From NCBI GenBank assembly GCA_902728285.1, contig CACVBU010000616.1, positions 291,681 to 355,680 of the forward strand: a stretch of DNA of 64,000 nucleotides, written 5' to 3'. The position numbers and the translations under genes are program-made. Position 1 is the stretch's first letter; each line of letters opens with the position of its first letter. The notes beneath the pieces are model-generated. The model ran no database searches. It saw only the letters and a program-made list of their open reading frames with translations, and was not told the DNA's origin. The DNA is from Clytia hemisphaerica. Lineage: Eukaryota; Cnidaria; Hydrozoa; Leptothecata; Clytiidae. Below, piece after piece: positions 1 to 64,000 of this stretch.

Positions 1-1431
1 GTGAGAATGGAATTGATTTTAGCCAGAAATTGGGATTGGCTCATAATGCAGGTTACACGGCAGACGGAGAGAGTGCAGGTACAAACTTTTTTCTTTTTAT
101 AAGAACTATTAAATAGTCGTTCAGTCTCGTCTGTTCTTATTTTGGAATTTTTTTAAAAGCAGGAACGTTCAGTTTTCTTTACTCTGAGGTTGAGTTTTTA
201 AATAATGGAGTGAGAAATTTCGCTTTTCTTTAAAGTTTCGGAATAATATCGGGCAACGTTCAAGGATTGAGCCATGTCATGTCACAATCATGCCGCTTTC
301 AATTTTTGCCTTCATAATTTGTTGTAAAATCTTTTTTTTGGTAAATTTGTTAGTTGATTTTTTCCTACTCTTCTCCCCTATCAAAAATCGGTTAAATTGG
401 ATAAATGATGGTATTCATAAAAATCATGGTTTCTTAGTGCGCCTGGCATTTTTAAACGTTTATTTCCAGTGAAAATATTCCGCCATTGAAAAGGTTGTCA
501 AATTAAGGATGGTTTCATTTCCGAATGCGATTCGAAATGCAGCTCGAAAGGGATTTTGTTATAGAAAAATAATAACACCGTCACACTGGTTTGTAGAGGT
601 TAAAATACCGGCATAATGACAAAAAATAAGGCTATATACATTCACTGTCTGATTTTAATATACCGTTTCCCCGTCTCTTTTTTCGTCAAATTTACGGTAT
701 TACGGAATTTAGGCCAATCCCGTCACACCATAAAAGTACAACTCCCCCGCCACTTTAGACTGGAGTCGTTTATAATGCGTGTAATACTAATAATACCAAT
801 ACTAATAAAATAATAATACGGGATTTAGTTTGTATAAACGACTGGAAGAATCCGGTGTTCGAGCCTTATAGATTCAGGGGCTAGCTACGCAGAAACTTGC
901 GTAGCGAGAAAACAATTTATCAAGCAACAACAAACTCTCAAAACGAAATCAACTCAAATGAAAAACTTTCAATACACAAATCCACACTTATTTTTTTTCT
1001 CAAGAATTATTTTGAGCAGGAAAAAATTATAATTGCAATATTGACACTTTTCTTTTGTTTGGAGTTAGTGCACAAAGGTTTCTAGACGACTAAAATTGTT
1101 CCGCCCTTTATTACTTTTTGCTTTATTTCTACTATGTATGAATTAGTCGTCTAGCTTGCTAGACTACCGCCACTTCGAAGGGTTTAAATACTCATTCTTT
1201 TCTCTTTCTATTCGATTCACAGAGCAAGCGAAAACAGATTCACCCAACAAAAAGATGACACGTGAGGAGAGACAAATGGCCGAGTTGGTGGAACAAAGCA
1301 TCCAGCGAACAGAGGATAAAATGCAAGGCGTTGAACGAGATGTCAAGAATGAGATTCGGGAAATGGTTCGATCTATTCGTCGTCAAATCCACGAAATGAA
1401 ACGTAAACAAGATAAAGACTATGGGTTGTGA
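1..1431 (+). CDS. 3' end of an unrecognised gene; last two exons visible
   Basis: An open exon runs from the window edge to 78, where a GT donor (GTACAA) follows; it reads in frame as ...FSQKLGLAHNAGYTADGESA. The last exon is 1223-1431, preceded by a pyrimidine-rich acceptor ending TTCACAG, and closes with TGA. Phase agrees if the two are joined directly (G|AG completes a Glu codon), but an exon between them cannot be excluded. The last exon encodes 68 residues that are highly charged and likely form a coiled coil (MTREERQMAELVEQSIQRT onward, ending KQDKDYGL). I do not recognise the family. The last exon appears unchanged at 3618-3826, in contrast to the indel-rich sequence around it, which supports its being coding. 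Confidence 0.55.
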
Positions 1432-2930
1432 GCCATAATATTCTCCTCAATTCATGAAAATTATGACGTAATGTTTTCTACGAAAATACCCCGATTTTTG
1501 CCAGTATAGCATTAACAGTGCATCATAATAGCATAATGGGGTGTGCTAAATTTAAAAGCGCACCGCGCTGATCGAAAATAATTTTATTTTGACGAATACA
1601 GGGTGTCCCTAATAAAAGATCGAGTTTTACATGCGATGAGTAGAAAGTTTAATGTGTATCAAAAAATTGTTTTTAAGCTCTCCCTCTTTTCTTTGTCATT
1701 ACGTACATAGTGATGGAAAGTTCTTATATTTTAGCGAGACACACACAAACTTTTGACTCAATCGCAGTCAAACTCGATACTTGATTAGGACACCTGTTTC
1801 TTTCGATGTGTTGACGAGTCCAATCCCTCAACTGCGGAATCCGTTTGCACGGGAATGCTCGTTTGACAAAAGGTATATAACAGCTTGCACGTATCTTTAA
1901 TTGAGCCGCGTTGAATTGTGGGATTGCAACTCGTACAAATGTCAAAAAAAGTGAAAAGTAATAATTATGACGTATGCATTGCGGAGCGCTATTGCATGAC
2001 CAAAAAGTTTGCTTATAAATCAATCTATTGTACACGACATGTACACGAGAATCAAAAAAGAAAAGAAAAAACGCCTCTAGACCTCGGAGTGTGGCTTTTG
2101 TAAAACTCTGTTACGGTGATCTCTCTCTATCGTGAGGGAAACTATTTCTGACTAATTTTAACCATCAAGTGTATGCGAGCCAGTACTGTGAATGTTTTCT
2201 CTGTTTTTAAACTGGTAGTAGAAAATTCCATTATACGTTGGTCGCTTGGCTTTCTACTGTGAATGAAAAAGCATTTGGAAAATATTACAATCTAAAAATG
2301 TTCCCTTCTATTTCTTTGTCATCTTTTGTTTCTGGTATACTTTTTCGAACTGTTCAAAAACAAATATAGTTTTTGATTCGCTTTTAAACATAACAAATAT
2401 TAATTAAGAATAACATTTTCCTTGTGCTTGATGCTTTCTTAGAAAAATATTTCATGAAAAATTTCTACAATTTCTACATTATTTTCTGTGCTATTTTCTT
2501 TTTCCCCTTTATATAAAATCTGTATTTATCCGCACCATTGTAAATTAGTTTTGAAAAAGATATGTTTATGTGATTAAAATTTCAGGTTTTTGCACAGAGC
2601 TTTCTTAACATAATATTTATTGCTTTGTATGTAACAGTTTCCATAATTTTCTTAATTTATTTCGCATTGTAATATTATTTAAAACGTAACCGTCAGTCGT
2701 GTAAAATTAATAAAGGTTAAATAAATTTTCACCGTGTGAATTTTGTCGAAAATGTTTTCACGATATAAATTATGGGGTCAATTTTTCACCGTCATTTTTT
2801 CTCCTAAAACATTTTTTACCGTGTAAATTTTGGTGTCTTTTTTTTTCAGCGTTCATTTTCCTCCATAAAACTTTAGGGTCATTGTTCATCATGGGGTCAA
2901 ACATTTTTTCAAAAAAGTTTATCATTTCGT
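477..2930. repeat. First copy of a long near-identical duplication (probable haplotype A contig end)
   Basis: The sequence from ATTCCGCCATTGAAAAGG at 477 up to GTTTATCATTTCGT at 2930 recurs at 2941-6210. The copy stops exactly at the N gap, and the second copy begins exactly after it. It lacks three insertions present in the second copy. Small indels are scattered outside the terminal exon. It contains the terminal exon at 1223-1431 and a TA-type element at 1599-1796. Confidence 0.85.
1599..1796. mobile_element. CAGGGTGTCCC-type MITE, copy in first duplicate
   Basis: Begins CAGGGTGTCCCTAATAAAAG after a TA and ends in the inverse, TTGATTAGGACACCTG. The interior matches 4239-4489 but is shorter (198 versus 251 bp). 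The right end is slightly eroded and the right TA is not intact. In the second duplicate this site is empty, and the element sits at a different TA. Confidence 0.7.
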
Positions 2931-2940
2931 NNNNNNNNNN
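2931..2940. other. Scaffold gap (10 N)
   Basis: Ten N bases separate the two duplicate copies. Since 477-2930 and 2941-6210 are the same region, the true gap size is probably negative, that is, overlapping contigs. Confidence 0.99.
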
Positions 2941-3063
2941 ATTCCGCCATTGAAAAGGTGTCAAGTAGGACGGTTTCATTCCGAATCGATTCGAAATGCA
3001 GCGCGAAAGGGATTTTGTTATAGAAAAAAAACAACGTCACACTGTTTGTAGAGGTTAAAAATA

Positions 3064-3411
3064 CACGTTTTTTTTTTTTATTAGAAACCTAAAATTGGCT
3101 GAGCTGGATGTGCTTATTTTTTTAGCAATTTTCAGCCGAAATGTTCTTAATGCGTTTCTTAATTTTTCAGATACTCTAAATCAACAATAGATACAAAAAA
3201 GAGCACTTAAATTTGCAAAATTTGGACAATATTTGACTCTTGATCCACCCCTAAATTCGGTTAAAACTGCTTAAAAAGAGGAAAAAATTGTAGTTTCTTG
3301 TCATTTTTTTCCAAACTGAGGCTGGGCATGTTCTTAAGATGTTCTTAATTTTTCGACGAATTTCAGCCTATATGTTCTTATAAACTAGGTTCTAATAAAA
3401 AAAAAAACGTG
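3064..3411. mobile_element. CACG-type MITE, TA duplication, empty site in other copy
   Basis: Starts CACGTTTTTTTT plus TTAGAA and ends TTCTAATAAAA...AAACGTG, flanked on both sides by TA (3062-3063, 3412-3413). The first duplicate reads straight through this point near 607 with a single TA. Related copies lie at 11407, 14020, 14311, 21257 and 38207. A TA duplication suggests mobilisation by a Tc1/mariner-like transposase; none is encoded here. Confidence 0.8.
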
Positions 3412-3617
3412 TACTGGCATAATGACAAAAAATAAGGCTAAATACATTCACCGTCTGATTTTGATATACCGTTTTCTCGTCTCTTTTTTCGTCAAATTTA
3501 CGGTATTACGGGATTTAGGCCAATCCCGTCGCACCATAAAAGTACAACCTCCCCCCCCCCCCCCCTTCGAAGGGTTTTTTAAATACTCATTCTTTTCTCT
3601 TTCTATTTGATTCACAG

Positions 3618-3826
3618 AGCAAGCGAAAACAGATTCACCCAACAAAAAGATGACACGTGAGGAGAGACAAATGGCCGAGTTGGTGGAACAAAGCATCCAG
3701 CGAACAGAGGATAAAATGCAAGGCGTTGAACGAGATGTCAAGAATGAGATTCGGGAAATGGTTCGATCTATTCGTCGTCAAATCCACGAAATGAAACGTA
3801 AACAAGATAAAGACTATGGGTTGTGA
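3618..3826 (+). pseudogene. Second copy of the terminal exon of the gene at 1-1431
   Basis: As far as I can align by eye, the coding bases are identical to 1223-1431, including the acceptor CAG, the TGA stop and the first bases after it. If the duplication is an assembly artefact this is the other allele. If real, it is an isolated last exon with no upstream exons and could not be expressed as an independent gene. A poly-C tract (3548-3565) just upstream differs from the first copy. Confidence 0.7.
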
Positions 3827-4238
3827 GCCATAATATTCTCCTCAATTCATGAAAATAATGACGTAATGTTTTTTACGAAAATACCCCGGTTTTTGCCAGT
3901 AGTAGCATTAAACATTGCATCATAAATATCATGAATGGGGTGAGTCTAAATTTAAATAGCGCACCGCGCTGAATCTAAAAATAGATTTTATTTTTGACAT
4001 AATCATTACCTTCGATGTGTTTGTACGAGTTCCAATCCCATCAACCTTTGCGCTAATCTCTTTTGCACGTTAATTGCATCGTTTGACAAAAGATATATAA
4101 CAGCTTGCACGTATCTTTAATTGAGCCGCGTTGAATTGTGGGATTGCAACTCGAACAAATGTCAAAAAAAAGTGAAAAGTAATAATTATGACGTATGCAT
4201 TGCGGAGCGCTATTGCATGACCAAAAAGTATGCTTATA

Positions 4239-4489
4239 CAGGGTGTCCCTAATTAAAGTATCGAGTCGAAACACAACTATGAGTAGAAAGTTTTATGTGC
4301 GTGTTCACAAAATTGTATTTTAAGCTCTCCCTCTTTTTTCTTTGTCATTACGATTAATTTATACGTTGTAACTACCTTTTGTAATAAGCCTGTGTGATGG
4401 AGAACGTTCTTATATTTTAGCGATAACACACACAAACTTTTCTACTCAATCGCATGTTCAAACTCGATACTTTAATTAGGGACACCCTG
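4239..4489. mobile_element. CAGGGTGTCCC-type MITE, copy in second duplicate
   Basis: Begins CAGGGTGTCCCTAATTAAAG and ends CTTTAATTAGGGACACCCTG, flanked by TA (4237-4238 and 4490-4491). Terminal inverted repeats exceed 25 bp. The first duplicate has the same flanks uninterrupted near 2013. Confidence 0.8.
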
Positions 4490-5040
4490 TAAACGAGAAT
4501 TAAAAAGAAATGAAAAAACGCCTCTAGACCTCGGAGTGTGGCTTTTGTAAAACTCTGTTACGGCATGGAGGTTACGGTGATCTCTCTCTATCGTGAGGGA
4601 AATTATTTTCTCCATTTTTTGACTAGTTTTAACCATCGAGCGTATGCGAGCCAGTATGTCATTGTGAATGTTTTCTCTGTTTTTAAACTGGTAGTAGAAA
4701 ATTCCATTATACGTTGGTCGCTTGGCTTTCTACTGTGAATGAAAAAGCATTTGGAAAACTTTACAATCTAAAAATGTTCCCTTCTATTTCTTTGTCATCT
4801 TTTGTTTCCGGTATACTTTTTCGAACTCTTCAAAAACAAATATACTTTTTGATTCGCTTTTAAACATTACAAATATTAATTAAGAATAACATTTTCCTTT
4901 GATGCTTTCTTGGAAAAATATTTCATGAAAAATTTCTACAATTTCTACATTATTTTCTGTGCTATTTTCCTTTTCCCCTTTATATAAAATCTGTATTTAT
5001 CCGCACCATTGTAAATTAGTTTTGAAAAAGATATGTTTAT

Positions 5041-5633
5041 CAGTCAAGGACACCTTCAAATTAGCCTATCATAGGCTGATTAGCCTATCATAGGCTATTT
5101 AGACTATTTTATATAGGCTATTTAGCCGAAAATCGATAAAAACCTCGATTTCTGACGAAATATAAATAGTCGCGTCTATTTTTCACCATTACTTCATTGC
5201 CCAAAGCCAAAAGAATCTTTTTCACTTAAACTGATATAACATTCAATTTTGGAAACAGAAATATGAATAAATTTACTATCCATCGGCTAACTAACCGATT
5301 ATAGGCTAATTTTCTGATAATGAAGTGCCGTGTACAAAAACACATGTTTGTTAAAAAAAAATTTTTTTTCAAAAAGCCCGATTTTCTTACCCTGCAGTAC
5401 CAAAAAGTGGAATATTTCCTAAACCAAAATTGACCCAAAGTCAAAATTTGTCATGAACATTTCTCTGACAATGAGAAACCATGTATTCCTTAGAGAAGAC
5501 GCGACTATTTATATTTCGTCAGAAATCGAGGTTTTTATCGATTTTCGGCTAAATAGCCTATATAAAATAGTCTAAATAGCCTATGATAGGCTAATCAGCC
5601 TATGATAGGCTAATTTGAAGTTGTCCTTGACTG
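5041..5633. mobile_element. 593-bp inverted-repeat element, 5-bp TTTAT duplication, empty site in other copy
   Basis: The outer about 135 bp at each end are inverted copies: left CAGTCAAGGACACCTTCAAA, right ending AAGTTGTCCTTGACTG. TTTAT flanks both ends (5036-5040, 5634-5638). The first duplicate has one TTTAT at this point (about 2565). The ends contain a repeated sub-motif TAGCCTATCATAGGCT, itself palindromic. No transposase is present. Superfamily not assigned. Confidence 0.85.
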
Positions 5634-5699
5634 TTTATGTGATTAAAATTTCAGGTTTTTGCACAGAGCTTTCTTAACATAATATTTATTGCTTTGTAT

Positions 5700-5904
5700 G
5701 TAGACGATCCTATCGTCTACACAAGATTTCTAAAAAACGGAATAGTTTGGGCGGGAGAGACGTGATAAATTCGGGTGGAGTAAGCAGTGGCGGAAATGTT
5801 TACAGTTCCAAAACTCTACCGCCACTTTTTTCCCGTAAACCGCCCTGACGCCCAAACTCTTTCCCGTGTTTACTGACCTTTAAACGTACGATAGCATCGT
5901 CTAC
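5700..5904. mobile_element. 205-bp element with GTAGACGAT ends, 7-bp duplication, empty site in other copy
   Basis: Ends GTAGACGATCCTATC and GATAGCATCGTCTAC form inverted repeats. TTTGTAT occurs at 5693-5699 and again at 5905-5911, and only once in the first duplicate (about 2630). The interior contains GTGGCGG/CCGCCAC pairs that could fold. Non-coding. Confidence 0.8.
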
Positions 5905-6641
5905 TTTGTATGTAACAGTTTCCATAATTTTCTTAATTTATTTCGCATTGTAATATTATTTTAAACGTAACCGACGGTCGTGTAAAATTAATAAAGGTTA
6001 AATAAATTTTCACCGTGTGAATTTTGTCGAAAATTTTTTCACTATATAAATTATGGGGTCAATTTTTCACTTTCATTTTTTCTCCTAAAACATTTTTTAC
6101 CGTGTAAATTTTGGTGTCTTTTTTTTTCAGCGTTCATTTTCCTCCATAAAACTTTAGGGTCATTGTTCATCATGGGGTCAAACATTTTTTCAAAAAAGTT
6201 TATCATTTCGTATTTATCCCACCAATATATATCCAATTTGCAAACAAAACTTCAATGTTCGTGAGAGTTTTTTAAATCATAATTTCTAGGATTTTTTCAA
6301 TAAAGATGTTAGGCTCATGGATCTATATATCTGACCAACGTCGAGATATTGTCAGTGAACTAAATATTACCGACTTTATATAATTAAAACTTTATCTGGA
6401 AGTCTGTTTGATTCAACAACATACACATATTTTTATGTAAAAAGAAAAATTTCTTTTAGTCTGATTCGGTCAGCTGTGGTGTGTTTGAGAGACTCGAGGT
6501 CCTGGAGGCACCGGAGACACTCGCCTTTCATCAACTCCACTGCTGACGCAGAAATCACAAATTTCATTTGTAATATTTAAATTAAAGTTTTCAACTTAGT
6601 GTTTTTTGTTTTTTTTAATTACTATATTTTATTAGACAGAG

Positions 6642-7436
6642 ATGACTCCTCAAAATCGCACTAAATTTCATTCGAAAATGCTCTTAAACACTGAGATGAC
6701 TTGTCAAAATCACACTAAATTTCAGTGAACTCTTCAATGAGATGACGTCGAAAATGCTCTTACACACTGAGATGACTCATCAAAATCAACTAAATTTCAT
6801 CGAAATACTCTAAACAAGATGACTCCTCAAAACCCACTAAATTTATGAAATTCTCTTAAACATGATAGACTCCTCAAATCACACTAAATTTCAGTCGAAA
6901 ATGCTCTTAAACCTGAATGACTCCCAAATCACACGAAATTCAGTCGAAAATCTCTTAAACACAGAGATGATCCAAAATCCCACTAAATTCAGTGAAAAAT
7001 TCTCTTAAACAATGGTGACTCTCAAATCAACTAAATTTCAGTCGAAAATGCTCTTAAACACTTAATGACTCTCAAAATCACACTAAAGTTCAGTCGAAAT
7101 GCTCTTAACAACAGAGATGAAGCCGCAAATCCCTAAATTTCAGTGAAAAATTCTCTTAAACAATGAGATGACTCCTCAAAACCGCACTAAATTTTATTCG
7201 AAAATTCTCTTAAACACTGAGATGACTCCTCAAAATCACACTAAATTTCAGTCGAAAATGCTCTTAAACACTGAGATGACTCCTCAAAATCACACTAAAT
7301 TTCAGTCGAAAATGCTCTTAAACACAGAGATGACTCCTCAAAATCGCACTAAATTTCAGTCGAAAATGCTCTTAAACACTGAGATGACTTCTCAAAATCA
7401 CACTAAATATCAGTGAGAAATGCTCTTAGAAATGAG
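6642..7436. repeat. Tandem array, about 15 units of 54 bp
   Basis: The unit begins GAGATGACTCCTCAAAATCR and runs through TTTCAGTCGAAAATGCTC to TTAAACACT. The last five units (7168-7416) are nearly perfect. Since 54 is a multiple of three they stay open as an 18-residue repeat beginning MTPQNHTKFQSK. The first ten units (6642-7165) have many one- to four-base deletions that destroy the frame. I regard it as a satellite rather than a gene. The sharp quality change could be decay or uncorrected long-read errors. Confidence 0.85.
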
Positions 7437-8194
7437 ATTACCCCCGGAATCGCACTGAAATTTAGTGGAAGATTCACTCCTTAAGTAGCACTGGATTTTA
7501 GTGAAAATGTTCTTAAAAACTGTGCCCACAAGTAAAGCCGATGTGGTAAAAGTTTGCTTTCTTCTTCATTTTTCAATAGTTTTTGATTTCTTTTTCTTTT
7601 TGATAGTATTCCACAACTATATTTTTTGAACAAGCACAAAACGACTATCTACGGTCATTATATTTGGCATAACAGGAATTTCGTAGACTGTCAAATTTTA
7701 AAAACCCGCAAGTAGTTTGTAAGTGCCTTAACTTTGAGTTGGAAAGTGAGTTTTAACATAGACTTAAGACCTAGGAGGAGCTTTAGGATCTGAGGTGGAC
7801 CATTGACGAAGACGAGAATATAGCCTGGAAGCCAAATCAAAATATCCGATTAGATAAAGTAGAGAGCCCTCCGCTGCAAATTATATTGCGACAGACTTAA
7901 AAGGAAATTAACACCGTATTTTTGAAAACAACGTATGTATATTTATTTCAAATTGTTTGTTTTTCAAACTCGATTACTTCTTTAACCGAAATTACTTATT
8001 TGTAAAAGCCTGATACATTCAATCGTGAAGTAACTTCACATCAAGTGTATTGTTTCACATGATTATCTTTCCAACCAAAATGTTTCAGCAAATCCAAATC
8101 CATAAGTTAAGATACACAGATTTACAACGTATGAAGATTTACAATAGAAAATGTGTTTGTTGTATGATGAAGGAATTCATTCCCAATCCTCTTT

Positions 8195-10600
8195 CTAAAT
8201 AGCACCAGCACGTTCATAAGGTTCATTGCTACTTCTCCATTCGCGGTAATAGAAATACGCGTGTAATGCTAACGTGATGACGGTCAAAAATCCAAATGCC
8301 TATAATGAAAAGAAAATATTGATTGGAACTTCATTTTTAGTGGTATGCCAATAATTTTAGCGATACTGAAAACTGCAGGTAAATCCATGAAGGTAACTGT
8401 AAATGTAAAGCCGCATAGGTCTTCTACCCAAGCGGAGTTTGACATTAAAACGTTTAGATTAGTGTACTATAATCTAAAGTTTTTAATCTCAAACTCCGCT
8501 TGTGTCTGATATTTTTCAATGACAGTGACGTTTTTTAAGAGAAGAGTTTAATTTCCCCTTTTTAAGAGGAAGTTAAAAGTAAACTACCAGCCATTTACCC
8601 CTAAAACACAAAATGGTATTCCGGAATAAAATAAATTCTCAAAGAAGGCTGATATCACTGGTATTGATGAACATTCAATTTTTCCTTGTAGAAATTTCTT
8701 AGAAGAACAAAACTTAAGTATAACAGAAAACAACGAAAATCTATGAGGTGAAACCTCACCGTTGCAGCTTTGAGTCGTTCGCATTGGTAGGCATCACATG
8801 GATCTTTATTCGACTGACCAGCCAGCACACAGGATGCGATGAATAATAAGAACGCCCACAATACACTGTTGATAAAAAACTGAAATGAAAAACGATTCAA
8901 ACTCATTCATATATCTTTGGTTACAATAATAGGAGCTTCATTTGACTATTTAAGCCCGTAAAACAGCAATCTTCAATAACCAGTAAGCTCTGTATTTGAG
9001 CCTCCTAAGGAGTTCAATGCACAAATCATTTCCAAAAAGGTTTTGTAGATCGACCCCTTCTCCTTTTGGTACCCCATATCTTGTATTCCGCACCCCTGTG
9101 TTAGACCCGTTGGGATCCTAGCCCCACTGGAAAATCTGGCAAAAACTTGGTCCCCGGTAGGAAAATACCCTGGAATTTTAGCCCCACTGTGAAATTGACT
9201 TATATTTCATCCCCACTCGAAATTAAATGTTTAAAAATTGCACTCCATCATCACTGGATTTTCTAGCCTTTGAACAATAGAATTTCTATCCCCGTTGGGA
9301 TTTCAGTAGGAATTTCTATCCCACTGAGGAAAAAAGTGGGTGTTATTCCCCTTTCTAAGTCTAAGAGAAGGTTTCATCTTCTCTTGAGACTCAAACAATG
9401 CATAACAGAATCAAAGCTCTTTGAGAAAACAGGACGTACAATTTTTCAAAAAAGTGGACAAACTGGAACGTTTATAAACTGTTATTTTTGCTTTGGTTGG
9501 TCGTCAACATGTAATAAAAGCAATTTTGTTCCTTTTTCTGAAGAACACGTCACCTCTATTACTTCAAATGACAATTTGTAAAGTATCTTATAAAAACAAA
9601 ACAACAAACAAAATTACTACCAACCCATCTAGCGTAATTGATATTTTGATATTGTTCATTGCATCCTAACAAAAGAATAACGAAGAAGACGAAGTAGAAC
9701 AACCAGGGAAGAACTGTACAAAACAAAAAGAAACCAGTTTGATTAAATAATTGATCGGCTACTATATCGGAAACATTGCCACGCCATGCTGCTAATATAC
9801 ACCAACAAATCATCACCATTAACTGAAAAACGAAAAAAAAAAAAATATTTTCATTTCCAGTAACAATGGAATAAGTCTTACTATTCATGATAGCACCATT
9901 GCAATGTCTTCAACGGACCCAACAGCTGATTGGTTAAAAGTGATGTATTGACTGATTTTACGTCACTTACAACCAATCAGCTGTTGGGTCCGTGATGTAA
10001 TGTCAGAAGACATTGCAATGGTGCATATCATGAATACTTTTGTTTTGTGTTCGTTGAATAGATATTCGTGAGTGGAATATTATCACAGTTACTATCTAGA
10101 ATATTTTAATATAGATCATTCATTGGAATGAAATAAAGATCTTTCCTCATATGAAACCGTTTATATATGTTTTATTCAAATTCCCTAGGCTGAAAAGTAT
10201 GTTAATATGAAAATGGCTGCCGGAGTAGGCATGCAAATGACATCATTTGTATGGGATCTTTTCGAGAATTTGTATCGTTTATGCATATATTTGCAAAAAG
10301 TGTAGGTAGTAGCATAGCCAAAAGGGGCGCAAAATTTGTGTGGGAGAGCAGATCTTTATGACAACTCTGCGCCCCTTCTGTCTGCGCTACTGTGTACAGA
10401 ACATAAAATAGAGACTAAACAGCTAAAATTCACGGTCAATCTTCCAAAAATTTTCCCTAAAAGTCTCCAAAACACATAGATTTAGAAAAAGGTAGCATAC
10501 TTACAAAATTGACAAGTAATAAAACACCAGAAGGATTTCTGAGGAATTTTAAGGATGGTCCACCACCAGTGTTTTGTGGAATCATCTCATTCTCCACCAT
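8195..10600 (-). CDS. MARVEL-domain four-helix membrane protein (CMTM/MAL/plasmolipin-like)
   Basis: Four exons join in phase to a 172-residue protein: 10505-10600, 9625-9822, 8760-8879 and 8195-8299 (TAG). All introns are GT-AG; the second donor, GTTGGT, is weaker. Four hydrophobic segments are visible: about 25-45 (SGVLLLVNFLMVMICWCILA), 60-84 (FFLFCTVLPWLFYFVFFVIL), 99-119 (FFINSVLWAFLLFIASCVLA) and 139-154, with short cytosolic-type tails. The leading FLRNPSGVLLLVNF resembles the start of MARVEL domains in CMTM, MAL and plasmolipin, which act in membrane apposition and vesicle trafficking; length also fits. The pair of cysteines around GQSNKDPCDAYQCE lies in the second extramembrane loop. 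Which subfamily it belongs to is not decidable by eye. Introns hold elements at 8430, 9090, 9460, 9883 and 10309. Confidence 0.8.
8430..8501. repeat. 72-bp palindrome in last intron of the MARVEL gene
   Basis: AAGCGGAGTTTGACATTAAA is answered by TTAATCTCAAACTCCGCTT, with further pairing inward around TTTAGATTA/TAATCTAAA. This hairpin-forming sequence may be a very short MITE. Confidence 0.7.
9090..9343. mobile_element. ACACCCCTG-family MITE, 6-bp duplication TATTCC
   Basis: The left end GCACCCCTGTGTTAGACCCG and right end GTGGGTGT are flanked by TATTCC (9084-9089 and 9344-9349). The interior carries repeated CCCCACTGGAAAAT-like phrases. Same family as 11679, 15724, 37868, 57778 and 63343. Confidence 0.75.
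9460..9597. mobile_element. Inverted-repeat element related to 58797 and 62887
   Basis: Shares the core TTTGGTTGGTCGTCAAC...ATTACTTCAAATGAC with 58797-58952 (+) and 62887-63041 (inverted). The 3' end lies just upstream of the donor of MARVEL exon 2 on the other strand. Ends are less clean here than in the other copies. Confidence 0.6.
9883..10035. mobile_element. 153-bp inverted-repeat element in first MARVEL intron
   Basis: ATTCATGATAGCACCATTGC on the left mirrors GCAATGGTGCATATCATGAA on the right. A second inner pair, ACCCAACAGCTGATTGGTT and AACCAATCAGCTGTTGGGT, completes almost full self-complementarity. Non-coding. Confidence 0.75.
10309..10390. mobile_element. 82-bp inverted-repeat element
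   Basis: GTAGCATAGCCAAAAGGGGC at the left pairs with GCCCCTTCTGTCTGCGCTAC at the right (23 bp with a few mismatches). Confidence 0.6.
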
Positions 10601-11406
10601 TTTGAATTTCTAAATATCTATTTTCTAAAAAGTAATACAATAGACTTTTTCATAAATTACGTTACGAACATCACTTGCCTCGTTTTGAAATTATTGCCAT
10701 GGTGATGAACACCCAGTGGATTTTATTAGAACTATTTTCTTTTAATGAAATAATCATTTAATGTCTCAAGAGACATAACCCCCATTGTAATTATTTGAAT
10801 ACAAGGTACAACAAGATACATCCAAAGACATCCCCTTGTCTATTTAACGTAATAATGATATTACCCGGGGGCACTGACTTTGACGGCCGACGAGAATGTG
10901 TTGCTGGAGTTTAAGGTGGACCCGGTCAGATATGAATGTTTGGTAAATTTAGGCCCCTGTCGGAACAAAAAATTGAAAAAAGCCCATTTTCACCCTAAAA
11001 AATGGCAAAAATTACGACAACAGATTGAAAAATCTTCTAATCCTTCCGTCTTAAGAATTCATATGATTTTCATGAAATTCGCAACTATTCCTACTCATTT
11101 TGACTCATTTCTCGTACATCGGAATCATATTAGGAATCATAATCACATAATCATCAAGCAACAATAAAAAACCCTCAAAACTTTTCATCAGTTAACGAAT
11201 ACTTTGATTTTCTTTCCATCAACAAATTTTACTAGATATTCTTGATAACGCTTTCAAAACAAAGTCTAGTCCACAAAAACAACGGTTTGTCATTGTCGTG
11301 TCAAATTACAACAGAAGGGAAATCAATGACCTTATCTCTTGACTTGTGATACGCTTGTGCAAATAATCGTAAAAAGTGCAAATTTAGCAAGATTCAGGAC
11401 TGAAGG

Positions 11407-11631
11407 ACACGTTTTTTTTATAAGAACATCCAAATTTTTTGAAGCCTTCAGATGTTCTTAATTTTTTGGGTTTTACGCCTGAAAATATTCTTAAAATTTT
11501 CTTAATTTCTCCATTTTGAGACCCATTTTCCTGAAAAATTGGGTGTTTTCGAGTTTGCAAAGCCTTAAAATGTCCTGTTCTTAGCATTTTGGTCACCAAG
11601 GCCTTAGTTTGTTCTTATAAAAAAAACTTGT
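11407..11631. mobile_element. CACG-type MITE
   Basis: ACACGTTTTTTTTATAAGAA at the left and GTTCTTATAAAAAAAACTTG at the right, the right followed by TA. The interior shares TTGAAGCCTTCAGATGTTCT with related copies at 14020 and 21257. Confidence 0.7.
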
Positions 11632-11678
11632 ATCGTAAAACTAAACAGCAACAAAGGTCCTCTTAAGAAGCCCTTCTA

Positions 11679-11943
11679 ATACCCCTGTCTCACAGCCCCG
11701 GAGGAACTTCTTCCTACAGTGTGGATGGTAATTTCTATCAAAATCCTAATTGGGATAATTGATTCTATTGTTCCCAGGTCAAAAAATATAGTTGGGATGA
11801 TTTTGGAGTGCAATTTATTTATTTTCATTGAATTTCAGATGATTTTTCAGTGGGGCTGAAATTGTAGGGCATTACTCCCACCGGGGACGAAATTTTAGTG
11901 AAATTTTAACCAAATTTCCCAGTGGTCCGTGACACAGGGGTGT
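11679..11943. mobile_element. ACACCCCTG-family MITE
   Basis: Begins ATACCCCTGTCTCACAGCCC and ends GGTCCGTGACACAGGGGTGT. The interior shares CAGTGGGGATGAAA-like phrases with other family members. The flanks show no clear duplication. Confidence 0.7.
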
Positions 11944-12885
11944 CTCTTGGCTTTGACTTAGGGCTTACATGATTTGAGCATACAAAAACAACACCTGACT
12001 AAACCATTTCTAAGAGCATATATTTTCCAAACTCGTGTTACTAACATAGTGCAAAAAACTAAGCTCAATATAAATCCATTTGCTATCTCGCAAAAACTAT
12101 TCAAACAATCCATACCAACACAGACACTCCCACTCTGACACGTGTATAACTTGTTTCACGTTTTTTTATTCCACGTGTAAGCTCAACTCTCGACAAGAAT
12201 CTGACCTGGTACCTCTCTTCGGAGTATCATAAAAAACTCGGAATAAAAAAAACAACAAAACTAGTGCCCACAGCATTCAAAAACGAAGCAACTCTTTTAA
12301 AATGTACACGCTCAACATCGACAAAAAATACAAAAAATTGAATTCATAGATTAACGACCGCCATAAAAAATCACTCATTAACAACAATAATCTACCCATT
12401 CACATCACTTAATCGTCTATGATGAAAAAATAACAAGAAAAATACTTCCGGGGGTTTACACAAGGACGTGATATAATGAAAACATCCAGACAAATACCCC
12501 CTGGAATTTTATATGTCAAAAGTCATATGTGTCAATCTCAACCTTGCATTAATTGAGCTTCATGGAGCTTTTCAAAATTAGCATATTAAAAAATTCGATT
12601 TTCTATAAGAATAAAACAACCGTTACAGTCCTCAAAGCCTCAAAATCAAGAGTGTGCTATTAAATAGAAAATGTTCTTAGAAAAAAATACGTTTTTTCAT
12701 AATTTCTTCTTCAGACTAAAGTCTGTATCAAAAGCATGTAGTTTTTGACCTTTTCTCAGCACCCATTTATGCTATATGTTAGAAAGTTATACACCGTTGG
12801 AAAGATATTTCCAAGCAGAATAATCTATAGGATTAAAGATTTTTTGACATTTATAAAAACTGTATTAAAACAAGCACTAAGTATA

Positions 12886-13036
12886 TGTAATCACATGATA
12901 ACGAGTGCAATTCGAATATAATTGCACGAGTGATTTTTTGTTATTAATTTTCCGAGTCCGAAAGGACGAGGAAAATTCGAAACAAAAAAATCACGAGTGC
13001 AATTTTCGAATTGTACGAGTTATTATGTGATTACGA
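12886..13036. repeat. Inverted repeat centred near 12965
   Basis: ATGATAACGAGTGCAATTCG on the left corresponds inversely to CGAATTGTACGAGTTATTAT, with inner arms GTGATTTTTTGTT / AACAAAAAAATCAC and CCGAGTCC / GGACGAGG. It is probably a MITE remnant. A direct duplication of ATTAACGATTAATTGCTCTC follows at 13262-13325. Confidence 0.6.
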
Positions 13037-13523
13037 GCTAATCGCACAATGGCTTTCACTACTTTTTCCCAGTTAGGAAAGTAAATTACAGAAATTACAC
13101 TGAGAGTTTTATATTTTTCTCTTCTCTTTATGTCTTTCTTTTATTGTTGTTTATTGATTTTCTTTCTCACAAAATAAATTTCGAATGCAATTAAAACGTT
13201 CGATGCAAAAAAAATGTAAGAAAAAACATTAAAATCAATTTTGTAAACATTGGCGCCGCATTGGAGAGTGTGATTAACGATTAATTGCTCTCTACAGGAT
13301 GCAATTAACGATTAATTGCTCTCTTTGAGGGCGTGCCAAATAAGAAAAAATAACCCATCGTGCGATTACTGGCTTTATCATATATGAAGATCCTCTTTAT
13401 AAGCACACTGTTCATTTCAAGAATTAAAATCAAGGTTGGGAAAATTTGTAATATATGACAAGAATTCTAACTAATCAAGGCTCTAAAATTAGCCTGTAAA
13501 TAGGCTGCCAAGATCCCTTTAAT

Positions 13524-13628
13524 ACAGGGCCGGCGAAACGGGGAAAAAAAACCAACCAACCATGGTGGCGCCTCCTTAGACACTTACTATATGGCCCCTC
13601 CACCTTCAAAATTGATTCGCCGGCCCTG
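13524..13628. mobile_element. CAGGGCCGGC MITE (105 bp), TTAATA duplication
   Basis: Ends CAGGGCCGGCGAA and TTCGCCGGCCCTG; TTAATA at 13518-13523 and 13629-13634. CAGGG ends are typical of hAT elements, although the duplication here is 6 bp rather than the usual 8. Confidence 0.75.
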
Positions 13629-14019
13629 TTAATATGTTTTTATAAGAGGTACACATGATATATAAGAATACATATAACCCTACAACATATTTCAAATGCT
13701 AATAAGATAATAAGATAATTTGAGTGTCATTTTTACTCCTTAGAAACGAGTTTTGAAGTCAAATGGACGTTGTTTTGACGTTGTGTGCCGGCTGGGTACT
13801 TATAATGTAATAGATCACCAATAGAGACCTGTAATATGCTTTTCGTCACGCCTTTTCCTCTCTGAGAAAGTGTTATAGGGTAGCTGTTGACCTTTGACCT
13901 GACAGTGTATGTCATGACATATAATACATAAACCATAATATGACATAATTTATAAATTACATAATATTACATCAATAATTATAGTATGTCCAAATAATTC
14001 ATTTTTCTTGTTTATGATA

Positions 14020-14247
14020 AGTGTTTTTTTTATAAGAGATAATCATATGAGAGCAAAAGGCTTCGATGGCCAAAATATTAAGAACAGGCTAAGAACAGGC
14101 TTTATAGACTCAATTTCTCAGTAAATTGCACAAAAATACTAAAAAATGGCGAAATTAAAAACATTAAGAACATTTTTAGCCTTAAAACTCAAAGAGTTAA
14201 GAACATCCAAAGGCTTCAAAAATTTGGAGGTTCTTATAAAAAAACAT
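14020..14247. mobile_element. CACG-type MITE, degraded left end
   Basis: Left end GTGTTTTTTTTATAAGAG, right end GGTTCTTATAAAAAAACATG followed by TA. The interior (AAGAACAGGC, GCCTTAAAACTCAAAGAG) matches 11407-11631 in inverse orientation. Confidence 0.65.
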
Positions 14248-14310
14248 GTAGTGGAAAAAAAGGTTTGCACATTAAAGTTGTTAACGATTTATCCAGATGA
14301 AACTGGATTA

Positions 14311-14636
14311 CACGTTTTTTTGTTTTTTTGTTTATAAGAATGGTGTTAATCCATTTCATGATGGATATTCTTACAGTATTCTTAGCTTAGGATCCTAATT
14401 CAGACTAGATTTAACATTTAGTATATACGTCTCAAGCATAAAATGGCATTTTTGTGAAAGGAGTGAGCCTTACTTGGGGGTAAATGGCAATTTATAATTG
14501 AAAATGCTCTAAAAATATCATTCTTAGCTTGAGTAGCCAAATTCCATGATGGTGATATTCATAGCATTATTCTCAATTTTTTGGTTATTTTCATCGTGGA
14601 CATTCTTATAAAGTGTATTCTTATAAAAAAAACGTG
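14311..14636. mobile_element. CACG-type MITE
   Basis: CACGTTTTTTTGTTTTTTTG after TA at 14309-14310, then TTTATAAGAATGG. The right end is ATTCTTATAAAAAAAACGTG. The interior differs from 11407, repeating CATGATGG-like and ATTCTTAGC phrases. Confidence 0.65.
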
Positions 14637-15438
14637 CAGCACTCTCCAGAAAAGCAAATGTATTTACATTATCAGATATTTTCAATTTCTATAACGCCAC
14701 ATTACATTTTCTTTTTCTCTAGCTTCTCGATAGCAAATATCTGTGGTTTAGGACCAACTTGTTAAGACATCCACGGAAGCTATACTATAAAATAAAATTA
14801 TTCGGTTTATATAAATATAATAAAGTTTCTCTGATTTGAATTAGCATAGCCTTCTTAGCTTAAAAGCCTTTTGATTCGAATTTGTCCTAATTAGAAAAAA
14901 TATTTGGTCCCTATGTCGAATTATAAAAGTCATTTCAAGGCAAAAAACTCGAATGGAAATTTTCAGCTATTACTATATTACATCGATTATACAGGTCATG
15001 TATGGAAAAAATTGTGTCAAAATTAAACAAAGCTTTTTAAAAAAAGTTTATCTACAGGTTACAAAAATGAAAATATTTCTAAAAACTGGTTTTTAAGAAC
15101 TGAAAAAATGAATAAATTCACAATAAATTCTACCACACAATAGAGTCATTAAAGTAAATAAAATTCAATAAAAATTGACATGTATGGTAATAAAAAATTG
15201 TGTATGGGTGAATTATGATGCATAAAAATTAAATTCTCAAATGCTAACTCTAAATATTTAAAAAATCAAGAGTCAGTAATTTTGTCAAATTATAGTGTAA
15301 AGGTTACACAGTGTATAGAAATGCTAAATATACACGAAAATACATTCAAAGGCTAAAGAAAATATCATTCCAAACGAAAGTAGATATTTTTCATTTTCAG
15401 CTTTTGGTAGAAGAAACTCTTGGGAAGATTTATAGATA

Positions 15439-15598
15439 GGGACCATCCATATAGTACGTACGCAGTGGAGGGGGGAGAGGGGGGTTTAGCAAAAGCGTAC
15501 ATCTATTGTTTAAATGACATCATTTCTATTGTTCTCCGCGTACAAGGGGGGGGTATCAAATTTGTGGAAAATCTTTGCGTACATACTCTATGGAGTAC
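15439..15598. mobile_element. GGGACCATCC MITE
   Basis: GGGACCATCCATATAGTACG at the left and GCGTACATACTCTATGGAGT at the right. Near-identical interior to 45098-45247 (AGCAAAAGCGTACRTCTATT). The right end is imperfect here. Confidence 0.65.
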
Positions 15599-15723
15599 GG
15601 CACTTCATCATATTACAAACGTATACAGCCTGATTAAGTTCATTGAATTTTTAGATCGAAAAATCGAAACCTCAGTACCCCTGCATGAATAAATTTCAAA
15701 TGGCAAGTCAGAGCTGGATTCGT

Positions 15724-16034
15724 ACACCCCCTTCTCCCAGACACCTTGGGATTTTATTAGCCAGTGGGGATAAAAATAATGGACCAAATCTCGATGGGGA
15801 TTAATATTGCCATGTTTTATTATGGCTGGAGATTTCAATTCCATTGTTTTTTTAGCAAGAAAATTCAGTGGGGATGGAAAAAACGGCACAATATTTTGCA
15901 GTGAGGATTTGCATATCTGATTACTTTCAGTGGGAACAGAAATTAGAGTGCAATTTTCCATCGCACCAGGGGACGATGTTTTGACCAATTTTTCCAGTGG
16001 GAAGTGTTCCCAGTGGGTCTGTGAGAGAGGGTGT
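15724..16034. mobile_element. ACACCCCTG-family MITE, 6-bp duplication ATTCGT
   Basis: Left end ACACCCCCTTCTCCCAG, right end CAGTGGGTCTGTGAGAGAGG plus GTGT. ATTCGT occurs at 15718-15723 and 16035-16040. The interior is rich in CAGTGGGGAT-type phrases. Confidence 0.8.
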
Positions 16035-17123
16035 ATTCGTCCCGTTTCCCTTAAACTTCACACAGAATTCCATCTTTCTCCACCAAGAAACCCTTACGCA
16101 AACGACTACTTTACATTCCGTTTAACTAAAAATTTCATTTTAAAACCAAAAGTCAAATCTTAGCATACAGTACTATCCCTACAACTGGTTAAGAAAAATT
16201 TCATATAAAACTCATTATACAAAAAAAAACAAAGTATATTATCTTTTGAAAAAGTATCTTCACCATTTAAATGTCTTCTCATTTCTCTATCCAAAAAAAA
16301 ATTTCAGCTTTCTTATCATAAAGACCAACAACTTAAAAACAAACTAGCTGTTAGAAAACCTATTATATGTTCAATTTATGTATGAGCTAGGTCAAACCAA
16401 CTTTTCTAAACAAATAAAATCGAAAAAGCCTCCCTGGGCTAGCAGGAAGCTATAGAACTGAGTCAATAAGACTTTTGAAGAACATATTTATTTCAATAGA
16501 AAGGATGGTAAAATTTAATTTTTATCTTTTTATGTCCTATTTTTCATAATTTACTGCCGCTATCAATGTTTTCACCCTGATTTCGGATTTAAAAATCCGT
16601 CATCCGCAAAATTAAATTCTCGCCAAAATTAGCTTTTTCCCTGATCCGCCAAATTGAATTTCCTACGAAAACACTTTTTCAGCCATCCGCCAAATTAAAT
16701 TCCCGCCAAAATTTCTTTCCTTACTCTCTAATTTGAAAGCTTCCTATCGCATAACAGAGGCTAAACGAGTTCTTCTTTACTGCTTATTCGTTGAATTAAA
16801 TAGGTTTGATCATAGTATAAGAAAGCCGCGGCTTTCGTATACTATGGTTTGATAAAGTTAAACAATCACAATACCCAATTAAATTGACTCACTCCCTTGA
16901 GGGTGTTCGGTATTTCATACCAATTTGTTGACAACAAAAACACGTCTAATACTTTATTGATCCAACCAGAATATTTTTTTTCAAACTGAACTGAAGTGCA
17001 AAACAGGAGTACATACAAGTTCCTTGGTGCCATTCCATTATGACCACTATCCAAATCTCCAGAAAGTTGATATAATTCTTAGATGTGAAAATGAGATATA
17101 TCATACAATATCATCAAAACCAA

Positions 17124-20100
17124 TCATTTTTGTTCATTGTTTTTGTTAGCCAAGGCCATCTGTTGCAATTGCTTCTGAATCATATCCAAACTAGTTGTGT
17201 TTGAAATTTCAACAAATAGTGGTTTCTGTGCTTTGATTTCTTTGAAAATTTTCTTAGCTAAGAAATGAGTGACCGAGAAATGAGTTAACATCTCTTTCAA
17301 AGGTTCCAGCCCAGGCCTCCACTGCTGACCGAGCGAGAAATAGCGTTCGCAAGAAGGTGCCGCACAAGACGCGCCGTTTTGGTATTCAATCAGTTTTGGC
17401 ACAAAATCATTTTGAAAACTGTAAATCAACGTTTCCTCGCTACGGTTCAATAGACGGGGTGCCGATAACGCATTATCTGCTACGTAAACGCGCGCTTGGC
17501 ATAAACGCGTAGCGCAAATGTCTCCATTAGGTTTTACAATGATGACAACACCGCGTTGTATGTTCTTTAAGATAGCCTGTGTATTTAGGTCATCTGAATC
17601 TGGAAAATAGATCTGTTCTGCATCCAAGGGACCAAAGATATTGGATAATATATTTTTGGCATCGGGCTCTTGAACCATATCAGTGGGAACAACCGGAGGA
17701 GGCTCGTGTGATATCCGCATCCCGTTCATGTTATTAACAATCTTGCATTCGACCTCTTTGTCAGAGAAATACAATTTGACACCAACAGCTGAGTAAAGAG
17801 AAAAAAAAGAAAAATAGTTAACAAATCTCGAAGTCGACCAAACAAAGTTATTTCTGATGTGGGGTATTTTTAGTTATAAGCATGGGTATGGTCCCTCACT
17901 TTTTTCCAGATTAAATTTTTTAAGGTCAATAGCCTTTTTTTATCCAATCAAATAACGTTTCGTGATGTTTGGAATGGGCTCTTCCAGAAAAAATTTGAAT
18001 ATGGGGTGGAGAATAAAACATCTTTGGGAAATTTACGTCCGGGGGACATTGTGAATTTTGACCCCCGGACAACGGATCTCACCCCCAGACAAGCATCAGT
18101 TGACCCCCGGACATTCAATATCACGCCTAATTAGAAGAAGTTTGCCCGTAAAACAAGGCAAATTTTGCAGATTTTTCACTACCCCCGGACAAAATATCCA
18201 ATATATCCTCTATGTACAAAAATTTTCTGGAAGAGCCCAATAAACGATAAGAACATGAATGTTTACCAGTGACAGGTATGTTACTGTTAGCAGCGATATA
18301 TGTAGAGATAGCACTACTCATCTGTGACAATTGTTCCATGTTATTGCTTTGTTGATGCTGATGTGTTTGTTGTTGTGCTTGCTGTTGCTCGCGAAGAAAT
18401 TCCTATATAGCGGAGCGAGAAAAAATTCATAACGATTCTTGATATGCGACACTTAGATGCGTTGAAAAGTTTGAAAAAATAGCAGAATTTCGTCAATATC
18501 TCATCAGTCATTATAATGGTGCATAACCAACATACACGATCCCTACATATCATTTAACACTAAAATATCATGAGAGAAAGGACCCTAGCAGGCAACCACA
18601 TTCGCTTATAGGGATAATCAGTTTTGGCATTTGACTATTTCAGTAAATTTTAATGTAAGTACACGTTAGAAGAACTACCTTTATTACACCTATATTACAA
18701 GGCAAGTATTCAACGGCCTTGAAATTAACACGCAAAGAATTACCAAGAATTTTATTTGCTTTTTCAAGGACACTACGGCTGGTTTTAATTTAAGGGTCTT
18801 TTTATTAACACGAGATTTTTCAATTCGTGTTAATAAAATGACTAGTAATATTTGTGTAATGAGGTATATAAAAAAAAGTCGAATTAGGAATCTTAGCAGG
18901 ATATATAGCCGTCAATAAAACACAGGCTCTAAAAAAAAAAGTAGTTGCACTCTTTTTGAGCCTCACATACCAAGAGTTAATTGAATTAATTGGGCACCTC
19001 CTCCCTATTTCGGAAAATTTCGAAAAACTCTAGGCCCTTCAGCAAAAAGACGGAAGGGATTAACAGTCTATGGACCAAATATAACTATATTTTGATCCGT
19101 ATTTTTAAAAGGAAAAGCTGAAAGTAATTGATTTTACTCACATCAACGATACTGTCGATCTTGTCGTCATCAAAAGCTGGTGGCATGTAATCTGAAAAAA
19201 AGAATGTTTCGAAATTAAAGGCGATTCAATTCGTTGTAAAAATTATCCCTGATAGCTGGTCATATATATCTCTTGAGAATAAGGAGCGATGGCCAAGTGG
19301 TCAAAGGCGTCAGCGTCTTAAACCAGGGATTTGCGGTTCGAATCCCCACTTCTTCCAATGTTCTGTTCAGTTCATAGATGGCCGAGCCGGCTGGCCATGG
19401 ACCCCGTGAAAACAATCAAAAGATTGCCTAAAAGTCCTAGATTACTGGAGTATACGCATAAAATATCGATTATATCTATCAATCTTGAGAATTGCCATTT
19501 ACTTTGGTTGGAAAGTGAAGCAAAAATTAGATACCAAACTTCACTTTTTCCTTTTTGGTTTTTGATTTTTCTGCAAAGACTGATCTTTTATTTGACACGT
19601 ACAAGAGTCTTGACAATACTGTATATTTCTAACATACCATTACACAAGGTAGCTGCTTGATGATGTTGAGGTGTCAATTGAGGTGGTTGGTTTTGCGGTG
19701 GAGGAACATACATTCCACCAGTAGTTTGTTGTTGTTGTTGTGTATGGCGCATTTCTCCCATACCACCTTGCATTTGCTGGAAATCCAAGGAAAGATAGAT
19801 TAAGAATACGAACAGGGTACAACCCAACTGAAAGTAAACTGTTGTGTAATTTCAATAGTTATGGCTGACAAGTGACATTCTTTTTTTAATTGTTTAGCAA
19901 TTTCAAAACATTCGATTCAAAACGGTACATTGTCTTTTGAGGGCCAGTTTAAATTTAGAAAGGAGGAGGAAGCTGTGATGTGCGCAAAAACTGACGCATT
20001 TGTGTCCTTTGTTTTCGGTGACTAAACCAAAATTGAACCAGCTTACTTGGCGCACTTTTTTTGGTGATTGATAATAATTTGGTTTTGATTGTGATTTTAC

Positions 20101-23100
20101 AATTTCAAAACATTCGATTCAAAATGGTACATTGTCTTTTGAGGGGGTCTAAATTTTGAAAGGAGGAGGAATCTTGGATAGAGTAACGTTTCCCTAACTA
20201 TAGCTGAAAGAGAGCCGTATCACAAAAAACTTTTCTGTTCCCACTTTGGACAATAACGAAGGGAGCAATGTTACTGTAGTCATCTTACTGATTGCATTTC
20301 GAGTTCCTTAGCAAAACCATTGAGATCCATTTGCGGTGCAGTGTTTCCGTAGTATGGTGTTTGCTGCTGGTAGCTTTGGTAAGGATAGGGTGGTGGGTTC
20401 TAGAAAAGAAAAGCACAAGCTGTTTAGTCTCATACGTCATAGAACTGATCATCCATTCCGTGCATACCACGCTCTTTGATGAAGGGATATGGTGAATGTG
20501 ACTATCTGACCTGGTTAATAAGCCAAAACAATCAAAACCACGATTACTTTTTGCTTGAAAACGAAAGCAATTTATTTCTAATGTTCATAGATGGTTTTTA
20601 TTTTGGTGCGATTGTTTTGTTTTAACCAATCACCGCAATCATCCCAAATCCGGCCAAACCTGAGCAGATTCTCTTACGGAGCCGTGACCCTTAGAGTGAA
20701 TACATACCAAGCCATGCTTATGGAGTATCCGAATCTGCTTTAAGTTTAAAAGCTGTCCGTCTATTCGCGCTCCCTACAAAGCTACTTGTAGTGAATTAGG
20801 TTAGCCCTACTTCTGCATTGTACACCCCTTTTTTAATCAATAGAATAGTTTTTATAGAAAAGTACCCGAAGAAGACCGGGAGTTTGCCAATAATTTTGAA
20901 TTTAAACAATAAAACTAGTGGGAAACGCAGGCGTTGCGTCGTGATTTCTGCAGCTTACATTACAACTTACTGTATTTGCTTTACCGCCATTCATGTGATT
21001 TGAATCGTTTGCCTTATTCTTGATAATCTCAAGCTCCTCTGTAAAAGAACAGAAAAAAATTTAAAAAATATATAAAATAAACATCAACATAATTCCCAAA
21101 TTATCAAAGTCCATAAATGATTTTTATTAATACATACGCAAAATAGTGCTGAAAATTATTTTGAACCTGATAAATGAAATAAATAAATGAGTATGGATCG
21201 CAAAATTAAGTACAGTATTCAAGTTTCACTTGTTCCCATAAGGTTGGCTGTTGATACACGTTTTTTTATAAGAACATCAAAACTTTTTTAAACCTTGGGA
21301 TGTTCTTAACTTTTTGAGTTTTTAAGCCTGAAAATGTTCTGAGCATATTTTTATTTTCGCCATTATTTGGGTATTTTTTGTCTATTTTCCGAAAAAATTG
21401 GGTGATTTAGAGTCTGCAAAACCTTTAAAATGTTCTTAACTTGTTCTTATCATTTTGGCTATGTTTTTATATGGTTTACTCTTATATTTTCAAACCTGGT
21501 GTACGGAAACGGTACACTCGGAAGGGATCATTGCCATCCAACTGGTGATAATTTGTCATCTCTTCAATGTCAGGCATTTTGTGCAAAGCATTCCTAAAAC
21601 GTGTTTTCCATGTTGAAATATCTGGTGGATCACCCTGCTGGTATCTGCCAGTGTGTTCTGCCCATTTCCTAAAGATTGTTGCATCCTATAAAAACAAAGA
21701 GCAGAAGAAATGAGACATATTTTTTTGTTTCTTCTTCGTTAGTCTTGTTAGAGAAAAAAAAATGATTACTTTTCAGTTTAGACAGCCTTCCAATAGTAAC
21801 AATCTCAAGTTACTGAAATCTGGGAGCCTCCCAGGTAAAGCCCTGTGTATAGAATATAATTTTTAGCATTTTGAGTCTTTTTTTCGACAGCTACTAGCTT
21901 GCAGATTTAGGGGCGGATTTATTAAGGGACATGTTGCTTATCTTTATAATTTTTTGAATAAATAAAAGACTGTCCAGAGTTTTTTTCAGCTTTTTTCTAT
22001 AAAGAAATTCAATTTGCATTTTGCAGTCCACTGCAACCTTTTCCAGGTAAAAAGAAAGATCAGCTGACGGAGTTGACCTTTTTTCATCTCAACTTATTAT
22101 CAAAGGTATTTTTGAAAAAGTTTTCCAGGATTTACTATAGAATCAGTTACGGAAATGATACAGATCGGAAATGTACCTTTTTTTCTTTCATTTCTTTACA
22201 GAATTTCATTCTGGTGCAAACTCAAAAAGTGTGAAAATGAATTCAGGCAAGGATATGTTATAGCGGAGCTGGATAACGTACATTTAAAAAAGCCTTGTTC
22301 TATCTCTGTCCCTGACATTAAAATTTGATATGAAATTGAACTTTTTAAATTACAAACTCGTGAAATTTGTATTTCCTCTTAGCCAATGATTCTGCTGCTG
22401 CATTTATCGTTCACGATTGAAAACTTTTAATTATCAAGAGGGTCTGTAAAACATTGGTGAATGACAATTTAAAAAAATGAAAAACATTGTTTTCATTAGT
22501 AAAGTTATAAGAAGCTTCTTCTGTAAGATTATAAATAGTACTTTTTCATTTGAAATACCGCACTACACCGTGGGGTGCCTCACTTTCTAACTGATATTTT
22601 CAGATAGCAAGTCGGTATGTCTTATTATGGAAAACATTTCAAGTCAATTGAAACAATATTCGTCAAAATATTTACATCCGAAAATTTTAAAGAGAAATCA
22701 TGAAAGCTTCTCAAATTCATAACACACGCTGATAAAAATAGATTTCATTTACAAGGAAGCTTTTGGGGTATCTTCTACAAATATTATTTTGATGAAAAGC
22801 GGGAACATCATAGCAAAATATGTGCAAACGTAATGCATGAATACTTTGTCTGCTTCATTTTTCATATAAAAACAGAACACTCAAGGGGAAAGAGATGGAT
22901 TATTATTATCAACACTTTACAATAGAAAAGACAAAGAAGCAATCCGCTAAGGAATTCTCGTCCTTCATCCAAATCCGCTATAACATATCTCTGATTCAGG
23001 TATTTCTTCTTTTAATGTGAAAGTCAAAAAACAGAGCCAGAGTTTTCTTCCTCACCCTTTCCTCATCGAAACCAGGTCTTCCATAATGTTTCCATGACAA

Positions 23101-23268
23101 CCGAAAAACTTTTCCGTTTGTTTTAATCCATGAGCATCCAGGGCAATCATTAACATCAAGTCTTTCAACAAGCCAAGAACGTAGTTTTTTCTTTTGGTGC
23201 ACTATGCCTTCAGATAGTGAAGGACTGTATGGTTCATAACCATCAAAATCATTTCCTGGAGAGGCCAT
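17124..23268 (-). CDS. Interferon regulatory factor (IRF) family transcription factor
   Basis: Eight exons join in phase to 523 residues: 23056-23268, 21496-21685, 20971-21038, 20289-20399, 19638-19776, 19142-19191, 18267-18402 and 17124-17788 (stop). Residues about 27-133 form the tryptophan-cluster DNA-binding domain: Trp32, 47, 59, 79 and 97 are the five hallmark tryptophans, with recognition helix WKTRFRNALHKMPDI and closing FRVYRF. Residues about 160-300 are a Gln/Pro-rich linker. Residues about 303-500 match the IRF-association domain (VGVKLYF, ...AILKNIQRGVVIIV..., ATRLCQARVYV). Family members bind IRF elements and are usually activated by phosphorylation and dimerisation through the association domain. 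Presence of both domains excludes a DNA-binding-only paralogue; assignment to a vertebrate IRF number is not justified. Introns carry MITEs at 17975 and 21257 and a tRNA-like sequence at 19283. Confidence 0.93.
17975..18239. mobile_element. TGGGCTCTTCCAG-type element with ACCCCCGGACA array, IRF intron 7
   Basis: TGGGCTCTTCCAGAAAAAAT left, AAATTTTCTGGAAGAGCCCA right. The interior holds about five copies of ACCCCCGGACA (one inverted) at irregular spacing. TIRs are related to 63672-63949, whose interior motif is different. Confidence 0.7.
19283..19357 (+). repeat. tRNA-Leu-like sequence, probably a pseudogene or SINE head
   Basis: GGAGCGATGGCCAAGTGGTC resembles a class II tRNA 5' end with an A box, and GCGGTTCGAATCCCCAC a T arm with a B box; CTTAAAC could be a UAA anticodon loop. 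Acceptor arms pair poorly (GGAGCGA against TTCTTCC) and the anticodon stem does not pair, so I do not call a functional tRNA. It lies in IRF intron 5 on the opposite strand. Confidence 0.55.
21257..21480. mobile_element. CACG-type MITE next to IRF exon 2 donor
   Basis: CACGTTTTTTTATAAGAACA follows TA; the interior matches 11407 (TTAAACCTTGGGATGTTCTT). The right end is worn (TTTACTCTTATATTTTC). It abuts the donor side of IRF exon 2, leaving about 15 bp. Confidence 0.65.
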
Positions 23269-23355
23269 TGCTATTAGTTTTTATATCTGAAGTTAAATAA
23301 AAAGGGTTGTTTCATTTTAGCATAAAATAAGAAAGGGAGCATTCGAAAACTACGT

Positions 23356-24530
23356 TTGTCCAAATTTCCCTACTTTCAGACCCTCTTGTATATAAACGAT
23401 CTTCACCGCTGTATAAGAACCTCTGAAACATATCATTTTGCTGATGATACTCAATTACTAAACTTTTCAAAAACTGTATGGAGTCTTTGTGGGAGGGTTA
23501 ATGCTGATCTCAGAGACTTAGTCAGTTGGCTTAATGCTAACAAAAATTCCTTAAATGCTAGCAAAACTGAGTTTGTTATTTTTCGTTCCCCTTGGAGACA
23601 GATGGACTGTATTCCAAGAATTAAGCTTTGGGGGAAAATCCTATCACCAAGTAAAAGTGTGAAGTATTTGGGTGTTCACCTTGACAATCATCTAAACTGG
23701 AACGTTTATACTTCTTTCGTTGCTGCTAAATTGAGAAGGACAAATGGGGCAATATCCAAACTTTGTCACTATGTTCCAATTCACATCTTTCTAAACATTT
23801 ATTACATATTATTACATATTACATTATTATTACAAGTGACCGTAGCATAAAGGTAGAGCAACCAGCTACGGTGCGCAAGGTTGTGGGTTTGATCCCCAGC
23901 TGGGTCATACCAAAGATTCCCGAAATGGTACTTGATGCCTCTCTGCTTGATGCTCAGCAACTAAAGAGACGGATCAAGGGTAAGTGGAGAAATCCAGGGA
24001 AAGTAGTGACGCCCTCCCCTACCTTCGGGTAGACAGCTATACGAAAAGGGAGCCTTCGGGTCGCCCTCAACTGCGGTCGCAAACTTACTACTTAAACATT
24101 TATCATGCAATTTTTGCCTCTCATGTTCGCTATGCTAGTCAACTCTGGGGACTGTGACAATACTGTCAGCTTAAATTACTCAAAATCTTTGATCAGATGA
24201 AAGTAATGAATATCTTATTTATTCAAAAATACCTCCAGGGCAATCTTCCGTCTGATGTCCTATCAACACTTAATTTTGATGAAATTGATCACAAAACTGG
24301 CAAAAGGGGCAAAGCTATTAAACTACTAAAACTTTCAACAGTCAAAACAACAAATTTTGGACTTAACTCTTTCTCTCGTCCTTCGTCAAAACAATGGAAT
24401 GAGTAATTGATATACTAATACTAATAAATCATCCTGACACTGATTTTCACAACCTTGATACTGTTGATGAACTAAAATCTTTAGCTACAAAATTCTATTT
24501 AGTCAAATACAAAGCTGAAGATGAATAATG
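23356..24530 (+). mobile_element. LINE (non-LTR retrotransposon) 3' fragment, decayed
   Basis: Encodes the distal part of a reverse transcriptase: LYINDLHRCIRTSETYHFADD contains the catalytic FADD box, followed by the thumb-like VKYLGVHLDNHLNWN. The frame is interrupted by a SINE at 23803-24092, then resumes (HAIFASHVRYASQLWG) with a stop and shifts. The tail near SSKQWNE leads to a GT microsatellite (24529-24552), typical of a LINE 3' end. 5' truncated and inactive. It starts 88 bp upstream of the IRF start codon. By its motifs it belongs to the Jockey/CR1/L2 group. Confidence 0.8.
23803..24092 (+). mobile_element. tRNA-derived SINE inserted in the LINE
   Basis: The head reads TAGCATAAAGGTAGAGCAAC (A box) and GGTTTGATCCCCAGCTGG (B box) with a tRNA-like layout; the body runs to GCGGTCGCAAACTTACTA. 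TAAACATTTAT flanks it (23792-23802, 24093-24103), an 11-bp target duplication consistent with LINE-driven retroposition. The body matches the inverted copy at 60519-60708. Confidence 0.75.
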
Positions 24531-25041
24531 TTTGTGTGTGTGTGTGTGTTTCTGTTCAAATGTGTGTGCGTGAACTTAGTGTTTTCCCGGGGTGGGAGGG
24601 GGTGGGTGGTGTAACAGGAAGAACTTTTCAAATAAAACTACTCAAAGAAATTGTCATAAAATAAAAGTAAAAATATTATTCATACTTTTGTTGTTACTAT
24701 TAATATTATGATAATCGTTTATTAATTTTTTTCTTTAGTTCTGTAACCATTTTTCAGTTTCTTCTAGGTTCCCCCATTGTATTAGAGTAATCTACTTTTT
24801 TTGTAAGGGGTTATCCTGCTGCGTTGCAGCGAAAATATATTCAATTCAAAACTCCCCCCTTGTTCGTCAGCGTTCGTTTTAAAGCCCCCCCCATTTGTAT
24901 GTTCATTTCTATCTCAAATTTTTTAGCCCCTCCCTCGAATATTCGATTTCACCCTAATCCTGCTTTACAACAGTCACAAATACAACAAAAATTTCAAACT
25001 TTGACTTTTCTTGCGCCACAATTAGTTTTATGGCGTGAGAT

Positions 25042-26158
25042 GATAGGCAATTGAACAAGTGGATAGCATTCTACTAGACTTCAGTAAGGCTTTCGACAAA
25101 GTCAGTCATCGTAAACTGATCATTCAACTAAAACATTATTATGGAATCAACGGCGACATCTTGTCCTGGATTAGGGACTTCTTATCAAACCGTACTCAGT
25201 GTGTTGTTGTACGTGGGAAATCATCAAAATCCTCACGTGCGTCATTTCTGGAGTACCTCAGGGTACAGTCCTTGGACCGTTGCTTTTCTTAATTTACATA
25301 AACGATTTGCCCGACGAAGTTAAATAAAAAATAGCTCTATTGCAGATGATGCATACCTTTATCGTTCATTACTCTCGATTGAAGAGGCTTTTCAACTTCA
25401 AAAGGACTTAAACAATCTTGTCTCCTGGGAGACAAATTGGTCAATGCAATTCCATCCTGATAAATGTCTAGTCTTGAGAGTAACCAACAAGAGAAATATC
25501 ATTGACTCAGAATATAATATTCATGGTCAAACACTAAAAACTGTTGAGAAAGCAAAGTACCTTGGTATCACCATCTCAAAGAACCTAACATGGAATAACC
25601 ACATAAACTGCATTACATCAAAGGCAACCAACACGAGAATGTTTTTACAACGAAATTTGTCATGGACTGACATAAACACGGGACTAACATGCTATAAAAT
25701 ATTCATAAGACCATTGGTGGAATACGCAAGTACGGTATGGGATCCAGTAGATAATCAATCTTTAATTCACCAAATTGAAATGAAAATCAATACGCTGGAT
25801 AGCCAATGAGTGGAGTTATGAAGTCAGCCCAGAATCCCTCAGAAAGCCTTTGGACCTTGAAACCCTTGAAGGTTGGAGATACAAATCAAAAATTAAGATG
25901 CTACACGATATTACATCCGGTAAAAGGTTTGTTGACTTAAAAATCCACCCAAAGAGGCAACGCTGTTGTAATGTGAAATTCCAACCGATTCAAGGGAGAG
26001 TTAAGTGCTATTCATCATCTTTCTTTCCCTCCACCGTACAGTACTGGAATAAACTGCCATCAAATGTTGCAAACCTTGTTGATGAAAACGAATTTAAAAA
26101 AGAAATAGATGAAAATTTAACTTTAGGAATTTCAACTCTTACAAAATCACTAAGATAG
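25042..26158 (+). mobile_element. Second LINE fragment, reverse transcriptase with frameshifts
   Basis: ILLDFSKAFDKVSHRKL is the RT palm motif carrying the first catalytic Asp; [14 protein letters not shown]-type sequence follows in another frame after a shift near 25240; a second break adds a stop near 25324; then ADDAYLY and LGITISKNLTWNNHIN. The C terminus at 25850-26158 ends at KSLR. There is no endonuclease domain and no 5' end. Only limited similarity to the 23356 element, so a different family. Confidence 0.8.
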
Positions 26159-26600
26159 ATAAAACTTACACTAAACTACTTACTCAAATCCTTTTGCTAG
26201 TTTTTGAATAAATTCTCACACTTTTCCACACTAATCTACTATGCAAGCTAATCAACTCAAATCTGTCTGCTTAAAATTTAAGATTTCGACATTAAGATCA
26301 TTTTATATTATAGCTTATTTATATTTACATACACGTACATACAACCGTACATCATGTGCCCAAGTTCAGGAGTTGCCATAAAGCCCTTTGGTAATAACCA
26401 GGAGGGCACATTGCTATACATTGTATATTTACATACATTTATTTATTTATATTAGATTTTAAATAAACAAACTTTTATACATAACTAACTTATATTTCAA
26501 TCTATGTATTGCTGACAGCACATTTAAAAATTTTTCATTTTTGTAATTTTTACGTAGAATTTGCGAGATTAGGCTTAATTGTCTTATGCAAATACATAAC
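26159..26600 (+). repeat. AT-rich probable 3' UTR of the second LINE
   Basis: Follows the RT stop. Contains GTAATAACCAGGAGGGCACA and TTACATACATTTATTTATTT. No poly-A tail or clear boundary was found. Confidence 0.4.
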
Positions 26601-27608
26601 TAGAACTAGAACTAACTAGAACTAGAATTCGATCTGCCTAGCCAGGGTGCAGTATGCAGTGCTGACAAGTCCTAATAAGGACGAATCGTCAACTGCTCTA
26701 ACTATCTAACAAACAATGGGACGGCAATTCGGCCACCATTTCACCGAACCAAGTAGGCTTTTAAATCGAACGGAAATGGGCCATTCCAGAAAATTTTTGT
26801 ATACCCCGTCGGACGACGTGCATTTTTAATTTTTTCTAGCCTCGGAAATAATTTTCTTTTCCAGTGGTGGGTCGGAAATTCTGATGAAAATCTATGTACT
26901 TTTGCTAAATGCATCGGAAATTCCACTCTATTTAGCCTTTTTTAATTCAATTGCCTTGGAAATTCATACATTTTCTTCTCTCACCTTGGAAATTTTGAAT
27001 TTTGCTGAAAAACTTTGCCCTCGGAAATACGACGGGTATAAAATGCATAAAACCGCGAAATCCTCTTTATAGAAGAGTTTCTTTGTAAACATTCCAATCA
27101 GAGGGATTTCCCCAGACATGAAATTTACTTTTCGAATCCGAACGAAAGAGAAAACATTCGAATCATAACAACAAAAGGTTTTCCTTAGCATAAATAATAA
27201 GAAGATGCAACAGATCAGAAAGGTTTTCCCTCTTCTTCTTTCTCAAAAAAAGGTAAACACATAAACATTTGACTGTAAAAAGATTCAAAGTCTATTTTCT
27301 TTGGTCTAGCTTTCGCATAAAGCTCTTTAATTTATATTGCTGGATATTGGCTTCTGTCCGCTTCACATGGTTAATTCTTTTTTAAGAGGGAAAACCCGTT
27401 GAAATTTATTAGTAATTGTTCGAAAAGATCTCTGAGAAAACCTAGAATGAAGATCTTGCTATAAAATTTACGTTGTGGATTAGAAAAGTAAAATACGGAG
27501 GAGATATTTTCGTGTTTTTTTTACTCTAAACTACGTTCTGTAAAATACAACTATGAAAATCATAATGGCGACAAGCATTTTTAGTCGATCATGGATTTTC
27601 GTCATCAT

Positions 27609-30600
27609 TAGGGTAGGGCGTCAACAGTCATTTTTGGGGCAAAGTCAGAAAATTCAAGATGTAGTGTTTTTTTATGAAAATTTAACCTATTGTGAGGCAT
27701 TCTGCGCAATTTTTAAGGTCAGAAGTTCAAAATTGGCCGAACCCCCCTGGGGGTACTGATTCGCACTACAGGCAAAAATTGGAAAAATTGGCATTTTCTG
27801 GCCTTTTCAGGCCTGAAAATATGTCAAAACTATTGCAAATCCTATTTTTTTCACTTGCTGTACTAAATTTTATGAAGAAACAACAAAATAATCATATTGG
27901 ATTGAAAATTGTGCCTATTAGAGCCCTAAAAGAGCCGTTTTAAGCCAATTTTGGGTAGCAAAATGCTTTTTAAGGCCAATTTTGCAAGCTCATAAACTTT
28001 AAACTGATCGATTCATATGCCTGAAATTTTCAGAGATGGAAGTCTTCAATAAAGTCTTTAAGCAAAATGAATTTCAAGTTTTTCACTTTTTTCAAAAAAT
28101 CATAATGGCGTCTTCAAAAATCGCTTTTTAGCAAAAAAAATCATATTTCTCAAAAAATAGCATTTTTAAGGCAAGCTTCTACAAACTGAGTTTAAATGCT
28201 GACTGAAATTTTTTTTGCAGTGATAGTATACTGGAGATACTCCAGGGAAATCAAAATCATTTGCGTCTGGGATGGGTCTACCCTTACCAAAATATTGACT
28301 AGAAAAGTATACTTTCAGTATATAGAAAGTATACTGCATTCATACTTTTGCTCAAATTTAAAGATTAAAGTATACTCTAAGTATACTTACCAAAATCAAA
28401 GCATCACTCAAATTAACAAAATGTGTACTGCATTTATACTGCAATAAGAAAGTATGAGAAAAGTATACTGTTTTTATACTTTACTGTACTTGTTTTTCAA
28501 AATGAGATAAAAATAAAAATAGCTAGGTGTATTAGATCAAAAAGTATACTTTAAGTATACTGCCCTTGGAGTGGGAAAGTTCTTATTTGTTTTGAAATCA
28601 TTTTTCCTTTGTTAATTTTCATGCATGAAAGGTTTTTTTAAAAAGAAGTGAATCTCATAAAAACTTTGAAACACATGAAAAAATTCTCTCATACATCAGA
28701 ACATTAAATGAGTGTGGTGTTGTGAGAGAAATTTGTTTTTGACAATTTTTTGAACAGTTGAAAGTTTTTAAACATTTATAAATTTGAAGATGAAGGGTTT
28801 GCTTTAACGATAAGTAAAGTTCAATGGATGGTGTGCAGTGACCTTGCTAATGTAAGTATAAAGATTACCTGTATATTATTCAAAACTAATGGTGCACTAT
28901 ATGAATGTAATGAATCTTGTTTGTGATTATACTAGTGAGTCTGTGACAGCATGATGAGTTAGGTAGTTTAAGTTAAACCTGGTGTGAGTGCGGATACAGA
29001 TTTTCTTTATCTGCTAAAGAGTTTTTAAGAATATTTACTTTCAATGTTACTTACAGTTACTTTACTGTTACTTTCAATGTATCAGATTAATGAAGTTTAG
29101 TTTTAAAATTTCTTGAAATTCATAAGCCTTATAGGCATGAACTTTTCAAATTTCATTGAAAATGTGTTTTGAATGGCCATGTGGTTAATAATAGCAACTT
29201 CTATGAAAGTATACTTTATTTATACTTTTTTGCAGTATATATGAAGTACACTTCCATGCAGTATACTTAAAGTATATGGAATATTGTTCCAAAAATTTAG
29301 TACTTAAAGTATACTTCCTAAAACATCAAAATATATACTGAAAGTATACTTTTAGTACTTCTGAAAGTATACTTGCAGTACAGAATAACATATACTTAAA
29401 GTATACTGAGTTTTGATAAGGGTATGTCTGCCATTATGGAAATAAAATCCCAGCTAATAGCCATTTTTCAGGCCAAAAACCCAAATTTGGACTGAAAAAA
29501 TCTCTAAAATGTCAATAGACATGGGTCCAAATTTTCTTGCAGTGATAGTATTCTGGAAATACTACAGGAAAATCAAAGTCATCTGGGCTTGGGATTTGGG
29601 TGTATCCACCATTTTGGAATTGAAATTCCTGCTAAAACGCAATATTTCAATCAAAAATCCAATTTTTCACTCAAAAAATCTTAAAAATGGCAATAGACAT
29701 GAACCTAAAATCTTTTTGCAGTGATAGTCTTCTGGAAATACTCCAAGGATATCAAAATTGTTTGGGTTTAGGATTTGGGTATATCCACCATTATGGAATT
29801 GAAATATGTGTTAAAACTGGCTAAAATACAATGTTTCAAGCAAAAACCCCGTTTTTGAATAAAAATTGCTCTAAAATGACAATAGACATGGACCCAAATT
29901 TTTTTGCAGTGATAGTCTTCTAGAAATACTCCAGGGAAATCAAAATTGTTTGGGTTCAGGATTTGGGTATATCCGCCATTATGGAATTGAAATATGTGTT
30001 AAAACTGGTTAAATTGCAACATTTCGAGCAAAAATATTATATTGACTTAAAAACTGCTCTAATATGGCAATAGACATGAACCTAAAATCTTTTTGCAGTG
30101 ATAGTGTTCTGTAAATACTCTAGGGGTAAAAACTATTCAGGTATAACATGCTTCTGGGACCGCGATTTTTAAACTGAAGCCAGTTTTAAAATGTATATAA
30201 TATTTCAAGCTAAAATTCAATCTTTTTTTGACGGAACAAGTCTTGAAAATGGAAATGTAAGTGGGCTATAAAGAATTGTTGAGTGAAATGGGATTTTTAC
30301 ATTCTTTGCTTAATGTAATATACACAATATTTAGTCAATTATGATATATTGGATGGAAATATGTAGCATTTTAACAAAGATTTCATTTCCATAAGGGTGG
30401 ATGTAAACAAATCTCAGACTGAAATGATTTTGTTTTTCCAGGAATATTCACAGAATACTATCACTTCAAAAAAATTTGGGTCCATGTCTATTGTTATTTT
30501 AGAGCAATTTTTATTCAAAAACGAGGTTTTTGCTTGAAACGTTGCATTTTAGCCAGTTTTAACACATATTTCAATTCCATAATGGTGGATATACCCAAAT

Positions 30601-31611
30601 CCTAAACCCAAACAATTTTGATTTCCTTGGAGTATTTCCAGAAGACTATCACTGCAAAAAGATTTTAGGTTCATGTCTATTGCCATTTTTAAGATTTTTT
30701 GAGTGAAAAATTGGATTTTTGATTGAAATATTGCGTTTTAGCAGGAATTTCAATTCCAAAATGGTGGATATACCCAAATCCCAAGCCCAGATGACTTTGA
30801 TTTTCCTGTAGTATTTCCAGAATACTATCACTGCAAGAAAATTTGGACCCATGTCTATTGACATTTTAGAGATTTTTTCAGTCCAAATTTGGGTTTTTGG
30901 CCTGAAAAATGACTATTAGCAGGGATTTTATTTCCATAATGGCAGACATAGACCCATCCCAGACGCAAATGATTTTGATTTCCCTGGAGTATCTCCAGTA
31001 TATTATCACTGCAAAAAAAATTTCAGTCAGCATTTAAACTCAGTTTGTAGAAGCTTGCCTTAAAAAATGCTATTTTTTGAGAAGTATGATTTTTTTTTGC
31101 TAAAAAGCGATTTTTGAAGACGCCATTATGATTTTTTGAAAAAAGTGAAAAACTGGAACTTCATTTTGCTTAAAGACTTTATTGAAGACTTCCATCTCTG
31201 AAAATTTCAGGCATGTGAATCGATCAGTTTAAAGTTTATGAGCTTGCAAAATTGGCCTTAAAAAGCATTTTGCTACCCAAAATTGGCTTAAAACGGCTCT
31301 TTTAGGGCTCTAATAGGCACAATTTTCAATCCAATATGATTATTTTGTTGTTTCTTCATAAAATTTAGTACAGCAAGTGAAAAAAATAGAATTTGCAATA
31401 GTTTTGACATATTTACAGGCCTGAAAAGGCCAGAAAATGCCATTTTTTCCAATTTTTGCCTGTAGTGCGAATCAGTACCCCCAGGGGGGTTCGGCCAATT
31501 TTGAACTTCTGACCTTAAAAATTGCGCAGAATGCCTCACAATAGGTTAAATTTTCATAAAAAAACACTACATCTTGAATTTTCTGACTTTGACATTTGAC
31601 GCCCCACCCTA
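27609..31611. mobile_element. 4.0-kb foldback-type element
   Basis: Two long arms are inverted copies: about 27609-30130 and 30420-31611. The tips are TAGGGTAGGGCGTC and GACGCCCCACCCTA, flanked by TCATCAT at 27602-27608 and 31612-31618. Inner arm segments are tandem units of about 180-190 bp, each containing AGACATGRACC...TTTGCAGTGATAG; five lie in the left arm and about four in the right. A unique loop of about 290 bp separates the arms. Identical peptide-like ORFs in both arms are by-products of the inversion. No transposase is recognisable. The structure matches foldback (FB/Galileo-like) transposons. Confidence 0.8.
28281..29422. mobile_element. 1,142-bp TA-flanked element nested in foldback left arm
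   Basis: Absent from the right arm, which supplies an empty site near 30958. Ends CCCTTACCAAAA and TTTTGATAAGGG are inverted repeats, and TA precedes (28279-28280) and follows (29423-29424). Dense copies of AAGTATACTT-like palindromes cluster near both ends (28305-28565 and 29205-29405). The middle is AT-rich and non-coding. Confidence 0.85.
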
Positions 31612-31741
31612 TCATCATCCAAAATTCAAATTTACGGCTTTTTAACCTTTATTTTCTGGTAGAAAATGGTATATTTGTTTTGTTGAAAGTATTATTTTTC
31701 AAATTCTCCTTATTATGGCCTCTAAAATTGAAATTTTTCAA

Positions 31742-31790
31742 ATATTATGCATTATGCATTATGCAATATGCATTATGCTTTATGCATTAT
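31742..31790. repeat. ATTATGC microsatellite
   Basis: Repeats of ATTATGC and variants (ATTATGCATT, AATATGCATT) beside the foldback element. Confidence 0.9.
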
Positions 31791-31872
31791 GTACCCGTCG
31801 CTCGGAAATACTGTGCCGTCCGCCCTGTTACAGACAAATTCTGGAAAGGCCCAATATGAGAAAAATCCGCAG

Positions 31873-32717
31873 ACGACCCTGCCGGTGCACCCGACAGTCG
31901 GGTGCTGTCGGGTGTTTTGTAGGGTGCTGAAATTTCTAAATTTGCGAAAACACCCGAAAATTGTGCACCCAACAGTCGGGTGCTTAAAATTCCTAACTTA
32001 GTGAGAACACCCGACAATCAACACTCGACATCGCCTCTGATGGGCAAAATCGCCACCCGCCCGTTACATGTCGGGTGCTGTTAAGAGCGCCCAAGATATA
32101 GCACCCGACAAAGTGCACCTGACTGTCGGGTGTTAAAATTTGGTTGGCAGACGATATCATCCACCAGGATGCAAGTGAAATTTTTCAATCTACGGACCTA
32201 GACGGGGGTTCGGTTATTATCAGTTAGGGTTAAGGTTGGAGCTCGAGAGTCACAATATAAGGCCGAAGGCCTTCTTAGGGGCATCCGTACCCTGTGACCT
32301 AACTTAGGATCCCGTAGGGATCCTTGTAGGGGCACCAGTAGGGTTGGGAGCTTTCCTAATAAAGGTCTGTAAATTACACACTATAAGTATTTGTGAATGA
32401 CAGCATTCTGCCGTGTCTCGATGGCGCTAGCGGTTAGGCATTGGGTTTGTAAACCAAGGGTGCTTGTATTTGGTGGTTCGAGCCGGGGGTCGGCGACCTA
32501 TTTCAACGGTACGGGCAAATTTCAGAAAAATACTTAGAAAACAGTTAGAAACACTAGAGAAAGTCAGAAAATCAGGATAGAAGATAGGAAAGTAGAAAAT
32601 AGGGGGGAAATAAGAGAGGATGCATCCTGGTGGATGATATCGTTTGCCAACCTTAAAATTTCTAGCTTCGAGCACCCGACAACAGCACCCGACTGTTGGG
32701 TGCACCGGCAGGGTCGT
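31873..32717. mobile_element. 845-bp hAT-like element, 8-bp duplication ATCCGCAG
   Basis: The left end ACGACCCTGCCGGTGCACCC and right end GGGTGCACCGGCAGGGTCGT are inverted; ATCCGCAG occurs at 31865-31872 and 32718-32725. Subterminal arrays of CACCCGACAGTCGGGTG palindromes occupy both ends. A second inverted pair, GGCAGACGATATCATCCACC and TGGATGATATCGTTTGCC, lies inside. An 8-bp duplication suggests hAT; no transposase. Confidence 0.8.
32415..32500 (+). repeat. tRNA-Thr-like sequence inside the hAT-like element
   Basis: GTCTCGATGGCGCTAGCGGT looks like a tRNA 5' end with an A box; TTGGGTTTGTAAACCAAG forms an anticodon arm with TGT; GGTTCGAGCC serves as a B box. The T stem and acceptor do not pair, and there is excess sequence between the arms, so it is a captured or decayed tRNA. 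Confidence 0.5.
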
Positions 32718-33395
32718 ATCCGCAGTGGAATAGAATATCTGGAATGAAGAAGACCAAATTAGTAGCAAAACGATGGAGCATTTGACATCACTCGTGCTTC
32801 AAGTTACACACTTGTTTATAGCACACATTGCCGCGTGCGTAATATCGATAAACAAAAACAAAACACACGGCATTTCCCAAGCCACCATCAAGCTGTCAGA
32901 ACACAGAAGGAAGAGTAGAGGAGAAAAGGCAAAAAAAGCATCAACCCTGGCCTATCTAAACTTGACAAAAAAACATTAAATAAAGTAAGACATGAAAGTG
33001 AAACAGGAAAAAAACAAGTTCAATCAAGCCACCTTGAAAATTTCATGATAAAGCATAAAGGCAGTTTGGGTCTAAAATATTTGCAAAGTCGTGTGAAAAA
33101 TTTAGTTTCATTTTCGATCACCTCCTCATTTGGCCATCTTGGTTTGTTTTGATTGAGAGAAAAACATTTGCCGAGAACCGAGCTTCCCGCTGAAACCCGC
33201 CCTGTGCGCCCACCCGCCAATACATTCTTCGCCAACCTTGGCCTTTTGCTTTATATTTATTTTTATCATGATTTTCTTGATCTCCAAAAATATAAAGGTC
33301 AGTGTTGCCAGTAAACACTCCATTAGAAAAAAGCCTTAGAAGTTTCAAATGCTTTATTTACGTTACTGCACTGATGGACGCCAGAGGAGAGAATA

Positions 33396-33685
33396 CCCTG
33401 CAGGGTATTGAAATGCATCTTTTGATTTTGTGAAAATTTGAATTTATTTTGATGATTCTATCAAAAGTTATTGCAATTTCAATTTTTATGACGTCATCAA
33501 AATAGCGCAAAATCGAGGATTTTTGCGAATTACGCAAAATTTCAGAACAAAAAAATATCTGCCTAGACTGAATCTTATTCTACTTAGTTATACGCTTCGT
33601 TTGAGCCCAAAATGAGCTTCTGAAAATGATTTGTAACGTTGCAAGAATTTTGACCTCCACGAGCCCGCCTTATTCCCTGACGCTA
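33396..33685. mobile_element. Half copy of the 47879 inverted-repeat element
   Basis: TTGATGATTCTATCAAAAGT, ATGACGTCATCAAAATAGCG, ACTTAGTTATACGCTTCGTT and TTTGACCTCCACGAGCCCGC match one arm of 47879-48529. The other arm is missing. Confidence 0.7.
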
Positions 33686-34622
33686 TCTCGGACACTATCA
33701 TCTTAAACCTATAATATAAACGTCAAAAAGCTGATAATACACAGGGTACGAGGTTGGCTCAACCTCAGCCTGTAGCTCAAAATGGGAGAGGTAGTTATCA
33801 CCATCCCACGACCAGTACGACAGAACCTCTTCTCTGCAATATCTTCTGGCTGTGAACCGTTGATGATGAGAACGCAGAATATAATGGTTGAACAAAACAA
33901 TAAGTCGCTTTATTGCAAACCTTCCTTGTAGTAACGGTATGTCACTTGATGCTTGTTACATTTTTAAATAACTCTCATAATCATAATATTATGTTGTTTT
34001 TACATACATGTTTTATATTGCGTCATTGCGTTAATGCTTCCGGATTTCGTAATTTTTCATTTCTTCTGCCAATTTTTTTCCCTGTTACACGACCGTTGTG
34101 TGTGATTTAATGACCTGTGTGTGAGTATTTCAGGTCGCACTATGAATCCTGCCTATAAGACTCTAAAGGACAGTATTTAATTTGGACTCCAGTCCAATGA
34201 CATTGATTCTCACGTCACGGTCAATTTTAAATCTCAAAGTTAGAAATTTTGGCGGCGAAATTTGGAGGATGCTCGCTAAAAGTTTTATTATATTCGCTGC
34301 CGGACTACAAGTAAGTAGAGCGCTAAAAATACCGTATACATAGTACTTCAAAGGGCCATGAATTTTGATATAGAAATCTTAGAATCTACGTGAAAAAAAA
34401 TTCTGCGTCCAATGGTGTATGGTGATTTGAAGGAATTTAAAACAAAACATAGGCCACCCTTTTGCGATCTTGTTGTGAAAATTTCAAAAGCCCCAAAAAC
34501 TATTCAAATCGACTCCAAGTCGTCTTATATGATGAGAAATACCTAGACTTCACACCAAAATTTCTTTAAAGGTATATGCAAAAGATTTGATTGATTTGGT
34601 TGTCTTTTTGAAATATCGAGAA

Positions 34623-34774
34623 TTGACGCTCTCTAATTCGATCTTCAAGGGGAATTGGATTTTCATCGAATAAGGGAGCGTCGTTTATGAGAGTTTCTTG
34701 TTGACGGGGACTTTAAATCTAATCGAATAAGGGAGCCTTATGGAATAGTAGAACGTCGAACTAGAGAGCGTCAA
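34623..34774. mobile_element. Pogo-like MITE with TTGACGCTCTCTAATTCGA ends
   Basis: The left end TTGACGCTCTCTAATTCGAT inverts to TCGAACTAGAGAGCGTCAA. The interior repeats ATCGAATAAGGGAGC. The 'CTCTAATTCGA' style resembles pogo/Tigger MITEs. Confidence 0.6.
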
Positions 34775-36139
34775 CTGTAAATAAATATTGAATGATTAGG
34801 TCATTAAAAATCAAAATAAATTTCTACCCATAAATTCTGTGCCGCGCTTTTTTCCAGACACGCAGTATACTCTCCTTTATCGCATTTAAATTATAGTTCA
34901 ATTTTTTTCTTCTGAACACGATGTTTTAGTGCGACAAAAATAAAGGCTTTTTTTTAAAAGCAGTTTTCTCATCGAAAATAATCCAATATTATGAACAAAA
35001 GAATCAGTTTTCAACCAAAATGTAAAAATTACGGATATTTTCAATTTATTAATTGCAATATATATTGGCAATCTGAAAATGAAAGTGTCAATATCATAAG
35101 CCTAGTCTGTTTTAAAAGTTTTTGTTTTCTACCCCTGTGAAAGTCATTTTATTTCAAATTTTGATTTAGCTAGATTAATTGGTAGATGGCTATGTGTCTG
35201 ATTGTGATATTTTTTGGAGTTTTACTTTTAGGACGTTTAGTTCTCTGAATAACAAGGGCTTATAACAAAGGAAGTAAAGTTTAATATCGAGGGCGGGAAA
35301 GGTGCGGGCTCAAGAATCATGCTAATCTACATATATCACAGAAACAGTAGAACCTTAATTGGTCGAAAATCGTCCGCTGAGTTCCTAAATAGTTCCTATT
35401 CCGTCGAATATCAGGTAGCTTTACGACACATTGTTGAATTGTATCGGCCAACCATCCAGTCAATAGCACAAAGAGTCTAGTTAGAGACTAGATTTTTTCA
35501 AAAATCTCGTTAAGAGTGATGACCATACCTGGAGTTTATAAACATTTTTACGACCTTTTAAGCGAATTTCTAACAGGTCACACTCGGTGAGATCTTATCT
35601 CAAATGTCCCAAAAAGAGATTCATTATCTTATTTACAAGCAGTAAAATATTTGCCCATTTGTCCTACCATTTGACGCAACAAAGCAAACAAAAAAAACTT
35701 AACTTTGCTTTGAGCTATACTGATCAAATAAAGAATTTCGAAAAAAGAATAGAAATGGATACATTTGAAACTTTATAAAAAGTTTACTTTGAGATTTATA
35801 TGGTATATTCAGCGTTTGAGAAACAGTCATATTATAAGCTGACTTACATACATGCTTGGCTTTTCGTAAGTTACATCTGTCGTAAGTGTGACTTTAACGC
35901 AAAAATTTGATGGGTTTTTAATGCTTATTAATGAGTTTGAGATTAACGACCTAGTCACATGATAAAAGATGAACGCAGCAAGGAGAAAATCGTAAGTAAT
36001 TTCACACATCTATAGTAAAATACCGGAATAAAATCTTTGACTTGAGGAGAACGCGTAAAGCTCGAAATCCTTAGAAGGTTGTAAAATAATGTTTTCGAAG
36101 CAATCAAGTTCGGAGGGTTACAAACAATTTTATATTACA

Positions 36140-36560
36140 TTGATGTGAGATTTAGTAGCGTGGTGGGTCGACCAAAAGCTTTGGGCAAACTTGGGATGAG
36201 ACTTTCGAAAGTTGGGACGTTGGTGCCTCCCTTATCGAATGTGAAATGAGGAGGGAGTTTATACAGCTTTTCGATTGTAGCCGCCAATTGCCGCGCAAGC
36301 ATTTTTTGCCCGTTTGACCACCCTAAAACAGTCCCAGTCTTCGCGCCTAAAGGCAATAGAAAAAAGTGTTAAAAAGGGATTGGATCGAGTTTCGGGTAGT
36401 AAATTAAATAATAAAGTTGCACGCGCCTGACCGCGCAACTACGGTCGAAAATATGTATTATATTAACGTGAGATTTAGTATTGTGGTGGGCCGACCAAAA
36501 GCTTTGGGCAAACTTGCTGGGATGCAATTTTCGAAGGTTTGGATTTCGGCGCCCCCTATC
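36140..36560. repeat. Direct repeat of a roughly 325-bp module
   Basis: GTGAGATTTAGTA followed by GGTGGGYCGACCAAAAGCTT occurs at 36145 and 36469. Between them lie GCGCGGTCAGGCGC-type sequence (inverse) and GGCGCGAAG. Related fragments are at 37249-37446. Small ORFs in it (MPLGAKTGTVLGWSNGQ on the minus strand) are unrecognised and probably part of a repeat. Confidence 0.6.
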
Positions 36561-37248
36561 AAATGTAAAACGATTAGGAGGAAATTGGAGTTTATTGGTA
36601 GCCGATGAAAATTTTATACTTTTTAGGTTTAGAAAAAGAAAAATAAACAAGTAACTGTATTTTACATAACATTTAACATTTTGATGTTTGACATTTACAT
36701 TTGACGGAAAGGAGGGAACCAGCTCGAGCTTGAAAATGTGAATTGAATGACCCCACTCGATGTTCCTTCTGTCGAAAATATACGAAAATTGTTTGTTTCG
36801 GTGGTGTTAAATTTCATTTTCTGGATTTTTTTGATAAGCATTTGATTGACGTTTACTTATTCACGCCAGTATCTTCGTTGCCTAGAAAGCCGGTGACGAG
36901 AAGCCGATGACGAAAACTCGTATGGCGAATCCTATCTTTCTGTTTTTTTTTTTAATATGGTGATATGGCTACGGTAACAGATTATGGGGCTCATTTTCAA
37001 CTAAAAATTACTTGGATAAGAATAGGCTAGACAAATTCAGTTAGGGCAAAGGTGCTTACCCGTTTTTGGTTCAAAATTACGTCATTTTCGCATTTTCGAG
37101 AGAGATCTCTACATTCACAAAATTTCTTCTAACTAATTTGAAAACTTTAATTCCCACAATGGCAGCTTTTCTTCATGAAGTTTTGTAACCGACTTTTAAA
37201 CTTATTTATAAGTTTTTTTAGCGAGGAAACTGAGGTATACAACAAGAG

Positions 37249-37446
37249 ACACCTTTTCGACCGTAGTCGCGCGGTCAGGTGCGTGCCACTTTATTGCTAA
37301 TTTATCACTCTAAGCTCTAATCTAATCCCTTTTTTACACTTTTTCTATTGTCTTTAGGCGCGAAAAAATGACGGGGATGGTTTTAGGGTGGTTAAACAGA
37401 CAAAAAATGTCCGCGCGGTAATTGGCGGGTACGGTCGAAAAGGTGT
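37249..37446. mobile_element. Element with ACACCTTTTCGACCGTA ends
   Basis: ACACCTTTTCGACCGTAGTC on the left inverts to GTACGGTCGAAAAGGTGT on the right. The interior shares GCGCGGTCAGGTGCGTGCC and TTTAGGCGCGAAAAAATG with the 36140 repeats. Confidence 0.65.
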
Positions 37447-37867
37447 ATTATAGCAAAATGAGAACATATATACAAATTACAAGTAGGAACAGATGTTTGT
37501 GAAAAACGTCAATGTCAGAGGAAGACCTTTTGAACTAAAGGTAAAGATCCGGTTTCTCTTTAATCACACCACGCAACTTCGTGATATACGATAAGTGTTA
37601 GTGTTTTGTACAATGACGCAGATTAGGACCTGAGTGAGGAAACCCTGCACAAGTGGCAAGGGGGTGAATTGTGGAGGCGTAGAAAATATCAGAATTGATT
37701 TTTAACTCAAAAATATCAATTTAAATTATTAAAATAATTCAATTCCCTCAGAACTGTAAAGGACTTATTTTGAAAGCGTATTCTTAGCTGATCTTTTCGG
37801 CTGCGCTGCCTCAAAGGTTTAAAGTGGTCAAACCATTCAATCCGATGGGAGAAAAGGATAAATAATA

Positions 37868-38107
37868 ACATCCCTGTCTCAGTGCCCCGGTGGAACTTTT
37901 TCCCTCAGTAGGAATGAAAATTTCTGTCGAAATCCCAATGGGGATAGAAAATCTATTGTTTCCAGTTCGAAAATTCCAGTGGGGATGGTTTTGAAGTGCA
38001 ATTTTTCCATTCAACTTTTTAGGTATTTTTTCCACCGGGGACGATTTTTTTGCCAATTTTCCCAGTGTGTGGGGGGGGGGTCCACCGGGTCTGTGACACA
38101 GGGGTGT
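37868..38107. mobile_element. ACACCCCTG-family MITE, 6-bp duplication ATAATA
   Basis: ACATCCCTGTCTCAGTGCCC left, CGGGTCTGTGACACAGGGGT plus GT right. ATAATA at 37862-37867 and 38108-38113. The interior is nearly the same as 63343-63584. Confidence 0.8.
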
Positions 38108-38206
38108 ATAATAAGATATAGGTCTTCGACCAAACTTTCTATTACTTGCAATGTCTAAAACGATGAAGTGAACTCATTAAGTTGACAGCCAAACGTTGGT
38201 GGGATA

Positions 38207-38352
38207 CACGCTTTTTTTACAAGAATAACTTCTATAAAAATATCAGGGTAAGATTTCGAAGTTAGAACAATAGGCCTATTGTTTAGAACAATATAAAAAT
38301 AAGAATAATGCTCACTCTTAGCCAAAGTAAACTATTCTTATAAAAAAGCGTG
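38207..38352. mobile_element. CACG-type MITE, 146 bp, TA duplication
   Basis: CACGCTTTTTTTACAAGAAT left, ATTCTTATAAAAAAGCGTG right, flanked by TA at 38205-38206 and 38353-38354. The shortest intact member seen here. Confidence 0.8.
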
Positions 38353-38513
38353 TATTACTCTTTCTTTTGATATGAGTTGTAAGGAACATATAAAAAGGAC
38401 AAGAAATTGCTAAGCATGCGGAACTTGATACCACAATGTAAACATAGCCTTATAGGATAACCTTTTTTTCAAATCCATCTATTCTTGTTTTTGTATTTTT
38501 TGACAGTGTAAAA

Positions 38514-40283
38514 ATGACACTTCCAGAAGACTCAACGGTGGAGTTCGATCAAACTGACGAAGCCTTTGAGGAGGAGGGTACGATCAATCAAACCGGTCTA
38601 TCGGCACGGGATAAATTAATTAAGGAAGGAACTGAACTAGGTTACAATACCACAAAACACGAACAAATACAACAAAGTACAAAACAGCAGGATCAAATAA
38701 GCAAGTCAAAACAAGAAAATATCTTGCACAGCGAGGAAGATAAAACAGTATGGCGCACTGTACAAAACACTTGTTTGGAAGATAAGCCATTGAGAAATCG
38801 TAGACTTGGTCTTATTCACCAACAGTATTCTGCTTCACATGAAGATTTGAGAAACGTATCAAACAATAATCGGAGATTATCGAAAGATAATTTGAATTTA
38901 TCGGCAAAAGATCTTCATTTACGAGGTTCTAACAGAGGTTTACGACGAGTTCAGGATACGACTGTAAACCAGCACCATCAAAGAGCTTCGACAGAAAATT
39001 TACATTTACTACATAGAAATCAACACTTGCGACGGGTTTCCGTTCCACATTTGGATCAAACGAGGAGCTTACCTGTGAGCCCGGTCATGTCTCCACGCTT
39101 AATGCGTCGTGCGAAAGAAAACTCAGGGTTCATACCTTGTCCACCTGATTCTCCGAAATCGAATCGCAAACACATAAGGAGGTCAAGCAACACAAACTTG
39201 AATCACATCAAAAATATGAGAAATCCAGAATCCCATTTGACAATACAATGTGCAGAAGATGAGGAAATTAGAATTTTAAACTTATCTGGTGGAAAACCTG
39301 TCAACCCAACGGATGATATTTTGTTAAAATTCGCTATCCATCGATCACAAAGGTAACGTCCATAAGCTCGCCTACTTCACAATAAACTCTCCCTATTTCG
39401 ACCTATGTTATTTCGGTCTCCCCATAGCCCAAGTTAATTTGACTAATTTGTGAGCGTTCGAGTTGAAGAGAGGTTACAATGGATACAATGGACAATTTAA
39501 ATAAGACGAAGTCAGGGATGGAGGTGTTGCCCATAAGGGGGGAATCATACCTTTGTTTCAATCGTAATAATTATTTTCTTCAAATTTTCAAGCGAAAAGA
39601 AATTACAGTTCTTTTTTTAAACGTTCTTTTTTATTGATGTTTCGAATCAATTCTTTTTCAGTGTGAAATCATTGCCGAACGCCATGTCACCACCACCGAC
39701 AAATATAAACCGACAACTACCAACAAATTACTCGACTGGACGACGAAAATCGTTGCATAATTTTCAACGCTGTCAATCGGCTATGAGTTTACCGAATTCT
39801 CCACCGCAAACACCGATCGGTAACGCCGATCATCCATCGGGAGATTATCTTGCTAGTCGGCGTAGAACGGTAGCGCTCGATAGAGGAATTCAACTTCGAA
39901 AGACATTCGAGGAATGGTTGAACACAAAAACCCAAGAAAATCGGAGACGTTCGTTACACACGCTACACGTGAAAGAAATCGAACGACTACGCGAAGAACA
40001 ATCGAAAAAAGAACGATTCGATCGAGGAAAAACATTCGATGAATGGAAATATGAAAAAGAAGAACGATTACGTCAGCAAATATGTCACGAGAAAGAGAAA
40101 ACGAAAATTCTAAGCGAACAACAAGTGGTTAAAGAAAAGACAAACGAAGAGTTAAGAGAAAAGAAGTATAATGAATGGCTTGTTAAAAAATTCGAGCAAG
40201 AATTGAGAGATGAGGAACAGAAAATTGAAGAATTAAGAAATAGAGAGAAACTGAAACAGAAGAAACGACGAAATTCAAAATAA
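38514..40283 (+). CDS. Coiled-coil protein resembling CCDC181
   Basis: Two exons, 38514-39352 and 39662-40283, join in phase (AG|T gives Ser) to 486 residues. An acceptor-like tract ending TTTTTGACAG sits 7 bp before the ATG, so a 5' UTR intron, or an upstream coding exon, is likely. The N-terminal half is polar, with RRLSKDNLNLSAKDLHLRG-type and RRSSNTN Arg/Ser segments. ILNLSGGKPVNPTDDILLKF (around 252-271) precedes the splice. The C-terminal third is charged coiled coil with recurring F/Y-(D/E/N)-E-W motifs: KTFEEWLNTK, KTFDEWKYEK and KYNEWLVKK. That motif, the order of regions and the size recall CCDC181, a microtubule-associated protein of cilia and sperm flagella, but MAP9 and CCDC34 share the motif. 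The identification is inference. Confidence 0.65.
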
Positions 40284-41195
40284 TATTTTTCTTGGTTTTG
40301 AAAGGTTTAAATGATGTAAATAATAATAATCATTTCATTTAACGTGATTTGTACACAGTTTGGTAGCAATACAAACGGGGAATCATTTGCAAGAAAAATG
40401 ATAATTTTGAGAATTCATATCTGCTCGTGATTTTCAGTGCAAAGTAAACCCGACGAACGACAAACACTCTCTGTCAATCGATACGAAAATTCTCTTTAGG
40501 TACTTAACCTAATCTGTTTAAAAATTAAAATTAGGATGATGATAGGATCTCTGAAAACCACCACGGATTCAATGACTAGAAAAATGCTGTACTTTAAAAT
40601 CTTATAAACAGATGAGCAAGGATATAATCTCCGATTTCAAACCCAAGGTCATTTTTATCAAAAGAACATTTGATATTGGTTTCATTATGACATTTTCATG
40701 TCTTCATTTCTTTGAGAAAAACTGGTACTTACATGTTTCTGTGAAAAAAGGAAATTGTGAAACTTTTCTCTTGTCCTCTATACAAGTAATAACTTTCATT
40801 TATTTACTTTCAAGGGCCTGTAATGTAATGTCTGTGTGACCAAATGATTCCAGCAGGACAAACCGAAATGATCTCAAATCATAGAACCTAAAATCCATCA
40901 TTTTTTCAAAATCTTTAGTACTTTCACTTCAAGTGTAATTCATAATGAAGCGACATGTCTGAACGGTGTTCCCATCAACAATTAAAGTAGTTTAAAGATC
41001 AAAAGAATATGAACTCTTTCTCTATCAAGTAAAGCGGTTCAGTCATAACCTTTTCTACCCATGACCTTAAAAAACTCCAAAAATCTTCACCAAGAAAGAG
41101 AACCATACCATCTCGTGTATTGTTATTCCGAAGCTTCTAAATTCTCCGAATTCGAATTTTGTACTTTTATTGCGAAACGAGTAGTTGATGCTTCT

Positions 41196-44100
41196 TTACT
41201 TTCCTGTAGCAGACGTAGGACTTGAATTTGCACTTTTATTGCCACCGCTAGTGTTCGTTTCTCCACCCTCATTGTTTTCAACAGAACGTAATAATCGGAA
41301 GAGGCTAGCAGCTTCACGTATACTACTGAATTCCACACAGAATGCATTCACTTCAATCGCAATGTCTTGGATGTTGATACTTTTGTTGCGAATTAAGGAT
41401 TGAAGAAATACGCAAACCTAAAAAAACGAAAAAAACGAAAGATTTAGCAACAGTTGGTGGTAAAAAACCAGAGTTTTTCTTCGAATAAATTATTCCTCAA
41501 TAAGCATCAGAGCTTGAATTTCCTAAGTTTTTATAATCCTCCTGCGTAACTTTTTTTAGTAAGGGAAATTTCTTCTTGAAATTTTGAAAATTGACAAGTA
41601 CTTTGGCCTCGAAATTTTTACCACTGGTAGTTGGGTAAATATGATATGGAGAATCGGAATTATTTAATTTAGGCACGGCCACTTGTTTGGTTGGTATACA
41701 AAAAGGAATATAAACAAGGCTAAAAAACGTATTTTCTGATTGATTTAATGTGTTGTTCCTGAAGGGGGGGGGGGGGTGATTTGTATAAGAGACAAAAGAA
41801 ACTTGCAGCTGAACCCATCCTCAAAACTCAGAGATGACTGCTAGTTTTTTTAGCCAGTAATAGGTATCGAAAATTTCAGTTCTGTCCACATGCCTGTCTG
41901 GTATTTTGAAGACCAGTCCATTTATAACACGAAATTTCCGTCAATTTCATTTTCGGCTTAGCCGATGGTCTGACTTTACTCAAGTTTACCGTAATTAACG
42001 CTTCAATTGTAAATACGTTATTAATTAAAATGGAAACAAGGGTATGTGTATCAACAAACTTACCAATCGTACCAGCCTCGATTGCATGTATTTATCTTTG
42101 ATTGTTTCACATTTAGAAATACAGTTAGAGATGTAGAAGTGGATGAATTCTTGTGGTAAATCCACAGCTGTGGTCAAGCGGTTCACAACTTCCATAGAAT
42201 GTAAGGACATCTCCATGTTGACCAGAACTGAGAAATATCTAGAAAGAACAAATTTGGTTAAAACTTTTTTTTTTCGATTGAACTTTTAGCTGGGAAGTAC
42301 AGAACCCTGTTACACATTTTTTTCTTCTTATAAGCAACCAGGTTGTTAAGGTTGCTAAGGCTCGAGCCCTGAAATTTGACAATTTTTTTCGCTATTTTGA
42401 AAAGTAAAGCTTTTTAGAACCATGGAAAATCATGGCTTTTTTACAATGGCAAACCAAAGCCCCTGGCTCAATAAGCAAAAATATGGTATAACATCAGGGG
42501 TGGTCAAAGCAAATTTTTCAGAAAATGAGCTAGAATACCAAGCCATTTTTTTCTTAGAAAGTTTCACTAAAAGCGAAAAAAGTTTAGTGCTTCCTTTGAT
42601 CTTGATTGTGCTTGTGACCAGCGAGATGTTGAAAAGACAAATATTAAGAAATATTGAAAACCGACCTTGATATAGAAGAGATGGAGGCTAATTTAAATAT
42701 GAATTTATTTGATAAGAACAAAACGATATTTAAACTTAAAATCCCTTACTCAGTGATTTGCGAGGATTGCATCATTTTCAAGAGAACTTCAATGGCAACC
42801 AGAGGGTTGTTCTCAACTAAGTCAGGGAGTTTGCTCGGTGTCAAACCAACGTGATAGACTAGTTTACTATCTTTCTCCAATTCTTTGAGTAGTTGCTATA
42901 GTAGAAAAGGGAAAACTATTTGTTAGACGAACGGTTACAGGTCTTTGATATTCATCAAGAGTAACAGACCCTATTAGAGATAATAATTACTTAACAAGAT
43001 AATACAATACATACTTTAAGATGTTTTTATCAAGTTCCTCAAATTTGGAATGATTTGGTTTCGCAATCTTAGAAAGGCTTTCGAATGTAAGAATCCCAAC
43101 CTTTTAAGATTTTTTTTTCAATTTTCTTGAAATCAACACAATTTTTGAGAGCAAAAATTTGAAAGCATGTACCTGCTGTTGAGTTAAGGTGAGGGCTCCT
43201 TTGAAAGCCTTTCCCATTAATTGCCTGACTTCAACTTCGGCAGAATTTTCACTACACATCATTGTATCCCATTCGAAAGTGAAACTATCATCTGAAATGA
43301 AAAGTTATTAATTGTCCAAAACGTTAGAAATCTTCATATCAGTTTTTTTTGGCCATGAAAACTTTTGCAGTTGCGTCCCACGCAGTCCCACGAGAGCTTT
43401 TACGAACCCTAGGTGTTGGTATGTAGGGGCTACTTATAGGAAATTTTTTTTTGGTAAAATAGTACTTGCCAAGAAAAAAGTTTAGAAGTGTGTAAGAATC
43501 TACAGAATCACACACTCCCTTTCTTAAGGCCTCGAAAATAGATTCACGATCTTCGGATGAATTTGGAATTGGGAATTTCGACACTATGATGGAACCTTCG
43601 GATAGTCTCATTATAAACTAAATAAGTTTGCACAGTCAAGGAAAACCAAGACTCCCTTTTTTTTGCCTGTCTATCTGAAGATAGGGAAGGGCTTGGGTCT
43701 TTTCCCTGGATTTTTCATCTAGTGTTCGACTTTTCTGTTCAGTAAGTAGCCAAACATTAAATATTTTTTAAGGCCTTTGGTATGATCTTGTTGGGATCGA
43801 AACTGAAACATTTTACACAGTAGCCAAATGCTTTCACTTGCGATAGCTTTAAAATGGTACATTCATTGCAGAATATCAAACCTTTTGGGTTCATCCAGCA
43901 GAGCTCGTCTTGTTCCACTTTATGAAGAGGAGGTGGCAGCCGGAAGAAAGTGGGTTGTATGGAATTCTCCAATGCTCTTTCACTGTGCAGTGGGTTACAT
44001 ATCAACCCTTCGATCACTTGTTGTGCAACTGGAATGAAAGAAATAGAAATGGTAAAAGGTTTATCTGGTACAGTAGAGTCTCTTTAACTCGAACCTCTAT

Positions 44101-47005
44101 AACTCGAATGCCTTCTTAAAATCGAACAAGTTTTATGGTCCCTTCAGTTAACAATGCTTTATAAACCTTCATCACTAGGAATTTCAAAAACTCGAACAAG
44201 TTTTCCAGTTATAGAGACTCAATTGAATATAAAACGACAGCTGTCACTAGGGATGGCACGCGGAGCTTGTATCGACCGGAACAGTTAGAAATTTCGTCGT
44301 TCCCATTAAGCACGACAATCCAGAGCATCTGTATGCTCCTGAGGGGTTTAAGAAAAAATGAACTAATATACTAGTTGTATTATTCACCTAACCAGAGATA
44401 CCCTTTTAAACGTTGGATTTTGGGATAGCAAATTCCAAGATTTAATGGGTGTTGGTATAAATGAAAAAAAAAGTAAGTCATGTAAATAACCATGTTAGTC
44501 GGCTGGCAGGTTAAAATGACTGTCTTAACTAGTCTTAAACACAATAACATAGCGAGGACGGTCCGCAGAAAAGATTAAAATCCAAATACTCCCTTCTATG
44601 ATGGTGGACATTATGCTATAACGTAGCTTTTCTATTGACGGAAGTTTTCACTCATATATCTGATAATTTACCTGCGGGATTGACGATTCCGTTAGTATCC
44701 ATATCCGGGTCAGCGACCAAAGGGTTGATACCGCTCCTTGAGACTTGTGGTAAATCTGTTTGCTTTTCCAACATGGCGACTTGAAGTTCACTTATGTCGA
44801 TTGGTCGAAAATTGGAGATGTCCATTGTCATTACTTGTCGTGGTGTCTTTTTCAACAGCTGTTAAAAATGGTAAGAAGAAAAACAACAATAAATTGAAAA
44901 TGAATATCTATCAAAATGATAAACATCGAAAACCACAGCTACGATGACCTTAGAGCTTTATGATATTTTAAGTGTATCAACAAACTATATGATGCTCTGC
45001 AAAAACCTGCAAAAACCTGCAAAAACCTGCAAAAACTTCATATGCAGTTCGGTGACCACATAACACAGGGTACAGGGTACGGTACATCCATTGATCAGGG
45101 GCCATCCATGTAGTATGTACGCAGTGAAGGGGGAGTGGTTTAGCAAAAGCGTACGTCTATTGTTTAAACGACGTTATTTCTATTGTTCTCTGCATACAAG
45201 GGGGGGGGATCTGGAGATATTTTGCGTACGTACTATGTGGATGACCCATGGGCCCCCCACTTTTTTGCAGACCATGCCATACTTTTTAAAATTTACTATT
45301 TTAAGCCGTTATTCTCCCCAAGTTATTCTCCCCAATTAGATAACGTTTTAAGGTGTTTTGAGGGTGTAAAAAGTGAAAAGATTTCTTCGTCGCCCAACCT
45401 TGGTGTCCCCCCCACACTCAAAATGGCCAGCCGGGGCCCATGTGACCCCTTATAAGAAATTCTAATACCTGAGGAGTAACAGCTGGTGTCGTGATCAACT
45501 GATAAAGAAACATTTTTTCAGGTTGTGAAATTTCCATTGCGCTCGTTTTATCTGGTACATCACTGAGCAGATGAACAAACAATGGGGCGAAAGGATTTTT
45601 AACCAATGGTTGACTTCTATACATCTCGTACAGTAAGAAAAGAATCGTTACACGTTGGTTTTGATCAGGTAGCAAATCTGGTTGTTGGAACAACATCAGC
45701 TAAAATTTACATACAGAGATGATGTATCAATTCACTAAACATAGAATTAACATTTTCAAAAATAATATAACATTTAGTGTTTAAGGTTTTGTTTTCAAAT
45801 TTAAGAGCTATATCGTTTGCTTGCTCATCAATTTCAATTTGCAAGCTTTTTAATATTGAATTGACACAGATGTGGAGCAAGGATGGTCAGAAAGAGGAAA
45901 AGAAAAACATTTTTTTGCTTATATCAGTACAATATAACAATAGGCAGACACTGTCCTGATATGAGACATGTAAAATATATGTAAAATATAATAAAATAAA
46001 AAGTAATATGTAAAAATAAAACCTTTAAAAATTTCCTGAGCTGTTAAATGTAAAAAATAAAATAATTTGGTCTAGACCAATTATCCCAACATAAATAATA
46101 AGGCAAAGATCTCCTTAGTAATGAATACTAACTACCCTAGAATGGCTAAGTATTATTTTCACAGCTAAACATTCCTGGCAGCGCATTTTTAGGATATTTC
46201 TGCTGCTTTAACCAGGCATACCAACAGAAAAGATTTTCTGCTACATACAAATGCTAGGAAATAGGCTACAGGTCAGCACTGACAGGTTGAAGTTACTTTA
46301 TTACCTCCCAAGAGTATCAGTCTTTTTCTGTTGTAAAGTGTCAATAGGAAAGTTTAGCCGGGATTGCGATAAGTTTAGCCATCTTAGAGTATGATTTGGA
46401 AAAAGTGATCATTTTTATTGCTACGTGAAGAAGATAGTTATAATGATATGATACAAAATTGCTCAATATTTCCTAGGCTGGACTTAAAAAATTGTTGGTT
46501 TGCCGTCACCCGACCGACCCTACCTCGAAACCTGCCGACCCAAAAAAATTTATTGCCATTTTAAAGAAGATTTTTTTTCCTTCAAAAACTTCAAACAATA
46601 AAAAATCAAAACACGTGTCTTGTTTGTCTCAAGCATAAGAATCGTAAATTCCCTGCTAGCACTTCTGTTTTTTATTCAAAATTACCTAAATGTAAACAAA
46701 CTGTTAACCCTTCTATGGACGAAAATTTCATAAATCCCCAAAATAAAAAAATATTTTGACCGACCGACCCGCCTTCAAAATCTAGGGTCGGGTGACGGCA
46801 AACCAACAATTTTTTAAGCCCAGCCTTAGTATACAGCATGTTTTCTTGAATTAATATTTCCACTTACCAGTGCTGTTCCAAGACGAAAATAATCATTTGG
46901 ACCAAAATAATGATGAAGCGCATTCGATATAACATCAAATGTTGAAGCTGACTCTTCTGCAAGAATACTAATGACTGATAATAATTCCTTTTGTGATAAT
47001 GTCAT
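41196..47005 (-). CDS. CNOT11: CCR4-NOT transcription complex subunit 11
   Basis: Eight exons join in phase to 454 residues: 46868-47005, 45469-45699, 44672-44858, 43882-44028, 43173-43291, 42750-42895, 42064-42238 and 41196-41417 (TAA). Strong matches to animal CNOT11 run the whole length: [10 protein letters not shown] (about 48), [47 protein letters not shown], then [19 protein letters not shown] and [24 protein letters not shown]11 binds CNOT10 and the CNOT1 N terminus, forming a module of the cytoplasmic deadenylase. Human CNOT11 is 510 residues; the difference is mostly at the N terminus and in the Ser/Asn-rich C-terminal tail. Introns carry MITEs (44071, 45098, 46475) and two extra ORFs (see 41497-43611). 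Confidence 0.95.
41497..43611 (-). CDS. Possible two-exon gene interleaved with CNOT11
   Basis: Exon A would be 43466-43611 ([23 protein letters not shown] onward) inside CNOT11 intron 4. Exon B would be 41497-41719, inside CNOT11 intron 7 ([20 protein letters not shown] onward, stop). Exon A ends at GGCAA|GTACTA and exon B begins at CGTTTTTTAG|C; phases match, giving 122 residues. Composition looks protein-like and lacks the poly-Phe/Lys runs of random ORFs here. If real, its intron contains CNOT11 exons 5-7 on the same strand. I do not recognise either peptide. Alternatives are two independent chance ORFs, or exons of an alternative transcript. Confidence 0.35.
44071..44225. mobile_element. 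Pogo/Tigger-like MITE in CNOT11 intron 3
   Basis: CAGTAGAGTCTCTTTAACTC after TA at 44069-44070; the right end AGTTATAGAGACTCAATTG is its inverse. CAGT..GAG..CTC..TAACTCGAA is the usual pattern of pogo/Tigger termini. Same family as 61836-62001. Confidence 0.7.
45098..45247. mobile_element. GGGGCCATCC MITE in CNOT11 intron 2
   Basis: GGGGCCATCCATGTAGTATG and TACGTACTATGTGGATGACCC are inverted ends, better preserved than in 15439-15598. Just upstream (45000-45035) are three to four copies of AAAAACCTGC. Confidence 0.75.
46475..46826. mobile_element. MITE with AGGCTGG...CCAGCCT ends, CNOT11 intron 1
   Basis: AGGCTGGACTTAAAAAATTG continues to GTTTGCCGTCACCCGACC; the right end is TTTTTTAAGCCCAGCCT. 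Inverted repeats are about 48 bp with a CGACCGACCC tract. The right end lies 41 bp from CNOT11 exon 1. Confidence 0.75.
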
Positions 47006-47878
47006 TTTTTATGAGTTTTTATTCATTTGAAATCTATGATGATAAGAATTAAAAAAAAAATTAAAAAATTCTCCTCACCTTGTCTTTTGGTGACCCCCCT
47101 GAAAGACTCCCTAACACCATGCTACTGGTTTTCTGTAAACTTTGTCAAAATGTTTAGATCAGAATAGACTTTTTATCAGTAATTGTTCCAAAGATATTTT
47201 CAAAAGGGATAATACCAAACATCACCAACTTGACCTAATTTTGGATCACCTTCTTCCCTTTCTTCAAATGTCCCTGAGCTTAGGTCCACTTTTGCGCTGT
47301 CTATTCTGATTGTGAATTAAGAAGCCGGGAAAAGGTTGGCTGTCTAAACCGTTTTTTTTTAACGTCAATGCAATGACTTCTTTAAGTAAAGATTTTAACT
47401 ACCAACTTTGTGCCAAATTTTTGCAAATTTTTTGTGTCAAATTTTTCTTACAATTAGAATAGGCAGGACAAAAAGTTGGTTTAGACAAGAGCTTATTCCC
47501 AAGAGGAATTAAATTATAGATGAATGAAAAATATAATTTCTCTTGTTTAACTTTCTTGTTTTAATTCCCATTGGAAGCAAAGAGCTACAATAAATTTTTG
47601 TTTGCAATATCCATCCAATGTCATAGCTTTTAAAAGGATTGCTTTTATTAGCAGAACAATGATCTGCTCCACATTTTGGAAATAAGCCCTCATACATATA
47701 CAGATGTTCAGTTCAAGCAAAATTCAAATTCAAAATAGTGACCAAGCCTGACCAAGCAAACATTGACAAAAAAAATCAGCAGCAGAGTAAGACAGAAATT
47801 TAATGAAGTAAAATATAAACAAACCTTGAACCTTTTTGTCTGTCCAAACAAAGAAAATATTCTAGCTGTCTCAAGGGA

Positions 47879-48529
47879 ATTAAGGCGGGGTCAAAATACT
47901 TGCAACGTTACAAATCATTTTCAGAAGCTCGTTTTGGGCTCAAACGAAGCGTATAACTAATTAGAATAAGATTCAGTCTAGGCAGATGTTTTTTCATTTT
48001 GAAATTTTGCGTAATTCGCAAAAATCCTCAATTTTGCGCTATTTTGATGACGTCATGAAAATTGAAATCCCAATAACTCTTGATAGAATTATCAAAATAA
48101 TTTCAAATTTTGACCAAAGATGCGTATTATTAATGTTTTTAGGATTAGAAAAAATTTTCAATAAAATTTGATGACGTCATCACTTTTCAGCCAAAAAACT
48201 AAAACCCTTAAAAAATGCTGACGTCATCAAGATTTTGAATTTTTTTTAAAATCTTTTGAAGATTTGCATTAAAATGCATCTTTGGTGAAAGTTTGAAATT
48301 ATTTTGATGATTCTATCAAAAGTTATTGGAATTTCAATTTTTATGACGTCATCAAAATAGCGCAAAATTGAGGATTATTGCGAATTACGCAAAATTTCAA
48401 AATGAAAAAACATCTGCCTAGACTGAATCTTATTCTAATTAGTTATACGCTTCGTTTGAGCCCAAAACGAGCTTCTGAAAATGATTTGTAACGTTACAAG
48501 GATTTTGACCTCCACGAACCCGCCTTAAT
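47879..48529. mobile_element. 651-bp long-inverted-repeat element
   Basis: Arms of about 240 bp are inverted: ATTAAGGCGGG at left, CCCGCCTTAAT at right. Each arm carries TTTTGATGACGTCAT palindromes. A small central spacer has more GACGTCAT sites. The 33396 copy is one arm. No flanking duplication could be fixed. Confidence 0.8.
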
Positions 48530-48535
48530 CCCCTG

Positions 48536-48690
48536 GAGGTAGCTTTGTTACTACTCGCGCAGCAGATATGAGATTGTAAAATTGTAGAGTAGAGCTGTAA
48601 GCGGAGCTGCGTAGTTTATTTGTTTTGAAATTTTGCTGCTTTGATTATTCAGTCATTTGAAGGCTATGCATGTTAGCCTCCACTGTCCTC
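48536..48690. repeat. Copy of the arm sequence found at 54799-55024
   Basis: GTAGAGTAGAGCTGTAAGCG, GTTTTGAAATTTTGCTGCTT and GGCTATGCATGTTAGCCTCC match 54900-55000. Confidence 0.65.
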
Positions 48691-51113
48691 AGTGAGGAGT
48701 TTTTGCCTAATTGGGAAAGTATGTGCATGTGATCTATGTGCTAAAAAATGCGGGTGGGATGAGTGCTCTTTTAGTGAACTAAACTTACCTTGCAAAACCA
48801 AGTGGATATTCAATGATAAAGAGGTGCGGAGGTAATCAAATTTATTGTCGAATTTGCCAGTCTGTGTCAATCGAACAACTTTAAACAAAAACCGCAATCA
48901 AACCAATTGAATGTAATCGAACGCGATTGAATAATTGCGATTCGATTGTCGAACATAATCGAATCTCAATTGAACGGCCGATTCCTGGGTAATATTAAAT
49001 TGTGTTCGATCGCCAGTTAGTCACACTAGGAAATCAAGTTATTAGAAAAAACAACATCAGTCATCTACAGGATGTATTTGCAACAACAAGGATGAGCGTT
49101 ACCTGAATCAAGTTCAAGATCCCAAGATAATCAATTAAAACTTGAAAACTTAAATGAGACAAAATGACGGATTGCGAACGTAGAGCAGCCAAATATCCAA
49201 CCAAATTTAGTCATTCAATTCCCGAGACAGCGCTTCGATTTTTTTATTTTTTGGCTTAGCTGATCGATACTCAAGATTTTTTAAAGGTCTGATTACCTAT
49301 CAATTCTATTGGTTAATCGATATCTAATCCACCAATTATTGATTACTCAAGATTATCAATTACATCGATTAACTACGCCTGGTCCAATTAGATTTAACCG
49401 CAATCAAACTCATCGACATAATCGTAATCGAACGAAATCGAAGATTAATCTAATGCAATTGACAATCAATCGAACGCAATCAGTTAGTCACGCTAGCCTC
49501 CCGCCAAATGCGTATCAAAGATTAATGCTGCGAAAGCGCTATATCGTTTACCTGACTCTGAAGCAAAAAAATGCGCCGCAAAACTTCTAAAGGGATTCAT
49601 GAAAAAATAACCTGGCGCTTTTTAATGAAATTAACATTTTCAAAAACTTTGAGAAATTGCCTAAAATTTGAGCCATCTAGATGAAAAAATTTGAGCCATC
49701 TAGATGAAAAAATTTGAGCCAAGCCAACCTTGAAAACTAATTTCGGTTAGGAACATTTGGCGAGTTCCCGTACGCCGCCGTAATCAAAAAAATTATAACA
49801 TCACTCATTAAAAAGTGGCTTTCGTGTCCTTTCGCACTTTTTTTAGCCTAGACGATGTAGCAAACATAGTAAGTATAAGCACACTGTGCTTTTAATTGGC
49901 TGAATTATTTTTTGCGTCGGAAAAACTTTTTCAAACTTTCAGCGATGATTGTCCAAACATTTTTTATCTCCTTACTTTCTTCATTTTCAATGAAGCACTC
50001 AAAGTTTACTGAAGGTAAGCACATAAGATATTCTTATAATTAATGATACTCATTGAATCACGCTTCGTCGTGCGCTGCGGTGGAGTGCATGACGTAACTC
50101 GCGCGGCAACTAACTCGCCTTCTGTTGGAAGATCATATTGGGCGTTTTGGCGTTACCACCCTCGAAGCAACAGGCGCCTTTGTCTTTCCGCAACTCTTTC
50201 CACCATTTTAGATCGCCTTAACAATAGATAAAAAAGGGCGCCATAATCTTGGAAGATAATTTGTTTTGGTCTCCGGCTTTTTTGGTTGTTTTCGATAGAA
50301 AATAGTAAGAAACTTAAGTTTACAAGTGTCATTTAGTTTTTGCTGGCTCATAGAATGGCAGGATCCTGGATGGTTTCCCTAACTGAATTTACAGACCAAC
50401 TGCCCAAGAAAAAGATCTACGGGGAGGTGGAACCCACCTAGATCCGCGCACCACCGGATAGGCTGTTTCCTGGAAATTTTGCCGGGCCTTACAATGACCC
50501 ATTTACATGTGCGGAAATACTTTTACTTTATTACTTTATTAGCGTATAAACAAGGCCTTAAAAATCGAAGCACTGTCTCGGGAGGAGGAATTGAATGACA
50601 AATTTTGGTTGGTTGATTTTGGCTGCTGCATGTTTTATTTTGTTTCAAACTTTCAAAAAACCCAACATAGAACAGGTGTATTTTGTAATGTAGAATATGA
50701 TAGTGTGAATCTTTTTGAAATTCTATGTCAGGATTTTTTCTCAATGCCCCGTAACTATGCCCAGGGTACCCGTTGCTAAGACCTTATGTTAAAAACGAAA
50801 GCGATTACGGCAAAAAGTAGCGATTTTCGTAATACCTCAAATATTGATACTTGACTGAACTGAACTGTTCGATACGACACATTCGATTGACACCGTCTGG
50901 AATTTGTCAAGAAAACAAATCAAAACTGGCCAAGAACCAACAAGCCATCTTTGAAAATTGTTGTTTTTGTTTTGATTTGATTTCAACAAAGATTCAAATA
51001 ACGAAATAAAAAACGTTCATGAAACGTTCGACAAATATCACATCGTTCGATTTTTTTAAGACACCATTTATATACATTAGAAGAACTAGAAGGAAAGAAA
51101 GATAGGCCACCCC

Positions 51114-51550
51114 CCACCATGGCACTACCTTTACGGCCAATCACAATTTTAGCTTCTCAAATCTAAAATCAGCCTCTCAGATTTGGAATTTGGCTTCTCA
51201 GATTATAATTTCAACTTCTCAGTTTTATGATATCTTTTTACTATTAAAGTTTTTCTTCTTCAAAAATTAAGAATTGATTATTCCGCTTTTCAGATCATCG
51301 TTTCAGCTTCTCAGATCATCTTTTCAGCTTCTCAGATCATCTTTTTAGCGTCTCAGATTAACTTTATAACTTCTCAAATTGAATAACTGTGTTCTAAATC
51401 AAGTTGATGCCTGAGTTTATGCTATTGGGAATAAATATAAACTGAACAGCTGATTTGAGAAGCTGAAAGGCTGAGAGTAAAAATTTTAAAAGTAGAATCG
51501 ATGATTGGCCGAAAAATACCTCTCATAGGCGGGTGTTGTGCTGCCGTGGT
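51114..51550. mobile_element. Inverted-repeat element with a CTTCTCAGAT motif array
   Basis: The left end CCACCATGGCACTACC...CGGCCAATCA roughly inverts to TGATTGGCCG...GTGCTGCCGTGG at the right. Between them about ten copies of CTTCTCAGAT or close variants (AGCTTCTCAGATCATCTTTT) occur at 20-30 bp spacing. Non-coding. Confidence 0.6.
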
Positions 51551-52150
51551 TTGGGTGGTGTGTTTGGGGCATTATATAAGGCTCTTATGATAGGAAGGTC
51601 GGACCTTAGGCATGCGGCAGTAACAAAACATAGATTTTCGAAAAAAAATATTCAAGCTTACATATCTCAAGGAAGGAAACCTCTTTTAACATAAGTATTT
51701 TTTCCAAAGTGTAGAGAATTTATTCAGCTTTCTTTTGCAGAAAAAATCAGCACATCATGTCTTCATGTTCCTTCAAAATTTGAAAATGAGTACTCGCAGG
51801 TGAGTTTTTTCAAACTTCTTGTTCGCGGCACGGCAAAATTTTTTATCCGGGGGTTCTAAAATCCAAAGCGCTAGCCACCCAAAACAGCTATCGATCTGGA
51901 ATTTTTTGCATCGTTCCCCGCAATAGTTTAGCTTTTGAGACGTACCACGTTCGTTGGTTGGAGCAACGTATATTTTTCAGGAAGTCAAATTATGTACTTA
52001 AAATGTGTTTTTTTCATTGAAAAAATCAAATTTTTTTATCGAACGTGAATTTTTTAGAAAGAACAATGTTTTTTCTTTCCAAATGTGAAAATAGTAAGAA
52101 TCAAGCTGTTTCCGGTGGCAAGCGCTAAGGGAAAGATTATTGTGTAATTA

Positions 52151-52890
52151 CCGTAGAGTCGTCTAATCTCGACATATGTCTTGCAATCTCGACATAGCTG
52201 TAGGCTGGTCTTCGAAATAAAAAATCAAACATAAACAAATACATACCAAAGTTATCAATCAATCACTAAAATGTACTCTCTCTCTATCACGTCACAGATT
52301 GTTAATATAATATGAGAAATGTGAAGTGTTATTACTTATATTTGAAAAGAAAACTTTAACGATGTAGTGATCGCTAAAAACTAATTAGCATACTTTCAAC
52401 GAAGATGTCCAAATCACAACAACACAACATTTTGCACGCGAGGAATTTTTTAGTAGACATTTTTACTGTGAACCGAAAATAATAAAAAGAACCCGGTTTC
52501 CTTTTGAATTTAATGTGACCGCCATACTCGCAATCACAGCGTGCGGCCTGTTAGCGCCTAGAGCGTGTGTTTTTATATATAAGGAAGGGGAAACCGTGCG
52601 AATTATTTTTATCACGTGACTTGAAGCGTAATAAAGTTGTAAAATTTTAATGATGGACACGAAAAAGTTACGAGGAAGTTTGCATGCGTTTCGTGTGTTG
52701 TGTAAAACTGCTTATAATTTGGCTGTCTTTTTAATTGAAAGGATTGCAATGTTTACTGAACTTCTAGTTTGATGGATGAACTTGTTCGATAAGAATGATA
52801 CCAAGAATTTCATTCAAGGTTTGTTTTGATTATTTAACAGATCCGGTGTCGAGATTGCAAGATGTGTGTCGAGATTAGACGACTCTACGG
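52151..52890. mobile_element. 740-bp TA-flanked element with CCGTAGAGTCGTCTAATCTCG ends
   Basis: CCGTAGAGTCGTCTAATCTC on the left and its inverse GAGATTAGACGACTCTACGG on the right; TA at 52149-52150 and 52891-52892. A second TTGCAATCTCGACA repeat follows inward at each end. Pogo-like termini; no transposase. Confidence 0.8.
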
Positions 52891-53792
52891 TACCCCTGTT
52901 TTAGCTACATCTACGGAAAATAAAACTCGCACCAAACCTCTCGCGCGGAATTTTTCATAAAACACTTTCGCTTTTGGTGCCGTAATGAAGGTACAAAATG
53001 GCTGGCGATGCGTGCACGAAAATGCTTGAAAAACTGAACTTCAAAATGTAATATCTTTGGAACTTTAAAGAATTGGAAGGTAAATGACCCCTCATTTTTC
53101 TTCTGATGGTTATGGCTTTCCATTAAACTTGGTTTGGTATTCTGCAAGTAAGTTTGAAATTTCCTCTAACCACCCTACTTATGACCTTACCTTGTCTTTT
53201 TTGCCAAAAGTTTTTTTTTTTTTCTTTCTTATCAGTGTCTCTTATTTTGCTAGCAAATTGCGAATTAAGGTGGAGTCTGGATCTTTTCACAACCCTTGTA
53301 CAATACGGCTTGTTCAAGTAAATTTTAAACGTAAATACAAACCCCATTTTGTGGAAATAGATTTAATTCTCCAATAAACATAGCTCCAGAGTGATAAAAA
53401 AAGTCATAAAAACGTCCGCCATGTTTGATTCTGAAAATGAAATCGAAAGTGGTTTAAGTGTGATTCAAGTTAGCCCTTAAACAAAAGATAAAAAGTCTTC
53501 CGAGCTGTCAATCAAACCAAAGATTACGTCTTTCAAGGCTGTAAACAAAGAAAGTCATTGGCCAATAGGAAAAATAGTTTTACTTGATTGGTAGAGAATA
53601 AAAACATTACATCACTATATGATTACGTGCTGGTGTTTACATTTTCCCAAGCTGCCCAGTTAAAAAATCTGCCTTGGGATGTGAACGGTGAATTTTTTCT
53701 TCCCATTCACATCCCTGAACTGTAACCACTGTAACAGGCACTGAAACTGAAAACGGACCTAACGATATATTAGTTCAAAGACTACTTTAATA

Positions 53793-56144
53793 ATGGTAAG
53801 ACCGATTCTTTTAATCATTTCTTTTTTCATTAGTGAAACTTTGTCATCCCATCATGAACCATCGACAGCGCTTCGCTGCCATTGTATGGCTCAGGAGGGC
53901 AGGATATGGCGATGGAAATCAGGCAGAAAAAAATAAAAATCAACCTTGAATACCGCAAGAGGGAAAATCTGGTTTTTAGGTTCTTAATTTATATTATTTT
54001 TACGCTGAATAGATGAGAGTTTATCAAGGGTATGTGCATACATTAACAGGTTTTTTTTTTATAGAGGGAACCTTAAACTTTGGCTCCGATGTCCGACATC
54101 GGAGTCTAGAGCTTCTTATTTTTTCCAGACAGTTTCAGTTTTTGTAATAACAGCCCGGGGGGGGGGGGTACTAGGTTTGCGAGGTGATGGGTATGTCCGA
54201 GCCGAAAATCGAAAATCAACCCTTTGAGAGACAAAATTTTGGTGATTTTGGGACCCTTTGAGAGACTTTTCCCTAAATTTTGGTCCATTTTTTCAAAATT
54301 TTGGTTTGATTTTCACCAAATTTTGGTCAAAATTTTTGGAAATCGTGACCCTTTAAGAGAGAAGTTTTAGATTTTCGTGATTTTGGGACCCTTTCAGAGA
54401 CTAACACTGAGACTTCTGAGGAATGAGAAAAGGTACCCTTATGGCTCGCACATACCCGGCACCCATTTTGCCTAAGTACCCCCCCCCCGGAATAACAGCC
54501 ACTCAACTCACATTTGTTATTCGTTATTCTGAAGGTGCAATGCAAACTGAAAGACAACTTAGGAGATCATCCATTTTGGAGGACAGAAGATCAGAAAAAA
54601 GACCAACCAACCATACCAAAAATGATTGAAGAAATTCTTGAATTTAAGAAAATATGGGACAGATTCCTAAAGAACATTAAAGACGAAAGCAGAGCATACG
54701 TTGAAGAACAGCTGAAAGAGATTGAAATAGCTTTCTTTGTTAGCGTACAGGTTGAAGAAGTAGGTATTATACTATTAAAAAACTTTGTGTAATATCGTGA
54801 AGCCGGGTAACTTGCATCAGTTCAGTGGAGGCTAACATGCATAGTCCTCAAATAAATGACCTGGCTGGTCCTTAAAACACAAAGTTAAATCAAAACAAAA
54901 ATGGTAGAGTAGAGCTGCGAGTGGAGCTGCGTCGTTCATTTGTTTTGAAATTTTGCTGCTTTGATTGGTCAGTCATTTGAGGGCTATGCATGTTAGCCTC
55001 CACTGATGGAAGTTACCCGACTTCAAGGTAGACTTTAGTAGCTATGTGATACTATTTCAAATCCAAAAATTGGTGATGAAAACATTATGTAATGACTCCA
55101 GAAAAACTATTACACAATTCTTCAGGCTGAAAAATTTAACTGACTTCAGGCAGTTTTTGGGAAAGCTGAACTTAATTTTGTGCAATTGTTTTTCACTTTC
55201 AGGGGATAGGTATGGGGACCCAAGAAGAAGACTCCGATGAAAAATTACCAAAAGATAAAGTTCGAGAAGACACTGAAAAGATTCTGGAAGATTTAAAAAG
55301 AATTGAATTAGAGGAAAAAACTGCCAAGCATAATTTCGACTACAAAAGAACTAAATCTGTTGAAACAGTTTTAGACACTTACAGAAAAGGTAAAGAAAAA
55401 CATCACAAGCCTGCTGCAAAAAATGAAGAAGAATTGACCAATCTATATAAAGCAAGAAAATATCTAAAGCAACTCATACAGTTAGAACAAAATGATCAAA
55501 AATTCTCACAACTCTTAGAGTTAGATATAATCAAAACTACACATGAAATACTAATGGAAAATCTCCTTGAGGGTAAATCTGGACAACCTGGTCATTTTAG
55601 TAAATCCCAACGATTTGGTAGCTTTAAAGGGAAAGAACATCATTATCCACATATTCCTGATGACAAAGTGACAACAGATATTTTGACAGCTCTGGTTGAT
55701 TGTTACAACAGTTCAGTGGACAAACAGAAAAGGGAAATCGACGAACTCAACTCAAAGACTTTACAGCAAATATTCCAATCAGCTGCAAAGTTTTTGTTTA
55801 TATTTTTACAACTACATCCATTTTCTGATGGTAATGGTCGGCTGGGACGATTATTATGTAGCTACTTCTTAGAGCTTATTTGTCCATTCCCAAGCTCAAT
55901 TTACAATGTCTACAGTCCAACAGAGAAAAGCGACTATGTCAAAGTCCTAGTTGCTGCAAGAGAAGGAATTGAGTTTAATGTAACATTGAATAACAAATCA
56001 GAAGGGCTTGATTTTTTCGGAAAACTTTATGATCATGACGAATCCAATATGACAGCCCTTATCATTGAATCCAACTGGTTTTCTTGGAAAAAGTTTATTA
56101 ATGTTCTCCAAAAGAAATTCAAAAATGAGTGTATATTAATGTAA
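53793..56144 (+). CDS. Fic-domain protein (probable AMP/nucleotidyl transferase)
   Basis: The main exon, 55203-56144, carries the Fic core HPFSDGNGRLGR, matching HxFx(D/E)GNGRxxR with the catalytic His. About 60 residues earlier GQPGHFSKSQRFGSFKG fits the target-docking flap. Upstream exon 54535-54759 (VQCKLKDNLGD..., ending VEE) joins in phase. An ATG at 53793-53795 directly before GTAAG could be a start-codon-only first exon, giving 389 residues; translation from 55212 (310 residues) is the fallback. Fic enzymes transfer AMP or related groups to proteins. I see no (S/T)xxxE(G/N) inhibitory motif, and no signal or membrane segment near the start, unlike FICD; so this is not an obvious FICD orthologue. 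The N-terminal half is a charged, helix-rich region. Inverted-repeat elements occupy both introns (54155, 54799). Confidence 0.8.
54155..54490. mobile_element. 336-bp element with 9-10 bp duplication AATAACAGC(C), Fic gene intron 1
   Basis: The left end CCGGGGGGGGGGGGTACTAG inverts to TAAGTACCCCCCCCCCGG; inner parts GGGTATGTCCGAGCC and GGCTCGCACATACCC also pair. AATAACAGC(C) occurs at 54146-54155 and 54491-54500. The interior repeats GGGACCCTTTGAGAGAC about four times. Duplication length suggests Mutator-like mobilisation. Confidence 0.75.
54799..55024. mobile_element. Nested inverted repeat in Fic gene intron 2
   Basis: GAAGCCGGGTAACTT against AAGTTACCCGACTTC, and inside these CAGTGGAGGCTAACATGCAT against ATGCATGTTAGCCTCCACTG. 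The inner part recurs at 48536-48690. Confidence 0.7.
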
Positions 56145-56649
56145 GAGAGTATCCAATTTAGGAAAAAATTCTGAAGACAAATTTTTACTATATGAAAGCT
56201 TTGAAAAAATAGCAGAAATTTAGAATTCCTAAAAAAATATCTTCGTCAAAATTCACATTATTAGTCGAGTGAAACAGCGTAAAGAAAATGACACGACTTA
56301 CAAGGTCCTAATTTCTTTCTTCTTTGTTTGTAAAACTAATTAAATATATCACGTTAAAAAAATATCACAAGTGCTTGTGAGGCTCTTACGGTGTAAATTC
56401 GTTCATAGGGTTAGAGGATATCATTCTACAAATTAAAATTTAGCCCTAGAAATGGCAAAAAAATTTCGATACTCCATTTAAATATATCTTCCACTCCCTA
56501 TGAACGGTTTAATCTGGAAGAACCCACTGTTCATCAATAGAAGCACCAATTTTACATATTATGAAACATTGCTGGTAAATGTATTTATTAATTATTTTAT
56601 ATTCTAGGAGTTTTTTTTTGAAAAAATGTCTGCAAATTTCTATGATATA

Positions 56650-56823
56650 TAATGAATCAACGGATCCTGCACTAATGTACTTCCCAGTTTTCTCAAAGGT
56701 AACGAATCGAGTGGGAATTGAATCCACGACCTCTCGCTTGCCGGGCGATTGCTCTCCCAACAAACATTCGTTACCTTTGAGAAAACTGGGAAGTACATTA
56801 GTGCAGGATCCGTTGATTCATTA
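56650..56823 (-). repeat. 58-bp-arm hairpin capped by a tRNA-like sequence
   Basis: Near-perfect inverted arms (left TAATGAATCAACGGATCCTG, right CAGGATCCGTTGATTCATTA) enclose a 58-bp loop. On the minus strand the loop reads TTGGGAGAGCAATCGCCCGG, then AAGCGAGAGGTC, then GTGGATTCAATTCCCAC: a D-arm-like, an anticodon-arm-like and a well-paired T arm with a B box. The hairpin arms would take the place of the acceptor stem (GTAACGAAT/ATTCGTTAC). No flanking duplication was identified. Confidence 0.7.
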
Positions 56824-57104
56824 CCTATAAGTAATACGCACTTGATTTCACACACTATGATATATATTTAGTCATTATGAAAATGGGCAAAATAAAATCA
56901 TAGTTTGTTTAACACCGTTTTTCTAATACTCCTCCTTTTATAGCTTCCAATAAAAAATACAAAAGATATCACAATTTATAGAAATGACTGCTAACTTTTT
57001 TATTTTAAGATCATGTGACGTGATGTCCCCGTTATTTTAACTTATTCTGACTCTTAAACTTTGAAAATGGCCTAAACTAAAGGATAAGAAATGGTCTTCG
57101 TTAT

Positions 57105-57402
57105 CACAGATATCTGTAAAGCCCGAAGGGCTAGATAGGCAACTTTAAGCTTTCTCCAGCAAAAAAAAGTGAAGCAAAAATTTGACTTTTTAAATTTCGT
57201 GCCGATGGATAGGATCTAGCATTTCAATTGTTTTCGGAGCGTGAGATCAAAAAAAGTAGGCGGCAAGCGCTATTTCACATCTCTCAAACCGGTGAAATTG
57301 CATATTTTAGTCACGTGACTTTGGTAGGAAATCCTTCCAAACCTAGGCTTCACTTTTCGATAAAAGCCGCAAATCTAGCCCTTCGGGCTTTACAGATCTG
57401 TG
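57105..57402. mobile_element. 298-bp hAT-like MITE, 8-bp duplication TTCGTTAT
   Basis: The left end CACAGATATCTGTAAAGCCC inverts to GGGCTTTACAGATCTGTG; TTCGTTAT at 57097-57104 and 57403-57410. AGCCCGAAGGGCTAGAT is repeated in inverse near the right end. Confidence 0.85.
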
Positions 57403-57588
57403 TTCGTTATCCTAAATAAAGTCTAAGTATACAAAAATTCACAGAAACTAATACTTTCCTACATGCAAAATTACATTGGGAACTAATTTTGACAATCATC
57501 AAAAACCTCCAATATTTAATTTCGGACAAAACTAATTTTGGCGAATAGCGTGATTTCTTTTCCCTGTATATAAGTAGTTCTATTTTTT

Positions 57589-57735
57589 CTGAGACGATTA
57601 ATTTGTCTGAGACGAGCAATTTAGAAAATGAGCATTATGGAGGAATGTATTTTCCATTCATGTTTCAATAAATAGGATCTCCTCCACAGATCACATTTTA
57701 ATAACTTCTCGTCTCGGACGATTTTTTCGTCTCAG
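57589..57735. mobile_element. Inverted-repeat element with CTGAGACGA ends
   Basis: CTGAGACGATTAATTTGTCT plus GAGACGAG versus CTCGTCTCGGACGATTTTTT plus CGTCTCAG. Similar double-motif ends to 52151-52890. Confidence 0.65.
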
Positions 57736-57777
57736 TATATAGTGTTTCAGGTAAAGAATATAGGTTAGTTTAATACT

Positions 57778-58040
57778 ACACCCCTCTGTCACAGATCCGC
57801 TGGGGCCCAGCCCCACTGGAAAATTTGGCAAAATATTCGTTCCCGTTGGGAAAAATACCCTAGAATTTCAACCCCACTGAGAAATTGACTTGGATTTCAC
57901 CCCCCTTCGAAATTCATTGTTTAGAAATTGCACTTCCAAACCATCCCCACTAGATTTTTTAACCTTGGAACAACAGATTTCATTCGAAGTTTTTATCCCC
58001 GCTGTAGGAAAAAGTTTCACCGGGGCTGTGAGACGGGTGT
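57778..58040. mobile_element. ACACCCCTG-family MITE
   Basis: ACACCCCTCTGTCACAGATC left, CCGGGGCTGTGAGACGGGTG plus T right. The interior matches 9090-9343 (AATTTCAACCCCACTGAGAA). Duplication unclear. Confidence 0.7.
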
Positions 58041-58414
58041 TATATTGTAGGAGGGGTTGAGTAAAGCAAGTACAACGTTTTCCTTCTTACAAAGGAAAAA
58101 TTATTTATATCTTTAGAATGAGCTTAAAAACAAGTCGAAGACTAAAGCCACAAAACAAAATGACAAGAATTTGAAATTAGATAAACCTATCAGAGCTCAC
58201 AATCTCAGTCATGTGACCTTTTAGCTTATTGTTCAGATAGGGGCTATAAAGATTAGAAGAGAGCTTTAAGTTATTAACCATATTTTTCATATCCACATTT
58301 CCACATATAATATTTTTTTCTCATAATATAGGGGGGCACTACTCTACAGTCAGCTTGTCAAAGTCGTTGCTTTTTTAGCTGTAGTCAAAGAGTTTCTGCT
58401 TCTTTCAATTCAAA

Positions 58415-63219
<4,805 letters not shown>

Positions 63220-63342
63220 AATTGAACACTTATTGCATAATGTCCGAAAATCGGAATGTTTTTTTTCCAAAATGTTATTTCAAGCGATTTCTTCCATCAT
63301 ATATAGATTGGAAGAAGAAAATTAATTGTGCTAATATATATC

Positions 63343-63584
63343 ACACCCCTGTCTCAGTACCCCGGTGGAACCTTTTCCCTCAGTGGGGATGAATATTTCT
63401 ATCGAAATCCCAATGGGGATAGAAAATCTATTGTTTCCAGCTCAAAAATTACAGTGGGAATGGTTTTGGAGTCCAATTTTTTCCATTCAATTTTCAATGG
63501 GGATATAATTTTCCAGTGGGGACGATTTTTTGGCCTATTTTTCCACCGGGGTGGGGGTCCACCGGGTCTGTGACACAGGGATGT
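63343..63584. mobile_element. ACACCCCTG-family MITE, 6-bp duplication TATATC
   Basis: ACACCCCTGTCTCAGTACCC left, CGGGTCTGTGACACAGGGAT plus GT right; TATATC at 63337-63342 and 63585-63590. It lies 124 bp after the tubulin stop codon. Nearly the same interior as 37868-38107. Confidence 0.85.
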
Positions 63585-63671
63585 TATATCATTGTAGGAA
63601 TAATATTCATCGGAAATTTTCTAAACGTACCAAAATTAGGAGTATATTGTCCGAATTTATTTCTGATTTAA

Positions 63672-63949
63672 CAGGGCTTTTCCAGAAAAAAAACCGTGCA
63701 CCCCCTGTTGAGGAGGTCCAACCTTTTGTGACCTACCCCCTTGGAATTCCAGCAAACTTTAGGATCATACCCCTCTGGAATTCCGAATTTTTACAAATTT
63801 TTAATCATTACCCCCTTGGAATTCCGCTTATTTTTGACGGATTTTCGTCTACCCCTATGGATTTCCACTGCATTTCAAACTTTACCCCCTTGGAATGGAA
63901 ATGGACCTCCTCAGCAGGGGGTGCACGATTTTTTTCTGGAAAAGCCCAA
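63672..63949. mobile_element. GGGCTTTTCCAG-type element with ACCCCCTTGGAATTCC array
   Basis: Terminal inverted repeats of about 47 bp: GGGCTTTTCCAGAAAAAAAA with CACCCCCTG, against CAGGGGGTGCACGATTTTTT and TCTGGAAAAGCCC. The interior has five copies of TACCCCCTTGGAATTCC-like motif. Ends are related to 17975-18239. Confidence 0.75.
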
Positions 63950-64000
63950 TGTGTCTAGGAAAAAGTGGAGCAGATTTTATATATAAAGTATCTGAATAAG

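What the first reader, a model, noticed from the sequence alone, without database searches (positions are those of the whole stretch)
27609..31611. 4-kb foldback transposon with 7-bp duplication and tandem-unit arms
The arms are about 1.2 to 1.4 kb of homologous inverted sequence, built largely from units of about 185 bp containing TTTGCAGTGATAG, with a 290-bp unique loop and matching TCATCAT flanks. Arms made of sub-repeats are characteristic of foldback elements, which are rarely described outside insects and a few other lineages. The TIR tip TAGGGTAGGGCGTC may define a new family.
Basis: partly seen in the sequence, partly recalled or inferred. Interest (0 to 1): 0.7.

Follow-up and report, generated by a model that had tools for sequence, protein, structure and literature searches.

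The report
Jumping DNA with long mirror-image arms
This is one copy of a family of gene-less "foldback" jumping DNA elements in an animal genome, with long mirror-image arms, probably moved by a borrowed P-element-type enzyme; similar elements in fruit flies are known to invert pieces of chromosomes.

Summary
The foldback is real. Window 27609-31611 is a non-autonomous foldback transposon of about 2.86 kb whose left arm is split by a separate 1,142-bp TA-flanked insert (28281-29422). The 16-base tip occurs 185 times in the 417-Mb host genome (reversed control 0); 55 tip pairs bound elements, 29 of them 2.6-3.0 kb. Of 21 copies examined, 19 have a perfect 7-bp target duplication, and two clean empty sites were seen. 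Targets follow nTAnTAn (Y2 and R6 in 19 of 19), the inner part of the GTANTAC consensus of Galileo, a Drosophila P-superfamily element with long, internally repeated TIRs. P-type transposase hits abound (150 scored); the one P family read also makes 7-bp duplications (2 of 2). Arms are partly homogenised within elements, and the loop has flipped between them at least twice. No copy with its own transposase was found: the two longest carry a gene that belongs to another, nested transposon. Best reading: a Galileo-like foldback family, probably mobilised in trans by a P-type transposase, in what is probably a non-insect animal. The foldback is near certain; the mobiliser is inferred (0.62). New family of a known kind.

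The parts
27602..27608 (.). left copy of the 7-bp target site duplication TCATCAT
   Evidence: identical 7-mer at 31612-31618; 19 of 21 copies examined have a perfect 7-bp duplication
27609..27639 (+). left terminal segment, tip TAGGGTAGGGCGTCAACA
   Evidence: left-type tip pattern: 85 exact hits in the genome, reversed control 0
27640..28206 (+). left arm, outer part without units
   Evidence: inverted repeat I2: 27640-28140 is 99% complementary to 31091-31591
28207..28280 (+). left arm, first unit, cut by the nested insert
   Evidence: unit core at 28217; I7 pairs with the right arm at 99%
28281..29422 (.). nested 1,142-bp insert, not part of the foldback (TA at 28279-28280 and 29423-29424)
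   Evidence: 29 other near-full-length matches listed; ends CCCTTACC..GATAAGGG; right arm shows the uninterrupted site
29423..30125 (+). left arm, inner part: unit cores at 29539, 29718, 29906, 30095
   Evidence: I1 94% complementary over 582 bp; TRF period 188; cores
30126..30366 (+). loop (middle segment) without units; same orientation relative to the left tip as in 15 of 22 copies
30367..31591 (-). right arm: unit cores at 30458, 30646, 30825, 31003, then the outer part
   Evidence: I1, I2, I7; 96.3% to the left arm over 1,225 columns with the insert skipped
31592..31611 (-). right terminal segment, tip TAGGGTGGGGCGTCAAATGTCA read inward
   Evidence: right-type tip pattern: 88 exact hits in the genome, control 0
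31612..31618 (.). right copy of the target site duplication TCATCAT

Best explanation
The feature is one copy of a non-autonomous cut-and-paste DNA transposon family with foldback anatomy. Shown: dispersed copies with identical tips, a 7-bp duplication at a palindromic nTAnTAn target, unit-built arms, no coding capacity in the copies checked, arms partly homogenised within an element, and a loop found in both orientations with at least two changes. Inferred: a P-superfamily transposase encoded elsewhere in the genome binds the tips and perhaps the repeated units (as shown for Galileo's THAP domain), pairs the ends, cuts the element out and inserts it with a 7-bp stagger; recombination or gene conversion between the inverted arms keeps them alike and inverts the core.
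For: Family and ends. Perfect 7-bp duplication in 19 of 21 copies. Targets: Y2 and R6 in 19 of 19 (fraction 0.25 in the rest of the window); 51 of 76 matches to nTAnTAn against a random mean of 24.5, reached in 0 of 20,000 draws. Uninterrupted related sites, two clean and one with a gap at the junction. Galileo makes 7-bp TSDs of consensus GTAGTAC / GTANTAC / GTATTAC (passages of PMC2775673, and PMC4168063), has TIRs with about 210-bp tandem repeats of varying number (passages of PMC3573991) and transposase-binding sites in its TIR repeats (abstract and passages of PMC3688188). P-type transposase domains here: 150 hits. One P family here makes 7-bp duplications in 2 of 2 copies. Arms: 0 fixed left/right differences in 616 columns and 14 private substitutions present in both arms of one element. 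Loop orientation 15 to 7 in 22 copies; 18 to 15 plus one element with both, by position; at least 2 changes on the core tree.
Against: No P-type gene was found between these tips: the nearest of 150 P-type hits lies 34.8 kb from one of 118 tip positions. The one P family read begins CATAGTC, unlike TAGGGT, and only one of its two targets (ATGACAT, not GGGAAAC) fits Y2/R6. Galileo's G at position 1 and C at position 7 are not seen. L014 has 7-mers with 3 mismatches and L026 a defective duplication. Of 136 private substitutions 122 are in one arm only, so homogenisation is not continuous. Copies read were picked as the best matches to the window copy, which favours young, intact ones.
Confidence: 0.62

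Rival explanations
1. A foldback of the Mutator/MULE superfamily, to which most foldbacks are assigned (FB/NOF, Tm1, Tetris), moved by a MULE transposase.
For: A passage of PMC4079207 says that most foldbacks seem to belong to Mutator. No transposase of this family was found that would exclude it, and MULE genes in this genome were not searched.
Against: 19 of 21 duplications are exactly 7 bp and none longer; Tetris has 8-10 bp, FB 9 bp (recalled). The target resembles Galileo's.
Confidence: 0.13
2. Another superfamily with a 7-bp duplication, such as Dada (6-7 bp) or one not yet described, mobilises the family.
For: Dada makes 6- or 7-bp duplications (passage of PMC8869645). TAGGGT tips are not those of the one P family read here.
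Against: Many Dada families enter multicopy RNA genes; no tRNA gene was found in 20 fetched loci or in window 26000-33000, and no Rfam family reaches threshold in the window. Targets resemble Galileo's.
Confidence: 0.16
3. The gene in the two longest tip pairs (L029, L030) is the family's own transposase, so these are the autonomous foldbacks.
For: The two longest of 55 tip pairs, 8,801 and 6,767 bp, carry the same two-exon gene between the arms in the same orientation. The protein has DDE-like conserved motifs (my reading) and a sub-threshold PHD match.
Against: The gene unit has its own end..CGTAATAGGCCC, exact in five places with five different flanks, three of which are not the foldback loop; in L029 a matching left end is present. 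L041, read for 1.5 kb to the left and 3.1 kb to the right of the unit, has no foldback arm. The right junctions in L029 and L030 lie about 10 bp apart in the loop, and the arms (about 89%) are far more diverged than the gene (98.8%).
Confidence: 0.08
4. An assembly or chimeric-read artefact made a false palindrome.
For: Palindromes can arise from chimeric reads in principle.
Against: Different flanks with 7-bp duplications, a non-inverted loop, arms that differ by about 0.5-4% in copies without large indels, and uninterrupted related sites.
Confidence: 0.01

Closest known systems
Galileo (Drosophila; P superfamily)
   Same: 7-bp duplication at a palindromic target with a TA.TA core; TIRs up to 1.2 kb with tandem units of about 210 bp whose number varies between arms; gene-less two-TIR copies with a short middle segment; TIRs of a copy alike; middle segments in either orientation (passages)
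   Different: Tips are TAGGGTRGGGCGTC; no G1/C7 in the target; no transposase-bearing copy found; no demonstrated chimeric copy (L014 has non-matching 7-mers, but its arms differ by only 1 substitution plus gaps over 385 columns); host probably not an insect
Foldback elements of the Mutator type (FB/NOF, Tm1, Tetris)
   Same: Long arms with sub-repeats, short middle domain, mostly non-autonomous
   Different: Duplications of 8-10 bp (Tetris passage; FB recalled) against 7 bp here
P element of the same genome (L042/L043)
   Same: 7-bp duplications in 2 of 2 copies
   Different: Short TIR CATAGTCAAAAG.., about 6.2 kb, no blastn similarity to the foldback
Foldbacks of sea urchin (TU elements; name recalled)
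   Same: Foldbacks in a non-insect animal; sea urchin is named in a passage of PMC4079207
   Different: Unit size and duplication recalled to differ; not compared here

Membership tests
Foldback elements (structural class) | Long inverted terminal arms built of sub-repeats | tested here: met
   window arms about 1.2-1.4 kb; 3-5 unit cores per arm in the 21 copies examined, spacing mostly 178-189 bp
Foldback elements (structural class) | Short middle segment, no coding capacity in typical copies | tested here: met
   loop 241 bp in the window copy, about 270-300 bp in most others; longest stop-to-stop frame 102 codons in L009 and 87 in the window copy, the two copies checked
Foldback elements (structural class) | Mobile: dispersed copies with target duplication | tested here: met
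   55 tip pairs; 19 of 21 perfect 7-bp duplications; two clean uninterrupted related sites and one with a gap
P superfamily / Galileo | 7-bp duplication (7-8 bp in the superfamily) | tested here: met
   passages
P superfamily / Galileo | Palindromic target GTANTAC | tested here: inconclusive
   inner TA.TA met (51 of 76 against 24.5); outer G and C not met
P superfamily / Galileo | An element with these ends encodes a P-type transposase | tested here: inconclusive
   none of 150 P-type hits lies within 34 kb of 118 tip positions: the 85 left tips and the 33 unpaired right tips. Only 150 of 247 P-type candidates were scored, and 12 of the 185 tip hits are in neither tip list
P superfamily / Galileo | Terminal 40 bp shared by Galileo families | not testable with these tools
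   the sequences stand in a figure that is not held
P superfamily / Galileo | Transposase (THAP) binding sites in the TIR units | not testable with these tools
   needs binding experiments; shown for Galileo in PMC3688188
Mutator-type foldbacks | 8-10-bp duplication | tested here: not met
   exactly 7 bp in 19 of 21, longer in none
hAT | 8-bp duplication (recalled) | tested here: not met
Dada | 6-7-bp duplication | tested here: met
   passage
Dada | Insertion in multicopy RNA genes (many but not all families) | tested here: not met
   no tRNA gene in 20 loci or window 26000-33000; no Rfam hit in the window; snRNA genes not searched in the other loci

The most novel reading that the evidence does not exclude
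Galileo-type foldbacks (P-superfamily transposition, 7-bp TA.TA-centred target, unit-built TIRs with an invertible core) are not a drosophilid peculiarity but occur, with young copies, in a non-insect animal; either the architecture is ancient in the P superfamily or it has arisen at least twice.
Probability: 0.52. Interest if true: 0.5.

Novelty: new member of a known kind. Interest (0 to 1): 0.35.

Why it matters
In Drosophila buzzatii Galileo made three natural chromosome inversions (passage). If the same architecture serves a P-type transposon in a distant animal, the idea that long repeated TIRs give binding specificity and also promote rearrangement can be tested outside flies. This genome offers dozens of copies with intact ends and two loop orientations.

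Tried and rejected
Autonomous copy inside the long tip pairs: L029 and L030 first looked like autonomous foldbacks, since both carry the same gene between the arms. Comparing boundaries showed a separate nested transposon.

L014 as a chimera made by ectopic recombination, as in Galileo: its flanking 7-mers do not match, but its arms differ by one substitution plus gaps over 385 columns, so the arms give no support. I dropped this on rechecking and lowered the main odds from 0.65 to 0.62 (and the novel case from 0.55 to 0.52), because it removes one parallel with Galileo.

P-type gene near a tip: none within 34 kb. A search with the diverged L029 arm returned only further foldback arms among its 40 scored of 613 candidates.

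Host identification: no name. 417 Mb in 951 contigs. The window holds an IRF-3-domain exon, a Fic-domain exon, alpha-tubulin and a reverse-transcriptase match just below its cut-off. GFP family: no hit, but no control genome rang either. '951 contigs' in papers: three unrelated listings. That insects lack IRF genes is recalled.

Similarity of L009's foldback to the P element, the relatives of the nested transposase, the nested unit, or the rest of the window: no blastn hit at 0.01.

Papers: listings, abstracts and passages only; none read whole. That nothing like a P-type foldback outside drosophilids was seen rests, in one open-licence library. Not searched: MULE genes in this genome, other eukaryote genomes (not held).

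Full report
Observation. The stretch 27609-31611 begins TAGGGTAGGGCGTCAACA and ends TTTGACGCCCCACCCTA, with TCATCAT on each side. Repeat search finds the inverted arms (I1 582 bp at 94%, I2 501 bp at 99%, I7 118 bp at 99%), and TRF a tandem array of period 188 in the left and 178 in the right arm. The motif GCAGTGATAG (one mismatch allowed) marks five units in the left and four in the right arm.

A nested element explains the 4 kb. A search with 28282-29460 scored 40 of 146 candidates; 30 rows, the window copy among them, cover more than 1,130 query bases, 29 of them ending at or near query base 1,141, at 89-98% identity. The insert is 28281-29422, with ends CCCTTACC..GATAAGGG and TA on each side; the right arm has the uninterrupted site GGGTCTATGTCTGCC. 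Skipping it, the arms are 96.3% identical over 1,225 columns.

The family. The exact 16-base tip occurs 103 + 82 times in the genome, its reversed control 0 times. The left-type tip occurs 85 times and the right-type 88 times, control 0 for both. Pairing them within 20 kb gives 55 elements: 29 lie between 2.6 and 3.0 kb, 8 between 1.0 and 1.32 kb, and the longest are 5,522, 6,767 and 8,801 bp; 30 left and 33 right tips stay unpaired. Mutated tips are not counted.

Insertion. I fetched 20 loci, the next best matches to the window's left end after the window itself, so young and intact copies are favoured, and two long copies. Both ends were matched in 18 of the 20 (not in L012 and L019). With the window copy and the two long ones, 21 copies were examined. 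A perfect 7-bp duplication flanks 19; L026 has a defective one and L014 has 7-mers with three mismatches. In the 19, position 2 is a pyrimidine and position 6 a purine every time (fraction 0.25 in the rest of the window); matches to nTAnTAn total 51 of 76 against a random mean of 24.5 (0 of 20,000 draws as high); palindromic pairs are 27 of 57 against 15.1 (16 of 20,000 as high). Joined flanks of 19 copies (L029 and L030 not included) were compared with the fetched DNA. L021 and L010 match a related repeat without a break at the junction and with one copy of the target; L026 matches too, but with a four-base gap at the junction.

How the arms behave. For 16 of 21 copies (L014, L024, L025, L029, L030 dropped for divergence or large indels), 616 columns of the outer arm show 0 fixed left/right differences at an 80% threshold. 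Of 136 private substitutions, 122 are in one arm and 14 in both arms of the element. Of 22 variants shared between elements, in 17 every carrier on the rarer side has it in both its arms. Mean left/right divergence is 2.0% within and 2.9% between elements, left-left 2.3%, right-right 3.4% (16 copies; here L014, L018, L025, L029, L030 were dropped). With all 21, where internal insertions disturb the alignment, the figures are 5.6, 6.2, 5.0 and 7.4%. So the arms are made alike from time to time, not constantly; shared descent of both arms within subfamilies accounts for a part that I did not separate.

The loop lies in the same orientation to the left tip as in the window in 15 of 22 copies and flipped in 7 (21 copies plus L012). 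By position, 40 loop hits (of 74 candidates) set against 61 left tips give 18 elements same, 15 flipped and one, C472, with two loops in opposite orientation; 5 hits had no exact left tip. A tree of 20 cores (L029 and L030 left out) needs two changes of orientation, both forced by well-supported branches.

Who moves it. Neither of the two copies checked has a frame longer than 102 codons. The genome holds 150 scored hits to a P-type RNase-H domain, of 247 candidates. Two copies of one P family share about 6.2 kb, begin CATAGTCAAAAG, and have duplications GGGAAAC and ATGACAT, both 7 bp. Galileo is described with 7-bp duplications of consensus GTAGTAC, GTANTAC and GTATTAC in different samples, TIRs with about 210-bp tandem repeats, transposase-binding sites in them, TIRs over 99% alike within some copies, chimeric copies with non-matching 7-mers, and middle segments in opposite orientation (passages). 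Counterparts here: duplication length, inner target, unit-built TIRs, arms alike within copies, loop in both orientations. Not matched: outer target bases and tip sequence as far as seen. Not shown: binding sites, chimeric copies, a P-type gene between the tips. I therefore say that it works like Galileo and do not file it as Galileo.

A false trail. The two longest pairs carry a two-exon gene (exon ends read by eye: L029:2759-3915 and 4182-5093; L030 on the other strand). The gene regions are 98.8% alike, the arms about 89%. Pfam gives only a sub-threshold PHD match among weak ones. Five near-identical copies of exon 2 are open. The unit ends exactly at ..CGTAATAGGCCC in five places with five flanks, has a matching left end in L029, and carries ten copies of CTGTCGGATGGAC in either orientation with up to two mismatches (mean 0.04 in 200 mononucleotide shuffles). 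It is a separate transposon that is found in two foldback loops with right junctions about 10 bp apart; the left part is missing in L030, so two insertions or one rearranged insertion remain possible, though the unequal divergence favours two.

Host. Not named. The IRF-3-domain exon shows an animal; that insects lack IRFs is recalled.

Judgement. Real and well explained in kind. Shown: anatomy, family, duplication, target, partial homogenisation, both loop orientations. Inferred: P-type mobiliser, units as binding sites, recombination as the cause of the flips. I saw no report of a P-type foldback outside drosophilids, which cover open-licence papers only.

Noticed in passing
L029:1528-6915 and inner part of L030: Separate transposon with ends GGGCMTATTACGAAAT, ten CTGTCGGATGGAC-like repeats and a two-exon gene without a Pfam family above cut-off (weak PHD). 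It lies in two foldback loops with right junctions about 10 bp apart, although the arms are far more diverged than the inserts. The loop holds TATCGGATGG, like its own repeats: a possible target preference.
   Followed up: partly
window 28281-29422: 1,142-bp TA-flanked element rich in AGTATAC, with 29 other near-full-length matches of 89-98% listed. One, C77:133153-134283, also lies inside a foldback tip pair (C77:132392-136191), at a different place.
   Followed up: partly
L029:7858-8522: Another nested palindromic element in the right arm of L029, flanked by TTAA, ends CCCTTTCCGGACGC; the window's right arm shows the uninterrupted site (read by eye).
   Followed up: no
L029:5737-6724: Nested palindromic insert with ends GGTTTGTGTAATTTACGATGCGCGATCC inside the gene-bearing unit; absent from L030 and the other gene copies compared.
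   Followed up: no
L014:1078-4053: Foldback copy with flanking 7-mers ATTCTAG and CTATTAG (three mismatches) although its arms differ by one substitution plus gaps; each 7-mer fits the Y2/R6 rule. Unexplained.
   Followed up: partly
G000:C472:1664176-1668195: A 4,020-bp tip pair with two loops in opposite orientation, perhaps a dimer or recombination product; not read.
   Followed up: no
G000, P-type hits: 150 scored P-type transposase hits, many in long open frames (up to 901 codons); six spaced about 2.8 kb at C870:32974-47261, a tandem array.
   Followed up: partly
G000, eight tip pairs of 1,020-1,309 bp: A short size class of the foldback, perhaps with few or no units; not read.
   Followed up: no
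L039:3-2681: Distant relative of the nested transposase with a match to DUF7869 just below cut-off (E 7e-5, 22.9 against 26 bits): a lead to its superfamily.
   Followed up: no
window 17124-17873: Exon with an IRF-3 domain (E 1.3e-20): an interferon-regulatory-factor-like gene.
   Followed up: partly
window 6747-7428: Tandem array, period 54 bp, about 13 copies.
   Followed up: no
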